Assembly: GCF_007992495.1 (NCBI RefSeq)
Contig: NZ_BKAJ01000003.1
Span: forward strand, 1-64,000
DNA: 64,000 bases
Direction: 5' to 3'
Source of the DNA: Reyranella soli
Lineage (GTDB): Bacteria; Pseudomonadota; Alphaproteobacteria; Reyranellales; Reyranellaceae
Below, one piece after another: positions 1 through 64,000 of this stretch (the stretch's first letter is position 1; the number at the start of each line of letters is the position of its first letter). The notes under the pieces are model-generated. The model worked only from the letters and a program-made list of their open reading frames with translations. It did no database searches and had not been told where the DNA came from. The translations under genes and the position numbers were made by a program.

Positions 1-44
1 GGGCCTCCGGCCCGCTCAGGAGCGGGCCGGAGGCCCGCGCTCCC
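1..44. repeat. Family A dispersed palindrome, cut by the window edge
   Basis: Positions 1-17 (GGGCCTCCGGCCCGCTC) are the exact reverse complement of 20-36, separated by two bases. The following GCGCTCCC matches the outer flank of the same element at 22.5, 26.1 and 30.3 kb, so the missing left end probably lies just outside the window. It lies directly downstream of the convergent-facing lipoprotein gene and could also act as a terminator. Confidence 0.85.
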
Positions 45-45
45 T

Positions 46-408
46 TTAAGGTCGTGCGCAGCGATCGGCGATGTCCTTGGCATCGCCGCCGGCGTCGGTA
101 GTCGGCCCGCCATAGACGCTGCGATAGGCGACCTCGGTGCCGCCGCCGCCCAAGCTGCGGATGTTGAACGTGCCCATCACGCCGCCAGCCGCATTGGTGA
201 CGACAATCTGGGCGCGGCCCGGCGAGAAGGTCGGCGTGACGGTGAGCAATGGCCGCTGCGAACGCGCCACGATGCAGTTCGCCAGCGGCTCCCACGGCGC
301 CTGGTAGGCGGCCGTCCAGGTCGGCGGTCGCTGGTCCATCTGGCTGACGGACTGGCAGGCGGTGAGGGCAGAAAGGGCGGCGACGGCGAGGATCGTTTTG
401 CTGTTCAT
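46..408 (-). CDS. Small lipoprotein of unknown function
   Basis: This encodes a 120-residue product whose start was placed at the ATG at 408 because the next residues form a lipoprotein signal: a hydrophobic run ending in LTAC, with Cys18 as the expected lipidated residue. The mature part has one further Cys pair (near NCIVARS and the C-terminal DRCARP) and a Gly-rich segment, and resembles nothing I can name. It should be anchored to a membrane after export. A longer frame extends upstream into the palindrome at 454-521, but that part has no signal peptide and is probably not translated. Function is unknown. Confidence 0.7.
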   Translation of the reverse strand: MNSKTILAVAALSALTACQSVSQMDQRPPTWTAAYQAPWEPLANCIVARSQRPLLTVTPTFSPGRAQIVVTNAAGGVMGTFNIRSLGGGGTEVAYRSVYGGPTTDAGGDAKDIADRCARP

Positions 409-453
409 GGCCGAAGAATGCCCCGAGGGTATGCTGATTGCGAGAGCTCTTTG

Positions 454-521
454 TCTTCCGGACCGCGCGCTTCCAGCGCGGTCATGATCATGTGCGCGCT
501 GGAAGCGCGAGGTCCGGAAGA
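454..521. repeat. Family A dispersed palindrome (TCTTCCGGACC type)
   Basis: Arms 454-480 and 495-521 pair over 27 bases with one mismatch. The centre contains TCATGATCATG. The TCTTCCGGACC ends and GCTTCCAGCGCG core recur inside the nested elements at 53.0 and 55.5 kb. It separates two genes read in the same direction. Confidence 0.85.
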
Positions 522-529
522 GCATGATT

Positions 530-1564
530 CTAACTGGCCTTCCTCACCGCGCGCGCGACCTCGCCCCAGCGCTCGAGCACCTTGGGATCGACCTCGCGCC
601 AGTGCGAGGCGAGGTAGATCACCAGCCGCGAGGCGATGCCCTTGTAGCGCTCGATCATGCGGTCGGCGACGTCGTCCCAGCGCGCCACGATGGCGAACTG
701 GTCCAGGATCTCGTCGGTGATCAGCGCCTCGCTGCCGGCGCTGTCGCCGGCCTTCAGGCAGGCGCTTAGCTTGTCGCGCAGGCCGACATGGCCCAGGTCG
801 TCGAACTGGAAAGAGTAGTTCGGTGTGGCGCCGTAGAAGCCGATGGTCGTCTTGGCCTCCTTGATCGGAGTCATGCGCTCCTCCGGCGTGTCGCCGGCCG
901 CGACGATCACCGGAACGATCAGGTCGACGTCCTCAAGCTTGCGTCCGGCCCGCTTCGCGCCCTCGGCGACGCCGGGCAGCAGGCGGTTCTTGATGTAGTG
1001 CATGGAATGCATGGGATGCACATGCACGCCGTCGGCGACCTCGCCCGCCACCCTGAGCATGATCGGGCCGACCGCCGAGATGTCGACCTTGACGTCCTCG
1101 AACGCGTGCCGCGGCGGCGTCCACTGCTCGGTCAGGAGGTTCATCTTGTAGTAGGGGCCGTCATGCTGCAGCGGGCCCTCGCGTCGGAACGCCTTCAGGC
1201 AGGCCTTCACCGCCTGCACATAGTCCCTCATCTGCGGCGCGGGCTTGTCGAACGGGCTGCCGTAGCGCCGCGTGATGTGCGCCTTCACCTGGCTGCCCAG
1301 CCCCAGCCGGAACTTGCCGTTGGTGTTCTGCGCCAGCTCCCAGGCGATCTCCGCCGTCACCATCGGGCTCCGGGCGAAGGCGATGGCGATGCCGGTCGAG
1401 AAATGCAGCGAGGGCGCCGCCAGCGCGGCGGCCGCGATGTTCATCCACGGCACCTGGTGGCCCTCGGTGAACAGCATGCCGGAGAAGCCTGCTGCCTCGG
1501 TGCGCCGCGCCAGGCTGGCCACGTTGTCCCATGTGGTGGCGCGCGTCATGACATCGAATTCCAT
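530..1564 (-). CDS. LLM-class (F420-dependent type) oxidoreductase
   Basis: The 344-residue product is a luciferase-like TIM-barrel monooxygenase of the kind annotated as F420-dependent oxidoreductase. The N-terminus (ASLARRTEAAGFSGMLFTEG) and the GKFRLGLGSQVKAH segment near residues 105-118 are typical of this family, which binds reduced FMN or F420. The start ATG at 1564 opens the conserved region; upstream codons are not family-like. The substrate cannot be told from sequence, and whether the cofactor is F420 or FMN is not shown by anything else here. It is divergent from the GMC oxidoreductase gene across a 108-base gap that must hold both promoters. A second LLM gene lies at 12981. Confidence 0.85.
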   Translation of the reverse strand: MEFDVMTRATTWDNVASLARRTEAAGFSGMLFTEGHQVPWMNIAAAALAAPSLHFSTGIAIAFARSPMVTAEIAWELAQNTNGKFRLGLGSQVKAHITRRYGSPFDKPAPQMRDYVQAVKACLKAFRREGPLQHDGPYYKMNLLTEQWTPPRHAFEDVKVDISAVGPIMLRVAGEVADGVHVHPMHSMHYIKNRLLPGVAEGAKRAGRKLEDVDLIVPVIVAAGDTPEERMTPIKEAKTTIGFYGATPNYSFQFDDLGHVGLRDKLSACLKAGDSAGSEALITDEILDQFAIVARWDDVADRMIERYKGIASRLVIYLASHWREVDPKVLERWGEVARAVRKAS

Positions 1565-1672
1565 GGTCTTGTTCCTGTGCCGCGATGCGGGTGAATACGC
1601 GTGACGCCCGTGTCGCGGCCTTGCCATGGCGGAAACGGGCAGGTCAAGCTCGCCCACAGGGGAACGCGAACC

Positions 1673-3316
1673 ATGACGACCAGCACAGCCTCATATGACT
1701 ACATCGTCGTCGGCGCCGGCTCGGCGGGCGCCGTCGTCGCCACCCGGCTGAGCGAAAGCGGCAGCCATCGCGTGCTGCTGCTCGAAGCCGGCACCGAGGG
1801 TTCCAGCTACTTCTGGTCGCGCGTGCCGGTCGGCGTCTCCAAGATGATCGACCTTCCCGCCGTCAACTGGTGCTTCTCCTCGGAGCCCGACGAAGGCTCG
1901 GGCGGTCGGCGCATAGAAGTGCCGCGCGGCAAGATGCTGGGCGGCTCGAGCTCGATCAACGGCATGGTCTATATCCGCGGCCAGGCGCAGGACTACGACC
2001 ACTGGGCGCAGCTCGGCAATCGCGGCTGGAGCTGGCAGGACGTGCTGCCGGTCTACAAGCGCATGGAGAATTACGACAATGGCTCGGACGCGCTGCGCGG
2101 CCGTTCGGGGCCGCTCCGCGTCACCGACACGCCGCGCCACAAGATCCCGCTGCTCGAGACCATGATCGAGGCGGCCAACAAGATCGGCCTGCCCTTCAAC
2201 CCCGACCTCAACGGCGAGACTCAGGAGGGCATCGGCATGTCGCAGGTGACGATCGCCAAGGGTCGTCGCCAGAGCACGGCCTTCTGCTACCTCGATCCGG
2301 CGCGCGGCCGGCGCAACCTCACGATCGAGCAGGGCGCCCTGGCCGAGACGCTGATCCTCGACGGCAAGCGCTGCGTCGGCGTGCGCTATGCCGTGAACGG
2401 CCAGAAGCGCGAGGCGCGGGCCGGGTGCGAGGTCATCGTCTGCAGCGGCTCCATCAACTCGCCCAAGCTCCTGGAACTCTCCGGCATCGGCCAGGGCCAA
2501 CGGCTGCGCTCGCTCGGTATCGTGCCGGTGCACGAGCTGAACGGCGTCGGCGAGAACCTGCGCGACCACTATTCGCCGCGCGTGAAATTCGCCATCACGG
2601 CGCGCAACGCCACCTTCAACGACAATGCGCGCGGCTGGCGCCTGGCGCGCGAGGCGCTGAAGTACGCGCTCTGGGGCGAGGGCTTTTTGGCGACGACGTC
2701 GGTGCCGATCCGCATGTACTTCCGCACGCGGCCCGGGCTCGACTCGCCCGATGCCACCATCTCGATCCTGCCGTTTCTCTACGAAATGGTCGGTCGCGAG
2801 CGCCGCGTCGCCAAGCGCCGCGGCATCACCATGAACGTCAATGTGCTGCGCTCGGAGAGTACCGGCTCGGTGCATGTGAAGTCGGCCGACCCCGCCGAGC
2901 CGCCCGCCATCCGCTTCAACTTCCTATCGGCCCGAGCCGACCGCGAGGGCCTTCTGGCCGCCATCCGCAAGGGCCGCGAGCTGATGGCGACGTCACCGCT
3001 CAAGGAGATGACCGGCGAGGAGATCGCGCCCGGCGCGCACCTCAAGACCGATGACGAGATCATCGAGTGGGTGCGCAACAATGCCGAAACCACCTACCAT
3101 CCTGTCGGCACCTGCAAGATGGGCGGCGATCCGATGGCCGTGGTCGACAACGAGCTCAGGGTGCATGGCATCCAGGGCCTGCGGGTGGCCGATGCCTCGA
3201 TCATGCCGACGCTGACCAGCGGCAACACCAACGCGCCCTGCATCATGATCGGCGAGAAGTGCTCAGAAATGGTGCTGGCCGCTGCGGCCTCGGGAGAGTG
3301 CAAAGCGGCCGCTTGA
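1673..3316 (+). CDS. GMC family FAD-dependent oxidoreductase (choline dehydrogenase-like)
   Basis: The 547-residue product has the N-terminal FAD dinucleotide site (YIVVGAGSAGAVVATRLSE), the GMC signature GKMLGGSSSINGM near residue 82, and the C-terminal TYHPVGTCKMG and VADASIMPT blocks, where the His and a later Asn form the catalytic pair of the family. Such enzymes oxidise primary or secondary alcohols and pass electrons to a quinone or oxygen. The alcohol oxidised here is unknown; generic choline dehydrogenase labels are not justified. The start at 1673 follows AGGGGAACG at suitable spacing. There is no signal peptide, so it should be cytoplasmic. Confidence 0.92.
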   Translation: MTTSTASYDYIVVGAGSAGAVVATRLSESGSHRVLLLEAGTEGSSYFWSRVPVGVSKMIDLPAVNWCFSSEPDEGSGGRRIEVPRGKMLGGSSSINGMVYIRGQAQDYDHWAQLGNRGWSWQDVLPVYKRMENYDNGSDALRGRSGPLRVTDTPRHKIPLLETMIEAANKIGLPFNPDLNGETQEGIGMSQVTIAKGRRQSTAFCYLDPARGRRNLTIEQGALAETLILDGKRCVGVRYAVNGQKREARAGCEVIVCSGSINSPKLLELSGIGQGQRLRSLGIVPVHELNGVGENLRDHYSPRVKFAITARNATFNDNARGWRLAREALKYALWGEGFLATTSVPIRMYFRTRPGLDSPDATISILPFLYEMVGRERRVAKRRGITMNVNVLRSESTGSVHVKSADPAEPPAIRFNFLSARADREGLLAAIRKGRELMATSPLKEMTGEEIAPGAHLKTDDEIIEWVRNNAETTYHPVGTCKMGGDPMAVVDNELRVHGIQGLRVADASIMPTLTSGNTNAPCIMIGEKCSEMVLAAAASGECKAAA

Positions 3317-3326
3317 GGGAAGGGAC

Positions 3327-3638
3327 CTATCGCCGAACGGGTTCCCGAACGAACACTTCGCGGCTCGAGCCGGAGCGCCCGGCGGGAACGGCGACCACGT
3401 TGCCTTGGCGATCGATCGGATTACCCTGCATGTCGTATTGCTCGCCGAACGTCATGCCGTGGTCGGACAGGGTTCCATAGACGACGGTCTCGGGAACCGT
3501 CATCGACGCCACGCATCGGCCGGCGTTCTGGCCCTGCGTCTCCTGCGTCTGCATGCAGGTGCGATCGAAGGCTTGGGCGCCGCTTGCGAACGAGAGCGTA
3601 CCGACGATCAGGAGGGCGGACAGGCCGCGCGATAACAT
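3327..3638 (-). CDS. Small secreted protein of unknown function
   Basis: The product has 103 residues and begins with a clear Sec signal peptide that should be cut after SGAQA at about residue 23. The mature chain carries two Cys residues (near RTCMQTQ and GRCVASM), consistent with one periplasmic disulfide. An AGGA ribosome-binding site lies just before the ATG. The gene is convergent with the GMC gene with only 10 bases between them. No domain was recognised. Confidence 0.75.
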   Translation of the reverse strand: MLSRGLSALLIVGTLSFASGAQAFDRTCMQTQETQGQNAGRCVASMTVPETVVYGTLSDHGMTFGEQYDMQGNPIDRQGNVVAVPAGRSGSSREVFVREPVRR

Positions 3639-3752
3639 GAATTCCTTTGCCGGCGGCCGTTGATGCCACCTGGCTGATCAACTCGGTCGCGGCCGGAAAG
3701 TTGCCGCCCTGTTGTGCCTTAAATGGGCGCTGCAGGGTGGCTGCAAATCCCC

Positions 3753-4529
3753 CTACAAAACCCCAGCAAAGTGCGCCGCGCCGCCGTCGATCGTGACGAC
3801 GGTGCCGGCGATGTGCGAGGCCCGGTCGGACGCCAGGAACGCCACGAGATCGGCGCACTGCTCGGCGGTTCCGACCGGCGGCTGCTTGGGGATCAGCTCG
3901 CGCCAGCGCTCGGCGTCGCCCAGCTTGTCCTTGGCGGTTGCGCGCAGCATGGTCTCCATGCGCTCGGTGCTGATCAGGCCGGGATTGCAGGCGACGATGC
4001 GCACCTTGTCGACCAGGCTGGTACCGCCCATGCCGCGGGTGAAGGCCATCAGCGAGGCATTGCCGGCGCTGCCGGCGATATAGCCCCAGGTCGGCCGCTC
4101 GCCGGCGGCACCCAGCACGTTGACGATGACGCCGCCCCCCTTCGCCTTCAGGACGGGATAGACCGCGCGGCAGAGGTTGATGTAGCCGAACACTTTCAGG
4201 TTCCAGGCGTCGCGCCAGCGCGCTTCGTCGATCGTCTGCAGGTCGCCGGCTGGGATGGCGCCGGCATTGTTCACCAGGATGTCGATGTCGGAGCAGGCCG
4301 CCGCCAGCGAGCGCGCGGCGTCGCCGTTGCTGAGATCGACCGGGTGGACCGTCACCGACACGTTGTGCCGGGACTGGATCTGCTCCTTGGCGCGCTCCAG
4401 GTCGGCCTTGGTGCGCGACGCGAGGTGCAGGTGGCAACCCTCCTCGGCAAGCTGCCTGGCGCAGGCGAGCCCGATGCCCTTGGATGCGCCGGTGACGAGA
4501 GCGGTCTTGCCGCGCAGATGGAGATCCAT
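3753..4529 (-). CDS. Short-chain dehydrogenase/reductase with non-canonical active site
   Basis: The 258-residue product has the Rossmann TGASKGIG site at residues 13-20 and the NNAG motif at 87-90, so NAD(P)H binding is likely. The catalytic YxxxK motif is altered: Tyr150 is present in GYIAGSAGN, but the Lys position (154) is Ser, and the usual catalytic Ser about 13 residues earlier falls in NVLGAAGE, which has none. It may therefore use a different mechanism or have another role. The start follows GGGGAAGG. It stands alone between small exported proteins. Confidence 0.85.
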   Translation of the reverse strand: MDLHLRGKTALVTGASKGIGLACARQLAEEGCHLHLASRTKADLERAKEQIQSRHNVSVTVHPVDLSNGDAARSLAAACSDIDILVNNAGAIPAGDLQTIDEARWRDAWNLKVFGYINLCRAVYPVLKAKGGGVIVNVLGAAGERPTWGYIAGSAGNASLMAFTRGMGGTSLVDKVRIVACNPGLISTERMETMLRATAKDKLGDAERWRELIPKQPPVGTAEQCADLVAFLASDRASHIAGTVVTIDGGAAHFAGVL

Positions 4530-4642
4530 ATCGACCTTCCCCCAGTGATGTCTTGGAACCGGCGGCGAGTATGGGCTAGAACGCCGGCTGCCAGTAGGCC
4601 GCTGAGCCGAGAGGCGGCACGGGAAGGGGAAACATTCTCCAT

Positions 4643-5146
4643 ATGCATGCGCTCAGGAACGTCGTCGCGGTTGTGGCGTGCGCGTCGATACTGGCAGCCT
4701 GCGCCAGCAACGATTCCTATCAGGCTGCCGCCCTGCAAGCGTCCGATGGCGGCGACCAGAAGGCGGCGGTAAGCCTGGCAAAGAAGGAGGTCGAGCGATT
4801 CTCCGATAAATGCTCGTCAACCAACAGGCTCGAGTGCGGGACGCTTGCGCTGGCTTACGGCGCGCTGGCGTCGTACCAGATCCTCGACCGCGATCGGGCT
4901 GGCGGAGAAGGCAGCTTCATCCAGGCCAAAGGGGCGTTGAGCGTGACCGATCCCGCAATCAGGGCAAGCGCCACCGGCATGGTCTATCGGGACGTCTCCG
5001 AAGCGTTCTGGAAAGCCGGCGATCAGGAGCGTGCCATTGCCGTGTTCAAGGAAGGCCGTGCCGCGGGTGGAGACGAGTACCTGTTCATGTCCTCTGCCGC
5101 CCGGGCTGCCGGTCAGCAGCCGACCAGGAAGCCATCGACAGATTGA
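4643..5146 (+). CDS. Lipoprotein of unknown function
   Basis: The product has 167 residues and opens with a lipoprotein signal ending in LAAC, with Cys20 as the lipidation site. The mature part is helical in character and Ala-rich, and reads like a short solenoid (ALAYGALASYQILDRDRAGG, then QERAIAVFKEG), so a degenerate TPR-like fold is possible. It ends 7 bases before the start of the GH25-like lipoprotein gene, so the two are probably cotranscribed and may both sit in the cell envelope. The function is not known. Confidence 0.75.
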   Translation: MHALRNVVAVVACASILAACASNDSYQAAALQASDGGDQKAAVSLAKKEVERFSDKCSSTNRLECGTLALAYGALASYQILDRDRAGGEGSFIQAKGALSVTDPAIRASATGMVYRDVSEAFWKAGDQERAIAVFKEGRAAGGDEYLFMSSAARAAGQQPTRKPSTD

Positions 5147-5153
5147 CGCCCGG

Positions 5154-5969
5154 ATGATCTCGCGCAGGACCCTGCTTTCTTCCAGCCTGGCGGCTTCGGC
5201 CGTGGCCGGCTGCAGCACCAACCGGACGATCGCGCCGCCCTATCAGATGCCGATCGCGCCACCGCCGCCGGACCGCGCGACGCTGGGCCTGGACGCCGTC
5301 ATCGACCTGAGCCGCGGCGTCACCGTCACCAGCTTCGGGCAGGTCCGCCAGAGCGGCATCCTCGGCGTCATCCACAAGGCGAGCGAAGGCGGCGACTATG
5401 CCGACACGGCGTACGCCGGGCGGCGGTCGCAGGCCGAGGCGGCGGGCCTGCTGTGGGGCGCCTATCATTTCGGCACCGGCCAGATGCCGGGCGAGCAGCA
5501 GGCGGCGTTCTTTCTTTCCATGTCGCGGCCGGGGACGCGGACCCTGCTCGCTCTGGACCTCGAGGCGAACGAGAACAATCCGTCGAACTCCATGCGGCTC
5601 GACCAGGCGGAAGCCTTCGTGCAGGTGGTGGCCCAGGCAACGGGCCAGCTGCCGGTTGTCTACGTGCATCCGACCTGGGCCAACGGCGAGCCGCTGCCGA
5701 ACTCCGGCCTCAGCCTCGGCGCCGTGGTCACGCCGGCCTCGATCCTGGCGCGCTGCGGCCTGTGGGTCGCCGACTACCATGATTCGCCCGAGGTGCCGCG
5801 GGCCTGGGAGGCGACGGGCTGGAAGCTCTGGCAGTACGCCGGCGACGAGAGCGCGGGCCGCCCAGCCTACGGCCAGACCACCATCGTGCAGGGTGTCAGC
5901 CACTGCGATCGCAACCTGTTCAACGGCGACGCGGGCGCGCTTCGGGGCTTCTGGGGCTCGAGCACCTGA
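5154..5969 (+). CDS. GH25-like (lysozyme/muramidase family) lipoprotein
   Basis: The 271-residue product starts with twin arginines (MISRRTLL) and a lipobox ending in AVAGC (Cys20), so it is probably exported, perhaps by Tat, and lipidated. The mature domain shows the GH25 pattern: Asp51 in VIDLSRG, the VIHKASEG strand, the WGAYHFG strand, and the DLE pair Asp135/Glu137 that correspond to the family's catalytic acids. GH25 enzymes cleave peptidoglycan glycan strands, so a role in wall remodelling is likely. It follows the lipoprotein gene at 4643 by 7 bases. The start was taken at 5154 because the signal begins there. Confidence 0.82.
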   Translation: MISRRTLLSSSLAASAVAGCSTNRTIAPPYQMPIAPPPPDRATLGLDAVIDLSRGVTVTSFGQVRQSGILGVIHKASEGGDYADTAYAGRRSQAEAAGLLWGAYHFGTGQMPGEQQAAFFLSMSRPGTRTLLALDLEANENNPSNSMRLDQAEAFVQVVAQATGQLPVVYVHPTWANGEPLPNSGLSLGAVVTPASILARCGLWVADYHDSPEVPRAWEATGWKLWQYAGDESAGRPAYGQTTIVQGVSHCDRNLFNGDAGALRGFWGSST

Positions 5970-6192
5970 GCCTCGCGAATGGCGCACCTTGACCGCCCCG
6001 TAGCAGGTACGGGACGGCTCCGCGTCCGAAGGCAAATGGTCTGGCACAATGAGAGCGCCTTGATTGAGTTGCTGTACGATGCAGTGCTTGCGTTGCGCCG
6101 TGAACGAAGGATGCCGTGAACGACGCTTGACGTCTCCCTGATCCTCGACGCGAATTCGTTGTGCGGATCGATGAGCGATGGGGAAGACCGGC

Positions 6193-8343
6193 ATGGCGTT
6201 GCTGACCGGATTCAATGTCCTTCAGATCGGACGCGGTCCGGCGGCCGCGGTTTGCGGTCGATTGCTGGCCGACGTCGGCGCGCAAGTGACCTGCATCGAC
6301 CCTGGCGCCGGGGCGACGCTGCTGGACCATCTCAATCACGGCAAAGCCGTTGCCGTTGACGCAACGGAACAACGCAAGGCCTTGGCAGCGGCGCATCTGA
6401 TCGTGCGGGAAGGGCGAGGTGCCTACGACATGACCGAGCTGCGCCAGGTCAACGCGTCGGCGATCATCGTCACGATCTCTCCCTTTGGCGAGACAGGCCC
6501 TCGGGCGAACGACCCGGCCACCGACCTGACCCTGTTCTTTGCCAGCGGAATTTCGCGTCTGCTGACCGGCCAGGTCGACGATCTGACGGAGCCGCCGATA
6601 CGTCCCGTCGGTGAGCAATCCGCCTTCATTGGCGGATTGGCCGCTGCGTGCGCCGGCATGCATGCGTCGCTAGGCAACCAGTCCGGTGCGTCGATCGATG
6701 TGTCGATCCACGAAGCCCTGGCGACGCTCGCCATGACCGAGCTCGCGCGCGCGGGCCTCGGCAAGAAGAGCTGGGAGCGCAAGCGCCTGACCGACGGCAA
6801 TGGCGCAACGGTGACGATCCTGCCGGCGAGCGACGGCTACGCCGCGATCTCCCCCCGCGAGGAGAAGCAGTGGGCATCGTGGCTCGAAGCGATGGGATCA
6901 CCCGCCTGGGGCGACGACCCGCGCTTTGCCACCAAGGCCGATCGAGTGAACAACTGGGACGCCCTGCACGCGCTGATGTCGGAATGGAGCCGGCGGCACG
7001 ACAAGCAATCGATCGCCGACACGGCGCAGCGCGCGCATGTGCCGAGCTTTCCCCTGCGCGAGGTCGCCGAGCATCTCGACACGCCGCAGATGAGGCATCG
7101 CCGGTACTACGCGCCGCATAATCTCGCGGGAAAGACGATTCAACGACCGGGCACGCCGTTCGGGCTGAGTGTTGTCGCGTCGAACCGCAAGCAGGAGACC
7201 CCGAGGGGGCCGATGCCGCTGTCCGGCATCCGCGTGCTCGACTTCAGCTGGGTGATCGCGGGCCCGACGACGACGCGCTACCTGGCCGCGATGGGCGCGG
7301 AGGTCATCAAGATCGAAGCGCCCGGCAAGGGAGACCCGGGGCGCGCAACGGAACTGCATACCGCGCTCGGCCAGGCGAAGAAGAGCATCGCCATCGATCT
7401 CAAGAAGCCGCAGGCGGTCGAGATCGTGCGGGCGCTTGCCGCGAAATCCGACATCCTGATCGAGAATTTCGCCACCGGCGTCATGGACAGGCTCGGTCTC
7501 GGCGCCGAGGCGCTGAGGGCCGTGAACCCCGATCTCATCTACATCTCCGCATCGGGCATGGGGCGAACGGGGCCGGACGCTCAGGCCGTCGCCTACGGGA
7601 CGCTGTTGCAATGCTACAGCGGCTTTGCCGGTCTCAATCGTCATCCCGAGGTCGCGCCGCGAGTCGGCTTCGCGTGGCTCGATCCGATGTGCGGCCTGAT
7701 GCTCGCCTTCGTGGCGGCCGCCGCGCTGTGGCATCGCCAGCAGGAAGGAGGGGTGGCGCGCGTCGATTTCTCGATGATCGAGGCGATGCTGTGGACGATG
7801 GCGGAGCCGCTGGTCACGACCCAGCTCGGCGCACCGCCAAAACCGGTGGGCAATGGATCGATGCATCATGCGCCGCACGGCGCCTGGCGCTGTGCGGGTG
7901 ACGAAGACTGGGTCAGCATCGTCGTGCGCACGAATGAGGAATGGCGCGCCCTGTGCCATCTCGTGCCGGGCCTGGCGGACATGGCGTCGCTCGATCTCCG
8001 GCAGCGCCGCGACGCGCAGCACGCGATCGACGCTGCCCTGGCTGCCTGGGCCGCCGCCCGGTCGGCTGCCGCGGTCGCCGAATCGCTCTTGAATGCCGGC
8101 ATTCCCGCCGCCGCTCTCGCGCGTCACGGCGACCTGGTGCAAAGCCCGCATCTCGCCGCCCGCGGCTTCTGGGACAAGCAAGGTAGCGGCCTGTTGCCAG
8201 GATTGCCGTGGCGCGCAAGCTTCGGCCGCACGCTCGGGCCTGCGCCCGAACTGGGCGCCGATGCCGATCATGTGCTCGCGACCGTCCTCGGCCTGTCGCC
8301 GGAACGCATCGCCGAGCTGCGGACGAGCGGCGTGCTCGGCTGA
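6193..8343 (+). CDS. Two-domain CaiB/BaiF (class III) CoA transferase
   Basis: The 716-residue product contains two consecutive class III CoA-transferase domains, roughly residues 1-330 and 345-716; most members of the family are single-domain proteins of about 400 residues that work as interlocked dimers. The second domain begins with the characteristic VLDFSWVIAGP block. Both halves keep the Asp that forms the aspartyl-CoA anhydride in the family: Asp169 in IDVSI and Asp525 in VDFSM. The enzyme should move CoA between carboxylic acids, with substrates unknown. The start was set at 6193 because GGGGAAG lies six bases before it; an in-frame ATG at 6178 is the alternative. It is convergent with the gene at 8362. 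Confidence 0.88.
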   Translation: MALLTGFNVLQIGRGPAAAVCGRLLADVGAQVTCIDPGAGATLLDHLNHGKAVAVDATEQRKALAAAHLIVREGRGAYDMTELRQVNASAIIVTISPFGETGPRANDPATDLTLFFASGISRLLTGQVDDLTEPPIRPVGEQSAFIGGLAAACAGMHASLGNQSGASIDVSIHEALATLAMTELARAGLGKKSWERKRLTDGNGATVTILPASDGYAAISPREEKQWASWLEAMGSPAWGDDPRFATKADRVNNWDALHALMSEWSRRHDKQSIADTAQRAHVPSFPLREVAEHLDTPQMRHRRYYAPHNLAGKTIQRPGTPFGLSVVASNRKQETPRGPMPLSGIRVLDFSWVIAGPTTTRYLAAMGAEVIKIEAPGKGDPGRATELHTALGQAKKSIAIDLKKPQAVEIVRALAAKSDILIENFATGVMDRLGLGAEALRAVNPDLIYISASGMGRTGPDAQAVAYGTLLQCYSGFAGLNRHPEVAPRVGFAWLDPMCGLMLAFVAAAALWHRQQEGGVARVDFSMIEAMLWTMAEPLVTTQLGAPPKPVGNGSMHHAPHGAWRCAGDEDWVSIVVRTNEEWRALCHLVPGLADMASLDLRQRRDAQHAIDAALAAWAAARSAAAVAESLLNAGIPAAALARHGDLVQSPHLAARGFWDKQGSGLLPGLPWRASFGRTLGPAPELGADADHVLATVLGLSPERIAELRTSGVLG

Positions 8344-8361
8344 AGCGGGCTCGCAGCCCTT

Positions 8362-9444
8362 TTACGGGGCGGGAACCAGGACGGTGCGCGGTGCGCCGTC
8401 CTTCGCGTCCTTGCCGTCGGACACGATCAGCAGTCGCAACTGACCGGACGATACCTCCAGCGGCAGAATGCCCTCGGGTTTGCTCTGCTCGGCGGCCTGC
8501 GCCTGATCAGTGATGTCGCCGAGGTGCTTCATGTCGGGGCTGCTCGTATCCCACCAGTAGACATCGTAGCGACCTCTCTCGCTGCCGACCGGGCCCGCAA
8601 GGACCAGCAAGCCACCTCCGTACGGCGCCAGATCCCGCACGCCACGCCCTTTATCGAGCTTTACGACGACCAGCTTGGCTCCACCGGTGCCCGAGCCGAA
8701 CAGCGACTCGAGCGGCACGGAAAGGATAGGTGCGCCGGGAAGGGACGGGCCGCGAAAGCCGGCATAGAGCCTGCCATTGAGGATGGCGAGCCCCTCGATG
8801 GTGACTCCGTTGCCCTCGGTCTGGGCATTGGGCTCGAGACACTTGTCCATGTGCGGCTGCAGCGTCGGCTCGGCCGCGATGAAGTCGCGCAGCTTGGCGT
8901 TCCGGGTGATGTCCACCACGTCGTGCCTCGAGAGAGTCTTCCCGACCGACGGCTTCAGCCGGATCCGCACGATCTGGCTGGAGGCGGCAATCCTCGCCTT
9001 GTTTTTCTCTGTCAACGGCCCGACGCAGTCGGTCGTGTCATGCCGCGCATGGCCGTGCGAGCCGATGACGTAGAAGGCACCGCCATCTTTTGGATCCGAG
9101 TAGAAGGCCACGCCTTCACCGTCCAGCTCGAGATCCCTGCCGCCAAAGGTGTTCTCGATCAGCGGCACGACATCGCCGGGCTGCAGTTCGCCGTCCTTGA
9201 GCGTGAGGAACTGGCCGCTCTGCAGGTTGTCGTCGATCACCAGGCAATGCCGCGGGAAACCGCTCGATGTCATGCAGGCTATACCGCTCACATCGCGCGA
9301 GTGCTTGCCGTCCTCGCCGAGGATGCGATCGACGACGGTCCACTCCTCGCCGGCTTTCGCCTCGTTGCCCGGCAAGGGCAGGACGACGAACAGGCAGACA
9401 ACGGCACACAAGCTTCTGGACCAGGCGTGATCGAGGCAGGACAT
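8362..9444 (-). CDS. Secreted DUF3616-type beta-propeller protein
   Basis: The product has 360 residues with an N-terminal signal peptide (hydrophobic run SLCAVVCLFVVLPLPG, cleavage near NEAKA). The remainder matches the DUF3616 style: a DVSGIACM start, repeated strand-turn segments such as DLELDGEGVAFY, FYVIGSHGHAR and VTIEGLAILNGRLYAGF, which suggest a beta-propeller. These proteins are exported and uncharacterised. The start at 9444 follows CGGGAGG. An AT-rich stretch at 9510-9540 upstream is a possible promoter. Confidence 0.8.
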   Translation of the reverse strand: MSCLDHAWSRSLCAVVCLFVVLPLPGNEAKAGEEWTVVDRILGEDGKHSRDVSGIACMTSSGFPRHCLVIDDNLQSGQFLTLKDGELQPGDVVPLIENTFGGRDLELDGEGVAFYSDPKDGGAFYVIGSHGHARHDTTDCVGPLTEKNKARIAASSQIVRIRLKPSVGKTLSRHDVVDITRNAKLRDFIAAEPTLQPHMDKCLEPNAQTEGNGVTIEGLAILNGRLYAGFRGPSLPGAPILSVPLESLFGSGTGGAKLVVVKLDKGRGVRDLAPYGGGLLVLAGPVGSERGRYDVYWWDTSSPDMKHLGDITDQAQAAEQSKPEGILPLEVSSGQLRLLIVSDGKDAKDGAPRTVLVPAP

Positions 9445-9555
9445 GGTGGGCCTCCCGCGAAAGCTCGTTCGCGTGTCGACGATGCAATGGCACCGTGCTG
9501 CGCGCATCCCGTATTGAGAGAATATCTTATTATGATGCAACTTTCCAGAGAGTAC

Positions 9556-10473
9556 TCAAAATTCCCCGCTGCGATAGGCCTCGTCCAGCCGCTTTGCGTC
9601 CTCTTCCGAGAGATCCGGCCAGGCATCGCCGCGCTTGCGCAGCTTGCCGTCGAAGTTCGGCTTGCGCTTCTCGTTGAACGCCTGGCGGCCTTCCTCGCCG
9701 TCCGTCGTGGTCTGGATGAGCAATGAGTTGATCAGGTTCTGCACGTGCCACGCCTGGTCGGTCGGCAGATCGCCGAAGCGGACCACGAACTCCTTCATCA
9801 TCCGCACCGCGACGGGAGGCAGCTTGCAGATATGGCGGGCGAGCTCCTCCGCCCGTTCCAGCAATCGCGCGTGCGGGACGACCTCGTTGATGAGGCCGAT
9901 CCGCAGCGCCTCCTGCGCATCGAACGGCTCGTCCGTCAGCAGGATCTTCATGGCATCGATGTAGCGCAGCTGCTTGACGAGCAGGCTGGCGCCGGGTCCA
10001 TGCCCCAGCCAGCCCTGAGTCAGGAGGGCGAATTTGAAGCGCGCATGCTCGGCGCTTGCAATCCTGATGTCGGTCGACGCCAGCAGGGAGTAGAGACCGG
10101 CGCCCGCCGCCCAGCCGTTCACCGCGGCGATCACCGGCTTCCACACCCGCGGATAGTGATCGCCCATGCGTCCGTCGACACCGGTCTTCTGGCCATGCAC
10201 CGTTCCGGCCAGCGGCCAGAAGATCCGCTGTGTGCGCAGATACTCGCGCTCTTCTTCCGTGATGTTCTCCCGCGGCGCGAGATTGTGGCCGCCGCAGAAG
10301 TGGGTATCGCCCTTGCCGGTCAGGATCGCGCAGCGGATCGAGCGATCTTCCCACAGGTCGATCCACGCCTCGGAAATCGCGTCCGCCGTGGGCTTGTCGA
10401 AGATATTCGCCTTCGCGGGGTTGTTCAGCGTGATGTAGGCGACGCCGTCGCGCTTCTCATAGTCGATGGGCAA
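9556..10473 (-). CDS. Enoyl-CoA hydratase/isomerase family protein
   Basis: The roughly 305-residue product is a crotonase: it opens with YEKRDGVAYITLNNPAKANI, has the CoA/oxyanion block GKGDTHFCGGHNL, and has the AQEALRIGLINEVVP helix after the active site. The usual GLxPxxGG segment is replaced by GWLGHGPGASL, so the second catalytic Glu of true hydratases is uncertain and the reaction is open. I chose a TTG start at 10473 because GGGAGGAGG stands just before it and no suitable ATG exists in frame; upstream residues are not crotonase-like. It is divergent from the gamma-glutamyltransferase gene. Confidence 0.85.
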   Translation of the reverse strand: MPIDYEKRDGVAYITLNNPAKANIFDKPTADAISEAWIDLWEDRSIRCAILTGKGDTHFCGGHNLAPRENITEEEREYLRTQRIFWPLAGTVHGQKTGVDGRMGDHYPRVWKPVIAAVNGWAAGAGLYSLLASTDIRIASAEHARFKFALLTQGWLGHGPGASLLVKQLRYIDAMKILLTDEPFDAQEALRIGLINEVVPHARLLERAEELARHICKLPPVAVRMMKEFVVRFGDLPTDQAWHVQNLINSLLIQTTTDGEEGRQAFNEKRKPNFDGKLRKRGDAWPDLSEEDAKRLDEAYRSGEF

Positions 10474-10559
10474 GCGGTCCTCCTCCCATGAAAAGTGGCA
10501 GAGCGTGCACTTGGATCGGATATTGTAGGATTCGGTTCCAACGGCCAAGGGAGAGCCTG

Positions 10560-12272
10560 ATGCGGATGCAGCCAATGGTCATCGGCCACCACTACATGGC
10601 GTCGGCCGGGCAGTATCTCGCGACCGAGGCGTCGCATGCGATCTTGCGCGCCGGCGGAAATGCCATCGATGCCGGCGTCGCCGGCGGCATTGCGCTCGGC
10701 GTCGTGCACAGCGACCAAGTACAGTTCTCCGGCGTTGCGCCGATGCTGATCTACCTCGCCGATCGCGACGAGACCGTGTCGATCGCGGGGCTGGGCTGGT
10801 GGCCGAAGGCGCTGAACATCGAGACGTTCATCCGCGACCACAACGGCACGATTCCAGTCGGGCTTCAGCGCACCGTGGTGCCGGCGGCGCCCGACGCCTG
10901 GATCCTCGCGCTGCAGCGCTACGGCACGATGAGCTTCGGCGAGGTCGCGGCGTCGGCCATCCGCTACGCGCGTGACGGCTTCCCGGTGCACAGCGTGATG
11001 GCGACCTTCCTGCAGGACAAGGTCGAGGACTATCGGCGCTGGCCGCAGAACGTCGCGATCTTTCACCGCGACGGTGCGCCCCTCGAGGAAGGCGATCGCC
11101 TAGTGCAGGCCGATCTCGGCCGCACGATCCAGTACATGGTCGATCAGGAGAAGGCGGCGGTGGGCAAGGGCCGCGAGGCCGGCCTGGCGGCGGCGCGCGA
11201 CGCCTTCTATCGCGGCGACATTGCCCGGACGATTGCTAAGTATCATCGCGAGAATGGCGGGCTGCTGACCGAGGCGGATCTTGCCGAATACCGCTCCGAG
11301 ATCGAAGCGCCGCTCAGCTACAGCTTCAAGGGCACCGAGGTGATGAGCTGCGGTCCCTGGTGCCAGGGCCCGGTGCTGCTTCAGATGCTGTCCATGCTGG
11401 ACGAGGTCGACCTATTAGCGCTCGGCCACAACTCCAAGGCATACGTCCATCTCCTGGCCGAGGTCATGAACCTCTGCTTCGCCGACCGCGAGCGCTACTA
11501 CGGCGATCCGCGCTTCGTCGACGTCCCTATGGAGACGTTGTTGTCGCGGCCCTATGCCCAGGAGCGGCTGAAGACGATCCGCAACGACCGCGCCTTCGGC
11601 GAGATGCCGCCGGCCGGTCCTGTCGCCGGCCACGTCGCGGGCCACACCCGCCAGCCGTCGGTTGCCGTCGGCGAGCCGGGGTTGCCGGGCGACACGTCTT
11701 ACGTCTGCGTCGTCGATTCAAAAGGCAACGCTTTCTCGGCGACGCCGAGCGACGTGTCGTGGGAAAGCCCGGTCATTCCCGGGCTGGGCCTCTGCCCATC
11801 GTCGCGCGGCTCGCAGTCCTGGGCCGATCCTGGCCATACCTCCGTCGCCGCGCCGGGCAAGCGACCCAGGCTCACGCCCAACCCGGCGATGGCGATGCGC
11901 AAGGGCGAGTTCCTGATGCCGTTCGGCTCGCCCGGCGGCGATCTGCAGCCGCAGGGCATGCTGCAGGTCCTTCTGAACCACGTGATCTTCGGCATGGACA
12001 TCCAGCAGTCGGTCGAGGCGCCGCGCTTCATCACCCGCAACTTCCCCGACAGTTTCGAGCCGCACACCTATTATCCGGGCCGCGTCGACATCGAGCAGGG
12101 CATCGGCCGTCCGACCGGCGAGGCGCTCGCTGCCATGGGCCACCAGGTGAACTGGCTGCCCGATCTCTCGCTCAAGACCGCCGGTGTCTGCGCCATCTCC
12201 GCCGACCTCAAGGCCGGCAAGCTCTACGGCGCCGCCGATCCCCGACGGACAGGGCGGGCGATGGGTTGGTAG
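10560..12272 (+). CDS. Gamma-glutamyltransferase family protein (cytoplasmic type)
   Basis: The 570-residue product belongs to the Ntn-hydrolase GGT family. It has the N-terminal ASHAILRAGGNAIDAGVA block and the self-cleavage site GDTSYVCVVDSKGN, where Thr379 is the expected nucleophile and new N-terminus of the small subunit. It has no signal peptide, unlike periplasmic GGT, and so resembles cytoplasmic YwrD-like members, which act on glutathione or other gamma-glutamyl or N-acyl substrates. The exact substrate is not determined. GGGAGAG lies just before the ATG. It is divergent from the crotonase gene. Confidence 0.87.
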   Translation: MRMQPMVIGHHYMASAGQYLATEASHAILRAGGNAIDAGVAGGIALGVVHSDQVQFSGVAPMLIYLADRDETVSIAGLGWWPKALNIETFIRDHNGTIPVGLQRTVVPAAPDAWILALQRYGTMSFGEVAASAIRYARDGFPVHSVMATFLQDKVEDYRRWPQNVAIFHRDGAPLEEGDRLVQADLGRTIQYMVDQEKAAVGKGREAGLAAARDAFYRGDIARTIAKYHRENGGLLTEADLAEYRSEIEAPLSYSFKGTEVMSCGPWCQGPVLLQMLSMLDEVDLLALGHNSKAYVHLLAEVMNLCFADRERYYGDPRFVDVPMETLLSRPYAQERLKTIRNDRAFGEMPPAGPVAGHVAGHTRQPSVAVGEPGLPGDTSYVCVVDSKGNAFSATPSDVSWESPVIPGLGLCPSSRGSQSWADPGHTSVAAPGKRPRLTPNPAMAMRKGEFLMPFGSPGGDLQPQGMLQVLLNHVIFGMDIQQSVEAPRFITRNFPDSFEPHTYYPGRVDIEQGIGRPTGEALAAMGHQVNWLPDLSLKTAGVCAISADLKAGKLYGAADPRRTGRAMGW

Positions 12273-12355
12273 GGGGTGGCTTTCGATCTGTTGAAGCAAC
12301 GCTCCGTTGGTCGGAACGGATTTCAAGAATCATGAAGCTCCGATAAAAGTGACCA

Positions 12356-12787
12356 ATGACTGCGCAAATCAGACACAGGATTTACGGGACGCCCTTGGAA
12401 GAATGGATAGAGCTCGTCCCGGGGGAGCTTGAGATCGATGCTGTCAGCCTCCGGAACATCCTTGTCGCAGGGCGCGAAGGCTTCGGATTGTCGGATGACC
12501 AACTGATCGACTATGTCCGGCGCAACATATTGCTATTGCTCGCTAAGGGCGCAAAGCCGGTCGTTGGGGCCTTGGATGGCGTGCACTTCTGGTCGCTTGT
12601 CGACTACGGAAACGCACCGGAAGAAATAGCGGACGCGATCATAGGGGAATGGCAGCGTGTGGGACGGGACCCCGAACTCGGTGATTTGTCGTTCGCAGTG
12701 CCCAGCATTTACGAGGCGACCATACCTCCCGAGGCCAAGGCCGACATTGAGAGGTTGGAATCGCTGAGAAGAGATAAGGGGAATTAG
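12356..12787 (+). CDS. Hypothetical protein, 143 residues
   Basis: This is a soluble, acidic, Leu/Ile-rich protein with no signal peptide, membrane segment or recognised motif. Its DNA is visibly less GC-rich than its neighbours and uses codons such as ATA and TTG more freely, and the flanking gaps (12273-12355 and 12788-12980) share that composition. This suggests a recently acquired gene. It might be an immunity or accessory protein of a lost element, but nothing in the sequence shows this. Confidence 0.55.
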   Translation: MTAQIRHRIYGTPLEEWIELVPGELEIDAVSLRNILVAGREGFGLSDDQLIDYVRRNILLLLAKGAKPVVGALDGVHFWSLVDYGNAPEEIADAIIGEWQRVGRDPELGDLSFAVPSIYEATIPPEAKADIERLESLRRDKGN

Positions 12788-12980
12788 ACCGACAACGACG
12801 CCGAACGCCGTGCAGGTTTGTCTCCATCAGAGCGTCACAAGTATAGAAAACCTAGCTAGCTTGCTCGCGCGATCGGCAGGCCCGCACGAATGATGGAAGT
12901 AAATTGATTCTGCCGTTCACGGGGTAGATGGCTATGCTGCACTCCAAGTCTGGCAATGTTGCCTAATTGGGGTAGGAAGC

Positions 12981-13889
12981 ATGACCAACCAACTCCGCTT
13001 CTCCGTGCTCGTGCTGCCGAACGTGCCGTGGCCCGATCTTCTGCGCCGCTGCCGCCACGTCGAGGAGCTTGGTTTCGATTCCGTCGGTCTCGCCGACCAT
13101 CTCGTCGACTGGGCCGGCGGCAAGGGGCCGTGGTTCGAGCTGTGGTCGCAGCTCGCCGCCATCGCCCAGGCGACGACGCGCGTGCGGCTGACGACGCTGG
13201 TCGCGCAGATCCCGCTGCGTAATCCCGCCCTGTTGGCACTGCAGGCGCTCACCGCCGATCACATTTCCAATGGCCGGCTCGATGTCGGGCTCGGCATCGG
13301 GCTGGAGATCGATCCGTCGTATCGGATGATGGGCATCGACAATTGGAGCGCGAAGGAACGCGTCGCCCGCTTCGGCGAATATGTCGAGATCGTCGATCGC
13401 CTGATGTCGCAGGAGGAGACGACGTTCCAGGGCCGTTTCTACAAGGTCGATGCGGCGGCGCTGCGCCCGCGCCCCGTCCAGTTGCCGCGCCCGCCCATCG
13501 TGATCGCCGCGATGGGTCCCGTCATGCTGGGTCATGCCGCGCGCCATGCCGATGTCTGGAACAGCATCAGCTTCGCCAAGACCTTCGAGGCCCAGCTCGA
13601 CGAGACACGCCAGCGCGTGGCCGCCATCGACGCAAGCTGCGCCAGGATCGGCCGCGACCCGACGACCTTGCGGCGCTCCTACCTCATGTTCGACCCGACC
13701 GCCCGTTCGAGCGGTGGCAAGATCAAGTACTACGAGTCCGAGGAGACCTGCCGGCAGATGGTGGAGCAGGTGATCGCGCTCGGCATCTCGGACATCGCGT
13801 TTTACTACCCCATGCTCGAAGAGCAGCAGCCGACCTTCGAGCGTATCGCGCGGAACGTGCTGCCAGCGTTGAAGGCCGCGCACGGCTGA
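12981..13889 (+). CDS. LLM-class flavin/F420-type oxidoreductase
   Basis: The 302-residue product is a second luciferase-like monooxygenase. It shows the family blocks RCRHVEELGFDSVGLADHL near residue 25, TTRVRLTTLVAQIPLRNPAL near 65, and NGRLDVGLGIGLE near 97. It is not closely similar to the protein at 530-1564 and is likely a different subfamily. The enzyme would use reduced FMN or F420 to act on an unknown substrate in the cytoplasm. The start is preceded by GGGTAGGAAG. Downstream lies a large family-B hairpin that probably serves as its terminator. Confidence 0.85.
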   Translation: MTNQLRFSVLVLPNVPWPDLLRRCRHVEELGFDSVGLADHLVDWAGGKGPWFELWSQLAAIAQATTRVRLTTLVAQIPLRNPALLALQALTADHISNGRLDVGLGIGLEIDPSYRMMGIDNWSAKERVARFGEYVEIVDRLMSQEETTFQGRFYKVDAAALRPRPVQLPRPPIVIAAMGPVMLGHAARHADVWNSISFAKTFEAQLDETRQRVAAIDASCARIGRDPTTLRRSYLMFDPTARSSGGKIKYYESEETCRQMVEQVIALGISDIAFYYPMLEEQQPTFERIARNVLPALKAAHG

Positions 13890-13902
13890 GACTGCAAAGT
13901 CC

Positions 13903-14024
13903 CGTCATCCCGACCGGAGCCGAGCGTAGCGAGGCGGAGCGGAGGGACCTGTTTTTGTGGATGCATCGACAAAAACAGGTCCCTCGACTACGCCGCCCTT
14001 CGGCCGGCTCCGCTCGGGATGACG
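13903..14024. repeat. Family B dispersed inverted repeat, long hairpin
   Basis: The inner arms 13942-13958 and 13969-13985 (GAGGGACCTGTTTTTGT and its complement) are a perfect 17-base inverted repeat around a 10-base loop. The outer arms 13903-13912 and 14015-14024 (CGTCATCCCG/CGGGATGACG) close the element. The right arm codes the last residues and stop of the FAD oxidoreductase on the minus strand. Related elements lie at 32.1, 47.6, 54.9 and 61.2 kb. Confidence 0.85.
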
Positions 14025-15346
14025 GGAAGCGATGTACTCTTCGCCAGCTTCGAGTCCTGCCAGGCGAACCAGCGCATCGCGAGCGGCAGGAACCAGGGAT
14101 TGCCGCGATAGAGCGGCAGGGTAGGGAAGGCGTCTCGTTCGAAGGCGGTGACGCCATCCGTCAGGCCGAGGATCTTCTGCGCAATCTTCAGCCCGAAGAA
14201 CGAACCCATGGGCACGCCGGCGAAGTTGTAGCCCATGCCGTACCAGACGCCGTCATGGCAGCCGATATGCGGCATCATGTCGAACGTGCCGGCGCATTGC
14301 CCCGTCCAGACGTGGCTCAGCTTGACGTCGGCCAGGTCCGGCAGCGCACGCCGGAGCCGCCCATGCAGGAGGCTGGCAATGGCCACGGGATCTTCCAGGC
14401 CGTTGGCCGTGGCGCCGCCGAACAGCAGGCGCGGCGAGTCCGGCGCCGGCCGGAAGAAATCGATGTCGAGGTTGGAATCGATCACCGTGCGCCGGTGCGG
14501 CAGCTGCTTCTGCAGCAGCGTCGGCGTCAGCGGCTCGGTCGCCGCCATGTAGCCGACGAAGGGAATGAGGCGCCGGGCGTGCCAAGGCAGGCTTTTCGGC
14601 GTGTAGCCGTTGGTGGCGACGATCACGTCCTGCGCGCGTGTCGGTCCGGCGGCAGTGGTGACACGGAAACGGTCGCCTTGCTGGCCGATCTGCTCGATCG
14701 CCATGACCTCGCAGTTCCCGAAGATCGCGACGCCAGCGGCCAGCGCGCGCTCCATCAAGCCGCGGTGATAGAGGCCCGGATGCAGCGATCCGAGATCGGG
14801 AATGACGGCGCCGCCGTCATAGAGGTCGCTCGCCATTTCCTCGCGCAGCCGCTCGCGCGGCAGCATGGCATAGGGCAGGCCGAGATCGGCCTTCATGCCG
14901 CTGAGCTCGCGGTCCAGCAGGGCGTAGTGCGCGGCGGAGGTCGCCGCGATGAGCCGACCGCAGCGCACGGCATGACAGTCGATGCCCTCCTCTTCGATGA
15001 AGGCGAGCGTGCTCTCATAGGCCGTCATCAGGTCGCGATAGATGGCGGCAGCAAAGGCGGCGCCCTTTGCGGCCTTCAGATCGATGTAGGATTTCTTGAG
15101 CGTGCGGCCGAGAAATCCGGCATTGCGCCGCGACGCGCCGTAGCCCGGCCGCTCCTTGTCGAACACCGCCACGCTTCGTCCGGCCCGGGCGAGCGTCAAG
15201 GCGGCGCGCAGGCCGGTGTAGCCCGATCCGACGACGGCTACGTCGTAGGAAGGAGCAAGCGCGCCACCGGCGACCTCAGTCAGTGGCGCTGCGTCCCACC
15301 AATAGGGTGCGTTCTTGAAGTCGGTCGTCAGCTGGAACTTACTCAT
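13988..15346 (-). CDS. NAD(P)/FAD-dependent oxidoreductase, DAO family (PuuB-like)
   Basis: The 452-residue product is a D-amino-acid-oxidase-type flavoprotein: the FAD site VAVVGSGYTGLRAALTLARAG starts near residue 30 (shown here only as the GSGYTG core), followed by the DKERPGYGASRRNAGF block typical of gamma-glutamylputrescine oxidase and related amine oxidases. It probably oxidises an amine or amino acid. The natural family C-terminus seems to be near FAWQDSKLA; the last dozen residues and the stop come from the family-B repeat. The ATG at 15346 overlaps a TGA of an upstream frame (see 15343-15540). Confidence 0.85.
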   Translation of the reverse strand: MSKFQLTTDFKNAPYWWDAAPLTEVAGGALAPSYDVAVVGSGYTGLRAALTLARAGRSVAVFDKERPGYGASRRNAGFLGRTLKKSYIDLKAAKGAAFAAAIYRDLMTAYESTLAFIEEEGIDCHAVRCGRLIAATSAAHYALLDRELSGMKADLGLPYAMLPRERLREEMASDLYDGGAVIPDLGSLHPGLYHRGLMERALAAGVAIFGNCEVMAIEQIGQQGDRFRVTTAAGPTRAQDVIVATNGYTPKSLPWHARRLIPFVGYMAATEPLTPTLLQKQLPHRRTVIDSNLDIDFFRPAPDSPRLLFGGATANGLEDPVAIASLLHGRLRRALPDLADVKLSHVWTGQCAGTFDMMPHIGCHDGVWYGMGYNFAGVPMGSFFGLKIAQKILGLTDGVTAFERDAFPTLPLYRGNPWFLPLAMRWFAWQDSKLAKSTSLPVIPSGAGRRAA

Positions 15347-15540
15347 CTTCCGACGGCATCCTTGACTCCGCGTAAGGCCTCGCCGAGATATTGGCCATGG
15401 TCGAGAAGGACATCCACATTGTCGCCCGAGTGGCCGGCATCCCCAACGCGGGGTGCCGGGGTGTCGACCACGCAAGCTGAATACGCGGATCGCCAATCCT
15501 GGCCTCGCCCCTCGCGGACGAGGTCTTTCGGCGTTTGAAC
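15343..15540 (-). other. Possible 3' remnant of a lost upstream gene
   Basis: A frame ending at the TGA 15345-15343 overlaps the ATG of the FAD oxidoreductase as ATGA, the arrangement used by coupled genes elsewhere in this window. Its last 60 or so codons read like protein (CVVDTPAPRVGDAGHSG, then LLDHGQYLGEAL) but have no plausible start before they run into the opposite-strand methyltransferase. It may be a truncated 3' end left by a rearrangement, or chance. Third-position GC is lower than in neighbouring genes. Confidence 0.2.
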
Positions 15541-15575
15541 GTGCCTCGTCCCCCTTTTCATTTGTGGAGATGAAC

Positions 15576-16316
15576 GTGGCACAGAATATCTACGACAATT
15601 CCGATTTCTTCGCTGGTTACAACCAGTTGCCCCGACAGGTGCATGGACTGGCCGGTGCTCCCGAATGGCCGGCGGTCCGGGCCATGCTGCCCGCGCTGGC
15701 CGGCAAGCGCGTGGTCGATCTGGGCTGCGGGTTCGGCTGGGCATCGCGCTGGATGCGCACCGAGGGTGCTGCTTCCGTGCTTGGTCTCGACCTGTCGCAG
15801 AACATGATCGCGCACGCCAAGGCCGATACCTCGGATCCGGCGATCGACTATCGGATCACCGATCTCGAGACACTGGACCTGCCCGAGGCGGCTTTCGATC
15901 TCGCCTACAGCGCGCTCGCCTTTCACTATGTCGCGGATTTCCAGCGCCTCGCGCGCATGATCCACAAGGCGCTGGCAGCCGGCGGAGGCCTGGTTTTCAC
16001 GATCGAGCATCCGATCTTCATGGCTGCGGCGCATCCGCATTGGATCGCCGATGAAGACGGCCGCAAGAGCTGGCCGGTCAACGATTATTCGATCGAGGGC
16101 GAGCGCCGAACGGACTGGTTCGCCAAGGGCGTGCTGAAGTACCACCGGACACTGGGCACGACGCTGAACACCCTGATCGACGCCGGCTTCGAACTGCGCC
16201 GGGTCGAGGAGTTCGCCCCGACGCGCGAACAGATCGAGCAGCTGCCGGGACTGGCCGAAGAACGGGAGCGACCGATGATGCTCCTGGTCTCCGCGCGAAA
16301 GACAGGAACGCGTTGA
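15576..16316 (+). CDS. Class I SAM-dependent methyltransferase
   Basis: The 246-residue product has the SAM-binding motif I VVDLGCGFGWASRWM near residue 45, motif II acidic end in VLGLDLSQNMI and the motif IV region FDLAYSALAFHYV. These place it among UbiE/SmtA-type small-molecule methyltransferases with an unknown acceptor. I chose the GTG at 15576 as start because GTGGAG stands six bases before it; the ATG at 15570 is too close to that site. The gene ends at base 16316 and the convergent SDR gene ends at 16317, so the two stop codons abut with no terminator between them. Confidence 0.88.
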   Translation: MAQNIYDNSDFFAGYNQLPRQVHGLAGAPEWPAVRAMLPALAGKRVVDLGCGFGWASRWMRTEGAASVLGLDLSQNMIAHAKADTSDPAIDYRITDLETLDLPEAAFDLAYSALAFHYVADFQRLARMIHKALAAGGGLVFTIEHPIFMAAAHPHWIADEDGRKSWPVNDYSIEGERRTDWFAKGVLKYHRTLGTTLNTLIDAGFELRRVEEFAPTREQIEQLPGLAEERERPMMLLVSARKTGTR

Positions 16317-17162
16317 TCAGCGCTTCGGGCCGCCGCCCGGCCAGACCGGGTTTTTTGCCAGGTCGGGCCAGCCGGCCGGCCCGCCCGAAGCGGCGATGGC
16401 CTCTGCGACGGGAAGCGAGGAGTCCCACTTCGCGGCAACGAAGCGCATGCCGGTGATGGCGCTGCCTGCATCGGAAGCGAGATGCAACATGGGCGGCGCC
16501 ATCTTTTCCGGGCGGATCATCTGGCTGCGCTCCATCGACCCGTCGTCCGGCACCATCGGCGTATCCGTCGGCCCGCCCGGCACCACGACATTGACGGTGA
16601 TGCCGGAGCCTTTCAGTTCGCCGGCCAGGCTGGCGCTCCAGGCTTCCAGGCCGGACTTGGCCGGGCCATAGGGCGAGAAGCCGGGATTGAGCATCGTGAA
16701 GAAGCTGGTGGTGACGTTGATGATCCGCCCGAATTTCCGGGCGCGCATGCCGGGCACGGCGGCGTGGGCCATGTAGAACGGCCCGGAGAGATTGACCGCC
16801 ATGAAGCGGGCCCACAGGTCCGGCGCGATGTCCTCGATCTGCACGACGCGGCGCATGTGGTCTTCGCGCACCGTGGTCATCCCGACCGCGGCATTGTTGA
16901 CCAGCACATCGAGGTGCCCGAAATGGCTGATCGTGCGGTTGACGCTGTCGCGACACGAAGCCGGATCCGACACGTCCATCGGCAGCGCGATCGTCCGGTC
17001 GGCGCCGAGCTCGCCATGGAGACGAAGCAGGGCGTCCTTCGAGGTGTCGCACAGGGCGACACGCAGGCCGGCGCCGACGAAGGCCCGCGCAAGGGCCTGG
17101 CCGATGCCGCCGGCGGCGCCGGTGATGAGGGCGATGCGGTTGTCGAGATCAGGTGCGGACAT
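16317..17162 (-). CDS. Short-chain dehydrogenase/reductase
   Basis: The 281-residue product is a classical SDR: TGAAGGIG cofactor loop at residues 14-21, NNAA in place of NNAG near 90, and the intact YGPAKSG active site. It should reduce or oxidise a ketone or alcohol with NAD(P)H, substrate unknown. Unlike the SDR at 3753 it keeps the catalytic Lys. Its stop abuts that of the convergent methyltransferase. The gene at 17193 ends 30 bases upstream on the same strand, so the two are likely cotranscribed. Confidence 0.9.
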   Translation of the reverse strand: MSAPDLDNRIALITGAAGGIGQALARAFVGAGLRVALCDTSKDALLRLHGELGADRTIALPMDVSDPASCRDSVNRTISHFGHLDVLVNNAAVGMTTVREDHMRRVVQIEDIAPDLWARFMAVNLSGPFYMAHAAVPGMRARKFGRIINVTTSFFTMLNPGFSPYGPAKSGLEAWSASLAGELKGSGITVNVVVPGGPTDTPMVPDDGSMERSQMIRPEKMAPPMLHLASDAGSAITGMRFVAAKWDSSLPVAEAIAASGGPAGWPDLAKNPVWPGGGPKR

Positions 17163-17192
17163 GTCGGGTACCTACGCTACAGGAGGGGCACT

Positions 17193-17516
17193 TCAGGCCG
17201 GCGAATAGAGCTCTTCCGCGACCTCCACGACTTCGCGCGTGCGCGTTATGCCTGTTCCCCAGACACGGTCGAAATCCGCCATCTGCGTGGCGAGCGCCGA
17301 GGAATCCAGAATCGCATCGGCCTCTTCGACGCTGGCGAACTCGTAAAGGGCGATATGGACGAGAGGATTGGTCCGGCTCCAGCAACGCCATGCGCGCTGC
17401 GCATGATAAAGCCTCACGCCATTGGGTAGGTGTTCGGTACTGTACCAACTGTCAAACTGCTGCCGATCAGCCATGTTGGTCAGTCTCGCCCGAACGATGA
17501 GAACGGCTGTAGCCAT
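17193..17516 (-). CDS. Small protein, possible dimeric alpha-beta barrel
   Basis: The 107-residue cytoplasmic product has a layout typical of ferredoxin-like dimeric alpha-beta barrels of the EthD/DUF4286 type: an opening strand ATAVLIVRARL, then DSWYSTEHLPNGVRLYH with a conserved-looking His, and a second strand NPLVHIALYEFASVEEA. Such proteins bind or decarboxylate small aromatic ligands, but the assignment is by pattern only. GGAGG precedes the ATG at 17516 by five bases. It is upstream of the SDR gene on the same strand, so it may act on the same substrate. Confidence 0.65.
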   Translation of the reverse strand: MATAVLIVRARLTNMADRQQFDSWYSTEHLPNGVRLYHAQRAWRCWSRTNPLVHIALYEFASVEEADAILDSSALATQMADFDRVWGTGITRTREVVEVAEELYSPA

Positions 17517-17664
17517 GGGCACCTCCGCAGCGGCGTTTCCTTGGAGCTAGAGACTATTGGCGGCCGGCACGTCAGGGAAGCCGACATCGTGCATCTCTGA
17601 GGCAACCCTCGGCCTGGCGGCTCCGTTGATGGCGCGCTGGATGCCCAGCGGAGCCCCTTCAGGC

Positions 17665-19197
17665 ATGAGCGATCAGCCCGCCGACCTAAGCGCTCTCTCC
17701 GTCACAACCGCCGAGCCGCTGCGGCAAGGGCTGCTCACCCCGACGGTCATCGCCGCCACGGGCCTCGCCGCCATCCTGACGCTTGCCGCCGTCGATGCGG
17801 CGCTGCGCGGACCCTGGCTCGACGAGTTCTGGACCCTTGAGCTTTCGGATACCCGCAAAGGCCTGTCGGCGCTGGTCTGGGACGGCTGGATGCGCGATGC
17901 CCATCCGCCGGTCTTCAACGCCTGGGCGACCCTGCTTGCCTCGCTGGGCATCACCTCGATCCCGGCCGGACGCCTGGTCTCCAATATGCTCGTCGCCGGC
18001 CTGATGATCCTGGCGGCCTTCCGCCTGTCGCGGCGAATACCCGGGCAGGCGGGTTTCGCCGCTGCCCTGCTGCTGCTCACCCTGTCGCTGCCGCAGGCGA
18101 TGGAATCCTTCGCCGTCTACCGGTCCTATTTCTGGCAGATAGCGGCGATCGGCACGCTGGCCCTGGTCGCCCGCCATGTCGCCGCGGCCAAGTCCGACCT
18201 CGCTTGGCGCCGTGACCTCGATGTGGCCGCGATCGCCGCGCTGGCGACGGTCGGCTCGATCGGCATCCACTATGTCGGTGCGCTGTTCGGCGGCCTTCTG
18301 GCCGCGGCCATCGCCGTCTGTGCCTTCGCCAGGGGGCTGCGGCGGTGGGCAACCCTGGTCCTGGCGACGGCGGCGCTGTCGAGCCTGTTCATCGCCACCA
18401 GCGTCGCGCTGCAGATGCCGAGCTGGGCGGCGCAGTTCGATCACAGCTGGATCGACCTGCCCGGCCTTGCCGCGCTCGGCGTGCTGGGGTCGCTCGCCGC
18501 GGCACCGCTCTGGCTCAATCCCGTGCCTCTGGCCGGCCTCTGGCTGGGCCGGGAGCGGGCCGGCGATGCGTCGCAGGCCTGGTTCGTCGCCATGATCGGT
18601 ATCGTCCTGGCCGTCGGCATGGCCATCGTGTTCGCCGTCCATCTCGTCCAGCCGATCGTGGTTGATCGCTATCTCTTCGCCGTCCCGGTGCTGGTGTGCG
18701 CGCTGCTGGCCGTGCCGGCCGCGCGGCTTGCACGGGATCGATGGCTGTTCGGCCTGCTGGCGCTGGTGGCGGTGGCAGGCGCGGCGCGGCCGATGATCGA
18801 GACCGGCATCAGGCCCCTGTGGCGCGAGAATGCCCGGACGATCGCAGCCATCGTCGCCGGCTGTCCGACCACCCAGGTCTACGCCGCCAGCGGCTGGGCG
18901 CTGGGACCGGCCGCCGAGACCCGCGCAGCGCGGCGCGAAGACCCGGTCTTCGAACAGGCCTACCGGTCGCTCGCTGCGTCCGCGGGCTTTTCCGTCCGTT
19001 TCATCGGCCAGGGCGGCAGTGCACAGGCGACGCCGGGCGCCTGCCCGGTGCTGCTGTGGTACGAGCATACGCCCAACGAGGCGGAGGACGACCTGCCGTG
19101 GGCGATCGAGGCGGCCGGCTTCAGCGGACTGGAAGGCGCCCGCATCTCGGTGATGCGCAGCGCCACGGGCTTCGTGCTGCGCGCCGACCGGCCATAG
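17665..19197 (+). CDS. Polytopic membrane protein, GT39/ArnT-like glycosyltransferase candidate
   Basis: The product of about 510 residues has around ten predicted membrane segments. The first external loop carries PWLDEFWTLE followed by DAHPPVFNAW, the acidic pair plus DxHPP arrangement seen in GT-C enzymes (ArnT, PMT) that transfer sugars from polyprenyl phosphates. The soluble C-terminus (after residue 400) is short. The sugar and acceptor are unknown, and no lipid-A or O-antigen gene is nearby. The start at 17665 was picked because it begins the well-behaved part; earlier in-frame starts exist at 17557 and 17641. Confidence 0.7.
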   Translation: MSDQPADLSALSVTTAEPLRQGLLTPTVIAATGLAAILTLAAVDAALRGPWLDEFWTLELSDTRKGLSALVWDGWMRDAHPPVFNAWATLLASLGITSIPAGRLVSNMLVAGLMILAAFRLSRRIPGQAGFAAALLLLTLSLPQAMESFAVYRSYFWQIAAIGTLALVARHVAAAKSDLAWRRDLDVAAIAALATVGSIGIHYVGALFGGLLAAAIAVCAFARGLRRWATLVLATAALSSLFIATSVALQMPSWAAQFDHSWIDLPGLAALGVLGSLAAAPLWLNPVPLAGLWLGRERAGDASQAWFVAMIGIVLAVGMAIVFAVHLVQPIVVDRYLFAVPVLVCALLAVPAARLARDRWLFGLLALVAVAGAARPMIETGIRPLWRENARTIAAIVAGCPTTQVYAASGWALGPAAETRAARREDPVFEQAYRSLAASAGFSVRFIGQGGSAQATPGACPVLLWYEHTPNEAEDDLPWAIEAAGFSGLEGARISVMRSATGFVLRADRP

Positions 19198-19216
19198 GGA
19201 CCATCAAAGGGGACCG

Positions 19217-19852
19217 TCAAACGAGACGCAGATGGCTGCCGGACCGCGCCTTGCGCAGGTCCGCCTCCAGGTCGTCCTTCTTCTTTCGCCAGCGCGCGTC
19301 CTCCGCTTGCGCTTTCTTGTCGAGCGCGGCGCGTTCCTTTTCGATCTCCCCGCGTTTCGCCTCGTGCTCCTGCCGGCCTTCTTCGAGCGCGGCTTCGGCG
19401 GCAGCGACCGCCCGCTCGCGGCGCTCGCGTTCTTTCTGCCGGGCCGCTTCCTCCTTGCGGCGCTCGCTGTCGCGTCGTTGCTGCTCCTTCTCGAAAGCCC
19501 GGGCAGCCTCGCGGGCCGCCTTGTCGTCGACGGGCTTCGGCGGCGGCTCGTGCTTCTTCGGCGCCGGCCGCTTCGCCGCCGGTCGCGGCGTGCTGGTGAC
19601 GGGCAAGTCCGTGGGGAGCTTGGCATGTTCGCCGAAGGCGCCGTTCGAGCCGACCGGCCGCCGCAGGACGACGCCGGGACGCGCCATCGTCGCGGCAACG
19701 ATCTTCGGATCGTCGGAGAGCTTGGCGAAGCCATGCTGGAAGAGATTGTTCTTCGAGCCCCAGGCGTCCAACGCCGCCTTCATCGACGGTGCGGCGACGG
19801 CGAGATCGAAGAATCCCGCTGAGGTCGTATAGGTCTTGAGCTTCCGGGCCAT
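19217..19852 (-). CDS. Coiled-coil protein of the alphaproteobacterial TolA-annotated type
   Basis: The 211-residue product has a conserved N-terminal domain (MARKLKTYTTSAGFFDLAVA, residues 1-60) and then a long charged segment, residues about 95-205, made of Glu/Lys/Arg/Ala heptads that will form a coiled coil. Similar proteins in Bradyrhizobium and relatives are labelled cell envelope biogenesis TolA on the basis of the coiled coil alone. There is no membrane anchor, so a TolA role is unlikely. The conserved head may be a nucleic-acid or protein binding domain. It is convergent with the membrane protein gene upstream. Confidence 0.75.
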   Translation of the reverse strand: MARKLKTYTTSAGFFDLAVAAPSMKAALDAWGSKNNLFQHGFAKLSDDPKIVAATMARPGVVLRRPVGSNGAFGEHAKLPTDLPVTSTPRPAAKRPAPKKHEPPPKPVDDKAAREAARAFEKEQQRRDSERRKEEAARQKERERRERAVAAAEAALEEGRQEHEAKRGEIEKERAALDKKAQAEDARWRKKKDDLEADLRKARSGSHLRLV

Positions 19853-19968
19853 GGGTTCCGCGCTTTCCTGCAGCGCAACATTACCCGATTGCAGGAGGTT
19901 CCGGGCAACGGGCTCATTGGCCCCGGCATTGAAATCTCAGTGTTGCGCTCACATTGGAGGAGGAGACC

Positions 19969-20160
19969 GTGACGCCCGTTAAGCCCGCTCTGTTGGCGCG
20001 CTGGGCTTGCCTTGGTGCGCTCGTCACCGTTCTCGCCGGCTGCGAGGGCGAAGGAATCACTGCCTGGAGGAAGGACGATCCCGGCGGCATCTACCCGGCC
20101 GGAGAGATGAGTGGTGAGCCTGCATTCGGCATCGGATGGCGGCACCGCCTGTATCGATGA
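19969..20160 (+). CDS. Very small lipoprotein
   Basis: The 63-residue product has a lipoprotein signal ending in VLAGC and a short hydrophilic tail of about 40 residues. A GTG start at 19969 is preferred because GGAGGAGGAG lies just before it. Proteins of this size and type in alphaproteobacteria are usually unassigned; it would be anchored in the envelope. Confidence 0.55.
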   Translation: MTPVKPALLARWACLGALVTVLAGCEGEGITAWRKDDPGGIYPAGEMSGEPAFGIGWRHRLYR

Positions 20161-20471
20161 CACTGAGTGCAGTCAGTGCATGCAAAGAATTTTGGCGTGA
20201 TACGGTCCGCCAAAATCGCCGCCGTGCGTTTTGAGCTTGTGCGGCAATAGAACTTTAGTTATTATTCAGTTATAAGACGCACGCTCGGCGACGTCCTTTG
20301 CATGCCCCAACCATCACAGCGGATCCCGCACGCGCTGCCACGCCCACGACCGGGCGCGACAAGCGTGCGCAATTTGCTGTCTCATCCTGGGTGCACGCCA
20401 CCCTTGAGGGGGGTAGCGCAACATGCGGGAACTGCGCTAATTCCCCCCGCAAGCCGCCTGCAGTGCAGGCG
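20161..20471. other. Gene-free stretch with a 9-base inverted repeat
   Basis: I see no gene here. Positions 20189-20197 (ATTTTGGCG) and 20208-20216 (CGCCAAAAT) form a perfect inverted repeat with a 10-base spacer, which could be an operator or a weak terminator for the small lipoprotein gene. The part 20220-20275 is unusually AT-rich (TTTAGTTATTATTCAGTTATAA). The rest, to cinA's stop, shows nothing recognisable. Confidence 0.5.
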
Positions 20472-21710
20472 TCAGCGTCGCTCGAAGTCGATGCGCTCGT
20501 CGACCGGCAGGCCGAGCAGGTGACGGCGCAGGCAGTCCAGCCCCATCTCGACCGCGCCGGCGCGGATCCAGTCGCGGTTGCCGATCAGGCGCGCCTGGCG
20601 GGCGACAGTGCCGCTGCCGTCGGCGATGCCGATGCAGACCGTGCCGCCGAAATCGGGCCGCTCGGGGCCTTCGTCGAGGTCGATCAGCAGGGCGAGCGCA
20701 TGGCTGGCGCGGCTTTCGTCGCGCAGCTTGCGGCCGACCGATTGCGCGGCCTCGGCCGACACGCCGTTGATGCCGAGCTCGCCCGGATCGCGCGTGACGA
20801 CGCCCTTGCGGAAGATCCTCTCGGCGCCGGGCAGGGGCGCCAGCCGCGCCGCCATGTGGCCGCCGCTGAACATCTCCGCCGTGGCCAGGGTGAGGCCGCG
20901 CTCGAGCAGCGCCGCCAGCACCACGCCCTCCAGCGTCTGGTTGTCCTCGGCAATGATGAAGTTGCCGAGGCGCTTGCGCACCTCAGCCTCGACCGGCGCC
21001 AGCCTGATGTTCAGGTCGGCCTCGCTGTCGCTATGGATGGCGAGCTTGGTCTCGAGCTCGGGATAGTGCGCCTGGAAGCCGAGCTTGATGTGGCCGTTCT
21101 GGAAGGCCGGGATGTCGCTCAGCATGCCGTCGGCGCGCGACTCGCCGATGCCGAAGGTGTGGAAGCGTTTCAGCCGCGTCACGCCGGTGATGCCGCCGAT
21201 CTTGAGCAGGCGCGGGATCAGCTGTTCCTCGAGCATGAGGCGCATCTCGCGCGGCACGCCCGGGGTGAAGAAGAAACGGGCCTTGCCGATGGTGACGGCG
21301 AAGCCGCAGGCCGTGCCAATCGGATTGTCGATGAACTCGGCGTTCTCCGGCAGCATCGCCTGCTTCTTGTTGTTGGGCGGCATGACGCGACCGCGCCGCG
21401 CGTAGTTCTGCTCCATGCGCGTCATCCAGTGCTCGTTCAGCACCAGCGGGACGCCGCACGCCTCGGCCGCCACCTCCTGGGAGAGGTCGTCGACGGTGGG
21501 GCCGAGCCCGCCATTGACGATCACCGCGTCGGCACGCTCGCCGGCCTGGTGAAAGGCCTGCAGCAGGCTTTCCCGGTCGTCGCCGACGGTGGTGCCCCAG
21601 TGCACGGTGAGCCCGACTTCGCCGAGCCGCCGCGCCATGTGGCTGTAGTTTGTGTTGATGGTCTTGCCGGTGAGGATCTCGTCGCCGGTGCACAGGATTT
21701 CGACACGCAT
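20472..21710 (-). CDS. cinA: CinA family protein (MoCF domain plus CinA C-terminal domain)
   Basis: The 412-residue product has the N-terminal molybdopterin-binding-like domain (VEILCTGDEILTGKTINTN, then VIVNGGLGPTVDDLSQE) and a C-terminal CinA domain from about residue 255. Full-length CinA proteins act as NMN deamidase and/or ADP-ribose pyrophosphatase in pyridine nucleotide recycling. In the second domain the usual AESCTGG motif reads ATAEMFSGGHMAAR, so the catalytic Ser-containing loop differs and the deamidase activity is uncertain. The start ATG at 21710 fits the family N-terminus. It is divergent from the RraA-like gene. Confidence 0.85.
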   Translation of the reverse strand: MRVEILCTGDEILTGKTINTNYSHMARRLGEVGLTVHWGTTVGDDRESLLQAFHQAGERADAVIVNGGLGPTVDDLSQEVAAEACGVPLVLNEHWMTRMEQNYARRGRVMPPNNKKQAMLPENAEFIDNPIGTACGFAVTIGKARFFFTPGVPREMRLMLEEQLIPRLLKIGGITGVTRLKRFHTFGIGESRADGMLSDIPAFQNGHIKLGFQAHYPELETKLAIHSDSEADLNIRLAPVEAEVRKRLGNFIIAEDNQTLEGVVLAALLERGLTLATAEMFSGGHMAARLAPLPGAERIFRKGVVTRDPGELGINGVSAEAAQSVGRKLRDESRASHALALLIDLDEGPERPDFGGTVCIGIADGSGTVARQARLIGNRDWIRAGAVEMGLDCLRRHLLGLPVDERIDFERR

Positions 21711-21819
21711 GCGGGGACAGTAGCTGACCGCCTGCAACGAAACCACCTCGCGGAGACGGCCGTTGCCGGAGTTCCCCGCGGCCGGCTAGGGTCTCGCCAA
21801 CCCAAGGGGAGGATTTTCA

Positions 21820-22533
21820 ATGACGACGCTTTCATCCGATCTGCGCGAGGCCTTGGCCAAGGTCGGCACCTCGACGCTGACCGGCGTGCTGAACCGGCGT
21901 GGCCTCAAGAGCATGACGCTGTTCGACGTGTGGCCGCTGCGGCCCGAGCAGCCGCGCCTGGTCGGCATCGCTTTCACCATGCGATTCATTCCCTCGCGCG
22001 AGGACATGGACGGTCCCACCTCCAAGAACCGCTCGACCATCCAGCCGCAGGCGATGGAGGAATGCCCGCCCGGCCATGTGCTGATGATCGATTCGCGCGG
22101 CGATTCGCGGGCGGCCTCGGCGGGCGACCTCTATGTCGGCCGGCTGAAGGCGAGGGGTGCCGCGGGCATCGTCACCGACGGCGGCTTTCGCGACACCGAC
22201 GGCGTGTTCAAGACCGGCCTGCCGGCCTACCATCGCCGGCCGTCCTCGCCGCCGAGCCCGATCGCCCACCGGCCGATCGACCTGCAGTTGCCGATCGCCT
22301 GCGGCGGCGTCGCCGTCTATCCGGGCGACATCGTGGTCGGCGACCGCGATGCCGTGCTGGTGATCCCGCCGGACATCGTCGAGGCGGTGGCCCAGGAAGC
22401 GCTCGACACCTACCACTACGAGGAGTTCGCCGAAGCCGAAGTGGCGCGCGGCCGCTCCCTCAAGGGCCTGTTCCCCGCCGCCGGCGAGGAAGCCAAGCGC
22501 GACTACGAGGAGTGGAAGAAGAAAAAGGGCTGA
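21820..22533 (+). CDS. RraA family protein (class II aldolase-type)
   Basis: The 237-residue product has the RraA/HMG-aldolase fold: the GVLNRRGL N-terminal block, the substrate-site segment GRLKARGAAGIVTDGGFRD with the Arg-Asp pair that binds the metal and substrate in family aldolases, and a DIVVGDRDAVLVIPP strand. In this genomic context a 4-hydroxy-4-methyl-2-oxoglutarate aldolase or oxaloacetate decarboxylase role is more likely than RNase E inhibition, but this is by family only. AGGGGAGG precedes the ATG at 21820. It is followed by a family-A palindrome that can terminate it. Confidence 0.85.
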   Translation: MTTLSSDLREALAKVGTSTLTGVLNRRGLKSMTLFDVWPLRPEQPRLVGIAFTMRFIPSREDMDGPTSKNRSTIQPQAMEECPPGHVLMIDSRGDSRAASAGDLYVGRLKARGAAGIVTDGGFRDTDGVFKTGLPAYHRRPSSPPSPIAHRPIDLQLPIACGGVAVYPGDIVVGDRDAVLVIPPDIVEAVAQEALDTYHYEEFAEAEVARGRSLKGLFPAAGEEAKRDYEEWKKKKG

Positions 22534-22545
22534 CGCCTTCTGGGA

Positions 22546-22590
22546 GCGCGGGCCTCCGGCCCGCTGATGATGCGGGCCGGAGGCCCGCGC
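22546..22590. repeat. Family A dispersed palindrome
   Basis: Arms 22546-22564 and 22572-22590 (GCGCGGGCCTCCGGCCCGC and its complement) are a perfect 19-base inverted repeat around a 7-base loop. It lies between convergent genes and probably also serves as a bidirectional terminator. Confidence 0.88.
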
Positions 22591-22595
22591 TTCCA

Positions 22596-22982
22596 TCACG
22601 CCAGCGTCGTCCTGATCTCCAGCCCACCCTTCAAGGTCAGCGTCACCGGCGTGCGCTCGGCGATGTCGGCCATGCGCTTCTTCTGCTCGGCGTCGACTCC
22701 GCCCTCGATGGTGAGCACGCGATCGATGTGCTGCTTGTCGCCCTCGCGCACGAAATGCACGTCGGCGTGCACCGCCGTCACCGGCCACTGCTTGCGCTCG
22801 GCATACATCCGCAGCGTGATTGCCGTGCACGCCGCCAGCGCCGAGGTCAGGAGCTCATAGGGCCCCGGCCCGACATCCTTGCCGCCCAACGCCGGTCCTT
22901 CGTCTGCAGTCAGCCGGTGATGGCCGGTGACGATGGCGGTCTGGTAGTTGGTCGTGCCGATGCTTGCCTTGGCGTGCGCCAT
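22596..22982 (-). CDS. OsmC family protein lacking the second cysteine
   Basis: The 128-residue product has the OsmC/Ohr fold, with PGPYELLTSALAACTAI holding the first conserved Cys (Cys52). The position where OsmC/Ohr peroxidases have the second Cys (AEKCPV pattern) reads AERTPV, with Thr111. It therefore should not form the family's disulfide and may not reduce organic hydroperoxides in the usual way. Many one-Cys OsmC-like proteins of unknown role exist. GGAGG lies five bases before the ATG at 22982. It is 27 bases from the histone-like gene downstream on the same strand. Confidence 0.85.
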   Translation of the reverse strand: MAHAKASIGTTNYQTAIVTGHHRLTADEGPALGGKDVGPGPYELLTSALAACTAITLRMYAERKQWPVTAVHADVHFVREGDKQHIDRVLTIEGGVDAEQKKRMADIAERTPVTLTLKGGLEIRTTLA

Positions 22983-23009
22983 GCTCACCTCCGTCGCGGA
23001 TGCGGCAGT

Positions 23010-23270
23010 CTAGCGGCGTGCGCGCTTGGCGGCTTTCCTGGCGGCCTTGGGTGCGACCTTTCGTGCGACCTTCCGGACGCTGCGCTTGGCCCGCGACACG
23101 GCCTTGCGGGTGGACTTCTTCGCCGCCTTCTTCTTGGTCGTGACCTTGCGCTTACCGGCGCCGATCTTGCGATTGACTGCCTGGACCGCTTGGCGACCGG
23201 TCCTCACGATCGCCAGCTCGGCGCGCACCACTGCATCGGCGACGGTGTCGACGATCCTGTTCTTGGCCAT
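23010..23270 (-). CDS. Histone-H1-like, Lys/Ala-rich basic protein
   Basis: The 86-residue product has a short ordered head (MAKNRIVDTVADAVVRAEL, residues 1-35) and then a tail almost wholly of Lys, Arg and Ala (AAKKSTRKAVSRAKRSVRK, then KAARKAAKRARR). This matches H1-like nucleoid proteins of proteobacteria, which bind DNA nonspecifically through the tail. It may condense DNA or affect transcription. An AGGGGA site precedes the ATG at 23270. It sits between the OsmC-like gene and the FAD oxidoreductase on the same strand. Confidence 0.75.
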   Translation of the reverse strand: MAKNRIVDTVADAVVRAELAIVRTGRQAVQAVNRKIGAGKRKVTTKKKAAKKSTRKAVSRAKRSVRKVARKVAPKAARKAAKRARR

Positions 23271-23336
23271 TTGTCGTTTGTCCCCTGCGTGACTCGCGTC
23301 GGGCAACGCTGCAGCATCGCCGAGGTTGCGAACCCT

Positions 23337-24446
23337 TTAGCGATACATCCGCATCCACTTGCGATCGATGTGGTCCTTCCACCACCACACCCATCGTCCT
23401 TCGATCGCCCAGCTGCCGCGCGTGGCGACGGCACGGCCATCGCCCGTGCCGAGGATGGAGAGATAGCGACGCTGCGGTACGAAGGGCTGCGGCTGCTCGC
23501 CGTTGAGCACGCGCCGCAGGTTGTCGGCCAACGGCGGCCCCTGGCGCACCGCGAAGACGCCGGCCTTGGGCCGGCGGTGCTCGAGCACGGTAGCGCAGTC
23601 GCCGGCGGCGAAGATGCGGTCATCGCCAGTCGAGGCAAGCGTGGCGTCGACGGCCAGGAAGCCACGCTCGTCGAGCGGCAGGCCGGTATCGGCGAACCAC
23701 GGCGCGGCACTCGCCTCGGTGACGACGAACACTGCGTCGGCCTGGTGCCATTGGCCGTCCGCCAGCCGGACCGCGCCGCGCTCGATGCGCTCAGCGCCGC
23801 TCTGCTCGAGCAGCCGGATGCCGCGGCGCTGGAAGATCGCCCGCAATCGCCGGCGCGCCGCTTGCGCCTGGCCCATCAGGATCTCGTCCTTGGTGACGAG
23901 CGTCACCTGCAGATCGGCTGCCTTCGCCACGTCGCGCAGCCGATGGTCGATCGCCAGCGCCAGCTCGACGCCGCCAGCGCCGCCGCCGATCACCATGACG
24001 TTGAGCGGCCCCAGCCAGGTCTCCATGCGGCCACAGAACTCGAGCCAGCGTCGGCCCAGCTCGGCGATCGGCTTCACCGGGATCGCCCCTTGTTCCGCGC
24101 GCTCGATCGTGCCGACGTTGGGCGCCGAGCCGACGTCGATCGACAGCAGGTCGTAGTCGAGCGCCGGCCGATCCTTCAGGAGCACGCGCCGCGCCGCGCG
24201 ATCGATGCCGGTCGCCTCGGCATGGACCAGTCGCGCGTGGGCCCGCTGGCAGAGCCGTGCCAGGTCGATGTGGCACTCCTCGAAGCTGTAAAGGCCGGCG
24301 ACGAAGCCCGGGATCATGCCGGAGTAGGGCGTCTCGATATCGCGGCCGACCAGCGTCACCTCGGCGTCCGCCAGCGGCCTGTCACCGAACTGCTTCAGGA
24401 CGTGGACGTGGGCATGGCCGCCGCCGATCAGCACCAGATGTCGCAT
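23337..24446 (-). CDS. NAD(P)/FAD-dependent oxidoreductase, SelD-N type
   Basis: The 369-residue product begins with the FAD site VLIGGGHAHVHVLKQFG followed by VTLVGRDIETPYSGMIPGF, the pattern of the NDH-2-like domain that is fused to selenide water dikinase in some bacteria. A second dinucleotide site follows near residue 145 (VMVIGGGAGGVELALAI) and the conserved DRIFAAGDCA block comes near 275. It should be a soluble or peripheral NAD(P)H dehydrogenase of unknown acceptor. No SelD domain or selenium gene follows here. It is divergent from the membrane-protein gene across an AT-rich gap. Confidence 0.87.
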   Translation of the reverse strand: MRHLVLIGGGHAHVHVLKQFGDRPLADAEVTLVGRDIETPYSGMIPGFVAGLYSFEECHIDLARLCQRAHARLVHAEATGIDRAARRVLLKDRPALDYDLLSIDVGSAPNVGTIERAEQGAIPVKPIAELGRRWLEFCGRMETWLGPLNVMVIGGGAGGVELALAIDHRLRDVAKAADLQVTLVTKDEILMGQAQAARRRLRAIFQRRGIRLLEQSGAERIERGAVRLADGQWHQADAVFVVTEASAAPWFADTGLPLDERGFLAVDATLASTGDDRIFAAGDCATVLEHRRPKAGVFAVRQGPPLADNLRRVLNGEQPQPFVPQRRYLSILGTGDGRAVATRGSWAIEGRWVWWWKDHIDRKWMRMYR

Positions 24447-24549
24447 CACCGATCGGTATATCCGACGATCGCTGGTACTGGTACGCCCATGAAAAATGTT
24501 GTATATCAATCCTTTATATCAATTTCTTTCAGTATTTTCGGAGCTACTG
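24447..24549. promoter_or_regulatory. AT-rich divergent intergenic region
   Basis: This 103-base gap between divergent starts is markedly AT-rich for this genome, mainly 24490-24540 (runs such as TTGTATATCAATCC and TTTATATCAATTTC). It must hold the promoters for both genes. I could not fix -35/-10 pairs with good spacing. Confidence 0.4.
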
Positions 24550-26065
24550 ATGGCCGACATTTCCGGCCCCTCCGTTTCTCTCGAGCCAGCTCGCGGCAGG
24601 ACGTCCTCCCGCTCGGGCGCCCGCTCCATCTGGGCGGTGTCGTGGCCGGTCCTGATCGGCCTTGCGGTGTTCGTGTTCCTGAACAACCCGTCGGGCCTGC
24701 CGCTCTTGAGCGACCCCGACACGCATTGGCACATCACCGTCGGCAACTGGATCCTGGCGCACGGCGCGGTGCCCACGGTCGACGCCTACTCCTTCACCTT
24801 CACCGGCCAGCCCTGGATCGCCAAGGAGTGGCTGTCGCAGATCCTGCTGGCGCTGGCCTTCAACCTCGGCGGCTGGGGCGGCGTGACCGTTCTTGCGTCC
24901 GCCGTGATCGGCTTCACCTTCGCGTTGCTGCCGCGCCTGCTGATGCGCGACATCCGGCCGTTGCCGGCGCCGCTGTTCACGGCGGCCGCGGCGGTCATGA
25001 CGGCGCCGCACCTGCTGGCCCGCCCGCACATGCTGGTGTTCCCGCTGATCCTCCTGTGGGTCGCGGGCCTGGTGCGTGCCGTCGAGCAGCGCCGGGCGCC
25101 CGATCTCTGGCTGCTGTTGGTCATGCTCCTGTGGGCCAACATGCATGGCGGCTTCACGCTCGGCCTGCTGTTGGCGGGAGCCTTCGCGCTCGATGCCCTG
25201 GTCGGTGCGCGAGACGCCGCCGAGAGGCGCTCCCTGTTCGTCGCCTGGGCCAAGTTCGGCGTTGCCGCGCTGGTGGCGGCCTGCATCACGCCCTATGAAC
25301 CGGAATCGATCCTGGTGACGTCGCGCATCTTCGGCTTCGGCGAGGCCTTGCGCCTGATCACCGAGTGGCGTCTGCCCGACTTCCAGAAGCAGCCGTTGCA
25401 GGAGCTGGTGCTGCTGGTGGCGCTCTACCTCGCGCTGTCGCGCGGGCTGAAGCTGCCGCTCGTTCGACTGCTGATCGTGCTCGGGCTGGTGCATCTCTTC
25501 CTGCAGTACGCCCGCAACGCCGAGCTCATGGCGACACTGGCGCCGCTCGCGACCGCCCTTGCTGGCGCGGCAGTTCCCGGCGATCGCCGCGCAGCCGCGG
25601 GCGTCCGGCCGCTTCGACATGTTCTCCCGTCCGTCGGGGCCGGCGGGGCTCGCGGCCTGCCTCGGCGTCGCGGGCCTGCTGGCGGGCGTGCTGATCGGGC
25701 TCGGCCGCGTCGCACCGCCACTCGAGAATTCGCCCACCGCCGCCATCGCCTTCGCACGCGACGCCGGCCTCACCAAGGGCCGCGTGTTCAATCACTACGG
25801 CTTCGGCGGCTATCTGATCAGCGCCGGTATCCCGACCTTCATCGATGGCCGCGGCGAGCTCTATGGCGGCGACTTCGTCAAGCGCCATGTCGAGGCCGTG
25901 GCGCTGCGCGGCGAGGAGCCGCTGGAGGCGATGCTCGATCGCTACACCATCGACTGGACATTGCTGATGCCGGAGCAGGCTGCCAACCGGTTGCTGGCGC
26001 GCCTGCCCGGCTGGCGCCGCGCCTACAGCGACGAGGTCGCGACCATCTTCGTGCGCGAGCGTTAA
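24550..26065 (+). pseudogene. Polytopic membrane protein gene with a single frameshift
   Basis: The gene is open in one frame from the ATG at 24550 to about 25557, encoding about 335 residues with some eight membrane segments, beginning with the loop PDTHWHITVGNWILAHGAVP. The clearly related continuation (LLARQFPAIAAQPRASG, further membrane helix, then a soluble domain ending ATIFVRER) is in the next frame, from 25559 to 26065. The switch falls at a CCC run, 25556-25558; removing one C gives a continuous protein of about 504 residues. It is a recent pseudogene or a sequencing error; programmed frameshifting is less likely. The family is uncharacterised and might be GT-C-like. Confidence 0.75.
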
Positions 26066-26070
26066 GCTTT

Positions 26071-26102
26071 CTGGGAGCGCGGGCAGAGGCCCGCGCTCCC
26101 AG
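26071..26102. terminator. Family A hairpin between convergent genes
   Basis: CTGGGAGCGCGGGC (26071-26084) pairs perfectly with 26089-26102 around an AGAG loop. It is the outer part of family A with the central module missing. It sits between the stops of two convergent genes and would stop transcription from either side, although there is no T-run. Confidence 0.75.
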
Positions 26103-26103
26103 T

Positions 26104-26832
26104 CTAATCCTTCAGCACGATCCAGGTGCAGGTGCCGACGGCGCACAGCCGGCCGGCCTCGGTGTAGAGGGCGGTGCCGGAATAGAGCTTGCGGCCGTCC
26201 TCGCCGATCTTCCAGCCGACCACGGCGCAGCGCTCGCCGACTTTCGGCGGCTCGATCACCTTGGCGGTCATGCGTCCGGTCACCGCCGGTCGCATGTCGT
26301 CGATGTCCTGCACGGCGAAGGCGCCCGGGCAGTCGAGCGTGCCCCACACGAACTCCGGCCTGATGCGGCCGGCATCGTCGGCGTGGTTGGCATGCGGCAG
26401 GTAGCAGGAGAGGGAATAGCCCGGCTGCGGCCCCGAGGTGCCGAACACGCGCAGGCCATCGCCCTCGCCGCGCTTGCGGCCGCAGACCACGCACCAGGTG
26501 AAGTCGCTGTCCTCGGGCGAGCCGCCGGTCTTGGCGCGGCGCAGCACGTCGTCCCAGTCGGTCGGCGCAGGCGGCGGTTTCAGATGCGCCACCGAGCCGG
26601 CACGCGCCTCGCAGATCAGCGTGTCGCCGTCGCGCAGCAGCAGCGCCTCGCTGTCGCGCACGACCTGCAGCGCGCGGTCGATCGGGATCGGCGCGCGCAA
26701 GGTGATCTCGACCGTGCCGTCACCGCCGAAGGCTTGTGTGAAGCGGCCGGCCATCACGCCGCCGACATAGCCGCCGTTGCCCGACAGGCGCGGGCCGTTG
26801 AAGCGCGGCTCGATGATGAGCGTGTCGTCCAT
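26104..26832 (-). CDS. Hotdog-fold thioesterase-like protein with Cys motifs
   Basis: The 242-residue product resembles double-hotdog thioesterase-like proteins: an N-terminal module with NGGYVGGVMAGRF and VEITLRAPIPIDRALQV, and a C-terminal module with PAVTGRMTAKVIEPPKVGE and SGTALYTEAGRLCA. Between them lies FTWCVVCGRKR, a CxxC knuckle that might bind zinc. It may hydrolyse or bind an acyl-CoA. The start ATG at 26832 begins the conserved part. It is divergent from the MFS gene with 61 bases between the starts. Confidence 0.7.
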   Translation of the reverse strand: MDDTLIIEPRFNGPRLSGNGGYVGGVMAGRFTQAFGGDGTVEITLRAPIPIDRALQVVRDSEALLLRDGDTLICEARAGSVAHLKPPPAPTDWDDVLRRAKTGGSPEDSDFTWCVVCGRKRGEGDGLRVFGTSGPQPGYSLSCYLPHANHADDAGRIRPEFVWGTLDCPGAFAVQDIDDMRPAVTGRMTAKVIEPPKVGERCAVVGWKIGEDGRKLYSGTALYTEAGRLCAVGTCTWIVLKD

Positions 26833-26893
26833 CAAAACTCCCTGGCGCCGCGGACCTTGCCGACGCCTCGCCCGCGATGCAAGGGTGAAGCCG

Positions 26894-28105
26894 ATGACGC
26901 GGTTCGTGCCCTGGGCGCTGGTGGCGCTGTGCTTCGCGCTGGGCGTGGCGAGCCGCTCGATCAGCGACACCTTCGTGGTCTTCGTGCCGGCGCTGCAGGG
27001 CGCCTTCGATGCGAGCCGCAGTGCGGTCACGCTGATCTACAGCTTCGCGCTGCTGGTCGGCGGCATCGCCGCGCCGATCTCGGGCTGGATCGTCGATCGT
27101 TTCGGTCTGCGCGCGCTCACCGTCATCGGCATGTCGGCCGCGGCGCTCGCCACCCTGTCGGCCTCGTTCGCCACGGAGATCTGGCACCTCTATGTCGCGC
27201 TCGGCATCGTCATGGGCTTTTCCGGTGCCTCGTTGGCGGGCGTGCTCAGCGCCACGCTGCTCGGCCGCTGGTTCCCGGCGAATCGGCTGGGCGTGGCGCT
27301 GGCCGTCGCCTGGTCGGCCGCAGGTGTCGGCACCATGGGTATGCTGCCGCTCGCCCAGCACCTGATCGCAACGGACGGCTGGCGGCATGCCTACAGCGTG
27401 TTCTCGATCATCAGCGCCGCCTTCATCCCGCTGCTGGTAGTTCTGCCGTGGCAACGCATCGCGCGCGGTGCATCCGGCCTGGTGCCGGCGCGCGCGACCG
27501 ACAAGCCCGGGCCGACCGTCGGCGAAGCGGTGCGCGAATGGCCGTTCTGGGCGCTGACCGCGTCGTTCGGCTTCACCTCGCTCGGCATCTTCTCGATCGT
27601 GCCGCAGACCGTGGTCTATCTGCTGGAACGTGGCTTCGACGGCGCTTATGCCGCGCGGGCCATCGCCGTCGCCGGCTTCCTGACGCCGCTCGGCATGATC
27701 GGCTTCTCGTGGCTCGCCGATCGCGGCGGCCGCAAGATCGCGGCCATCCTTGCCTATGCCTGCTCGATCGCGGGCGTCTGTGCGCTCGCCATGGTGCGTA
27801 CACCGGGCGACGATCTCTGGCTCTGGGTCTACGTGCTGCTGTTCGGCGGCAGCATGGGCTCGCGCGGACCAATGATCTCGACGCTCGCGACCTTGCGCTA
27901 TCGCGGCGCCCATTTCGGCCGCATCTACGGCTTCATCGGCATCGGCATGGGCCTCGGCGGATTTTTGGGCGCCTGGATCGGCGGCCTGCTGCACGACTGG
28001 ACCGGCGGATATGCGGCCGTGATGATATTTTCCGTGGCATCCTTGGCGCTCGCCATGGCGGCGCTTGGTGCCGAAGCGGGCGAACGGGAGCGGCTCAGCA
28101 GGTAG
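26894..28105 (+). CDS. MFS transporter
   Basis: The 403-residue product has twelve hydrophobic segments and the MFS loop motif in SGWIVDRFGLRALTVIG (between helices 2 and 3) with a second copy in SWLADRGGRKIAAIL between helices 8 and 9. It is a secondary transporter of the inner membrane, of the monocarboxylate/oxalate-formate antiporter style, with substrate unknown. AGGGTGAAG precedes the ATG at 26894. The following small exported-protein gene starts 18 bases after its stop and may be cotranscribed. Confidence 0.88.
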   Translation: MTRFVPWALVALCFALGVASRSISDTFVVFVPALQGAFDASRSAVTLIYSFALLVGGIAAPISGWIVDRFGLRALTVIGMSAAALATLSASFATEIWHLYVALGIVMGFSGASLAGVLSATLLGRWFPANRLGVALAVAWSAAGVGTMGMLPLAQHLIATDGWRHAYSVFSIISAAFIPLLVVLPWQRIARGASGLVPARATDKPGPTVGEAVREWPFWALTASFGFTSLGIFSIVPQTVVYLLERGFDGAYAARAIAVAGFLTPLGMIGFSWLADRGGRKIAAILAYACSIAGVCALAMVRTPGDDLWLWVYVLLFGGSMGSRGPMISTLATLRYRGAHFGRIYGFIGIGMGLGGFLGAWIGGLLHDWTGGYAAVMIFSVASLALAMAALGAEAGERERLSR

Positions 28106-28123
28106 CGAAGGAGGAGACAAGTG

Positions 28124-28408
28124 ATGTTCAGGAAGATGACGATGATCTTGCTGGCGCTGGTCGGCCTCGCGGCGACGGCACGGGGCGACGTGGCGAAGGG
28201 CGACGCCTGCGCGTCGAACCTCTCGGCGGTCGGCAAGCAGATCTATGCCGCCACCGTCGCCGCCAACCCGACGCTACAGACCCTGCGCGACACGGTGCGT
28301 TCGCAGGCACGCGGCATGGTGATGGGCGGCCAGATCTCGCGCGACGACGCGGAAGCCAACGCCATCCCCGCCGCCGAGTGCGTGCGCGTGCGCCTGCAGC
28401 AGCAGTAG
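28124..28408 (+). CDS. Small exported protein, paralogue of 44293-44574
   Basis: The roughly 94-residue product has a signal peptide ending near LAATARG and a mature part of about 73 residues with two Cys (DACASNL and AAECVRVRLQ). It shares its whole layout with the product at 44293: signal ending LAATAR, GKxIxA, ANPT, and a C-terminal block of the form I-x-RDDA-x2-NA. The two Cys probably form a disulfide in the periplasm. An AAGGAGGAG site lies before both the GTG at 28121 and ATG at 28124. Function is unknown. Confidence 0.75.
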   Translation: MFRKMTMILLALVGLAATARGDVAKGDACASNLSAVGKQIYAATVAANPTLQTLRDTVRSQARGMVMGGQISRDDAEANAIPAAECVRVRLQQQ

Positions 28409-28419
28409 CGCCGGAGAGG

Positions 28420-29598
28420 CTACGGCAAGATGGCCGAGTGCACGAAGTTGGCGACGAGATCCAGTCGCTTGCTGTGCCAGGGGTCGGGAACGCGGTTGTT
28501 GGTGACGTAGGCGAACGACACGCCCGACTCCGGATCGCCCCAGCAGTACGACGTGCCGACGCCGCCATGGCCGAAGACGCCCGGGTTGGCGAAGGCGCCG
28601 AGCCCGCGGATGTTGGCCGTGGTGCCGCGCAGATGCGGCCCCAGGCCGCGATGCATGGGCATGCCCATGAACTCGTCGACGCGATCGCCGGTGTGGTTGC
28701 GGATGGCGTATTGCAGGGTGCGAGGGGAAAGGATGCGCGTGCCGTTGAGCTCGCCGCCCGCCAGCATCATCTGGTAGAGCGCCGCCATGGCGCGCGCCGT
28801 GCCGTAGCCCGCGCCGCCCGGTGCGCCGCCCTTGCGCCATTCGGCGGTGTTCGCATCCCCGTCGCGGCGCATGCCTTCACCGTTGGGCCCCTTATCGCCG
28901 GGTACTGTTTCGTGCATGTCGGCGGCGCGGCCGAACTCGGCCTCGGGCAGGCCGACGAAAAGCTCGCGGCCGAGGCCCAGCGGCTCGGCCACGGTCTCGC
29001 GGATGACGTCGCGAAAGTCCTTGCCGGTGACGGCCTCGATCAGCACGCCCAAGGTCCAGTGCGCCGACAACCCGTGGTAATGGACCTTCGAGCCGGGCGT
29101 CCATTCGAGCGGGAAGTCGCACACGACCTCGCGCAGCCGCTTGTGGTCGGCCCATGCATCCTTGCCGACGACCGCGTTGGGGAAGCCGCCCTGGTGCGTG
29201 ATGGTCTGCAGAACCGTGATGTTGCCCTTGGCGTGCTTGGCGAAAGCCGGCACGTGATCGGCGATCCTGTCGGAGAACGAAAACAGCCCGCGCTCGGCCA
29301 GCGCCCACAGCGTGACGGCCGTCACCACCTTGGTGTTGGAATAGAGGAGCCACAGCGTGTCGTCTGCCGCCGCGCGCGGTTTCGGTTCGGTGACAGCGTT
29401 ACCGAAGCTTTTATAGAGCGCGAGCTTGCCGTGGCGGGCGAGCGCGATCTGGCAGCCGGGATAGCGGTTTTCCGCGACATGCCGTTCGATCAGGGCGATC
29501 AGCCGGTCGATCTGGCCTTTGCGGAAGCCGAGCGATTCGAGATCCGACGAAGGCAGGGGAAAACTTGCTGCACGGGCGATGTTGGTGACGGTGTCCAC
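28420..29598 (-). CDS. Serine hydrolase of the beta-lactamase (class C-like) family
   Basis: The product of about 392 residues has the family SxxK motif in LYSNTKVVTAV near residue 100 and the YxN-type HYHGLSAHW region near 195, plus the C-terminal GHGGVGTSYCW block. These penicillin-binding-like esterases hydrolyse esters or amides; most are not antibiotic-resistance enzymes. No signal peptide is seen, so it is likely cytoplasmic. I chose a GTG start at 29598 since AGGAGGG precedes it by nine bases; a longer in-frame reading from 29694 lacks family similarity. It is convergent with the small exported-protein gene. Confidence 0.85.
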   Translation of the reverse strand: MDTVTNIARAASFPLPSSDLESLGFRKGQIDRLIALIERHVAENRYPGCQIALARHGKLALYKSFGNAVTEPKPRAAADDTLWLLYSNTKVVTAVTLWALAERGLFSFSDRIADHVPAFAKHAKGNITVLQTITHQGGFPNAVVGKDAWADHKRLREVVCDFPLEWTPGSKVHYHGLSAHWTLGVLIEAVTGKDFRDVIRETVAEPLGLGRELFVGLPEAEFGRAADMHETVPGDKGPNGEGMRRDGDANTAEWRKGGAPGGAGYGTARAMAALYQMMLAGGELNGTRILSPRTLQYAIRNHTGDRVDEFMGMPMHRGLGPHLRGTTANIRGLGAFANPGVFGHGGVGTSYCWGDPESGVSFAYVTNNRVPDPWHSKRLDLVANFVHSAILP

Positions 29599-29640
29599 GA
29601 TAAGGTTCCCTCCTGTGATGGCGATATTATCGTTCGATTG

Positions 29641-29667
29641 CATGTCGATGAACCGCTTATCGACATG
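29641..29667. promoter_or_regulatory. Perfect 9-base inverted repeat, candidate operator
   Basis: CATGTCGAT (29641-29649) is repeated inverted as ATCGACATG (29659-29667) with a 9-base spacer. It lies in the gap between the divergent serine hydrolase and HNH genes, a place where a dimeric regulator could bind. No regulator gene is adjacent. Confidence 0.45.
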
Positions 29668-29770
29668 TTGTGTTTTAGAAAAACTTTGCCACAATGCGCG
29701 GCATGTTCGACCGGGCTTTCGACCGACTCGACTTCCGCAGTAGACCCGCTCAACGGCGCCGAGGCTAGCC

Positions 29771-30334
29771 GTGACGCCGGGGCTCGAATCCTGTCACGCG
29801 CTGGTGCTCAACGCCGACTTTCGACCCCTGTCTTACTTTCCATTGTCGATCTGGTCCTGGCAGGACGCGGTGAAGGCCGTGTTCCTCGACCGCGTCAGCG
29901 TGATCTCCGAATACGAGCGCAAGATCCACAGCCCGTCCTTCGAGATGCGGCTGCCGAGCGTCATAGCGCTCAAGGAATACGTGCCGGCGGCACGGCGGCC
30001 GGCGTTCACGCGGTTCAACGTGTTCCTGCGCGATCGTTTCCACTGCCAGTATTGCGGCGGCGACTTCGCGACCAACGAGCTTACTTTCGATCACGTCGTG
30101 CCGAAGTCGCGCGGCGGACGTACGGCGTGGACCAACGTCGTGACCGCCTGCAGCCCATGCAATCTCCTGAAGGGCAACCAGCTCCTCAAGGAAATCGGCA
30201 TGCTGCTGCAGCGCTATCCGTCGGAGCCGACGACGCAGGAGTTACAGGAGAACGGCCGCGCCTTCCCGCCCGGCTACCTGCACGAAAGCTGGCGCGACTT
30301 CCTCTACTGGGACAGCGAGCTGGATCAGACCTGA
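29771..30334 (+). CDS. HNH endonuclease
   Basis: The 187-residue product carries a complete HNH domain at about residues 88-140: Cys92 and Cys95 in HCQYCGG, the catalytic TFDHVVPKSRGG with His108, Asn122 in TNVVTACSPC, and Cys127/Cys130. The four Cys bind a structural zinc and His108 is the general base. It starts at a GTG. The N-terminal 80 residues (ALVLNADFRPLSYFPLSIW) are the conserved leader found in widespread chromosomal HNH proteins of alphaproteobacteria. It is not in a restriction or phage context, and its DNA target is unknown. Confidence 0.9.
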   Translation: MTPGLESCHALVLNADFRPLSYFPLSIWSWQDAVKAVFLDRVSVISEYERKIHSPSFEMRLPSVIALKEYVPAARRPAFTRFNVFLRDRFHCQYCGGDFATNELTFDHVVPKSRGGRTAWTNVVTACSPCNLLKGNQLLKEIGMLLQRYPSEPTTQELQENGRAFPPGYLHESWRDFLYWDSELDQT

Positions 30335-30336
30335 TT

Positions 30337-30371
30337 GGGAGCGCGGGCCTCCGGCCCGCTCATGCGCTCCC
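30337..30371. repeat. Family A dispersed palindrome, shortened
   Basis: The outer arms GGGAGCGC (30337-30344) and GCGCTCCC (30364-30371) enclose a small hairpin GCGGGCC-TCC-GGCCCGC (30343-30359). The second half of the full element is missing. It lies between convergent HNH and coq7 genes. Confidence 0.75.
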
Positions 30372-30372
30372 G

Positions 30373-30936
30373 TTAAAACCGCGTCGACAGCCAGATCGCC
30401 AATCGCGAGCCCGCCTTGATGGCCGAGGTCAGCGTCTCGTAGGCCGGCGCCTGCTCGGCGCCGGCGGCGAGGGCCGTTTCCTTGTGCTCGATCTCCTCGG
30501 CGCGGAACTTCTCGATGGTGCCGCGCAACTCGGCCTCGTCGTCGCCCAGCGCGGCGGCCTGATGCGCATAGTGCTCGTCGATCGTTTCCTCGACGGCGAC
30601 GGTGCAGGCCATCGCCGCCTTGTCGCCCATCAGCGCCGTCGCCGCGCCCAGCGCGAAGCCCGCGACGCTCCACAGCGGCTGCAGCACGGTCGGCCGCACG
30701 CGGCGCTCGACCAGCAGGTGGTCGAAGACCTCGTTGTGCTCGCGCTCGGCGCGCGCCATGGCGGCGATCTTGCGGCCGGCCTCGCTGTTGGAGCGGCCGG
30801 TCCAGCGCATGGCTGCGAGCTGGCCCTGGTAGATGCGCACGGCGCCGAACTCGCCCGCCTGGTCGACGCGGATGGTGCGCTCGATCAGCTCGCGCGGCTC
30901 GGCATCGCCGGGATTGCGGGTTTCGCCGGTTTTCAT
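30373..30936 (-). CDS. coq7: Demethoxyubiquinone hydroxylase (Coq7)
   Basis: The 187-residue product is the di-iron monooxygenase that hydroxylates demethoxyubiquinone, the penultimate step of ubiquinone synthesis. Expected ligands are present: Glu29 in RVDQAGEFGA, Glu64 and His67 in AEREH, Glu116 in VEETIDEHY, and Glu148 and His151 in EEIEH. The length is typical for bacterial Coq7, and the C-terminus keeps the AIKAGSRLAIWLS membrane-associating helix. Its ATG overlaps the dsbB stop by four bases (ATGA at 30933-30936), so translation is coupled. A ubiquinone enzyme beside DsbB fits, as DsbB hands electrons to ubiquinone. Confidence 0.95.
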   Translation of the reverse strand: MKTGETRNPGDAEPRELIERTIRVDQAGEFGAVRIYQGQLAAMRWTGRSNSEAGRKIAAMARAEREHNEVFDHLLVERRVRPTVLQPLWSVAGFALGAATALMGDKAAMACTVAVEETIDEHYAHQAAALGDDEAELRGTIEKFRAEEIEHKETALAAGAEQAPAYETLTSAIKAGSRLAIWLSTRF

Positions 30937-31442
30937 CGACGCTCTCTCACCCAACTCGCGACGCCCGAGGCCAGCACGAAGGCGAGGGCGCCCGACAGGA
31001 TCGCGTTCCAGCCGGCCATCGAGATACCCCACATCGCCCAGGCGGTCTCGTCGCAACGGACCATCTTGGCGCCGAACAGGTACTTCTTGAGCTGCTCGGG
31101 CGTCAGCCCCTTCGGCACGTTGCCGGAGCAGGCCTGGGGGCCGGCCCACCAATGATACTCGACGCCGACATGGAACACGCCGATGCCGGCCGTGACGATC
31201 AAGGCCGTGATCGCGGTCAGCATGAACACCAGCGCAAGCCGCGGCCAAGCGAAGGAGGCGAGCGCCAGCAGCCCGACGATGATCGCCACCATGTGCGGAT
31301 AGCGCTGCCAGTAGCACATCTCGCAGGGGGAGAGGCCCATGACGTATTGGAAATAGTAGGCGCCGCCCAGCAAGGCGCCGCTGCCCAGCGCCGCGAGAAG
31401 GCCGAGCTTGCTGGGAAGGGGAAGACGTTCAGCGAGGGTCAT
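30933..31442 (-). CDS. dsbB: Disulfide bond formation protein B
   Basis: The 169-residue product has four membrane helices and the two catalytic Cys pairs of DsbB: Cys40/Cys43 in SPCEMCYWQR and Cys105/Cys130 in the second periplasmic loop (PQACSGN, MVRCDE). It oxidises periplasmic DsbA and passes electrons to ubiquinone. Many small secreted proteins in this window have paired Cys and would depend on such a system. The gene sits between yqaA-like (9 bases upstream) and coq7 (4-base overlap), forming one operon. Confidence 0.94.
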   Translation of the reverse strand: MTLAERLPLPSKLGLLAALGSGALLGGAYYFQYVMGLSPCEMCYWQRYPHMVAIIVGLLALASFAWPRLALVFMLTAITALIVTAGIGVFHVGVEYHWWAGPQACSGNVPKGLTPEQLKKYLFGAKMVRCDETAWAMWGISMAGWNAILSGALAFVLASGVASWVRERR

Positions 31443-31451
31443 GCACGCGAC

Positions 31452-32033
31452 CTAGAAGATGTAGCGGAAGGCGACGAACCCACCGATCAGGGCGATCAGG
31501 AACAACCACGTGAGCAGCGTCAGGCGCTTCTCGACGAAGGTCCGGATCGGCTCGCCGAACTTCCACAGCAAGGCTGCCACGATGAAGAAGCGCGCGCCAC
31601 GCGTCACGATGGACGCCCACACGAACGTGAACAGGTCGAAGTGGGCCGCGCCCGAGGCGATGGTCACCAGCTTGTAGGGGATGGGGGTGAGGCCTTTTAT
31701 CAGGATGATCCAGATGCCGTACTGCTCGAAGCCGTGGCGGAAGGCGGCCAGGCCCGACTGCAGGCCGTATGTCCGGACCACCCATTCGCCCAGCGTCTCG
31801 AAGAAGTAGTAGCCGATAGCGTAGCCCAGGAGGCCGCCCACGACCGAGCAGACGGTGCACACGGCCGCGATGGTGAAGGCCTTGGCGCGATTGGCCAGCA
31901 CCATCGGGATCAGCATCACGTCAGGCGGGATGGGAAAGACCGAGCTTTCCAGGAAGGAGATGACGCCGAGCGCAGGAAGGGCGCGAGGGTGAGCCGCGAG
32001 CCGGATCACCCAGTCATAAAGGCTACGGATCAT
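31452..32033 (-). CDS. YqaA/DedA (SNARE-associated) family membrane protein
   Basis: The 193-residue product has the DedA-superfamily pattern of YqaA: the re-entrant segment FLESSVFPIPPDVMLIPM near residue 28, GYAIGYYFFETLG near 70, and KGLTPIPYKLVTIASG near 113. Proteins of this superfamily are flippases or transporters for polyprenyl phosphate or phosphatidylethanolamine, or proton-coupled ones; the specific role of YqaA is unclear. It is the first gene of the operon with dsbB and coq7. A family-B hairpin lies upstream. Confidence 0.88.
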   Translation of the reverse strand: MIRSLYDWVIRLAAHPRALPALGVISFLESSVFPIPPDVMLIPMVLANRAKAFTIAAVCTVCSVVGGLLGYAIGYYFFETLGEWVVRTYGLQSGLAAFRHGFEQYGIWIILIKGLTPIPYKLVTIASGAAHFDLFTFVWASIVTRGARFFIVAALLWKFGEPIRTFVEKRLTLLTWLFLIALIGGFVAFRYIF

Positions 32034-32064
32034 GCGGGTCGTTCCCTAGCAGGGGCAACCCCAC

Positions 32065-32144
32065 CTGTCATCCTGAGCGCAGCGAAGGATCTCATGCCCG
32101 TTGCAAACGGCGATGAGGTCCTTCGCTTACGCTCAGGACGACAG
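32065..32144. repeat. Family B dispersed inverted repeat
   Basis: The left arm from 32065 (CTGTCATCCTGAGCGCAGCG) and right arm to 32144 pair almost throughout, with a small central hairpin CCGTT-GCA-AACGG. It lies between genes on the same strand and may end transcription of the nitronate monooxygenase gene. Confidence 0.85.
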
Positions 32145-32147
32145 AAA

Positions 32148-33149
32148 CTACTCTGCCGCCTGCTTCAGGCTGGTCGGTACCGTCTCGCCGGCAAAGAGAG
32201 CCGCGCGGGCGGCCTCGTATTCGGCCTTGAGGCGCGCCACGATCTCGGCTGCCGGCGGCGCGTCGAAGATCTGGCCGACGCCCTGGCCGGCGCCCCAGAT
32301 GTCGCGCCACGCTTTCGCCTTGGTGTTGCCGCCCGAGCCGAAGTTCATCTTGCTCTTGTCGGCCACAGGAAGGTCATCGGGGTCGAGGCCGGCTGCAGCG
32401 ATGCTGCGCTTCAGGTAGTTGCCGTGCACGCCGGTGAAGAGGTTGGTGTAGACGATCTCCTCGCCGCTCGACTCGATGATGCACTGTTTGTTGCCGTCGG
32501 TCGCGTTGGCTTCCTTGCTGGCCGTGAAGCGCGTGCCGATGTAGGCGAGGTCCGCGCCGACCGCCTGGGCCGACAGCACCGACGCGCCGTTGGCGATCGA
32601 GCCCGAGAGCAGGAGGCAGCCGTCGTAGAACTGGCGCACTTCCGGCACCAGGGCGAACGGCGACAGCCGGCCGGCGTGGCCGCCGGCGCCCGAGCACACC
32701 AGGATCAACCCGTCGACACCCGCCTGCAGCGCGCGCTTGGCGTGCACCACGTTGGTCACGTCATGGAACACCAGGCAGCCGTAGCGCTTGGCCGACTTCA
32801 CCACGTCGTCGGGCGCGCGCAGCGAAGTGATCTGGATCGGCACCTTGTACTTCTCGCAAAGATCGATGTCGTGCTGCAGGCGGTCGTTGGAGCTGTGCAC
32901 GATCTGGTTGACCGCGAACGGCGCGACCTTGGCCGTCGGATGCTTGGCCTTGTACTCGGCGAGCTCGGAGGTGATGCGCTTCAGCCACTCCTCGAGCATT
33001 TCCTTGGGCCGCGCGTTCAGCGCCGGGAAGGAGCCGACGATGCCCGCCTTGCACTGCTCGATCACCAGGTCGGGATTGGAGACGATGAACAACGGCGCGC
33101 CGACGACAGGGATCGAGAGGTTGTCGCGCAGCAGGGCGGGAAGAGCCAC
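32148..33149 (-). CDS. Nitronate monooxygenase family protein
   Basis: The 333-residue product is an FMN-binding TIM barrel of the NMO/2-nitropropane dioxygenase family. It starts near the conserved SIPVVGAPLFIVSNPDLVIE block, has VCSGAGGHAGRLSPF near 185 (phosphate-binding and catalytic His region) and LLSGSIANGASVLSAQAVGA near 215. The class oxidises nitronates such as propionate-3-nitronate to avoid their toxicity; related proteins act on other substrates. The C-terminus (GQGVGQIFDAPPAAEIVARL) agrees. A GST gene lies upstream on the same strand, 57 bases away. Confidence 0.9.
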   Translation of the reverse strand: MALPALLRDNLSIPVVGAPLFIVSNPDLVIEQCKAGIVGSFPALNARPKEMLEEWLKRITSELAEYKAKHPTAKVAPFAVNQIVHSSNDRLQHDIDLCEKYKVPIQITSLRAPDDVVKSAKRYGCLVFHDVTNVVHAKRALQAGVDGLILVCSGAGGHAGRLSPFALVPEVRQFYDGCLLLSGSIANGASVLSAQAVGADLAYIGTRFTASKEANATDGNKQCIIESSGEEIVYTNLFTGVHGNYLKRSIAAAGLDPDDLPVADKSKMNFGSGGNTKAKAWRDIWGAGQGVGQIFDAPPAAEIVARLKAEYEAARAALFAGETVPTSLKQAAE

Positions 33150-33206
33150 GATTTCGCTCCTTGGAATGTCTATTTCAGTGTTCGAGCCGGCCTAGCACGA
33201 CCGGGT

Positions 33207-33872
33207 TCACTTCAGGAAGGTCTGCGGCCCGCCTCGTTCCAGCGCACGCTTGTAGGCCGGCCGCGCCTGCACGCGCTCGACGAAGCTCCTGAGCTTGGGC
33301 AGCTTGCCGGTGAAGCCGACGCGTGCATCGGCCGCTTCGATCGGGAAGCTCATCTGCACGTCGGCCGCGGTGAGCTCGGCGCCCGCGAACCACTCGCGCT
33401 TGTGCAGCTCGCTCTCGAGGAAGGCGAAGTGGTTGGTGACCTGCGGGCCGAGCAGCGCCTTGTCGGCGCCGTTGGAGATCATCTTCGCCACCGGGCGCAT
33501 CGCCCACGGCACGCGCTCGGGCAGGCGGTTGAACACCAGCTTCATGAACAGAATCGGCATCAGCGAGCCTTCGGCGTAGTGCAGGAAGTAGGTGTAGTGC
33601 AGCCGCTCCGGCGTGCCGTGCTGGGGCGCCAGCCGGCCGTTGCCGTAAGTCTCGACCAGGTACTCGAGGATCGCGCCCGATTCGGCCAGTGTCTTGTCGC
33701 CGTCGGTGATCACCGGCGACTTGCCGAGCGGATGCACGGCGCGCAGCGACGCCGGCGCCTGCATCGTCGGCTCGCGCTTGTAGAGCTTGACCTCGTAGTC
33801 GAGGCCAAGCTCCTCCAGCATCCACAGCACCCTTTGCGAACGCGAGTTCTCGAGATGGTGGACGGTGATCAT
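33207..33872 (-). CDS. Glutathione S-transferase family protein
   Basis: The 221-residue product has the GST N-terminal thioredoxin-like domain (HHLENSRSQRVLWMLEELGL, with a Ser at the catalytic position; KSPVITDGD and AESGAILEYLVE for glutathione gamma-glutamyl binding) and an all-helical C-terminal domain. It should conjugate or isomerise small electrophiles with glutathione. The gene follows the carotenoid-oxygenase gene with 10 bases between them, so they are cotranscribed. Confidence 0.92.
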   Translation of the reverse strand: MITVHHLENSRSQRVLWMLEELGLDYEVKLYKREPTMQAPASLRAVHPLGKSPVITDGDKTLAESGAILEYLVETYGNGRLAPQHGTPERLHYTYFLHYAEGSLMPILFMKLVFNRLPERVPWAMRPVAKMISNGADKALLGPQVTNHFAFLESELHKREWFAGAELTAADVQMSFPIEAADARVGFTGKLPKLRSFVERVQARPAYKRALERGGPQTFLK

Positions 33873-33882
33873 CGTCGTCTCC

Positions 33883-35313
33883 TTAGAGCGGGCCGGGCCG
33901 CCAGTTGCCGTGGAAGCCTGCGGGCACCTTGGTGCTGAGATGAGCGAGCGCCACCGGTCCCTTGGCGATGTCGGTCGCCTCGAACACGGCGAGGTCGCTG
34001 CGACCTTCCTTGCCGCGCCACACCACGGTCAGCACCCAGCCGTCGCCTTCGGGAGCATCGTCGCTGCGCGGCACGAAGATCGGCTCGCCGAAGCGGTCGG
34101 CCTGCTCGCCGGCAAAAGCCTCGTTCTTGCCGGTCTTGAGGTCGTAGTGGGTGATGCCGTCCATGCGCGGCTCGCCGGTGCGCGTGTCGACGACGTTGCC
34201 GGCGACGATCCAGCCGTGCCGGTAGTCGCTCATGCAGAAGCGTTCATCGAAGCGCGGGAACTCGCCGGCGCGGTCATCGAGCTGCTCCTCCTTGAAGGTG
34301 TTGGCCTGGCCCGACGGATCGAAGGTCCAGCGGAACAGCCGGGCCTGCGGCGTGGTCGGCGACGACGGCTTGCCGTCGGGCAACGGGAAGAGCGGGGCCA
34401 CGTCGAACTTCATGACGTCGACCACGACCTTGCCGTCGGCGGTCTCGTAGTGGTTCATCGGATGGAAGACGTAGCTCGGCGGCGCACTGATCCACTTCAC
34501 ATCGGCGACAGTGCCGTTGCGCGGGATGAAGGCGATGTGCGTGCCCTTGTCGGGCTCCCAGGCGAAGGGCGGCAGGCCCGCCATCGCCCGCTCCATAGAC
34601 GAGGTCAGCGGGAAGATCGGCAGCACGATCCAGTTCCGCGTCACCGCGAAGTCGTGGATCATGCTGGGGAAGGGGCCGTCGAGGACCTCGGCGCGCGTGA
34701 TCTGGCCGTCTTCCGTTACGGTCTGGATGCTCACTTCCTTGGTGAAGCGCCCCTTGGCCGAGTAGCCGAAGAACACCATCTCGCCGGTCTTGGGATCGAG
34801 CTTGGGATGGGCGGTGAACGGCCCGTTGAGCTTGTCGCCGAAGGTCTCGTAGCCGCCGTTGACGGGCATGAGGCTCGCAGGGTCAAGCGAGAAGGGCGCG
34901 TGCGCCTCCTCGAGCGCCAGAAGCTTGCCGCCGTGCCAGACGATGTTGGTGTTGGCGATGGTCGAGTTCATCTGGAAGATACGCGGATCGCTGTAACGCG
35001 GATTATTGAAGGTGCCGGAAAGGCCCTCGCCCTCCTTGTTCTCGAGCTCCCACTTGGGCGTGCGCACCCAGCGGTTCCGGTAGGAGACGTTGCCGTTCTC
35101 GATGTGGAAGGCGTGGATCATGCCGTCGCCGCCGAACCAGTGGTACGGCCCGCGCGGCGCGAATTGCGGGTTGGGGCCGTTGCGGTAGAGCGTGCCGCAG
35201 AGCTCCCGGGGCATCTCGCCGGTGATGTGCAGGTGGCCGGCATCGGCCTCGGTGTTCACCGGGCCGTAATAGCCGTGCAGGAAGGGATTGTCGGTCGGGA
35301 AGGCCTTGGCCAT
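33883..35313 (-). CDS. Carotenoid oxygenase (RPE65/CCD) family protein
   Basis: The 476-residue product is a seven-bladed propeller dioxygenase that cleaves carotenoid, apocarotenoid or stilbene double bonds. The four iron-binding His are visible in family contexts: FTAHPKLD, SMIHDFAVT, YVFHPMNHYE and the C-terminal PAGFHGNW. The N-terminus FLHGYYGPVNTEA and the PNPQFAPRGPYHWFGGDGM block are typical. The substrate may be a lignostilbene or an apocarotenoid; no carotenoid gene is nearby. There is no signal peptide. It heads an operon with the GST gene. Confidence 0.93.
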   Translation of the reverse strand: MAKAFPTDNPFLHGYYGPVNTEADAGHLHITGEMPRELCGTLYRNGPNPQFAPRGPYHWFGGDGMIHAFHIENGNVSYRNRWVRTPKWELENKEGEGLSGTFNNPRYSDPRIFQMNSTIANTNIVWHGGKLLALEEAHAPFSLDPASLMPVNGGYETFGDKLNGPFTAHPKLDPKTGEMVFFGYSAKGRFTKEVSIQTVTEDGQITRAEVLDGPFPSMIHDFAVTRNWIVLPIFPLTSSMERAMAGLPPFAWEPDKGTHIAFIPRNGTVADVKWISAPPSYVFHPMNHYETADGKVVVDVMKFDVAPLFPLPDGKPSSPTTPQARLFRWTFDPSGQANTFKEEQLDDRAGEFPRFDERFCMSDYRHGWIVAGNVVDTRTGEPRMDGITHYDLKTGKNEAFAGEQADRFGEPIFVPRSDDAPEGDGWVLTVVWRGKEGRSDLAVFEATDIAKGPVALAHLSTKVPAGFHGNWRPGPL

Positions 35314-35418
35314 GGCGCGCTCCGCTCGTCGGTTAAGGGTAACGCTGTGTACTTATCCGACGCTATCAATACACACTGTTTCCCGCAAGAGGATTCTTCA
35401 GGCCTCGCGCGCGCTGGT

Positions 35419-35637
35419 TCAGGCGGCTCTGTTGATGGTCTTGATGGCGAGGGGAGGGATGCCCGACTTCTCCGCTACGGCCCGGTCCTGCTCCTCGATG
35501 ACACCACGTGCACCGGCATCGCCGTCGGCCAGGGCGTCGGCGGGAACCCGACGATTCGAGCGTTGCGAGCCGTCTTCGTAGGTTACGTTGAAGAAAACGA
35601 ATTCCGCCCGGGCGCGCGCGCCAGGTTTCTTGGCCAT
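35419..35637 (-). CDS. Conserved-looking small hypothetical protein, 72 residues
   Basis: The product is soluble and starts with a basic MAKKPGARARAEF, then FVFFNVTYEDGSQRSNRRV. The strand-like FVFFNVTYEDGSQ followed by polar text hints at a small beta fold. GGAGAG precedes the ATG at 35637. No family was recognised. It lies between the MFS and carotenoid-oxygenase genes on the same strand, separated from both by about 100 bases, so it may have its own promoter. Confidence 0.55.
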   Translation of the reverse strand: MAKKPGARARAEFVFFNVTYEDGSQRSNRRVPADALADGDAGARGVIEEQDRAVAEKSGIPPLAIKTINRAA

Positions 35638-35760
35638 GAAGCTCTCCAATTCTGTGTGATGACGATCTCCATAGCACGTCGAGGTGCCTTGGGTGAGAAA
35701 GTTCCGGGTGAAGGTCGTACGGTCTCGAGGCAACTCAAGACCGTCTGCAACCATCTGTTT

Positions 35761-37056
35761 TCATTCGAGATCGGCGACGATCCTGGGGGTTCGCTCCGGC
35801 TCGATCTCGCGCCGCCGGTAATAGAAGTGACCAACCACGCCCAGCCCCAGTAGCAGCAGGCCGAGATAGAACTCGGTGTGCGTCGGGCCGATCAGGTCGA
35901 AAAGCGGCGTGGCGCCGAGGTTAAAGACCAGCATCGAGCCCGCCATGATGGCGAGCCTGAGGCGAAACACGCGGGCGATCTCGGCGCCGCGGAAGGTCGT
36001 CTGCATGCGCGTGATCATGGGAATGAAGAAGAACGGCCCGCCAAGGCCTGCGACCATGCCGGACAGCATCATGCCCGGCAGCTTGTAGGGGTTGGGCAGA
36101 CCCCAGGCCGCGAGCGCCAGCAGGACGAAGCCCAAACCCATGGCGACGTAGCCCAGGAACATGGTCGAGAGCGGCCGCGCAAAGCGCACGCTGCCTGCCA
36201 CGAGGTTGCCTATGACGTCGCCGACACCGATGGTGCCGATGATCAGGCCGAGCGCCGCCAGCCCATGGAAGCCGAACAGGTGCGGGTCGTGCTCGACCAC
36301 CATCAGGGCGATAGCGAGCTGCAAGGCCACGCTCCACGGACCGTTGGCGAAGGCGTTGACCAGGAGCAGCGCGCCGGTCGTGGGCTCGCTCAGCATCAAT
36401 CGCGCGCCGTCGAGCAGGGCATCCCAGGCGCCGCGCCAGCCGCCGCGGCCGACGCGCGGCTTGTTCGCCGGATCGACGACGCGATCGCGGACCATCCAGA
36501 CCGCGACGGCCGACGCCACGAACCCCACCGCCGTCACCGACAGGAAGTGGATCACCGGCAAAAGCGCGTTCAACACGGCCGCCAGCACGGGCCCGATGAG
36601 CCGCGCCAGTCGAAAGGTCGCGTCGAACAGGCCGTTGATCGCCTGCAGGGCCTCGCGGTCCTTCACCAGCACGGGCACGGCCGACTGCAGCGCCGGATTG
36701 AAGACCATGCGCATGGCGGCGAGGCCCATCACCGACAGCACCAGCAGCGGGATCGAGATGCCCCAGATGTAGAAGCCCGCGACGGGCAGCAGCGCGAGCA
36801 CGGCGCTGGCATACTTGGCGCCGATCATGGCGCGATCGGCGCGCCAGCGGTCGAACAGCGAGGCGCCGAGCAGGCCGACCGCCAGCATGGCGCCATACTG
36901 CGCGGCGTTGACGTAACCCGCGGCGTTGCCGATCTGCCCGGCGGCGATCCAGACGACGGCGACACGGAACAGGTCCTCGCCGATGGTCGAGGCGGCAAGC
37001 CCCGACCACACCGTGGCGACGGCGGGGTCTTTCAGGGGACGAAGGACGGGGATCAT
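35761..37056 (-). CDS. MFS transporter (EntS-like)
   Basis: The 431-residue product has about twelve membrane segments and the layout of enterobactin-exporter-type MFS proteins: an opening LKDPAVATVWSGLAASTIGE, a helix-2/3 loop LFDRWRADRAMIG, and a long central loop near residue 205. The substrate is unknown; an exporter role is likely by family. Its start lies 18 bases after the stop of the serine hydrolase gene, so it is the last member of the four-gene operon 39619-35761. Confidence 0.86.
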   Translation of the reverse strand: MIPVLRPLKDPAVATVWSGLAASTIGEDLFRVAVVWIAAGQIGNAAGYVNAAQYGAMLAVGLLGASLFDRWRADRAMIGAKYASAVLALLPVAGFYIWGISIPLLVLSVMGLAAMRMVFNPALQSAVPVLVKDREALQAINGLFDATFRLARLIGPVLAAVLNALLPVIHFLSVTAVGFVASAVAVWMVRDRVVDPANKPRVGRGGWRGAWDALLDGARLMLSEPTTGALLLVNAFANGPWSVALQLAIALMVVEHDPHLFGFHGLAALGLIIGTIGVGDVIGNLVAGSVRFARPLSTMFLGYVAMGLGFVLLALAAWGLPNPYKLPGMMLSGMVAGLGGPFFFIPMITRMQTTFRGAEIARVFRLRLAIMAGSMLVFNLGATPLFDLIGPTHTEFYLGLLLLGLGVVGHFYYRRREIEPERTPRIVADLE

Positions 37057-37074
37057 CGACGGATCGTCAGCGGG

Positions 37075-38295
37075 TCACTTCACCCACACCCCGCCATCCT
37101 TGTTGGTGTAGCCGAGCGAAAGATAGGCCGCGTCGACCAGCGCCTGGCCGCGTTCGTTCATCAGCAGGCCGGGGCCCATGCGGTTCATCGTGTAGCCGAA
37201 GGAGAGACCGGCGACGGGATCGGCAAAGCCCAGCGAGCCGCCGGCGCCGACATGGCCGAAGGCGGCGCTGCCCATGATCACGCTGTCGACGTCAGGACCG
37301 AACAGTTTCGCGCCGACGCTGCGCTTGCGATTGTCCATCGATTTCATGAAGCCCAGCGCGAAGCGCGTCGGGATGCGCAAGGTGGCGTCGTCGTGCGTCG
37401 CCATCGAGACCTCGCCCATGCGGGCCAGGGTCGTGCCATCGACCAGCCTGCCGCCGCCGTTTGCCAGCGGGGCATACATGCCGGCGAGCCCACGCGCATT
37501 GGTGATGCCGTTGGCCGCGCCGATCTCGGCTGCATGGCCGGCGCGCGAGTTGGCGCCGCTGGCCCGCCAGGCGCCGACGTTGAAGAAGAACAACGCCGCC
37601 GGCGAGTCCCGCTTGAGCGCAAGATCGATCATGAACGGCGTCTTGGCCTGCTCCGGCTTGTAGACGAACGGGGTGATCGGCGCGACGCGCGGCTCGATCT
37701 CCTCGGGCAGGCCGATCCAGAAATCGAGTCCCAGCGGCCTGGCGATCTCGTTCTGGAAGAAGGTGCCGAGCGACATGCCGGCGGCCCGGCGCACCATCTC
37801 GCCCACCGTCCAGCCGAAGACGAAGCCCTGATAACCGTTGCGCGTACCGGGCTCCCAGAACGGCGCCTCCTCAGCCAGCAAGCCGGTCATATAATCCCAT
37901 TCGTAGGGACCGCTGTCCTTCACCTTGGTGCGCAGGGCCGGCACGCCCACCGAATGGTCGAGCATCATGCGCGTGGTCGCGCGCTCCTTGCCGTTCTTCG
38001 CGAATTCGGGCCACAGCTCGGCGACTGGCGCATCGAGATCGAGCTTGCCGCGGCTCGCCAGCATGTGGGCGCAGAGCGCCGTCGCGCCCTTGGTGCAGGA
38101 GAAAACGATGCTGACCGTATCCTTGGTCCACGGCGTACCGGTCTTCTGGTCGGCAATGCCGCCCCACAGGTCGACCACCGTCTCGCCACCGACGGTCAGG
38201 CACACCGAGGCGCCGACTTCGCCGTTGGCATCGAAATTCTTGCGGAAGGCCTCGGCGACGCGCTCGAAGCCCGGCTTGCAGAGGCCGTCGGTCAT
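37075..38295 (-). CDS. Serine hydrolase of the beta-lactamase/EstB type
   Basis: The 406-residue product has SxxK in FSCTKGATALC near residue 74, then a YxG-type GYQGFVFGW and the C-terminal FGHVGAGGSLGFADP. It resembles class C beta-lactamase-like esterases that act on short-chain esters. No signal peptide is seen. Its ATG overlaps the stop of the upstream alpha/beta hydrolase by four bases (38292-38295). It is a different subgroup from the serine hydrolase at 28420. Confidence 0.88.
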   Translation of the reverse strand: MTDGLCKPGFERVAEAFRKNFDANGEVGASVCLTVGGETVVDLWGGIADQKTGTPWTKDTVSIVFSCTKGATALCAHMLASRGKLDLDAPVAELWPEFAKNGKERATTRMMLDHSVGVPALRTKVKDSGPYEWDYMTGLLAEEAPFWEPGTRNGYQGFVFGWTVGEMVRRAAGMSLGTFFQNEIARPLGLDFWIGLPEEIEPRVAPITPFVYKPEQAKTPFMIDLALKRDSPAALFFFNVGAWRASGANSRAGHAAEIGAANGITNARGLAGMYAPLANGGGRLVDGTTLARMGEVSMATHDDATLRIPTRFALGFMKSMDNRKRSVGAKLFGPDVDSVIMGSAAFGHVGAGGSLGFADPVAGLSFGYTMNRMGPGLLMNERGQALVDAAYLSLGYTNKDGGVWVK

Positions 38296-38957
38296 TTCGG
38301 CACCGGGAGCTTGAACGCTTCCAACAGGAAGCGCGCAGCGGCGGACAGCCCGGTGTCGTTGATGCCGTGGCCGACGCCTTCGGCGATGTGCAAGCCGACC
38401 TTCACGTCGTTCTGCTCCAGCACCTGGGCGGCGCGCTGGCTGAGGATATGCGGCAGCATCTGGTCCTGGTCGCCGTGGGTCAGCAGCACCGGCGGGCGCG
38501 ACTTGATCTCGTCCTTCAGGACCTCCGGTCCTGCCAGCATGCCCGAGAAGCCGATGATGCCGGCGAGCGGCTTGGTGCGGCGCAGGCCGATATGCAAGGC
38601 CATCATCGTGCCCTGCGAGAAGCCGACCAGCGCCGTCCTGCTCTCGTCCAGCCCGTGCTCGGCCATCTTCTCGTCGAGGAAGGCATCGACATCGGCCGCC
38701 GCGCCGCGCACGCCGGCTAGCGCCAGCTGCGGGTCGAGGCGCGAGACGGGAAACCACTGGTAGCCGAAAGGATTGCCCTCGCATGGTTGCGGCGCATTGG
38801 GAGCGTAGAAGATCACGTCGGGCATCAACGGCCCAAGCACCGGCGCGAGACCGATCAAATCGTTGCCGTCGGCGCCATAGCCGTGCAGCAGGATCACCAT
38901 GTGTCCGGCCTTGCCCTCGTTGTGCGGGCCGTAGCTGGCGCCTTCGAGCTTGGTCAT
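38292..38957 (-). CDS. Alpha/beta hydrolase, phospholipase/carboxylesterase family
   Basis: The 221-residue product has the family's HGYGADGNDLIGLAP oxyanion loop near residue 28, the nucleophile elbow GFSQG near residue 120, an Asp in THGDQDQMLP, and the C-terminal His in GVGHGIND. This is the YpfH/carboxylesterase II type, active on short esters or lysophospholipids. Its start overlaps the DNA glycosylase stop by four bases (38954-38957), and its own stop overlaps the next start. Confidence 0.92.
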   Translation of the reverse strand: MTKLEGASYGPHNEGKAGHMVILLHGYGADGNDLIGLAPVLGPLMPDVIFYAPNAPQPCEGNPFGYQWFPVSRLDPQLALAGVRGAAADVDAFLDEKMAEHGLDESRTALVGFSQGTMMALHIGLRRTKPLAGIIGFSGMLAGPEVLKDEIKSRPPVLLTHGDQDQMLPHILSQRAAQVLEQNDVKVGLHIAEGVGHGINDTGLSAAARFLLEAFKLPVPK

Positions 38958-39619
38958 TTCGTTTTTGTCTCCACCTTGGGCGCCTTCGCACTCCAATCCG
39001 GCATGTTGCGGCGATAGTGCCAGAGCAGCAGTGCCGCTGCACTGCGCCAGGGCCGCCACTGCTCTGCGATTTTGACCAGCCGTTTCGCATCGGGACGCTT
39101 GCGCAGTTTCTTGAGATGCTGGGCCGCGATCACCAGGCCGAGATCGAGGCCCGGCATGATGTCGGGCCGGCCATGGGCGAACATCAGGTAGATCTCGGCC
39201 GTCCAGCGGCCGATGCCCTTGGCCTGGCACAGCATGGCGATGGCCGCTTCGTCGTCGAGCGCATCGAGCGTCGCGAAGTCGATGCGGCCCTCGACGATGT
39301 CGGTGGCGAGGCTGCGGCCGTAGCGCATCTTGGCGCCCGACAGGCCGACGGCGCGCAGGTCTTCGTCGCTCAGCGCCAGGAAATCCGCCGGCTCCATGCT
39401 GGGAGCCGCGGCTTCTAGCCTGAGCCAGATGCTGCGCGCGGCATGAACCGAGACCTGCTGGCCCACGATCGAGCGCATCAGGCCGCCGAAGCCCGTCGGC
39501 ACCTCGCGCAACTCGGGATGCCCGACCTCCTTGATCGCGCGCGCGAAATCCGGATCGACCTTCGCCAGATGCCGCATCGCCTTCTTGAGATTGGCGGCAT
39601 CGAGAACCACTTGAGCCAT
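38954..39619 (-). CDS. DNA-3-methyladenine glycosylase II family (AlkA-like)
   Basis: The 221-residue product is a helix-hairpin-helix base-excision glycosylase. The hairpin and catalytic region read LCQAKGIGRWTAEIYLMF followed by MPGLDLGL, where the Asp of DLGL is the catalytic residue of AlkA-type enzymes; IVGQQVSVHAARSIW is the family N-terminal block. It lacks the N-terminal domain of E. coli AlkA. It removes alkylated purines from DNA. The start ATG at 39619 begins the domain. It leads the operon and is divergent from the nucleotidyltransferase gene 46 bases away. Confidence 0.9.
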   Translation of the reverse strand: MAQVVLDAANLKKAMRHLAKVDPDFARAIKEVGHPELREVPTGFGGLMRSIVGQQVSVHAARSIWLRLEAAAPSMEPADFLALSDEDLRAVGLSGAKMRYGRSLATDIVEGRIDFATLDALDDEAAIAMLCQAKGIGRWTAEIYLMFAHGRPDIMPGLDLGLVIAAQHLKKLRKRPDAKRLVKIAEQWRPWRSAAALLLWHYRRNMPDWSAKAPKVETKTK

Positions 39620-39665
39620 GCGGCCGGCATAGCACGCCGCGAGGCAGAACTGTAAGTTCCACGCC

Positions 39666-40469
39666 ATGGGCCTGGCGAAACTCGACCTTCCCGACCTGCA
39701 CGCACACATGCTGGAACGCGTCATCGCGGCTGCGCGCGCGGACGGGCACTTCGAGGCGCTGCTGGGAACCGGGTCGTTGGCCTACGGCGGCTTCGACGAG
39801 CATTCCGACCTCGACTTCGTGATCGTCGTGCGCGCCGACGATCATGCTGCGGCGATGGCCGAGCGCCAGGCGTTCGCCGCCCGGCTCGGACCTTTGCTGG
39901 CGGCGTTCGGCGGCGAGCATGTCGGCGAGCCGCGCCTGCTGATCTGCCTGTTCGGCCCGCCCTTGCTACATGTCGATCTCAAGTTCATCACGCCGGGCGA
40001 TCTTTCCGCGCTGTCGGAGCACCCCGTGGTGCTGTGGGCGCGTGACACCGGTGATCTCGAACGGCGCCTGGCCGGCATGACGGTCTCGGGCCGCGGCCGC
40101 GATGCCCAATGGTACGAGGACCGCGCCTGGGTGTGGCTGCACTACGTTGCGACCAAGCTCTTGCGCGGCGAACACTTCGAAGCCATCGGCGGGCTCGACT
40201 TCTTCCGCGACCAGGTGCTGGGTGCAATGCTCCAGCGCAATGCCGGCCGCAAACCGCGCGGCGTGCGGCGAGTCGAGGACGTCGAGGGCGCCAAGGCGCT
40301 GCTGGCGCCGACGCTGCCCAGCACCGGCCATCGCTCCATCGCCGAGGCCCTGAAGCGATCGGCGGCGCTCTACGTCGAGCTGCGCACGGCCGAGCCGCCG
40401 GCGTCGCCGGTCAAGGGCATGCCCGGCCTGCTCCTGGACTTCGTCGACGGCAAACAGTCGCGCGCATGA
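39666..40469 (+). CDS. Nucleotidyltransferase-domain (Pol beta-like) protein
   Basis: The 267-residue product has the nucleotidyltransferase signature GTGSLAYGGFDEHSDLDFVI near residue 33, with the GS and DxD metal-binding Asp, and a third Asp in LLHVDLKFI. The helical remainder resembles the aminoglycoside-adenylyltransferase or MNT/HEPN-type accessory domain. It may transfer a nucleotide to a small molecule, protein or RNA. Its stop overlaps the gluQ start (ATGA at 40466-40469), so it is cotranslated with a tRNA-modifying enzyme. Confidence 0.85.
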   Translation: MGLAKLDLPDLHAHMLERVIAAARADGHFEALLGTGSLAYGGFDEHSDLDFVIVVRADDHAAAMAERQAFAARLGPLLAAFGGEHVGEPRLLICLFGPPLLHVDLKFITPGDLSALSEHPVVLWARDTGDLERRLAGMTVSGRGRDAQWYEDRAWVWLHYVATKLLRGEHFEAIGGLDFFRDQVLGAMLQRNAGRKPRGVRRVEDVEGAKALLAPTLPSTGHRSIAEALKRSAALYVELRTAEPPASPVKGMPGLLLDFVDGKQSRA

Positions 40470-41320
40470 CGGTCGTCACGCGGTTTGCGCCCAGTCCGAC
40501 GGGCGAGCTGCATCTCGGCTCGGCCTACTCGGCCTGGACCGGATGGCATCGCGCGCGCGAGGCCCATGGCCGCTTCCTGGTGCGTTTCGAGGACATCGAC
40601 ATCCGTCGCTGCAAGCGGGAGTTCGAGATGGCGATCCTCGACGATCTCAGGTGGCTCGGCTTCGATTGGGACGGTGAAGTGCGCCGCCAGTCCGAGCACT
40701 TCGCGACCTACGGCAAGGCGCTCGACCAGCTCGGCGCGCGCGGCCTGATCTATCCTTGCTTCTGCAGCCGCGCCGCGATCGAGCGCGAGCTCGCGGCCTC
40801 GGCCAACGCGCCGCATGGACCCGATGGCCCGCTTTATCCCGGAACCTGCCGCCGTCTGTCGGTGCAGGAGCGACGCGACAGGATCGCCGCCGGGCAGGAG
40901 CACTGCCTTCGCCTCGACGCCGAACGCGCAGCGCGGGAAGCCGGCCCCTATCACTTCTTCGACGAGACGCTGGGCCGCGTCGAGGGCGAGCCATTGCTGA
41001 TGGGCGACTTCGTGATCGCGCGTAAGGACACGCCGACCAGTTACCATCTGGCGGTCACGGTCGACGATCATCTGCAGGGCATCACCCTGGTGACACGCGG
41101 CGTCGATGTCCTGCCCTCGACCCACGTGCACGGCCTGCTGCAGAAGCTTTTGGGCTACGAGACGCCGCGCTACGCCCACCACAAGCTCTTGACCGACGCC
41201 TCGGGCCGCCGCTTCGCCAAGCGCGACCGCGACATGACCATCCGCGCCATGCGTGAAGCGGGTCTCGAGCCCCGGGAGATCATCGTCCGCGCACTGGCGG
41301 CGGCCGCGGCCGCGTCCTAA
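40466..41320 (+). CDS. gluQ: Glutamyl-Q tRNA(Asp) synthetase
   Basis: The 284-residue product is the GluRS paralogue without an anticodon-binding domain that attaches glutamate to queuosine at position 34 of tRNA(Asp). It opens with RFAPSPTGELHLGSAYSAW (HIGH-type motif), has the FEDIDIRRCK block, a zinc-site region with YPCFCSR and YPGTCR, and the KMSKS equivalent RRFAKRDRD. Length is usual. Its start overlaps the upstream nucleotidyltransferase stop by four bases. Confidence 0.94.
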   Translation: MTVVTRFAPSPTGELHLGSAYSAWTGWHRAREAHGRFLVRFEDIDIRRCKREFEMAILDDLRWLGFDWDGEVRRQSEHFATYGKALDQLGARGLIYPCFCSRAAIERELAASANAPHGPDGPLYPGTCRRLSVQERRDRIAAGQEHCLRLDAERAAREAGPYHFFDETLGRVEGEPLLMGDFVIARKDTPTSYHLAVTVDDHLQGITLVTRGVDVLPSTHVHGLLQKLLGYETPRYAHHKLLTDASGRRFAKRDRDMTIRAMREAGLEPREIIVRALAAAAAAS

Positions 41321-41330
41321 GATTCGAGCC

Positions 41331-42488
41331 ATGAACAGACAAGAAGAACTGGCCGTCGGGAGGCGGCTGCTCGGCCACATCGACGGCCGCACCACCGACC
41401 TTGCCGAGGCGATGTTCCGCAATCGCGTCTCGGCCTATTCTTGCCGCGAGCGTGCCGCGCTGGAGCGTGACCGGCTGTTCCGCGAACGGCCGGTCTTCAT
41501 GGGCCTGTCGACGCGCCTGCCCAGGTCTGGTGACTATCTCACCGAGGATGTCGCCGGCATGCCGGTGCTGATGACCCGCGGCGCCGACGGCGAGGTCCGC
41601 GCCTTCGCCAACATCTGCCGCCATCGCGGCGCGCCGGTCGCGCACGGGTGCGGCAACGCCCGCGCCTTCGTCTGTCCCTATCACGGCTGGACCTACGATG
41701 GCGCCGGCAAGCTTCTGGGCACCACCGACAAGGTGGGCTTCGCCGGCATCGATCTTTCAAGCCACGGCCTGGTGCGCCTGCCGGTGGCCGAGCGCCATGG
41801 CCTCATGTTCGTGCGGCCCAAGCCGATCGGCGCGGGCGAGAGCGGAGCGATCGACATCGATGCCGATCTCGGTGCGCTGGTGCCCGATCTCGCGGCGCTG
41901 AAGCTCGACACCTATCCGATCTTCTCGGCCGACCGAGTCGCCCCTCGCATCAACTGGAAGTTCGCCATCGACACCTTCCTCGAGGGCTATCACATCCCGC
42001 ATCTGCATCGGAAGACGATCGCGCCGTACTTCATCGGCAATGTCGGCACCTTCGACGGCGCCGGGCTGCACGGCCGCATGTGCGTGGCGCGCACCTCGAT
42101 CGACACGGTGCGCCCGGTGGCCGAGGGCGAGCGCAACTACCGCCCGCACGTCATCTCGATCTACCAGCTCTTCCCCAACACCATCCTGATCTGGCAGGTC
42201 GACCATATCGAGATCTGGCGCGCCTTCCCCGACCGTGACGATGCGAGCCGCTGCGATGTCGAGATGACGATCTACAAGCCCCAGGACAGCGACAGGCCCG
42301 ACGCCTACTGGGAGAAGAACCGCGACATCGCCATCCGCACGGTGATGGAGGAGGACTTCCCGCTGGGCGAGCGCATGCAGATCGGCTTCGAATCCGGCGC
42401 CACAGAAGAGGTGATCTACGGCCGCAACGAGCCGTCGCTGGTCCATTTCCACACGTCCATTCGCAACGCCCTCGGCGTGGCGGCTTAG
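41331..42488 (+). CDS. Rieske aromatic-ring-hydroxylating oxygenase, alpha subunit
   Basis: The 385-residue product has an N-terminal Rieske [2Fe-2S] domain with Cys96 and His98 in CRHRG and Cys115 and His118 in CPYHGW, followed by a catalytic domain with the non-heme iron site FLEGYHIPHLH near residue 220. Such enzymes dihydroxylate or demethylate aromatic compounds or quaternary amines. No ferredoxin, reductase or beta-subunit gene is next to it, so its electron partner is encoded elsewhere. It begins ten bases after gluQ but is functionally unrelated. Confidence 0.92.
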   Translation: MNRQEELAVGRRLLGHIDGRTTDLAEAMFRNRVSAYSCRERAALERDRLFRERPVFMGLSTRLPRSGDYLTEDVAGMPVLMTRGADGEVRAFANICRHRGAPVAHGCGNARAFVCPYHGWTYDGAGKLLGTTDKVGFAGIDLSSHGLVRLPVAERHGLMFVRPKPIGAGESGAIDIDADLGALVPDLAALKLDTYPIFSADRVAPRINWKFAIDTFLEGYHIPHLHRKTIAPYFIGNVGTFDGAGLHGRMCVARTSIDTVRPVAEGERNYRPHVISIYQLFPNTILIWQVDHIEIWRAFPDRDDASRCDVEMTIYKPQDSDRPDAYWEKNRDIAIRTVMEEDFPLGERMQIGFESGATEEVIYGRNEPSLVHFHTSIRNALGVAA

Positions 42489-42494
42489 CTCATT

Positions 42495-42553
42495 GGACCG
42501 CGGGCCTCCAGGCCCGCTCATGAATCATGAGCGGGCCTGGAGGCCCGCGGTCC
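42495..42553. repeat. Family A palindrome, 29-base perfect arms
   Basis: Positions 42495-42523 and 42525-42553 are exact reverse complements around a single A. The arm reads GGACCGCGGGCCTCCAGGCC then CGCTCATGA. It is the most perfect copy in the window and lies between two codirectional genes, only 18 bases before the next start codon, so it could fold in the mRNA leader of the MetE-like gene. Confidence 0.92.
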
Positions 42554-42571
42554 GGCAAGAAGGAGAAGACA

Positions 42572-43675
42572 ATGCAACGTACCACGCCGCCCTTCCGTGC
42601 CGACCAGGTCGGCAGTCTCTTGCGCAGCGCACCCGTGAAGGACGCGCGCACCAAGCGGCTGGCCGGCGAGATCACGCCTGCCGAGCTGAAGGCGGTCGAG
42701 GATGCCGAGATCAAGAAGCTGGTGGCCAGGCAGGAATCGATCGGCCTGCAGGCGGTGACCGACGGCGAGTTCCGCCGCTCGTGGTGGCATTACGACTTCC
42801 TGGCCAAGCTCGACGGCGTCGAGCTGGTGAGCGTCACCCAGGGCCTGCAGTTCAAGGGCACGCAGACCAAGGCCGAGGGCCTGCATGTGCACGGCAAGAT
42901 CGACTTCTCGGCGTCACATCCCATGATCGACCACTTCAAGTACCTGAAGTCGGTCGCCAAGTCTGTGCCCAAGATGACCATCCCGTCGCCGACGGCGCTG
43001 CACTATCGCGGCGGCCGTCAGGCGATCGAGAAGTCGGTCTATCCCGAGATGGATCCGTTCTTCGCCGATCTCGGCCGCGCCTACGGCAAGGCGGTGCGCG
43101 CTTTCGGCGAGGCGGGCTGCACCTACCTGCAGCTCGACGAAGTGTTCGTGGCGTACCTCTGCGACGAGGCGCAGCGCGGGTACCTGCGCGGTCGCGGCGA
43201 CGATCCCGACCGGCTGCTGCATGTCTATGCCGACCTGGTGAACGCCGCCTGCGCCGGCCGCACGCCCGGCATGATCATCTCCATGCATCTCTGCCGCGGC
43301 AACTTCCGCTCGACCTGGATGGCGCAGGGCGGTTACGAGCGTGTCGCCGACATCCTGTTCAACCAGATGGGCGTCGACGCCTATTTCATGGAATACGACA
43401 CCGAGCGCGCTGGCGGCTTCGAGCCGCTGCGCTTCCTGCCGAAGGGCAAGCAGGTCGTGCTGGGCGTCATGACCTCCAAGACCGGCGAGCTGGAGAGCAA
43501 GGACCAGCTCAAGCGCCGCATCGACGAGGCGGCCAAGTTCGCACCGATCGATCAGCTCTGCCTCTCGCCGCAATGCGGTTTCGCCAGCACCGAGGAGGGC
43601 AACCTGCTCGCCGAGGATGAACAGTGGGCGAAGCTCGGCCGCTGCGTGGAGGTCGCGAGAGAAGTCTGGGGTTAG
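42572..43675 (+). CDS. MetE-like (cobalamin-independent methionine synthase C-terminal type) methyltransferase
   Basis: The 367-residue product matches the C-terminal catalytic barrel of MetE only, about half the length of full MetE. Zinc ligands are visible: His239 and Cys241 in MHLCRGN, Glu274 in FMEYD and Cys335 in SPQCGF. The opening FRADQVGSLLR and VTDGEFRRSWWHYDF are typical of this short family, sometimes called core-MetE. It would move a methyl group to or from a thiol or corrinoid. Substrates cannot be told. AGGAG precedes the ATG at 42572. Confidence 0.88.
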   Translation: MQRTTPPFRADQVGSLLRSAPVKDARTKRLAGEITPAELKAVEDAEIKKLVARQESIGLQAVTDGEFRRSWWHYDFLAKLDGVELVSVTQGLQFKGTQTKAEGLHVHGKIDFSASHPMIDHFKYLKSVAKSVPKMTIPSPTALHYRGGRQAIEKSVYPEMDPFFADLGRAYGKAVRAFGEAGCTYLQLDEVFVAYLCDEAQRGYLRGRGDDPDRLLHVYADLVNAACAGRTPGMIISMHLCRGNFRSTWMAQGGYERVADILFNQMGVDAYFMEYDTERAGGFEPLRFLPKGKQVVLGVMTSKTGELESKDQLKRRIDEAAKFAPIDQLCLSPQCGFASTEEGNLLAEDEQWAKLGRCVEVAREVWG

Positions 43676-43893
43676 GGTAGCGATGCTCATCGCGTTTGGC
43701 GGAAGACGACCGTTGCCCGCGCACTGGCGCGACGAAGTCCCGGCCGACCTGACACCTCCAGGTTGCTGCGGCGGGGCGAAGCGGGGCACCTATTGTTCGC
43801 CGGCGTCGACAACGCCCATTGCGCATGGCAGGCCGCGTAGCCACCTCAGTCACCAGCCCTATAAAGCAGATTTTTTTAGATTGGGACCAAATC

Positions 43894-44202
43894 ATGTTTC
43901 GGTTGATTGCAGGCGCGTCGCTTGGACTAGCGTTGGTTGCGTCTTCGGCGGAAGCCAGAGTTTACTGTAATGCAGATGGCACGCCGCAGGGTTGTGTTTG
44001 GGAGCCGACTCAGGGCTGGGGCGCGCGTGGTGTTGGCGTCGCTCCGGGCGTTGGTGCCGGCGCAGCCGGTGTCGGTGTCGCTCCCGGTGTTGGCGTGGGC
44101 GCGCGGGGCGTCGGCGTTGAGCCCGGCGTTGGCGTCGGAAGAGACGGCGCCGAGGGCGAGATGAATCGTGGCGGCCCGGTCAATCGCGCCGGTCGTCGCT
44201 AA
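43894..44202 (+). CDS. Small secreted protein with three 13-residue GVGV repeats
   Basis: The 102-residue product has a signal peptide ending near SSAEA and then a short Cys-containing head (VYCNADGTPQGCVW). Residues 46-84 are three tandem 13-residue units of the type GVGVxPGVGxGxx (44029-44067, 44068-44106 and 44107-44145), encoded by 39-base repeats that differ at many third positions. The Gly/Val/Pro content is elastin-like and suggests a flexible surface or fibrous segment. Function is unknown. Confidence 0.75.
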   Translation: MFRLIAGASLGLALVASSAEARVYCNADGTPQGCVWEPTQGWGARGVGVAPGVGAGAAGVGVAPGVGVGARGVGVEPGVGVGRDGAEGEMNRGGPVNRAGRR

Positions 44203-44204
44203 AG

Positions 44205-44242
44205 CACGATCTGCTCGGCTGGAAGCGGCCGAGCAGATCGTG
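44205..44242 (+). terminator. Stem-loop downstream of the GVGV-repeat gene
   Basis: CACGATCTGCTCGGC (44205-44219) pairs perfectly with 44228-44242 around an 8-base loop, three bases after the stop codon. There is no T-run, so termination would not be of the classic intrinsic type. It also separates this gene from the next small exported-protein gene. Confidence 0.65.
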
Positions 44243-44292
44243 TCCGCTGAACAACGAACATCCGTGCGCTCCACTCGCCGACAGGAAATCAG

Positions 44293-44574
44293 ATGCGAAC
44301 GATCATGACCGCGACGCTGGTGCTCGCCATGGCGGGCCTGGCGGCTACGGCGCGGGCGGACGGGCCGGCAGGCGAGACCTGTGCGGCTGGCCTGACGAGC
44401 GATGGCAAGGCGATCTTTGCCGTGGTCACCGCCACCAACCCGACGTCCGAGACGGTGAAATCGGTGGTCGAGTACCAGACGCGAGCCCTCGCCATGGACG
44501 GCAAGATCGGCCGCGACGACGCGCGCGAGAACGCGATGGCCGCAGGGGCGTGCATGAAAGCGCGTCTTCAGTAG
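44293..44574 (+). CDS. Small exported protein, paralogue of 28124-28408
   Basis: The 93-residue product has a signal peptide ending at about LAATARA and a mature domain of 72 residues with two Cys (GETCAAGL and GACMKARLQ). It aligns end to end with the product at 28124: the same signal tail, GKAIFA, ATNPT, and GKIGRDDARENAM. It is probably a periplasmic protein with one disulfide. It is convergent with, and only a base away from, the CxxC protein gene at 44576. Confidence 0.78.
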   Translation: MRTIMTATLVLAMAGLAATARADGPAGETCAAGLTSDGKAIFAVVTATNPTSETVKSVVEYQTRALAMDGKIGRDDARENAMAAGACMKARLQ

Positions 44575-44575
44575 C

Positions 44576-45118
44576 TCAACGTCCGCCGAGTGCCTGGCTG
44601 ATCCAGTCCTGCACCGTGCTCGACTCGAGATGCCGGTAGGCGGAGGTGCGTTCGCTCTCGTCGACGAGATTGCCGGCGATCACGGCAATGACGAGATCGC
44701 ACTTCTGCGAGACAGCAATGCCTTCGACATGGCGCGTCGTGCCGTTCGCGAGCTCGTAGCGATAGAGCCGCGCGCGGCCGGACAGCGCTCCGATGCGGAC
44801 GGCGAGGCCTTCCTTGACCGGCGCGAAGCGTTGGTCGAGCAGGTCGACGTCGGTCACCCGGTCGACCTCCTCGTCGGTGGTGACGCCGGTCTCGCAGTTG
44901 CCGCAGAAGCCGAGCTTGGGCCGGAGATAGACTTCAAGCGTGCCGCGGCGCCAGGCGCGGCCCTGGGGCCACGCGTCGCGCGGAAACGGCCAGTTGGTCG
45001 GTCGCCACGGCGCGTCCTTGCTGAGCGACGGTGGGTCGTCTTCACTCAGGTTGAGCGCCACCATGCCGGCCACCAGGCCCGCGGCGAGCGATGTTTGGAC
45101 GACCGTGCGGCGCTTCAT
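44576..45118 (-). CDS. Exported CxxC protein A (paralogue of 46671-47228)
   Basis: The 180-residue product begins with KRR and a hydrophobic segment (TSLAAGLVAGMVALNL), a signal anchor or Tat-type signal. The body has WPFPRDAWPQGRAW, then FCGNCETGV with a CxxC pair, EVDRVTDVDLLDQRF, and a third Cys in SQKCDLVIAVI. The protein at 46671 shares each of these blocks. The Cys could bind a metal or be redox active; I recognise no named family. It is the last gene of a three-gene unit with the LVIVD protein and its paralogue, 12 bases from the former. Confidence 0.7.
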   Translation of the reverse strand: MKRRTVVQTSLAAGLVAGMVALNLSEDDPPSLSKDAPWRPTNWPFPRDAWPQGRAWRRGTLEVYLRPKLGFCGNCETGVTTDEEVDRVTDVDLLDQRFAPVKEGLAVRIGALSGRARLYRYELANGTTRHVEGIAVSQKCDLVIAVIAGNLVDESERTSAYRHLESSTVQDWISQALGGR

Positions 45119-45130
45119 GGGATGCCCCGC

Positions 45131-46564
45131 CTATTTGAGGCCCGCCACTGTGCGCGCCTCGCCGCCCAGCTCGAGGATGTGCATGCCCGTGTTGGCGCGA
45201 TCGACGATGTAAATGTAGCCGCGCGCGTCGGTCTCGACATTGTTGGTCTGGATCGCCGTCTTGCAGCGGTCCTGGCCGTCGACCTTCACGCAGCGCTTGT
45301 CGGTCTTCTCGGTGATCGCCGGGATGAAGTAACCGACTTCCTTGGGCTGGAAGGGATTGCGGATGTCGAGCGCGCGTACGCCGGCATTGAAGAAGGCGAT
45401 GAAGGCCATCTTCTTGTAGTAGACCGGGTCCATGCTCTCGTTGGAGGAGTGCGCACCGAAGCGGCCGCCGCGCTGGCAGAAATTGCCGCTCGCCTCCGGC
45501 ACGGTCCAGTTCGACACCATCATCGGCGCCTTCTCGATCGACAGGTCGGCGAACCACACCATCTGCCGCGCTTCCGCGCACTCGTTCAGGATCGATTCGT
45601 TCACGATCATGACGATGTCGCGCTCGGCTCCGTCCTTGTCGCGCGCGAACTCGGCCACCGGCATTTTTGGCATGGGGAAGGTGGTGTGCGCGCCGGTCCA
45701 TGGCGTCATCACCAGCCGCGCCACCTCCGGCGCCGCGAGGTTGGCCGGCGTCGGCTCCTTCGGTCCCTTGAGCAGCTTCTCGCGGTCGACGATCTGCAGC
45801 ATACCGCCCTTGTTGGTGCCGTAGCCGAAATAGACGCGGTTGCCCTGCGGCCCGGTCGAGATCGGCCCGTGCAGGTCGGTCGGCACCGTGCCGGTGGCGC
45901 CCGGCTCCTGGCCGACCAGGCCGAAGTCGCGGATCTTCACCGGGTTCTTCGGGTCCGAAAGATCGTAGATCTGCGTCATGCGCTTGGTGCGCCAGTCGGG
46001 CGCGCCGCCGACCAGGAAGGCGATGCCGGTGTCGCACTCCCACCAGCTCTTGTGCGTGTCCTTCAGTCCGCCGATGCGTATCACCAGCACGGGCTCGGCC
46101 GGATTGGCGACGTTCCAGATCTCATGCGCCTCGCCGCCGAAGGTGCGCAGCATGTAGACCGCCGCGCGGTCTCCTTTGGGCAGGGCCGAGCCGTCGCAGA
46201 TGCGCACCATCTGCGCGCCGCCCGCCTCGTACTTGCCCGGCTGGCCGGGCAGGTGGCGCAGGTATTTCGGGTTGGCGGGATCGGTGACGTCGACGATCGA
46301 CGTGCCGTTGGGCTCGGGCTTGCCGGTCATGGGATTGACGGGCTCGGCGATGTCGTCGGTGCCGCCGTGATGGCCGACATAGGCGATCCAACGATCGCCC
46401 TGGCGATGGATGGTGGGCTGGTAAGCGCTGCGCGCCTGCAGGTCGGTCCAGCCGACCAGGCGCATGTTCGAGGCTTCCGGCGGCGCGCCGACTTTCTGTT
46501 GCTGGGCAAAGGATGGAAACGCCGCGACCAACAAACCGACGATGAGCAGAGACTGCCGCGTCAT
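45131..46564 (-). CDS. Secreted LVIVD-type beta-propeller protein
   Basis: The 477-residue product has a signal peptide cut after AAFPSFA (residue 20). The mature part has repeated strands of the LVIVD kind, such as GTSIVDVTDPANPKYLRHL, then EIWNVANPAEPVLVIRI and IYDLSDPKNPVKIRDFG, which mark blades of a propeller related to selenium-binding and choice-of-anchor proteins. Cys residues are few (RICDGS, WWECDTG, NECAEA). Its role is unknown. It is flanked on both sides by paralogues of the CxxC protein on the same strand. Confidence 0.82.
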   Translation of the reverse strand: MTRQSLLIVGLLVAAFPSFAQQQKVGAPPEASNMRLVGWTDLQARSAYQPTIHRQGDRWIAYVGHHGGTDDIAEPVNPMTGKPEPNGTSIVDVTDPANPKYLRHLPGQPGKYEAGGAQMVRICDGSALPKGDRAAVYMLRTFGGEAHEIWNVANPAEPVLVIRIGGLKDTHKSWWECDTGIAFLVGGAPDWRTKRMTQIYDLSDPKNPVKIRDFGLVGQEPGATGTVPTDLHGPISTGPQGNRVYFGYGTNKGGMLQIVDREKLLKGPKEPTPANLAAPEVARLVMTPWTGAHTTFPMPKMPVAEFARDKDGAERDIVMIVNESILNECAEARQMVWFADLSIEKAPMMVSNWTVPEASGNFCQRGGRFGAHSSNESMDPVYYKKMAFIAFFNAGVRALDIRNPFQPKEVGYFIPAITEKTDKRCVKVDGQDRCKTAIQTNNVETDARGYIYIVDRANTGMHILELGGEARTVAGLK

Positions 46565-46670
46565 GGTGTTTTCTCCGGAGTTTGACCGATTATAGGCCCA
46601 ACTGGCCGGACCGGCGACGGGGCGGCGGTGACCTCGAGATATCGAATATCGCGCCTTGACGGTCGCCTGC

Positions 46671-47228
46671 CTATCGCGCCTCGAGCTGCTTGTTCACCCA
46701 CACCTGCACGGTGTTCGACTCCAGGAACTGATACGCCATCTTGCGCTTGTCGGGATCTGCCATGTCGCCGTCGACGATGGCGACCAGCAGGTCGCACTTG
46801 TAGGCGACGGCGATGCCCTCGGCGAGGCGCGGGGCGCCGTTGTGCATCTTGTGGCGATAGAGGCGGCTCCTGCCAAACAGGTCGGTGATGCGGATGCGCT
46901 TGCCCGGCCCGTCCGGAACGAAGCGCGGATCGAGGCGGTCGATGTCGATCACGCGGTCGACCGCCTCGTCGCTGATCACGCCCGTCTCACAGTCGCTGCA
47001 GACGTCGAATTTCAGGCGGACGTAGAAATCGAGATCGTGACCGGTCCAGGCCCGACCGGGCGGCCAGGCGTCGGGCGGGAAAGGCCAGCGGATGGGCCTG
47101 AAACCCCTGCCGTCGGTTGGGCCGAGCGCCACGCGTTCGTCGGCGAGCCAGGCAAGGCCGGCCAGGCCGGCGACCATGCCTGCCCCCAGATAGATCTTCG
47201 TGACCGTGCGGCGCGCCAACAGCGCCAT
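46671..47228 (-). CDS. Exported CxxC protein B (paralogue of 44576-45118)
   Basis: The 185-residue product has an N-terminal anchor (IYLGAGMVAGLAGLAWLA) and shares with its paralogue WPFPPDAWPPGRAW, VCSDCETGVISDEAVDRV, LDPRF, and the third Cys block AYKCDLLVAIVDGDM followed by QFLESNTVQVW. Identity looks roughly 40-50 percent by eye. It is the first gene of the unit, 106 bases before the LVIVD gene. Function is unknown. Confidence 0.7.
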   Translation of the reverse strand: MALLARRTVTKIYLGAGMVAGLAGLAWLADERVALGPTDGRGFRPIRWPFPPDAWPPGRAWTGHDLDFYVRLKFDVCSDCETGVISDEAVDRVIDIDRLDPRFVPDGPGKRIRITDLFGRSRLYRHKMHNGAPRLAEGIAVAYKCDLLVAIVDGDMADPDKRKMAYQFLESNTVQVWVNKQLEAR

Positions 47229-47315
47229 CGCGTTCTCCCTGCTCGCTGCAATTATATACCCGCGACGGGCTATCGCTTGACCGTCCGCGCGACCGACAGC
47301 ATTTTGCCGCCCGCG

Positions 47316-47609
47316 ATGACGATCGGGAATCTCCTGCTTTATTTTCTGGCCTGCGGCGTGGCGACCTTTCCGCTGACGCTGATTGGCATGCGCGTCGTCG
47401 CCTCCCTATCGCCGGGCAGCCGCATCGCCCGCAAGCTCGACGACACGTTCGAGGCGGCGCTGACGATTTCCCTCGTCGTCTGGCTGTTGGGCGCCTTCGT
47501 GTTCTACGGCATCGCGCTCTATATCGAGCGCAAGAGCGACTGCGCCGACCAGAGAACGACGCAGCTTACCTACGAGTGCCGCAAGCTTTACGGCGGCAGG
47601 GACATATAG
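47316..47609 (+). CDS. Small membrane protein with two helices
   Basis: The 97-residue product has a membrane helix near residues 4-28 and another near 50-70, with a polar C-terminus holding two Cys (SDCADQR and YECRKLY). It might be an integral inner-membrane protein. No family is recognised. It is divergent from the CxxC protein B gene. A family-B hairpin follows its stop. Confidence 0.6.
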   Translation: MTIGNLLLYFLACGVATFPLTLIGMRVVASLSPGSRIARKLDDTFEAALTISLVVWLLGAFVFYGIALYIERKSDCADQRTTQLTYECRKLYGGRDI

Positions 47610-47620
47610 CTGCGCGAAAG

Positions 47621-47692
47621 CTGTCATCCCGAGCGCAGCGAGGGACCTTTGAGGCAACGAGTAAAGGGCCCTCGCTTCGTTCGGGATGACAG
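47621..47692. repeat. Family B dispersed inverted repeat
   Basis: The left arm from 47621 (CTGTCATCCCGAGCGCAGCG) pairs with the right arm ending at 47692 (CTTCGTTCGGGATGACAG) with few mismatches. It lies between the convergent membrane-protein and amidase genes and could terminate both. Confidence 0.87.
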
Positions 47693-47713
47693 TCTCGTCG
47701 TTGCAAGGGCTGC

Positions 47714-49135
47714 CTAAATCTGATGCGCCATCGGCGGGGCGGGGATCGGGCGGACGCGCTCGTAGGCGGCCGCCGCTCGCAATACCAGCGCATCGCGGGC
47801 GTGGCCTGCGACGATCTGCAGGCCGATCGGCAGGCCCTCACGGTCGAGGCCGCAGGGGATCGTCGCAGCCGGCTGGCGGGTCAGGTTGAAGGTGAGCGTG
47901 AACGGCGTCCAGCCGATGTCGACGCCGTCGCCGCCCCAGGCGGCATTCTCGTTCACCGCGAAGGCCGTCATGGGCATGGTCGGCGTCAGCAGCAGGTCGT
48001 ACTTCGCCACGAACTGGTTCATGATCACGCCGAGCTGCTGACGCTGGTGGATCGCCGCCACCACCATCTCCTGGCCGAGATTGGCGCCGTATTCGGCGGC
48101 CTTCAACAGGCCGGGGTCCATCAGCGTACGCTTCTCGGGGCTGAACGTCTTGACCAGGTGAGCGACGTTCGACTGCCAGTGCGCGTTGAGGATGCGGCGC
48201 GGGTCGAGACCCATCAGGTCAGGCGAATCCTCGACCACCTTGGCGCCCAGCGTCTTGAACACCTTCACTGCGTTCTCGACGGCAACAGCCACGTCGCGGT
48301 CGATCTTCTCCTTCTCGACGAAGCCCAGGTTGGGCGAATAGGCGATGCGCAGCCCCTTCACGCCCTTGTCGAAACCCTTGAGATAGTCCTCGACATCGTC
48401 CGGCCGTCCGTAAAGATCGCGCGGATCGGGCCTGGCCATCACGTTCATCATCATCGCGGCGTCGCGCACGGTGCGCGTCATCGGCCCGATATGGGACAGC
48501 GTGCCCATCGCCGAGGGCGGCCACAGCGGCACGCGCGCCTGCGTCGGCTTCAGCCCGAACAGGCCGGTGAAGGAGCAGGGGATGCGCACCGAGCCCGCGC
48601 CGTCGGTGCCGACGGCGAGATTGCCCATGCCGACCGCCTCGGCCGCCACGCCGCCGCCCGACGAGCCGCCCGGCGTGCGTCCGATCTTCCAGGGATTGTG
48701 GGTCGCGCCGTACAGCGCCGAATCGGTCACGCCCTTCCAGCCGTATTCCGGCGAGGTCGTCTTGCCGAGAAGCACGGTGCCCGCCTGGCGCAGGTGCTGG
48801 CCGACCGGCGAATCGACGGTCCACGGCCCGTCGGCATCGGTCGCCAGGCTGCCCATGCGCGTCGGCAGGCCCTTGGTCAGCACCATGTCCTTGATGGTGA
48901 TGGGCACGCCGTCGATATCGGAGAGCCGCTTGCCGCCTTTCTTCCAGCGCTTCTCCGAGGCCCGTGCGGCACGCAGCGCACCGTCGGGATCGAGATGCTG
49001 GAAGGCGTTGAGCTGAGGATTGAACGCTTCGATGCGGGCGATGGCGGCCTTGGTCGCTTCGACCGGCGAGGCCTTGCGCGCCTTGTAGAGTTTCACCAGC
49101 TGCCAGGCAGGCATCATCGCAAGATCGCCAGTCAT
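47714..49135 (-). CDS. Amidase (amidase-signature family), second of two
   Basis: The 473-residue product has the amidase-signature Ser-Ser-Lys machinery: Lys in GVPITIKDMV and the GRTPGGSSGGGVAAEAVGMG loop with both catalytic Ser. Glu-tRNA amidotransferase GatA is excluded by context, as no GatB/C gene is present. It likely hydrolyses carboxamides. It starts exactly at the base after the stop of the upstream amidase (TAA-ATG abutting, 49136/49135), so the two are translated together. No signal peptide is seen. Confidence 0.9.
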   Translation of the reverse strand: MTGDLAMMPAWQLVKLYKARKASPVEATKAAIARIEAFNPQLNAFQHLDPDGALRAARASEKRWKKGGKRLSDIDGVPITIKDMVLTKGLPTRMGSLATDADGPWTVDSPVGQHLRQAGTVLLGKTTSPEYGWKGVTDSALYGATHNPWKIGRTPGGSSGGGVAAEAVGMGNLAVGTDGAGSVRIPCSFTGLFGLKPTQARVPLWPPSAMGTLSHIGPMTRTVRDAAMMMNVMARPDPRDLYGRPDDVEDYLKGFDKGVKGLRIAYSPNLGFVEKEKIDRDVAVAVENAVKVFKTLGAKVVEDSPDLMGLDPRRILNAHWQSNVAHLVKTFSPEKRTLMDPGLLKAAEYGANLGQEMVVAAIHQRQQLGVIMNQFVAKYDLLLTPTMPMTAFAVNENAAWGGDGVDIGWTPFTLTFNLTRQPAATIPCGLDREGLPIGLQIVAGHARDALVLRAAAAYERVRPIPAPPMAHQI

Positions 49136-50542
49136 TTACTTGGTCTCCGGCAGGGCAGGGAATTTCAGCGGGTTGGTCTCGGCATAGCGAGCGGCGGCGC
49201 GCAACACGAGTGCGTCTTTATAGTGTCCCGACGCGATCTGCAGCCCGATCGGCAGGCCCTGGCGGCTGAGGCCGCACGGCACCGATGCCGCAGGATGGCG
49301 GCTCAGGTTGAACTGCGAGGTGTAGGGCGACCACAGGATATTGGCCTTGCCCTCCGGTCCCTCGGGCAGGTTCTTGCCGGCCTCGAACGGCTGCACCGCG
49401 ACAGTGGGTGACAGCAGCAGGTCGTACTTGTCGAAGAACAGGTTCCACGCGATCGAAAGCTCGCGGCGCGTCACCTGGGCGTTGACCACGTCCTGCAGCG
49501 AATAGCGCAGGCCGGCCTTGGCCGAGGCCAGAAGGTTGGGATCGAACTCGTTGTGGCGGCTTTCGGGAAAGAGCTGCAGCAGTCGCTGCAGGGCCGCCAA
49601 CCAGTGGATCACGAAAGCCCGGCCGGCTTCGGGATAGGGGAAGGGCGCCTCGACCTCCTCGACCTTGCAGCCGAGCTTCTCGAACTGCTTGGCCGCCTTG
49701 GTGACCAGGGCCGCGACCTCGATGTCGACCGGATGATCGCCGAAGCGCAGCACGAAGCCGACTTTCAGCTTCTTGAGCTTGCCGTCGATCTTCTTGGCGT
49801 AGTCGGCGTCGTCTTCGGGCAGGCCGTAAGCGTCGCGTGCGTCGGGTTGGCTGATGGCGTTCAACATCAGCGCGCAGTCGAGCGCGGTGCGACACATCGG
49901 GCCGGTGTTCGACAGATCGCCCGTCATCGACGGCGGCCAGGCCGGCACGCGGCCGAACGTGGCCTTGATGCCGACCAGCCCGTTGAAGCTCGAGGGGATG
50001 CGCACCGAGCCGCCGCCGTCGGTGCCGATGGCGAGCGGGCCCAGGCCCGCGGCCACCGCCGCGCCGGCGCCGCCCGATGAACCACCCGGCGTGCGCTCGG
50101 TGTTCCAGGGATTGCGCGTGATGCCGTGCAGGGGCGAATCGGTCACGCCCTTGTGGCCGTATTCCGAGCTGGTGCTCTGGGCGAAGACGATGGCGCCCGC
50201 CTCGCGCAGTCGCGCCACCGCCGGCGCATCGGCGTCGGCCGGCGCCTTGTCGGTGAGCTTGCTGCCCATCGAGGCCGGCCAGCCCTTCACGCGCACCAGC
50301 TCCTTGATCGACACCGGCACGCCGTCGATCGGCGACAGCGGCTTGCCCTTCTGCCAGCGCCGTTCGGACTCTCGCGCCGCCTTCAGCGACGGCTCGATGT
50401 CGACATGGCAGAGCGCGTTGATCTCGGAATTGACCCTGCTGGTGCGCGCCAGCACCGCCTTCATGGTCTCGACCGGCGAGGCCTTGCCCTTGCGGTAGAG
50501 CTTGGACAGCTCCGCCGCCGTCAGTTGGGTGAGGTCGCTCAT
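49136..50542 (-). CDS. Amidase (amidase-signature family), first of two
   Basis: The 468-residue product shares the whole amidase-signature layout with the downstream gene: LSKLYRKGKASPVETM near the N-terminus, the GVPVSIKELVRVKGWPASMG Lys region, and the Ser cluster TERTPGGSSGGAGAAVAAGLG. The two are paralogues that diverged after duplication. The start at 50542 overlaps the TTC38-like gene's stop (ATGA, 50539-50542). It probably releases ammonia from an imported amide. Confidence 0.9.
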   Translation of the reverse strand: MSDLTQLTAAELSKLYRKGKASPVETMKAVLARTSRVNSEINALCHVDIEPSLKAARESERRWQKGKPLSPIDGVPVSIKELVRVKGWPASMGSKLTDKAPADADAPAVARLREAGAIVFAQSTSSEYGHKGVTDSPLHGITRNPWNTERTPGGSSGGAGAAVAAGLGPLAIGTDGGGSVRIPSSFNGLVGIKATFGRVPAWPPSMTGDLSNTGPMCRTALDCALMLNAISQPDARDAYGLPEDDADYAKKIDGKLKKLKVGFVLRFGDHPVDIEVAALVTKAAKQFEKLGCKVEEVEAPFPYPEAGRAFVIHWLAALQRLLQLFPESRHNEFDPNLLASAKAGLRYSLQDVVNAQVTRRELSIAWNLFFDKYDLLLSPTVAVQPFEAGKNLPEGPEGKANILWSPYTSQFNLSRHPAASVPCGLSRQGLPIGLQIASGHYKDALVLRAAARYAETNPLKFPALPETK

Positions 50543-51930
50543 GACGCCTTTCCTCTCGCATACTGTCGTGACAACTGCTCGGCCTGGTACTCGGCCGCCA
50601 GCGCCTGCTCCATGCGGCCGACGCGGCGATAGACATCGCCGAGCGAGCGCTTGGTCCACGGCACGGTCGGCCGCTCGCGGTCGTCGGCCTGGAGAATCTT
50701 CAGCGCCGCGTCGTTCCAGCCTGACTTCATCAGGGCATCGAGATGGATGGCGCTGAACAGCGAGCGCTGCGCAATGCTGCCGCCGATCTTGGAAAGATGC
50801 GGCATCGCCTGGCCGAGCAGGCGCGCCGCCTCGGCGTGATCGCCCTTGGCGTAGGCGGCAAGACCGTGCGCCGCCGGCACGGTGCAGTCAGCCCAGGCCT
50901 CGCGTTCGAAGGGCTTTGCGTTCTCGGCCTTGTCTTCCAGGCTCGCCAGCATCTCGGTGACGGCGCTCTGCTCGCCGGCGCGGGCAAGGCCGTAGAGATA
51001 TTGCAGGTCGAGGAAGGGCACGAAGTGCTCGTGCAGGCGGGGCTTCAGGTACTGCGCCACGTCAGCCCAGCGGTTGCCGACGTCGACGCCGCGCAGTTCG
51101 AGACGCGCCAGCAACGACACAGCGTTGATCTGGTCCTCGCAGAACTCCTTCCACACGCCCCAAACGCGCTTGTCGAACAGGGCCAGCGCCTCGTCGGTGC
51201 GGTCGAGGTCGATCAGGAACAACGCCAGATGCCACCAATTGTGGGTGTACATGAAGGAGTTGCAGCCTTCCCAGGTATCCGACATCGCTTCCAGGAAGGC
51301 CACGCCCTCGAGCATCCTGCCGCGCGCCTCCAGGCAATGGGCGACGGCGTGATGCGCCCAGGGGTCGCGGCGGTCGACCTCGAGCGCGGCGCGCGCGACG
51401 CTCTCAGCCTCGTCGATGCGATTGCACTCTTCCAGGCCGAAAGCATACATCGCATTGACGTAACGGTTGTCCTGGTTGGCGGCGAACAGGCGCTCGCCGA
51501 TGCGCAACAGGGCCTCGGCGTCACCGCAGTTGAAGGCATGGAGCTGGCCGAGCTTGCCCGCCAGCAGATCGCGCGGCCATTCGGCTGCCATGTCCTCGTG
51601 GATTTTCAGGCAACGATCGATGTTGCCGCCGATCCAGGCCTCGGTCGTGGCGAGCCAGGCCTGCTCGCGGGCGTTGGCGTCCTTGGCGAGCGCCTTGGCG
51701 CGCGCGAGATACCTGGCTGCCGTCGCGCGGCCTTCGTCGGAGTTCATCGACAGGACGAGGTTGGCCGCCATCACCGGCAGCAGGGTGCATCTTGTTTCCT
51801 TGTCGGCGGCGGCGACGAACTCGGGCAGCCGATTGCCGAAGGAGAGCCACTCGTCGCGCAGGAAATCCAGGGAGGCGATCGCCTCCGCACCGGCGTTGCT
51901 CACCTCCAGCCCTTGACCGTCCCGCGCCAC
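50539..51930 (-). CDS. TTC38-like tetratricopeptide-repeat protein
   Basis: The 463-residue product has helical repeats and the conserved block DPWAHHAVAHCLEARGR followed by HNWWHLALFLIDL, which identify the TTC38 family, found in bacteria and animals with no known enzymatic role. A GTG start at 51930 follows GGGGAC at good spacing. Its stop overlaps the first amidase start. It may scaffold or regulate the amidases, which is inference from operon position. It is divergent from the Bug receptor gene across 69 bases. Confidence 0.82.
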   Translation of the reverse strand: MARDGQGLEVSNAGAEAIASLDFLRDEWLSFGNRLPEFVAAADKETRCTLLPVMAANLVLSMNSDEGRATAARYLARAKALAKDANAREQAWLATTEAWIGGNIDRCLKIHEDMAAEWPRDLLAGKLGQLHAFNCGDAEALLRIGERLFAANQDNRYVNAMYAFGLEECNRIDEAESVARAALEVDRRDPWAHHAVAHCLEARGRMLEGVAFLEAMSDTWEGCNSFMYTHNWWHLALFLIDLDRTDEALALFDKRVWGVWKEFCEDQINAVSLLARLELRGVDVGNRWADVAQYLKPRLHEHFVPFLDLQYLYGLARAGEQSAVTEMLASLEDKAENAKPFEREAWADCTVPAAHGLAAYAKGDHAEAARLLGQAMPHLSKIGGSIAQRSLFSAIHLDALMKSGWNDAALKILQADDRERPTVPWTKRSLGDVYRRVGRMEQALAAEYQAEQLSRQYARGKAS

Positions 51931-51999
51931 TACTTTCGTCCCCGGTTGTCTTGTCCAACCTTCGCATGCCGTGGCAGGTTGGGCAAAACGGGAGGCAAC

Positions 52000-52968
52000 A
52001 TGAAACGCCGGCATCTCCTGGCCGCGGCGGCAGTCGTCGCCATTCCGCAATCCGGCCGCGCGCAGGCGTTTCCCGAGCGGCCCATCCGTTTCATCGTGCC
52101 CTATGCGCCGGGCGGGTCGACCGACACTTCCGCGCGCTTCGTCTCCGAGAAGCTGGCCGCCGTGCTGGGCCAGCCGGTGATCGTCGAGAACAAGCCGGGC
52201 GGCGGCACCATCATCGGCACCGAGATCGTCGCCAAGGCCAAGCCCGACGGCCACACCATCCTGCTGACGCCGGCCGCCATGATCGCCATCGCCGCGTTCG
52301 GCATGGCCACGCCCTACGACATCGACAAGGATCTCGTGCCGGTCGTGGGCTTCGTCGACCTGCCGATCCTGCTGGCCGCCTCCAACAGCGCGCCGTTCAA
52401 GACGGTCGCCGAGCTCGTCGCCTGGTCGAAGGCCGAGCCCGGCCGCACCGTCGCCTATGCCTCGGCCGGCATCGGATCGCTGACCCATCTGTGGGGTGAG
52501 TACGTCAAGGCCAAGACGGGACTGCCGATGGAGCATGTCGGCTACAAGGGCAGCGCCGAGGCGTTGCGCGACGTCATCGCCGGGCACGTGCCGTTGTTCG
52601 CCGACGTGCTGGTACCGACGGCGACGGCGGTGCGCGCCGGCCAGATCCGTGGCCTCGCGGTGGCGATGGCGCATCGCTCGGAGCTGCTGCCCGACGTGCC
52701 GACCGTCGCCGAGGCGGGCCTGCCCGGCACGGAAGGTACCGTGCCGTTCGGCATCTCGGTGCCCGGCGGCACGCCGGCCTCGGTGGTGATGAAGCTCAAC
52801 ACCGCGTTCAACGAGGCGCTGGGCGATGCAGCGATACGGCGCAAGCTCCTGGAGCTCGGCTTCGTACCGGTCGGCGGCGCGCCGCAGGCCTACGTCGCGG
52901 TGCTGGCCAACGAGATCGCCAAGTGGCGCAAGGTGATCAAGGACGCGAAGATTCCGGCACCGTCATAG
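52000..52968 (+). CDS. Bug family tripartite tricarboxylate transporter substrate-binding protein
   Basis: The 322-residue product has a signal peptide starting MKRRHLL and a mature Bug fold: FPERPIRFIVPYAPGGSTD, then GQPVIVENKPGGGTIIGTE, and TPAAMIAIA in place of the usual ligand loop. It binds a small carboxylate or amide in the periplasm for delivery to a TctAB permease; neither is encoded nearby, as is common for Bug genes. GGGAGGCAAC stands before the ATG. Divergence from the amidase operon suggests they act on one substrate. Confidence 0.9.
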   Translation: MKRRHLLAAAAVVAIPQSGRAQAFPERPIRFIVPYAPGGSTDTSARFVSEKLAAVLGQPVIVENKPGGGTIIGTEIVAKAKPDGHTILLTPAAMIAIAAFGMATPYDIDKDLVPVVGFVDLPILLAASNSAPFKTVAELVAWSKAEPGRTVAYASAGIGSLTHLWGEYVKAKTGLPMEHVGYKGSAEALRDVIAGHVPLFADVLVPTATAVRAGQIRGLAVAMAHRSELLPDVPTVAEAGLPGTEGTVPFGISVPGGTPASVVMKLNTAFNEALGDAAIRRKLLELGFVPVGGAPQAYVAVLANEIAKWRKVIKDAKIPAPS

Positions 52969-52973
52969 GAGCA

Positions 52974-53089
52974 CGGACCTCCAGGTCCGCTCAGAGTCTT
53001 CGTCTTCCGGACCGCGCGCGTCCTCGCGCGCTCATGAGCGCGCGAGGACGCGCGTGGTCCGGAAGAGCATGAGCGGACCTGGAGGTCCG
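52974..53089. repeat. Nested family A palindromes
   Basis: The outer palindrome is 52974-52993 paired with 53070-53089 (CGGACCTCCAGGTCCGCTCA). Inside its apex sits a second palindrome, 53003-53034 paired with 53035-53066, 32-base arms with one mismatch, with TCTTCCGGACC ends and no loop. The same inner ends occur alone at 454-521. The arrangement looks like one element inserted in the apex of another. Confidence 0.9.
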
Positions 53090-53103
53090 CGCTCCGAAGA
53101 GGG

Positions 53104-53490
53104 CTAACTCTTGGGACTGCCCCCCAGGAAGCAATAGATCATCCCGCTCTTGCTGGCGCAGATGTGGCTGCGGCCGTCGGGGGCGAGCTGCTTCAGCACG
53201 ACGCGCGGCGGCACCGGCACCCAACGACCGTCGAGCAGCGCGTACCACATGCCGTCGTCGTTGAGATAGGCGCGGGTCGGCCGGCAATCGCCGTCCGTGG
53301 AACTCGAGCGCCCGTTGCAGCATGAGTAGCCGGTGTCGGGCTGCTTCAGCTCCTTGTACCAGTCGTGATTCTCGGCGTGGCCCTGGCCGTATTGGCCCTC
53401 GGCGTGATCGTGCACATCCTGCGCACGGGCGCCGACGCTCGCGATGCAGAGAGTCGATAGCAATATGAAACCAAGAGCGGACAGGCGCAT
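53104..53490 (-). CDS. Secreted cysteine-rich protein, copy 1 of a tandem pair
   Basis: The 128-residue product has a signal peptide ending near SVGARAQ and then the blocks NHDWYKELKQPDTG, YSCCNGRS, GDCRPTRAYLNDDG and GRWVPVPPRVVLKQL, ending with ICASKSGMIYCFLGGS. Five Cys in the mature part suggest disulfides. The adjacent gene at 53568 encodes nearly the same mature domain. The start at 53490 opens the signal peptide. This looks like a known but unnamed alphaproteobacterial secreted family; function is unknown. Confidence 0.78.
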   Translation of the reverse strand: MRLSALGFILLSTLCIASVGARAQDVHDHAEGQYGQGHAENHDWYKELKQPDTGYSCCNGRSSSTDGDCRPTRAYLNDDGMWYALLDGRWVPVPPRVVLKQLAPDGRSHICASKSGMIYCFLGGSPKS

Positions 53491-53567
53491 CGAACCGCCT
53501 CCGTCTGCCGTGGAAACGAACAAGGCATCGTTTTTCGCAACGAAGCCGGGAACCTCCGGGTCCCTTT

Positions 53568-53945
53568 TTAGATCTTGGGCGAGCCGCCCAAAAAACAATA
53601 GATCATGCCACTTTTGCTGGCGCAGATATGCGAACTGCCATCAGGTGCGAGCTGCTGCAGGACGACGCGCGGCGGCACCGGCACCCAACGGCCGTTGAGC
53701 AGAGCATACCATTGTCCGTCATCGTTGACATAGGCCCGGGTCGGCCGGCAATCGCCTTCGACTCCATTGAGCGTACCGTTGCAGCACGAGAGGCCCGTGC
53801 CCGGCTGCTTCAGCTCCTGATACCAGTCGTGGTTCTCGACGTGGCCTTGGCCGTGGTGACCATCCTGTGCCAAGGCCGGATGGAAAATGGCCGGATTGAA
53901 AGTGACGCAGACCGAAACGACACCAACAAGTGCGTATCGTGGCAT
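53568..53945 (-). CDS. Secreted cysteine-rich protein, copy 2 of a tandem pair
   Basis: The product of about 125 residues has a signal peptide ending near HPALAQ and the same mature blocks as copy 1: NHDWYQELKQPGTG, LSCCNGTL, GDCRPTRAYVNDDG, GRWVPVPPRVVLQQL and ICASKSGMIYCFLGGSPK. DNA similarity is high through the mature part and falls in the signal peptide, so the duplication is old enough for the signals to diverge. The start was set at the ATG at 53945. Confidence 0.77.
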   Translation of the reverse strand: MPRYALVGVVSVCVTFNPAIFHPALAQDGHHGQGHVENHDWYQELKQPGTGLSCCNGTLNGVEGDCRPTRAYVNDDGQWYALLNGRWVPVPPRVVLQQLAPDGSSHICASKSGMIYCFLGGSPKI

Positions 53946-54009
53946 GAGGAGTGCCACCTTTCGCAAACTCTGTTGAGCCGGCCACGCATTCCAAGCGACG
54001 CGCCGTCGC

Positions 54010-54885
54010 TCAACCGATACCGTTGAGCGAAGTGTACTCCTTCTTCAGTCCGGAGACGATGGCCATGAACTGTGGATCGTCGGCCGACAACAGCCCGTGG
54101 CGCACGAAGAAGTCGATCAACACCAGATTGCAGTTGTATTTGAACTGGGTCGTGTCGCGTACGGTCTCGAACACGCGCTGCACCGGCCACAGCTCGAAGG
54201 AGTGCACTTCGCCGTCATTTGCGCGCGGTGTGAAATCCTCGGGCAGCTCGAGATCGAAGCACGTCATGATGTCGGGCTTGAGCTGCGGGCCCGACTGGTT
54301 GAGGTAGGTGATGTAGCTCACCGCCTTGGCCTGCTCGGCGAGCTTGCGCGGAATCGAGGCTTCCTCTGCACATTCCTTGATCAGATTGTCGTGCAGGCCG
54401 ATGCCGATCGGCTGGCCGCCGGCGACGGTGTTGTCGAGCTGCCCCGGGAAGGTCGGTTTCGTATAGGAGCGGCGCGGCACCCAGATGTGCAGGCCATCCT
54501 TGCGCCGCACGTAGGCCGTCAGGTGCGGTCCGAAGGCACGCACGCCGAACCACGGCACCGCCGCGCGCTCCATCGCCATCAATGGCGGGTCGGTGAACAC
54601 CCAGGTGACGGGATAGGCCTCCTCGCGCCACAGACTGCCGAACTGGCCGCGCTCGCGCAGCTCAAGCAGGAAGGCGCGCATGGCAGCGGTGCGCTTGTCG
54701 GGCGTGTCGAGCGCGGGATCGAGATGCCAGGCGGCGTCGTGACGGACGAACAGATCGGGCCGCGTCGCCACCACGGGCGCGAAGTCGCGATGGATGAAGC
54801 CTGCGCGCTGGCGGCCGATGAACCACGGCTCGAACTGGCTGAGGTCGCCGTTGTTGCAGCGCTTGATGTGGTCGAGGAAGGACAT
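54010..54885 (-). CDS. DUF4743-type NUDIX hydrolase
   Basis: The 291-residue product has an N-terminal DUF4743 domain (WFIGRQRAGFIHRDFAPVV, then RPDLFVRHD) and a C-terminal NUDIX fold with GGQPIGIGLHDNLIKECAEE, a variant NUDIX box keeping the metal-binding EC-x-EE helix. Homologues include fungal and plant proteins linked to thiamine damage control (oxo-thiamine diphosphatases). I therefore infer a metabolite repair role. The start is the ATG at 54885. Confidence 0.85.
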   Translation of the reverse strand: MSFLDHIKRCNNGDLSQFEPWFIGRQRAGFIHRDFAPVVATRPDLFVRHDAAWHLDPALDTPDKRTAAMRAFLLELRERGQFGSLWREEAYPVTWVFTDPPLMAMERAAVPWFGVRAFGPHLTAYVRRKDGLHIWVPRRSYTKPTFPGQLDNTVAGGQPIGIGLHDNLIKECAEEASIPRKLAEQAKAVSYITYLNQSGPQLKPDIMTCFDLELPEDFTPRANDGEVHSFELWPVQRVFETVRDTTQFKYNCNLVLIDFFVRHGLLSADDPQFMAIVSGLKKEYTSLNGIG

Positions 54886-54916
54886 CGGGGAGGCACATAG
54901 CTGGCAACGCCTCCGA

Positions 54917-55042
54917 TGTCATCCCGAGCCTCTGTCATCCCGAGCGCAGCCTTCTGTCATCCCGAGCGCAGCGAGGGATCTTTCCTGCGGCCTTAAAGAT
55001 CCCTCGCTACGCTCGGGATGACAGAGGGCGCTCGGGATGACA
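54917..55042. repeat. Compound family B repeat, nested half-copies
   Basis: A full hairpin lies at 54954-54983 paired with 54995-55024 (CTGTCATCCCGAGCGCAGCG left arm). Two further partial left arms precede it (from 54917 and 54932) and one right half follows it (to 55042, CTCGGGATGACAG). Copies seem to have been added stepwise at the outer ends. Confidence 0.87.
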
Positions 55043-55072
55043 GCGGGTATGGTGTCTGCGACATTGAGTCGG

Positions 55073-55438
55073 ATGACCGAAGACGAGCTGCAAGTCCTTC
55101 TCGACAAGACCTTGCCGGCGGCCGACCGGCACGACGTGTTCGTCGAGGAGTGCCAGGATCAGGACGTGCGGCTGCGCTTTTCGCTCAAGCCCGGCGAGAT
55201 CTGGTCGAGCGCGGCGCTGCTGTCTCTGGCCGACACGTCGCTGCGCGCGGCGGCAGGACTTGAAGCTGCTCTTTCGCATCTCAACGTCACGGTGCTGAGG
55301 GCAGCGCACGAGGCCGACGTGCTCGCCCTGTCGCGCGTTATCCGCCGCGACGGCGGGACCGTGCATGCCGAGGCCTGGCTATTCAGCCACGCCGTCGTCG
55401 AGCCAATGCTGCACGCGACGGCGACGTTGAAAAAGTAA
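55073..55438 (+). CDS. Small hotdog-fold (PaaI-like) thioesterase-type protein
   Basis: The product of about 121 residues reads like a short hotdog domain: DVRLRFSLKPGEIWSSAALLSLADTSLRAA (given here in part: SLADTSLRAAAGLEA) followed by VTVLRAAHEADVLALSRVIRR, then a final strand pair. The long helix with LADTSL matches the PaaI layout where an Asp or Glu acts on acyl-CoA. It might hydrolyse thioesters. The ATG at 55073 was chosen; an earlier in-frame ATG at 55049 lies in repeat-derived sequence. Confidence 0.6.
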   Translation: MTEDELQVLLDKTLPAADRHDVFVEECQDQDVRLRFSLKPGEIWSSAALLSLADTSLRAAAGLEAALSHLNVTVLRAAHEADVLALSRVIRRDGGTVHAEAWLFSHAVVEPMLHATATLKK

Positions 55439-55444
55439 CGTCAT

Positions 55445-55572
55445 CGGAGCGCGGACCTCCAGGTCCGCTCATGCTCTTCTGGACCGCGAGCCTCCGGCTC
55501 GCTCATGAGCGCGCTGGAAGCGCGCGGTCCGGAAGACGAAGACGATGAGCGGACCTGGAGGTCCGCGCTCCG
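55445..55572. repeat. Nested family A palindromes, composite
   Basis: Outer arms 55445-55472 and 55545-55572 are perfect over 28 bases (CGGAGCGCGGACCTCCAGGT then CCGCTCAT). The interior is a composite: a left part with GCGAGCCTCCGGCTCGCTCA and a right part with GAGCGCGCTGGAAGCGCGCG and GGTCCGGAAGA, halves of two different family-A modules. It ends exactly at the stop of meaA. Confidence 0.9.
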
Positions 55573-57546
55573 TCAGGCCGCTTCCTTCCAGGCGCCATCC
55601 ACGACGGCGACGATGTCGCGCATGATCTGGGTGAGGTCGAAGTCCTTCGGCGTGTAGACGCGGGCCACGCCCGTCTTGATCAAGGCCTCGGCGTCGGCCG
55701 GCGGGATGATGCCGCCCACCACCACCGGCACGTCGCCGATGCCGGCGGCGCGCAGGCCGGCTAAAACCTCGCCGACCAGGGAGACGTGGCCGCCCGACAG
55801 GATGGAGAGCCCGACCACGTGCACGCTTTCCTCGAGGGCGGCGTTGACGATGCGCTCGGGCGTCAGCCGGATGCCCTCGTAGACCACCTCCATGCCGCAG
55901 TCGCGGGCGCGCACGGCGATTTGCTCGGCGCCGTTGGAGTGGCCGTCGAGCCCGGGCTTGCCGACCAGGATCTTTATGCGGCGGCCGAGGCGGCGCGACA
56001 CCGTGTCGACCTCGCGGCGCGCGGCCTCCAGGCGGCCGTCGCTGACGCCGACGGCGCGGGCCACGCCGGTAGGCGCGCGGTACTCGCCGAACACCGAACG
56101 CAAGGTGTCGGTCCACTCGCCGGTGGTGACGCCCGCCTGCGCGCAGGCGATCGAGGCCGGCATGACGTTGCGGTCTTCCTTGGCGGCAGAGGTCAGCTCG
56201 TCCAGCGCCTTCTTCACGGCGGCGTTGTCGCGCGCGGTCCGCCACGCCTGCAGGCGCTCGACCTGCTCGCGCTCGACCGAGGCGTCGACCGTCAGGATGG
56301 CACCTTCGCCGGTCGAGAGCGGCGAGGGCTCGGCATCGGTGTAGGCGTTGACGCCGACCACGGTCTGCTCGCCGGCCTCGATGGCGGCCAGCCGCTTGAG
56401 GTTGGACTCGACCAAGCGCTGCTTCATGTAGGCCGCTTCGATCGCCGCCACCGCGCCGCCCATGTCGGCAATGCGTGCCACCTCGGCGTTGGCTTCCTGC
56501 TTCAGCGACTCGACCTTGCGGGCGATCTCGGCACTGCCATCGAAGATGTCGCCGTATTCCAGAAGGTCGGTCTCGAAGGCCACGATCTGCTGCAGGCGCA
56601 GCGACCATTGCTGGTCCCACGGCCGCGGCAGGCCGAGCGCCTCGTTCCACGCCGGCAATTGCACCGAGCGGGCGCGGGCGTTCTTGCTCATCACCACGGA
56701 GAGCATTTCGAGCAGGATGCGATAGACGTTGTTCTCGGGCTGCTGCTCGGTGAGACCGAGCGAATTCACCTGCACGCCGTAGCGGAACAGGCGCTGCTTC
56801 GCGTCGGTGACGCCGTAGCGCGTGCGCGTCAGCTCGTCCCACAGCTCGGCGAACGCCCGCATCTTGCACATCTCGGTGACGAAGCGGATGCCGGCATTGA
56901 CGAAGAAGGAGATGCGGCCGACGACCTGCGGGAAGTCGGCCTCGGGCACCTGACCGCGATCGCGCACCGCGTCGAGCACGGCGATGGCATTGGCGAGCGA
57001 GAAGGCGAGCTCCTGCACCGGCGTCGCACCCGCTTCCTGCAGGTGATAGCTGCAGACGTTCATCGGGTTCCACTTGGGAACCTCGCGGTAGGTGAAGCCG
57101 ATCGTGTCGGCGGTCAGACGGAGCGACGGCTCGGGCGGAAAGATGTAGGTCCCGCGGGAAAGATACTCCTTGATGATGTCGTTCTGGGTTGTGCCCTGCA
57201 GCTTGGCGCGCTCGACGCCCTGCGCTTCTCCGGCCGCGATATAGAGAGACAAGAGCCACGCCGCCGGTGCGTTGATGGTCATCGACGTGTTCATGCGGTC
57301 GAGCGGGATGCCGTCGAACAGGGTCCGCATGTCGCCGAGATGGCTTATGGGCACGCCGACCTTGCCGACCTCGCCCTTGGCCAGCGGATGGTCGGAGTCG
57401 TAACCGGTCTGGGTCGGCAGGTCGAAGGCGACCGACAGGCCGGTCTGACCGCGCGCCAGGTTGGTGCGGTAGAGCTCATTGGATTTGGCCGCGGTCGAGT
57501 GGCCGGCATAAGTCCGGATCAACCAGGGACGGTCGCGGTTGGTCAT
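55573..57546 (-). CDS. meaA: Ethylmalonyl-CoA mutase (MeaA), B12-dependent
   Basis: The 657-residue product is a single-chain coenzyme B12 mutase. The N-terminal barrel has [19 protein letters not shown], then [19 protein letters not shown], and [19 protein letters not shown]; the C-terminal B12 domain has the DGHSNG motif with His536 as cobalt ligand. The close match of these blocks to MeaA of Methylorubrum and the length (about 660, shorter than methylmalonyl-CoA mutase) favour conversion of (2R)-ethylmalonyl-CoA to methylsuccinyl-CoA in the ethylmalonyl-CoA pathway. The other pathway genes are not in the window. The ATG at 57546 opens the conserved region. Confidence 0.93.
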
Positions 57547-57647
57547 GGTAGCGGCTGCTGAAAGGTTTCCGGTAGACTGGGATCTCAAGCGATGTTGCAT
57601 TGCAGCATGAATGATTTCGCAGCGCAACCGAGGTTAGAGACCGCTTC

Positions 57648-58856
57648 GTGACCAACACGACCTCTCCTTGGGGGCAGGCTGTCACGCCGAGCACGGCGGC
57701 GGCAGCCATGGCGGCCGCCACGACCGAGCCGGATCTGACGCCGAGCCGCCCGCGATACGACGGCCGGCTCAGCGAGCTCTATGTCATCTATATGCGCCAT
57801 CTGGTGCTGATGCTGCTGACCTTGGGCTGGTCGCGCTTCTGGGGGCGAACGCGCATCCGCCGCTACCTGTGGAGCCATTTCGCCATCCTGGGCGACCGCT
57901 TCGAATATCGCGGCCGCGGCATCGAACTGATGGTGGGCTTCGTGCTGGCGCTGCTGATGCTCGCGGGCTGGGGCGGCCTGATGTACCTGGTGTGGATCTA
58001 CGTGTTCCACGAACGGCCGTTCGCGAGCTTCGGCCTGTTCGACATCTTTTCCCTGTCGGTCGCGCTGATCGGCTTCCCCCTGGCCTTTGTCGGCCACTAT
58101 GCCGGCCTGCGCTATCGGTTGTCGCGCACACGCTGGCGCGGCATACGCTGCGGGCTGGCGGGCTCGGCCTGGCGCTACGGCGCGTCGGCGACCTTTCTGA
58201 CGTTCGCCAACGCCATCTGCTTCCAGCTGCTGACGCCGGTCGTGTCGGTGAACCTGGCGCGGCCGCGCATCGCCAACACGCGCTTCGGCAGCCTGCCCTT
58301 CGTCTTCGGCGGCAGCGCCGGCGACATCTACGGCCGCTATGTCGGCTACTACTTCCTCAACGTCATCGCCTGGCTGGTGGCGGCCGGCATCTTCTTCGCC
58401 GCGATCGGCGGCGCTGTCGGCGGCCTCGGCATCAGCTTCACGGAGGAGGAGCTCGGCGAGCTGTTCACGCGACCCAGCCTGCGCACCATCCTGGTGGTCG
58501 CAGCGATTGCGATCGGCGTCTACATTGTCTTCAGCCTGCTGATCCTGTCCTTGCGCTGCTGGTGGCAGGCCTATCTGTTCCGCTATCTCGTTTCGCACAG
58601 CCGCGCCGGCAACGTCCTGTTCGCTACGGCGATCTCGACGCGCCAGATGTGGGGCTTTCTGGTGCTGAACTATCTGATCATCATGCTGACCCTTGGCCTG
58701 GGCTGGCCCTGGGTGATGCATCGCACCTTGCGGCTCATCGCAGCCGAGCTGTGGCTGTACGGTGCGCCCGATGGCGCATCGATCCGCCAGCCGACCGATC
58801 TCGGGCCGCGCTACGGCGAGGGGCTTCTGGACATGTTCGACGTGAGCGGCGTCTGA
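57648..58856 (+). CDS. YjgN/DUF898 family membrane protein
   Basis: The 402-residue product has about seven membrane segments and the DUF898 repeated pattern GRLSELYVIYMRHLVLMLL, WGRTRIRRYLWSHF and RYLVSHSRAGN. DUF898 proteins are often encoded next to M48 metalloproteases, as here, with a 1-base gap. A GTG start at 57648 is used. Function is unknown; perhaps it is a membrane partner of the protease. Confidence 0.85.
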   Translation: MTNTTSPWGQAVTPSTAAAAMAAATTEPDLTPSRPRYDGRLSELYVIYMRHLVLMLLTLGWSRFWGRTRIRRYLWSHFAILGDRFEYRGRGIELMVGFVLALLMLAGWGGLMYLVWIYVFHERPFASFGLFDIFSLSVALIGFPLAFVGHYAGLRYRLSRTRWRGIRCGLAGSAWRYGASATFLTFANAICFQLLTPVVSVNLARPRIANTRFGSLPFVFGGSAGDIYGRYVGYYFLNVIAWLVAAGIFFAAIGGAVGGLGISFTEEELGELFTRPSLRTILVVAAIAIGVYIVFSLLILSLRCWWQAYLFRYLVSHSRAGNVLFATAISTRQMWGFLVLNYLIIMLTLGLGWPWVMHRTLRLIAAELWLYGAPDGASIRQPTDLGPRYGEGLLDMFDVSGV

Positions 58857-58857
58857 G

Positions 58858-59925
58858 ATGGCCTCGATGGCCCGCTTCTACGACGGCGAGACCGCGCTGG
58901 TGCACGAGGTCAGCGTGCGCACTACCACCAACGAGCTGGTGATCTTCCGCCTCGCCGATGCCGGCATCCTGGCGCGCTGGCCGATCGGCGAGCTCGCCGT
59001 GCTGGGTGACGTCCAGCACGAGGTAACGCCGCCGATCGTGCGCAAGGGCTCGGAGGCCCGTCTGGTGGTCGACGACCCCGAGCTCAGTCGGCAACTTGCC
59101 TCGCTGGTGCCGCAGCTCGCGCCGCTGGCCGGGACGCGACCGGCGCCGGCCGCCCGCATTGCGGCGTTCGGCGCCACCTTCGCCGCACTGGTCGGGCTGT
59201 TCTGGCTCGCCGTCGAATACGGCACCGAATATGTGGCGCCGCTCTTGCCCTACAGCCTGCAGGCCAGGCTGGGCGAGAGCGTGTTCGACGAGCTGACGGC
59301 CGACAAGGACGAGTGCCACGGCAAGGCCGGCGTCAGGGCGTTGAACGACCTCGCCAACCGGCTGGCCAAGGCGGCCGACTATCCGCACGAGATCGTGGTG
59401 CACGTGATGGAGGGCGGCCCGGTCAACGCCTTCACCCTGCCGGGCGGCATCCTGGTCTTCTATTCCGACCTCATCGAGCAGGCCACGGACAGCTCGCAGG
59501 TGGCGGGCGTCATGGCGCACGAGATCGGCCACGTCGTGCACTATCATCCGGTCAAGGGACTGGTGCGCCAGTACGGCATCGAGCTGCTGGTCAAGCTGGC
59601 GAGCGGCGGCTACTCCGACATGCTGAATACGCTGGCGTCGGGTGGCAATGTCCTGCTGGCGCTGCGCAACGGCCGCGGCTTCGAGCGCGATGCCGACGCC
59701 ACCGGTATCGCCTTGCTGGAGAAGCTCGAGATCCGTGCCGACGGAGTCGCGAGCTTCTTCGAGCAGATGCTGGCCAAGGAGCCCAAGGACGCGGCTGCCG
59801 TCGCCGGCATCTGGTCGAGCCATCCGCCGACCGCCGAACGCATCGCGGCGACGCGGCGCCCGTCGTCCGGCAAGCCGGCCTTCACCGATGCCGAGTGGAG
59901 GGCCGTGCGCAATGTCTGCAAGTGA
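58858..59925 (+). CDS. M48 family membrane metallopeptidase
   Basis: The 355-residue product has a membrane helix at about residues 98-120 and an M48 domain with the HEIGH zinc site at His221, Glu222 and His225 and the third ligand Glu276 in FERDADATG. The N-terminal 95 residues are a cytoplasmic domain not found in minimal M48 proteins. The PGGILVFYSDLIEQA block is typical. It should cleave misfolded or specific envelope proteins. It directly follows the DUF898 gene and the two likely work together. Confidence 0.92.
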   Translation: MASMARFYDGETALVHEVSVRTTTNELVIFRLADAGILARWPIGELAVLGDVQHEVTPPIVRKGSEARLVVDDPELSRQLASLVPQLAPLAGTRPAPAARIAAFGATFAALVGLFWLAVEYGTEYVAPLLPYSLQARLGESVFDELTADKDECHGKAGVRALNDLANRLAKAADYPHEIVVHVMEGGPVNAFTLPGGILVFYSDLIEQATDSSQVAGVMAHEIGHVVHYHPVKGLVRQYGIELLVKLASGGYSDMLNTLASGGNVLLALRNGRGFERDADATGIALLEKLEIRADGVASFFEQMLAKEPKDAAAVAGIWSSHPPTAERIAATRRPSSGKPAFTDAEWRAVRNVCK

Positions 59926-59935
59926 GGGTTAGACG

Positions 59936-60313
59936 ATGCCGATGCGCTGGACGATCTCGCACGACGAGCGGTTGGTGCTGGCGACTGCCGAGGGGCCGTT
60001 GGGCTTGCTCGAGATCGAGGCCTATTTCGATGCCCTGATCGTGGCGGGCGCGCAGCCCTACGCCAAGCTGTTCGACGGGAGAAGCATGGACGTACGCCTC
60101 ACGGACGACGACGTGATGGCGGTGGGCGCGCGCATGAGTGCGTATGTCAAGGACCAGCAGTGGACCGGTGGGCCGGCGGCCTTCGTGGTGACGACCCGCG
60201 CCAACCGCGAGTTCGTCAAGCGCTTCATCAATCTCACCGCTTCGCCGCGCCAGGCGAAGATCTTCCAGACCCTCGACGAGGCCCGTGCCTGGCTCGACGA
60301 GCAGAAGAGCTAG
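59936..60313 (+). CDS. SpoIIAA/STAS-like small protein
   Basis: The 125-residue product has the layout of SpoIIAA-like (DUF) proteins: an opening strand MRWTISHDERLVLATAEGPL, then AKLFDGRSMDVRLTDDDV and a final helix DEARAWLDEQ. Such small domains in alphaproteobacteria have no known function, though the fold is used in anti-anti-sigma and lipid-binding proteins. It starts ten bases after the protease and ends two bases before the ATP-grasp gene. Confidence 0.65.
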   Translation: MPMRWTISHDERLVLATAEGPLGLLEIEAYFDALIVAGAQPYAKLFDGRSMDVRLTDDDVMAVGARMSAYVKDQQWTGGPAAFVVTTRANREFVKRFINLTASPRQAKIFQTLDEARAWLDEQKS

Positions 60314-60315
60314 GC

Positions 60316-61299
60316 ATGGCCGGTACGATCGTTCTCGCGACCGCGGCTGACCAGCCCGACATCACCGCCTCCGACGAGCTCTACGCCGCGGCGCTGCGGC
60401 GGCGTGGCTTCGAGGTGCTGGGCGCGGCGTGGAACGGGCCGCGCGCCGCATTCGACGGGGCAGCGGCTGTCGTGTTGCGCTCGACCTGGGGCTATTACCG
60501 GGCGGCCGCCGAGTTCAGCGCCTGGACGGAAGCCATCGCGGCATCGACGCGCCTGTTCAATCCGATCGGCCTGGTGCGCTGGAATTTGCGCAAGGACTAC
60601 CTCGGCAAGCTCGCAACGGCCGGCATACGCACGCCCGGAACGCGCATCGTCGCGCGTGACGTGGCCACGATCGAGAAGGTCTTCGACGAGACGGGGTGGC
60701 AGTGCGCGGTCGTGAAGCCGGCAACCGGCGGCGGCGGACATTCCGTCGAGCTGCTGAGTCGGGACACGGTGGCCGACGCTGTGCCCGGGCTCGCTGCCGG
60801 CGACGTGCTGGTGCAGGAATTCCTGCCCGAGATCGCCGACGGCGAGCTGTCGATGGTCTACTTCGACGGCGTCTTCAGCCACGCCGTCCGCAAACGGCCG
60901 CCCAAGGGCGAGTTCCGCAGCAACTCGCGCTACGGTCCCACTCGCGCCGCCGAGAGTCCGGCAGACGAGGTGGCGGAGCAGGGCGCCGCTGCGTTGCGGG
61001 CGCTGCCCGAGATGCCGCTCTATGCCCGGGTCGACGGTGTCGTGCGCGACGGCGCGCTGATCGTGATCGAAGTCGAGGTGCTGGAGCCGTCGCTGTTCAT
61101 GGAGTTCGATCCGCCATCGGCCGAGCGCTTCGCCGAGGCGACGGCGAAGCGCCTGCGTCAGAGCGCGATGACTTTCGCTCCATCGTCCCGACCGGAGCCG
61201 AGCCCCTCGACTTCGCTCGGGACAGGCTACGCGAGGCGTAGCGGAGGGACCTCCTCTCTACGACAAGCGGCTTATTGTCGAGAGATGCGTCGGCGTTGA
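60316..61299 (+). CDS. ATP-grasp family protein
   Basis: The 327-residue product is an ATP-grasp ligase-like enzyme: VLRSTWGYYRAAAEFSAWTE near residue 50, the ATP-binding CAVVKPATGGGGHSVEL near 135, and the metal site in ALIVIEVEVLEPSLFMEF near 250. Members join an acid to an amine or thiol (glutathione-synthetase-like RimK group). The partners are unknown. The last 40 or so residues, rich in Ser and Arg, come from a family-B repeat that begins near 61185, so the native end may be near AMTFAP. Confidence 0.82.
   Translation: MAGTIVLATAADQPDITASDELYAAALRRRGFEVLGAAWNGPRAAFDGAAAVVLRSTWGYYRAAAEFSAWTEAIAASTRLFNPIGLVRWNLRKDYLGKLATAGIRTPGTRIVARDVATIEKVFDETGWQCAVVKPATGGGGHSVELLSRDTVADAVPGLAAGDVLVQEFLPEIADGELSMVYFDGVFSHAVRKRPPKGEFRSNSRYGPTRAAESPADEVAEQGAAALRALPEMPLYARVDGVVRDGALIVIEVEVLEPSLFMEFDPPSAERFAEATAKRLRQSAMTFAPSSRPEPSPSTSLGTGYARRSGGTSSLRQAAYCREMRRR
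61185..61256. repeat. Family B repeat, degraded, inside the 3' end of the ATP-grasp gene
   Basis: GTCCCGACCGGAGCCGAGC and TAGCGGAGGGACCT match the left half of the repeat at 13903. The central part ACTTCGCTCGGGACAGG is a shifted right half. The copy is read through by the coding frame above and supplies its stop downstream. Confidence 0.7.
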
Positions 61300-61415
61300 A
61301 AGCATTGCTGGCAGCTGGGGCCAGCGCCACAACGATGGCGTGCCCGCGGGTTCGACCTGCCATTCGTGGCCCTCTACGGACGGCACCTCGCCGCCAAAAC
61401 CTCTGTGACGAGCCA

Positions 61416-62258
61416 CTAGCGCTGCTGCTTGGCCTTGTAGGCCAGCCAATCGACGATGGCGTCGAGATCGCTGTCGCTCAGCTGCGACTGATCGAGGCTC
61501 TGCATCTTCTGGTCGGGCCACTGGCGCACCGATGCCGGATTACGGATCAGCTTCTTCAGCGCCGGGATCTGGAAATAGTCGGTGACGTTCATCGGCCGGC
61601 CGAGATCGGGCCCCTGGTCGCCTTCGCCTTCGCCGTTGAAGCGATGACAGGACATGCACATGGCGACAAAGCGGTCGAGGCCGGTGCGAATGCGGTCGCC
61701 CGCCGGGACGTCGGGGCCGACCGCGAGGCCGGGCCAACGCTTCAGCGGACTGTCGGTGACGGCGAGCGCGGCGAGGTGGTAGGCCCAGTATTCGGGGCTG
61801 ATAGTCACCGACGGCGCGCGTCGCCAGATGATGTAGAACGGGCCGGCGCTCTCCTTGTCCGGCTTGCCCGGTATGGCAGGCCATGGCGCCGCCGGATCCT
61901 CGATGGCGAGGAAGGCTTCGACCTGTGCGATGTCGGCGGAAGCAGCCAGGCGGCCGGGAATGCTGACCGAGAAGTTGTCGATGGCGCGCGCCTGCACGTG
62001 ATCGTCTGCGCCGATGCCGGTTCCTTTCAGCAGCTCGGACAGCGGGATCGCACGGTAGGTCATCGTGCGGCGATAGACGGGATCAGCGACAGTGACACTG
62101 CGCAGGGACGGATGGGCGAGCAGCGCCTTCTGCGCAAAAGTCTTGCTCGAGTCCCTGCCGGTGACGGTGAGGGTCGGCGATTGTGCGGCAACGGACAGCG
62201 CCACAAGGCAGGCCATGGCGCCGAACAGCGCAGCCGCGAGAAGCCGCGCTGCGGCCAT
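61416..62258 (-). CDS. Periplasmic fusion of a Moco-like domain and a cytochrome c domain
   Basis: The 280-residue product has a signal peptide ending near SVAAQS. The next 150 residues (FAQKALLAHPSLRSV, AIPLSELLKGTGI, FSVSIPG) resemble the small sulfite-oxidase-like/molybdopterin-binding fold. The C-terminal 80 residues are a cytochrome c with heme site CMSCH (near residue 201) and axial Met in MNVTDYF or KMQSL. Electrons from an unknown dehydrogenase could pass through it. Its ATG overlaps the enolase-like gene's stop (TGATG), so the two are coupled. Confidence 0.78.
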   Translation of the reverse strand: MAAARLLAAALFGAMACLVALSVAAQSPTLTVTGRDSSKTFAQKALLAHPSLRSVTVADPVYRRTMTYRAIPLSELLKGTGIGADDHVQARAIDNFSVSIPGRLAASADIAQVEAFLAIEDPAAPWPAIPGKPDKESAGPFYIIWRRAPSVTISPEYWAYHLAALAVTDSPLKRWPGLAVGPDVPAGDRIRTGLDRFVAMCMSCHRFNGEGEGDQGPDLGRPMNVTDYFQIPALKKLIRNPASVRQWPDQKMQSLDQSQLSDSDLDAIVDWLAYKAKQQR

Positions 62259-63373
62259 CACGTCATCCTCTGGCCGCCGATCCGGCAGTCCTTGAGGATC
62301 TCGAGTCGGAAGGCGAGGCCATGGCCCGGCCGCTCGGGCGGCGTCATGGTGCCGGTTTTCGACGGCAGCACCGGCTCAATCCAGAGATCGTCGTTCCAGT
62401 CCATGTATTCGAGGTAGTTGGCATTGGGGATCGAGGCCAGCAGATGGACCATGGTCTCGTGGAAGAGATGCGGGGCGATCCTGATGCCCCACGGCTCGGC
62501 GGCGGCCGCGATCTTGCGCAGCTCGGTGTAGCCGCCGCGCATCGGATCGGGCTGCAGGATCGGCACGCACGGCGTCTCGAAGAAGGGGCGCAAGTCGTTG
62601 CGCGTGAAATGGCTCTCGCCGCCCACGATCCGGGTTTTCAGCGCGGCGGCGATGCGCCGGTAGCCGGCGAAGTCTTCCGCCGCCACCGGCTCCTCGAGCC
62701 AATAGGGATCGAACTCGTCGATGCGATGGCCGGCCTGGATGGCGGTGTCGGCGTCCCAGCCCATGTTGACGTCGATCATGATCTCGATGCCGCCGCCCAT
62801 CGCCTCGCGCATCGCCTTCACGTTCAGAACGTCCTCGCGCCACGGCCGGATGTGCGCCACCTGCATCTTGATGGCCTTGAGGCCTTGGTTGGTGAACTCC
62901 TTGGCGCGCGCGATCATGCCGTCGCGGCCGAGGCCGCGGAAACAGCCCGAGCCGTAGGCCGGCACCTCGGTGCGCGCGGCACCCCACAGGCGGAAGAGGG
63001 GCAGGCCGGCGCGTTTGCCTAGAATGTCCCACAGCGCCATGTCGACGGCGCTCTGCGCGAACACCGTGACGCCCATGCGGCCCAGCCAGAAGTTGCTCTT
63101 GTAAAGCACCTGCCAGATCGCCTCGATCTCGGTGGCGTCGCGGCCGATGATGTGCGGGGCCATCAGCTCCTTCATGCAGGCATCGAGCGTCTGCAGCCCG
63201 CCGCGCAAGGGCATGAGGTAGCTCATGCCGATGAGGCCGCCCTGGGTCTCGATCTCCAGCACGTAGATGTCGCGCTTGGGTGCAGAGAGGATGCCGGCGG
63301 CCGGCGGCGGGCCGCGCCAGGGTACCTGCAGAAGGGTTGAACGCAGCTCGACGATGGTCGTGGGCGTGGTCAT
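62258..63373 (-). CDS. Mandelate racemase/muconate lactonising enzyme family protein
   Basis: The 371-residue product is of the enolase superfamily: an N-terminal capping domain, then a barrel with metal ligands in IMIDVNMGWD, WLEEPV and IVGGESH, and the His base region IAPHLFHE near residue 295. The Lys in KAIKMQVAH is the expected opposite base. It likely acts on a sugar acid or hydroxyacid by proton abstraction. The gene starts with GTG or ATG at 63373 and overlaps the cytochrome gene by one base. The cimA start lies 44 bases away, divergent. Confidence 0.9.
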   Translation of the reverse strand: MTTPTTIVELRSTLLQVPWRGPPPAAGILSAPKRDIYVLEIETQGGLIGMSYLMPLRGGLQTLDACMKELMAPHIIGRDATEIEAIWQVLYKSNFWLGRMGVTVFAQSAVDMALWDILGKRAGLPLFRLWGAARTEVPAYGSGCFRGLGRDGMIARAKEFTNQGLKAIKMQVAHIRPWREDVLNVKAMREAMGGGIEIMIDVNMGWDADTAIQAGHRIDEFDPYWLEEPVAAEDFAGYRRIAAALKTRIVGGESHFTRNDLRPFFETPCVPILQPDPMRGGYTELRKIAAAAEPWGIRIAPHLFHETMVHLLASIPNANYLEYMDWNDDLWIEPVLPSKTGTMTPPERPGHGLAFRLEILKDCRIGGQRMT

Positions 63374-63417
63374 CAGGCGTATCTCCCGCGCGTTTGGCTC
63401 ACTATGATGCGCCCGCC

Positions 63418-64000
63418 ATGACTTCGTCCAACCGCCTCTACCTCTTCGACACTACCCTGCGAGATGGCGCCCAGACCCAGGGCGTCGACTTCACCGTGGC
63501 CGACAAGGTTGCCATCGCGCGCGAGCTCGACCTTCTGGGCATCGACTACATCGAAGGCGGCTGGCCCGGCGCCAACCCGACCGACGACCGCTTCTTCGCC
63601 GATCCGCCCGAGTTCCAGAACGCCAAGTTCGTGGCCTTCGGCATGACGCGCCGTGCCGGCCGAAGCGCGGCCAACGATCCCGGGCTGGCCGCCATCCTGC
63701 AGACCAAGGCGCGCAACCTTTGCATGGTCGGCAAGACCTGGGACTTCCATGTCGACGTGGCGCTGGAAGTCGATCGGGCCGAGTACCTCGAGATGATCGG
63801 CGATTCGCTCGCCTATGCGAAGACCCGCATGGAAGAGGTGATGTTCGACGCCGAGCATTTCTTCGACGGTTACAAGGCCAACCCGGACTATGCGATGGCC
63901 TGCCTGGCCGCGGCCGAGAAGGCGGGCGCGCGCTGGCTGGTGCTGTGCGACACCAACGGCGGAACCTTGCCGCACGAGGTCGAGCGCATTGTCGGCGACG
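63418..64000 (+). CDS. cimA: Citramalate synthase, 5' part
   Basis: The first 194 residues are in the window; the gene runs past the edge. It opens with YLFDTTLRDGAQTQGVDFTV, in which DGAQTQ separates citramalate synthase from homocitrate and isopropylmalate synthases, then YIEGGWPGANPTD, VAFGMTRRAG and LCDTNGGTLPHEV, which are the metal-site and acetyl-CoA/pyruvate region. The enzyme condenses acetyl-CoA with pyruvate to (R)-citramalate in threonine-independent isoleucine synthesis. The start at 63418 lies close to the divergent enolase-like gene. Confidence 0.9.
   Translation, partial: MTSSNRLYLFDTTLRDGAQTQGVDFTVADKVAIARELDLLGIDYIEGGWPGANPTDDRFFADPPEFQNAKFVAFGMTRRAGRSAANDPGLAAILQTKARNLCMVGKTWDFHVDVALEVDRAEYLEMIGDSLAYAKTRMEEVMFDAEHFFDGYKANPDYAMACLAAAEKAGARWLVLCDTNGGTLPHEVERIVGD

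Follow-up and report, generated by a model that had tools for sequence, protein, structure and literature searches.

Structure of the nested palindromes

The window (the whole 64,000-nucleotide stretch of Reyranella soli DNA that was analysed) contains, at 52968-53095, four small hairpins that together form one long palindrome (Table 1). A palindrome lying in the apex of another had been read here from the letters of the sequence, at 52974-53089, and this is confirmed: the outer arms (52974-52993 and 53070-53089) form an exact 20-nt palindrome, and the 32-nt inner arms (53003-53034 and 53035-53066) are 97% complementary. Folded as single-stranded DNA, 52965-53097 reaches -78.5 kcal/mol; 200 dinucleotide shuffles average -31.2 (sd 2.9), which gives z -16.5, a difference so large that a chance origin is ruled out. 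Each arm consists of a small hairpin and, after it, a TCATG-like foot, which makes every palindrome an inverted doublet of such units. A hairpin scan based on this foot gave a common unit composed, in order, of (TCTTCC)GGACC or GGAGC, a TCC(A)-looped stem of about 7 bp, and TCATGA.

Table 1. Palindromic elements in the 64-kb window
Feature	Position	Strand	Basis or remark
Whole composite: inner doublet within the apex of an outer inverted doublet	52968..53095		sequence, palindrome search, fold
Outer left hairpin unit, CGGACC-TCCA-GGTCCG plus CTCA foot, CGGACCTCCAGGTCCGCTCA	52974..52993	+	sequence reading
Outer right hairpin unit, reverse complement of the outer left unit without mismatch	53070..53089	-	sequence reading
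Inner doublet, 32-nt arms, with small hairpins 53014-53031 and 53039-53054	53003..53066
Second nested composite	55446..55571		overlooked in the sequence-only reading
Inner doublet within the second composite, its units being GCGAGCC and GCGCGCT	55475..55536
Solitary inner-type doublet, GCGCGCT subtype	454..521
Solitary outer-type doublet, GCGGGCC subtype, empty apex	42495..42553
Reduced single unit, GCGGGCC subtype	30337..30371

Both types also occur alone in the window, as had been claimed, but as sister subtypes and not as identical copies. The solitary inner doublet has a GCGCGCT stem where the composite has GCGCGCG, and the solitary outer doublet has GCGGGCC where the composite has GCGGACC.

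The two composites (52968-53104 and 55438-55573) occupy the gap between convergent ORFs almost exactly, and judging by this position they could serve as bidirectional terminators. It is most improbable, however, that the composites are simply selected transcription terminators or RNA structures and not mobile. Their hairpins are very stable and their position between convergent ORFs would suit such a role, but the families are dispersed and have defined ends, RAYT genes lie between the same units, elements are present or absent at the same site among relatives, and an Rfam search of 52700-55800 gave zero matches. Termination may be a secondary use.

Nesting in the genome and the genus

The nested form is recurrent, which a genome-wide search for further copies was expected to decide. 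In the R. soli genome (9.85 Mb, 409 contigs), strict patterns found 27 outer-type apices filled and 8 empty; the searches were exact, with gaps confined to 2-16 or 62-92 nt. The fillings were inner-type doublets in 22 cases, a single inner arm in one and palindromes of other families in four. Full sequence was used to sort 25 of the 27 (among them 20 inner doublets and the single inner-type arm, on C158), and the remaining two were read as inner type from both strands in the pattern-search listing. The four from other families were two of TCATCCTGAGCG type, one outer-type doublet of the other subtype (C49) and one of GCGCCA type (C95:53707).

Inner-type apices behave quite differently as hosts. 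All 53 inner-type doublets found in this genome by the strict pattern had an empty apex, with no insert of the same size range in any of them (Fisher P = 7e-16 for outer versus inner). With 53 inner and 35 outer doublets by strict patterns, the genome holds inverted unit pairs that form hairpins in many copies, as is typical of canonical REPs and REPINs.

Fifty of the 53 inner doublets were located and fetched, and 48 were classified, a duplicate filter removing the rest. By script, 14 of these were nested, 4 half nested, 6 near a contig end and 24 neither, although inspection by eye found that one of the 24 (L163) sits within a GCGCCAC-type palindrome and one of the four half-nested doublets (L144) within an outer element that has one changed base. 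Elements of these families stand at contig ends of the genome on C16, C36, C58, C68, C79, C100, C102, C150 and C251, as if the assembly had broken at them, so nesting and copy numbers are probably under-counted.

Within the genus, the nested form was present in 8 of 61 genomes, at 27, 9, 44, 19, 9, 3, 12 and 17 places.

Several further arrangements were seen. A GGTCGCG..CGCGACC hairpin may lie in the small loop of a single hairpin unit, a second level of nesting in which the guest occupies the unit's own tip (L144, L166, L180, L196 on C158, L212 in G013, and G047:C135:33787). Palindromes of the TCATCCTGAGCGAAGCGAAGGATC family fill outer apices at C33:55974 and C215:9532 of R. soli and also stand alone in relatives, at the orthologue of 55446 in G013 and that of 42495 in G054. 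On C144 of R. soli an inner doublet (L184) is flanked by a GCGCCAC-type unit and, at its other end, by a GCGGGCC-type unit; it is possibly a recombinant between two composites.

Orthologous sites in relatives

Comparison of relatives revealed both states of an apex at one orthologous site. At C37:125485 the same outer palindrome, with the same flanks, is filled in R. soli and empty in G032 (apex CTCATGAACCATGA). G013 has the outer element there without the inner doublet, with another short hairpin in one unit, and G054 has nothing. A second site agrees less exactly: the composite at 55446 is filled in R. soli and in G032, and G019 has an empty outer element with somewhat different flanks.

At the orthologue of 52974, G032 has the inner type alone, G019 an empty outer element of the other subtype and G054 nothing. 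The element is variable between relatives at this site. At that of 42495, G013 has the same empty outer element, G054 a TCATCCTGAGCG-type palindrome, and G047 and G019 have 700-800 nt of other sequence; no filled orthologue of this empty outer element was found among these four genomes.

These comparisons bear on whether the four-hairpin composite is itself mobile, with nesting confined to one or a few events and the complete unit copied afterwards. Many composites share layout and length; among the 40 of 379 first-look candidates that were scored, copies from separate loci show 75-90% identity over 133 nt; and the composite at 55446 is shared with G032 by descent. Nevertheless, this explanation is very unlikely given that hosts and guests are found in varied combinations (both outer subtypes, several inner subtypes and, in 4 of 27 cases, fillings of other families), that inner and outer types are also found alone, and that the outer element stands alone in G032 at C37:125485. 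Repeated insertion into existing outer elements is the reading followed below.

RAYT genes between the same hairpin units

A RAYT gene was predicted to accompany these elements, and such genes are present, between inverted copies of hairpin units of this kind. The R. soli genome has two PF01797 (Y1_Tnp) genes, both above the cut-off and both flanked by inverted hairpin units, of inner type on C275 and of GCGGGCG type on C27. The two proteins carry an HUH motif (PNHVHVV) together with NPVKAGL or NPVKLGL, which fit the NP(L/V)(R/K)xG motif beside the tyrosine by which RAYTs are defined (PMC2817692). The NCBIfam RAYT model NF047646 gave 75 bits for the C27 protein, below its cut-off of 80, and 82 and 93 bits, above it, for two relatives; the sole solved structural relative is PDB 4er8 (E. 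coli TnpA-REP), matched at E 0.002. Together, the family models and 4er8 place the protein among the RAYTs.

PF01797 genes occur in all 8 genomes with nesting versus 23 of the 53 without it (Fisher P = 0.005, kinship ignored). Since those 23 genomes also carry the gene, it is not sufficient for nesting.

Of 41 RAYT loci, 40 gave a tblastn match (L118 gave none), and 31 of these 40 have labelled flanks, the RAYT gene lying between inverted copies of hairpin units. Four copies (L100, L102, L103 and L106) and five loci with no recognisable units (L104, L105, L107, L108 and L109) were dropped. The flanks were labelled by eye with the families known; on this labelling, the three hairpin classes of the 31 rows require 2 changes on the RAYT clades, where 200 shuffles give at least 10. 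When only the two classes matching outer and inner are considered, a single change suffices, a value never reached in 500 shuffles. Hairpin class tracks RAYT clade, which suggests separate RAYT lineages for host and guest palindromes.

No RAYT gene with outer-type flanks was found in the R. soli genome, and towards the C terminus the C275 gene departs from the reading frame of its relatives; on both counts it is uncertain whether the system is still active in this genome. RAYT relatives also turned up in records from other phyla, L104 in a Fimbriimonadaceae MAG (52% identity) and L105 in a Flavobacteriales MAG (43%). Either horizontal transfer or mis-binned contigs would account for them.

Insertion site and choice of apex

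The outer apex TCATGATCATGA contains TCAT twice per strand. Solitary inner-type elements point to the same motif. At 61 solitary ends, conservation ends at -6, and T, C, A and T are found at -6 to -3 in 84, 85, 77 and 80%, respectively. Exact TCAT stands at -6 to -3 in 40 of the 61 ends and TCTT in 7 more, whereas shifted positions give only 0 to 4; exact TCAT is missing from 21 of the 61. The one solitary inner element with an orthologous site lacking it among the matches listed (G013, L199) has no TCAT on its left.

Junctions vary. The form TCATGATCAT-insert-ATGA fits insertion at TCATGA with AT shared, and the commoner form, TCAT-insert-ATGA, is consistent with an apex of 6 nt or with loss of its central part. 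With junctions this variable, no size is claimed for a target duplication. Orientation of inner within outer elements was dropped as a feature because the outer element is symmetric.

As a cluster of TCAT sites, the apex TCATGATCATGA would by itself attract insertions. It is quite possible, if somewhat less probable than the contrary, that there is no preference for hairpins, that any TCAT or TCATGA may be hit, and that apices are merely TCATGA clusters in which insertion is known to be harmless. TCAT also flanks solitary elements, there are several TCAT in one apex, and both composites of the window lie in a gap between convergent ORFs, where an insertion is likely to survive. Two observations go against it. 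Outside these repeats there are about 1,100 non-coding TCATGA genome-wide, compared with which outer apices (27 of 35 counted) seem to be filled about ten times as often, a rough figure scaled from a non-random sample of 354 kb (the window and 18 stretches, some on contigs picked for holding hits; crude ORF mask, 22% non-coding). In addition, inner apices have the same motif and yet remain unhit. The excess in apices is compatible both with a preference for folded DNA and with better survival at tolerated sites.

Most surprising is that the inner family shows no nesting within itself. Inner doublets fill 22 outer apices and none of the 53 inner apices with the same TCATGA motif; if apex number were all that counted (35 outer, 53 inner), a 22-to-0 split would have a probability of about 1.5e-9, age being ignored. 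We raise, tentatively and as an unlikely case, the idea that RAYT-mobilised doublets pick the tips of foreign families and avoid their own, akin to transposition immunity, so that families stack. The main rivals to such self-avoidance are that inner copies are younger, and that nests within one family are lost when their identical arms recombine.

Proposed origin of the composites

Taken as a whole, the composites are very probably made of REPIN-like, RAYT-associated doublets, a doublet of another family having been inserted in an outer-family apex at or near TCAT. Both palindromes would be REPIN-like inverted doublets of the small hairpin unit, probably non-autonomous relatives of those loci where matching units enclose a RAYT gene, with host and guest derived from different RAYT lineages. 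First in place would have been an outer-family doublet (GCGGACC or GCGGGCC stem). Into its apex a second doublet, from another family (with a GCGCGC, GCGAGC or GCCGGC stem), would later have inserted at or beside TCAT, and the TCAT-rich apex would have led it to the hairpin tip. Choice of a target motif, plus a preference for hairpins or safe sites, would explain the nesting.

This reading builds on the recurrence of nesting, the shared architecture of the units, RAYT genes that lie between the same units, the co-segregation of RAYT clade with hairpin family, and one orthologous site where R. soli has the apex filled and G032 has it empty. We infer that a RAYT is the mover, that it works on hairpins in single-stranded form, and which element came first at sites other than C37:125485, 52974 among them.

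The sequence-only reading had proposed independent elements, one of them targeted to the apex of the other. This interpretation is supported by recurrence, by the RAYT loci and by the orthologous pair; preference for TCAT may explain much of the targeting. It had also called them REP/BIME-like and of RAYT type, and here the REPIN-like form and the association with RAYT genes hold. The canonical GT[AG]G head is lacking, and action on single strands and hairpins is suggested by membership of the family.

Relation to known systems

REPINs are inverted REP doublets, and the RAYT (TnpA-REP) genes that go with them lie between inverted REPs and are family-specific (PMC3116915, PMC2817692, PMC8266576). 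The Reyranella elements resemble the REPIN/RAYT systems of Pseudomonas, Stenotrophomonas and E. coli in being inverted doublets, in many copies and several families per genome, in having a RAYT gene between two inverted units, and in the co-segregation of RAYT and unit family. They differ in that the unit, GGACC/GGAGC-hairpin-TCATGA, has no 5'-terminal GT[AG]G and has a TCATGA foot between the arms, and in that doublets of one family occupy apices of another.

REPIN/RAYT systems and RAYT-like genes with non-GTAG flanks have already been described (PMC6006769, PMC3686654, PMC3733652). TIRtrons have long terminal inverted repeats, unrelated to GTAG, around a RAYT gene, with a GGGGWSAS motif in some (PMC3733652). 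The Reyranella loci are like TIRtrons/TIRYTs and atypical RAYT subclasses, in which inverted non-GTAG repeats, some of them dispersed, surround RAYT-like genes; the passages describing these make no mention of nesting into apices of other families (PMC3733652, PMC6006769).

REP dimers recurrently inside other palindromes are on record for Anabaena variabilis GTAG-15, Thermomicrobium roseum GTAG-23 and Halothiobacillus neapolitanus CGTC-1, so the basic arrangement is already in print (PMC3733652). In two of those three organisms, according to the relevant passage, target palindromes free of the REP were not found. In Reyranella, hosts with and without a guest occur together and also at an orthologous site, and RAYT genes of relatives are flanked by the very types that act as hosts. 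Insertion sequences that target REP palindromes (PMC1525189) likewise show a mobile element preferring such palindromes, but there the guest is an insertion sequence, whereas in Reyranella it is another REPIN-like palindrome. A limited literature search found no description of REPIN families that nest in each other's apices. In outline, these are REPIN-like, RAYT-associated elements with a TCATGA foot that very probably stack by insertion into the apices of other families.

New insertions of REPINs are seldom caught, which makes their choice of targets difficult to study. In Reyranella every host apex, empty or filled, is a record of past insertion with a readable flanking motif, and the RAYT lineage can be identified for the host type as well as for the guest type. 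The selection of targets, preference for hairpins and avoidance of the own family are thus testable in vitro and by comparison of strains. The composites also illustrate the stepwise build-up of intergenic hairpins of about 130 bp.
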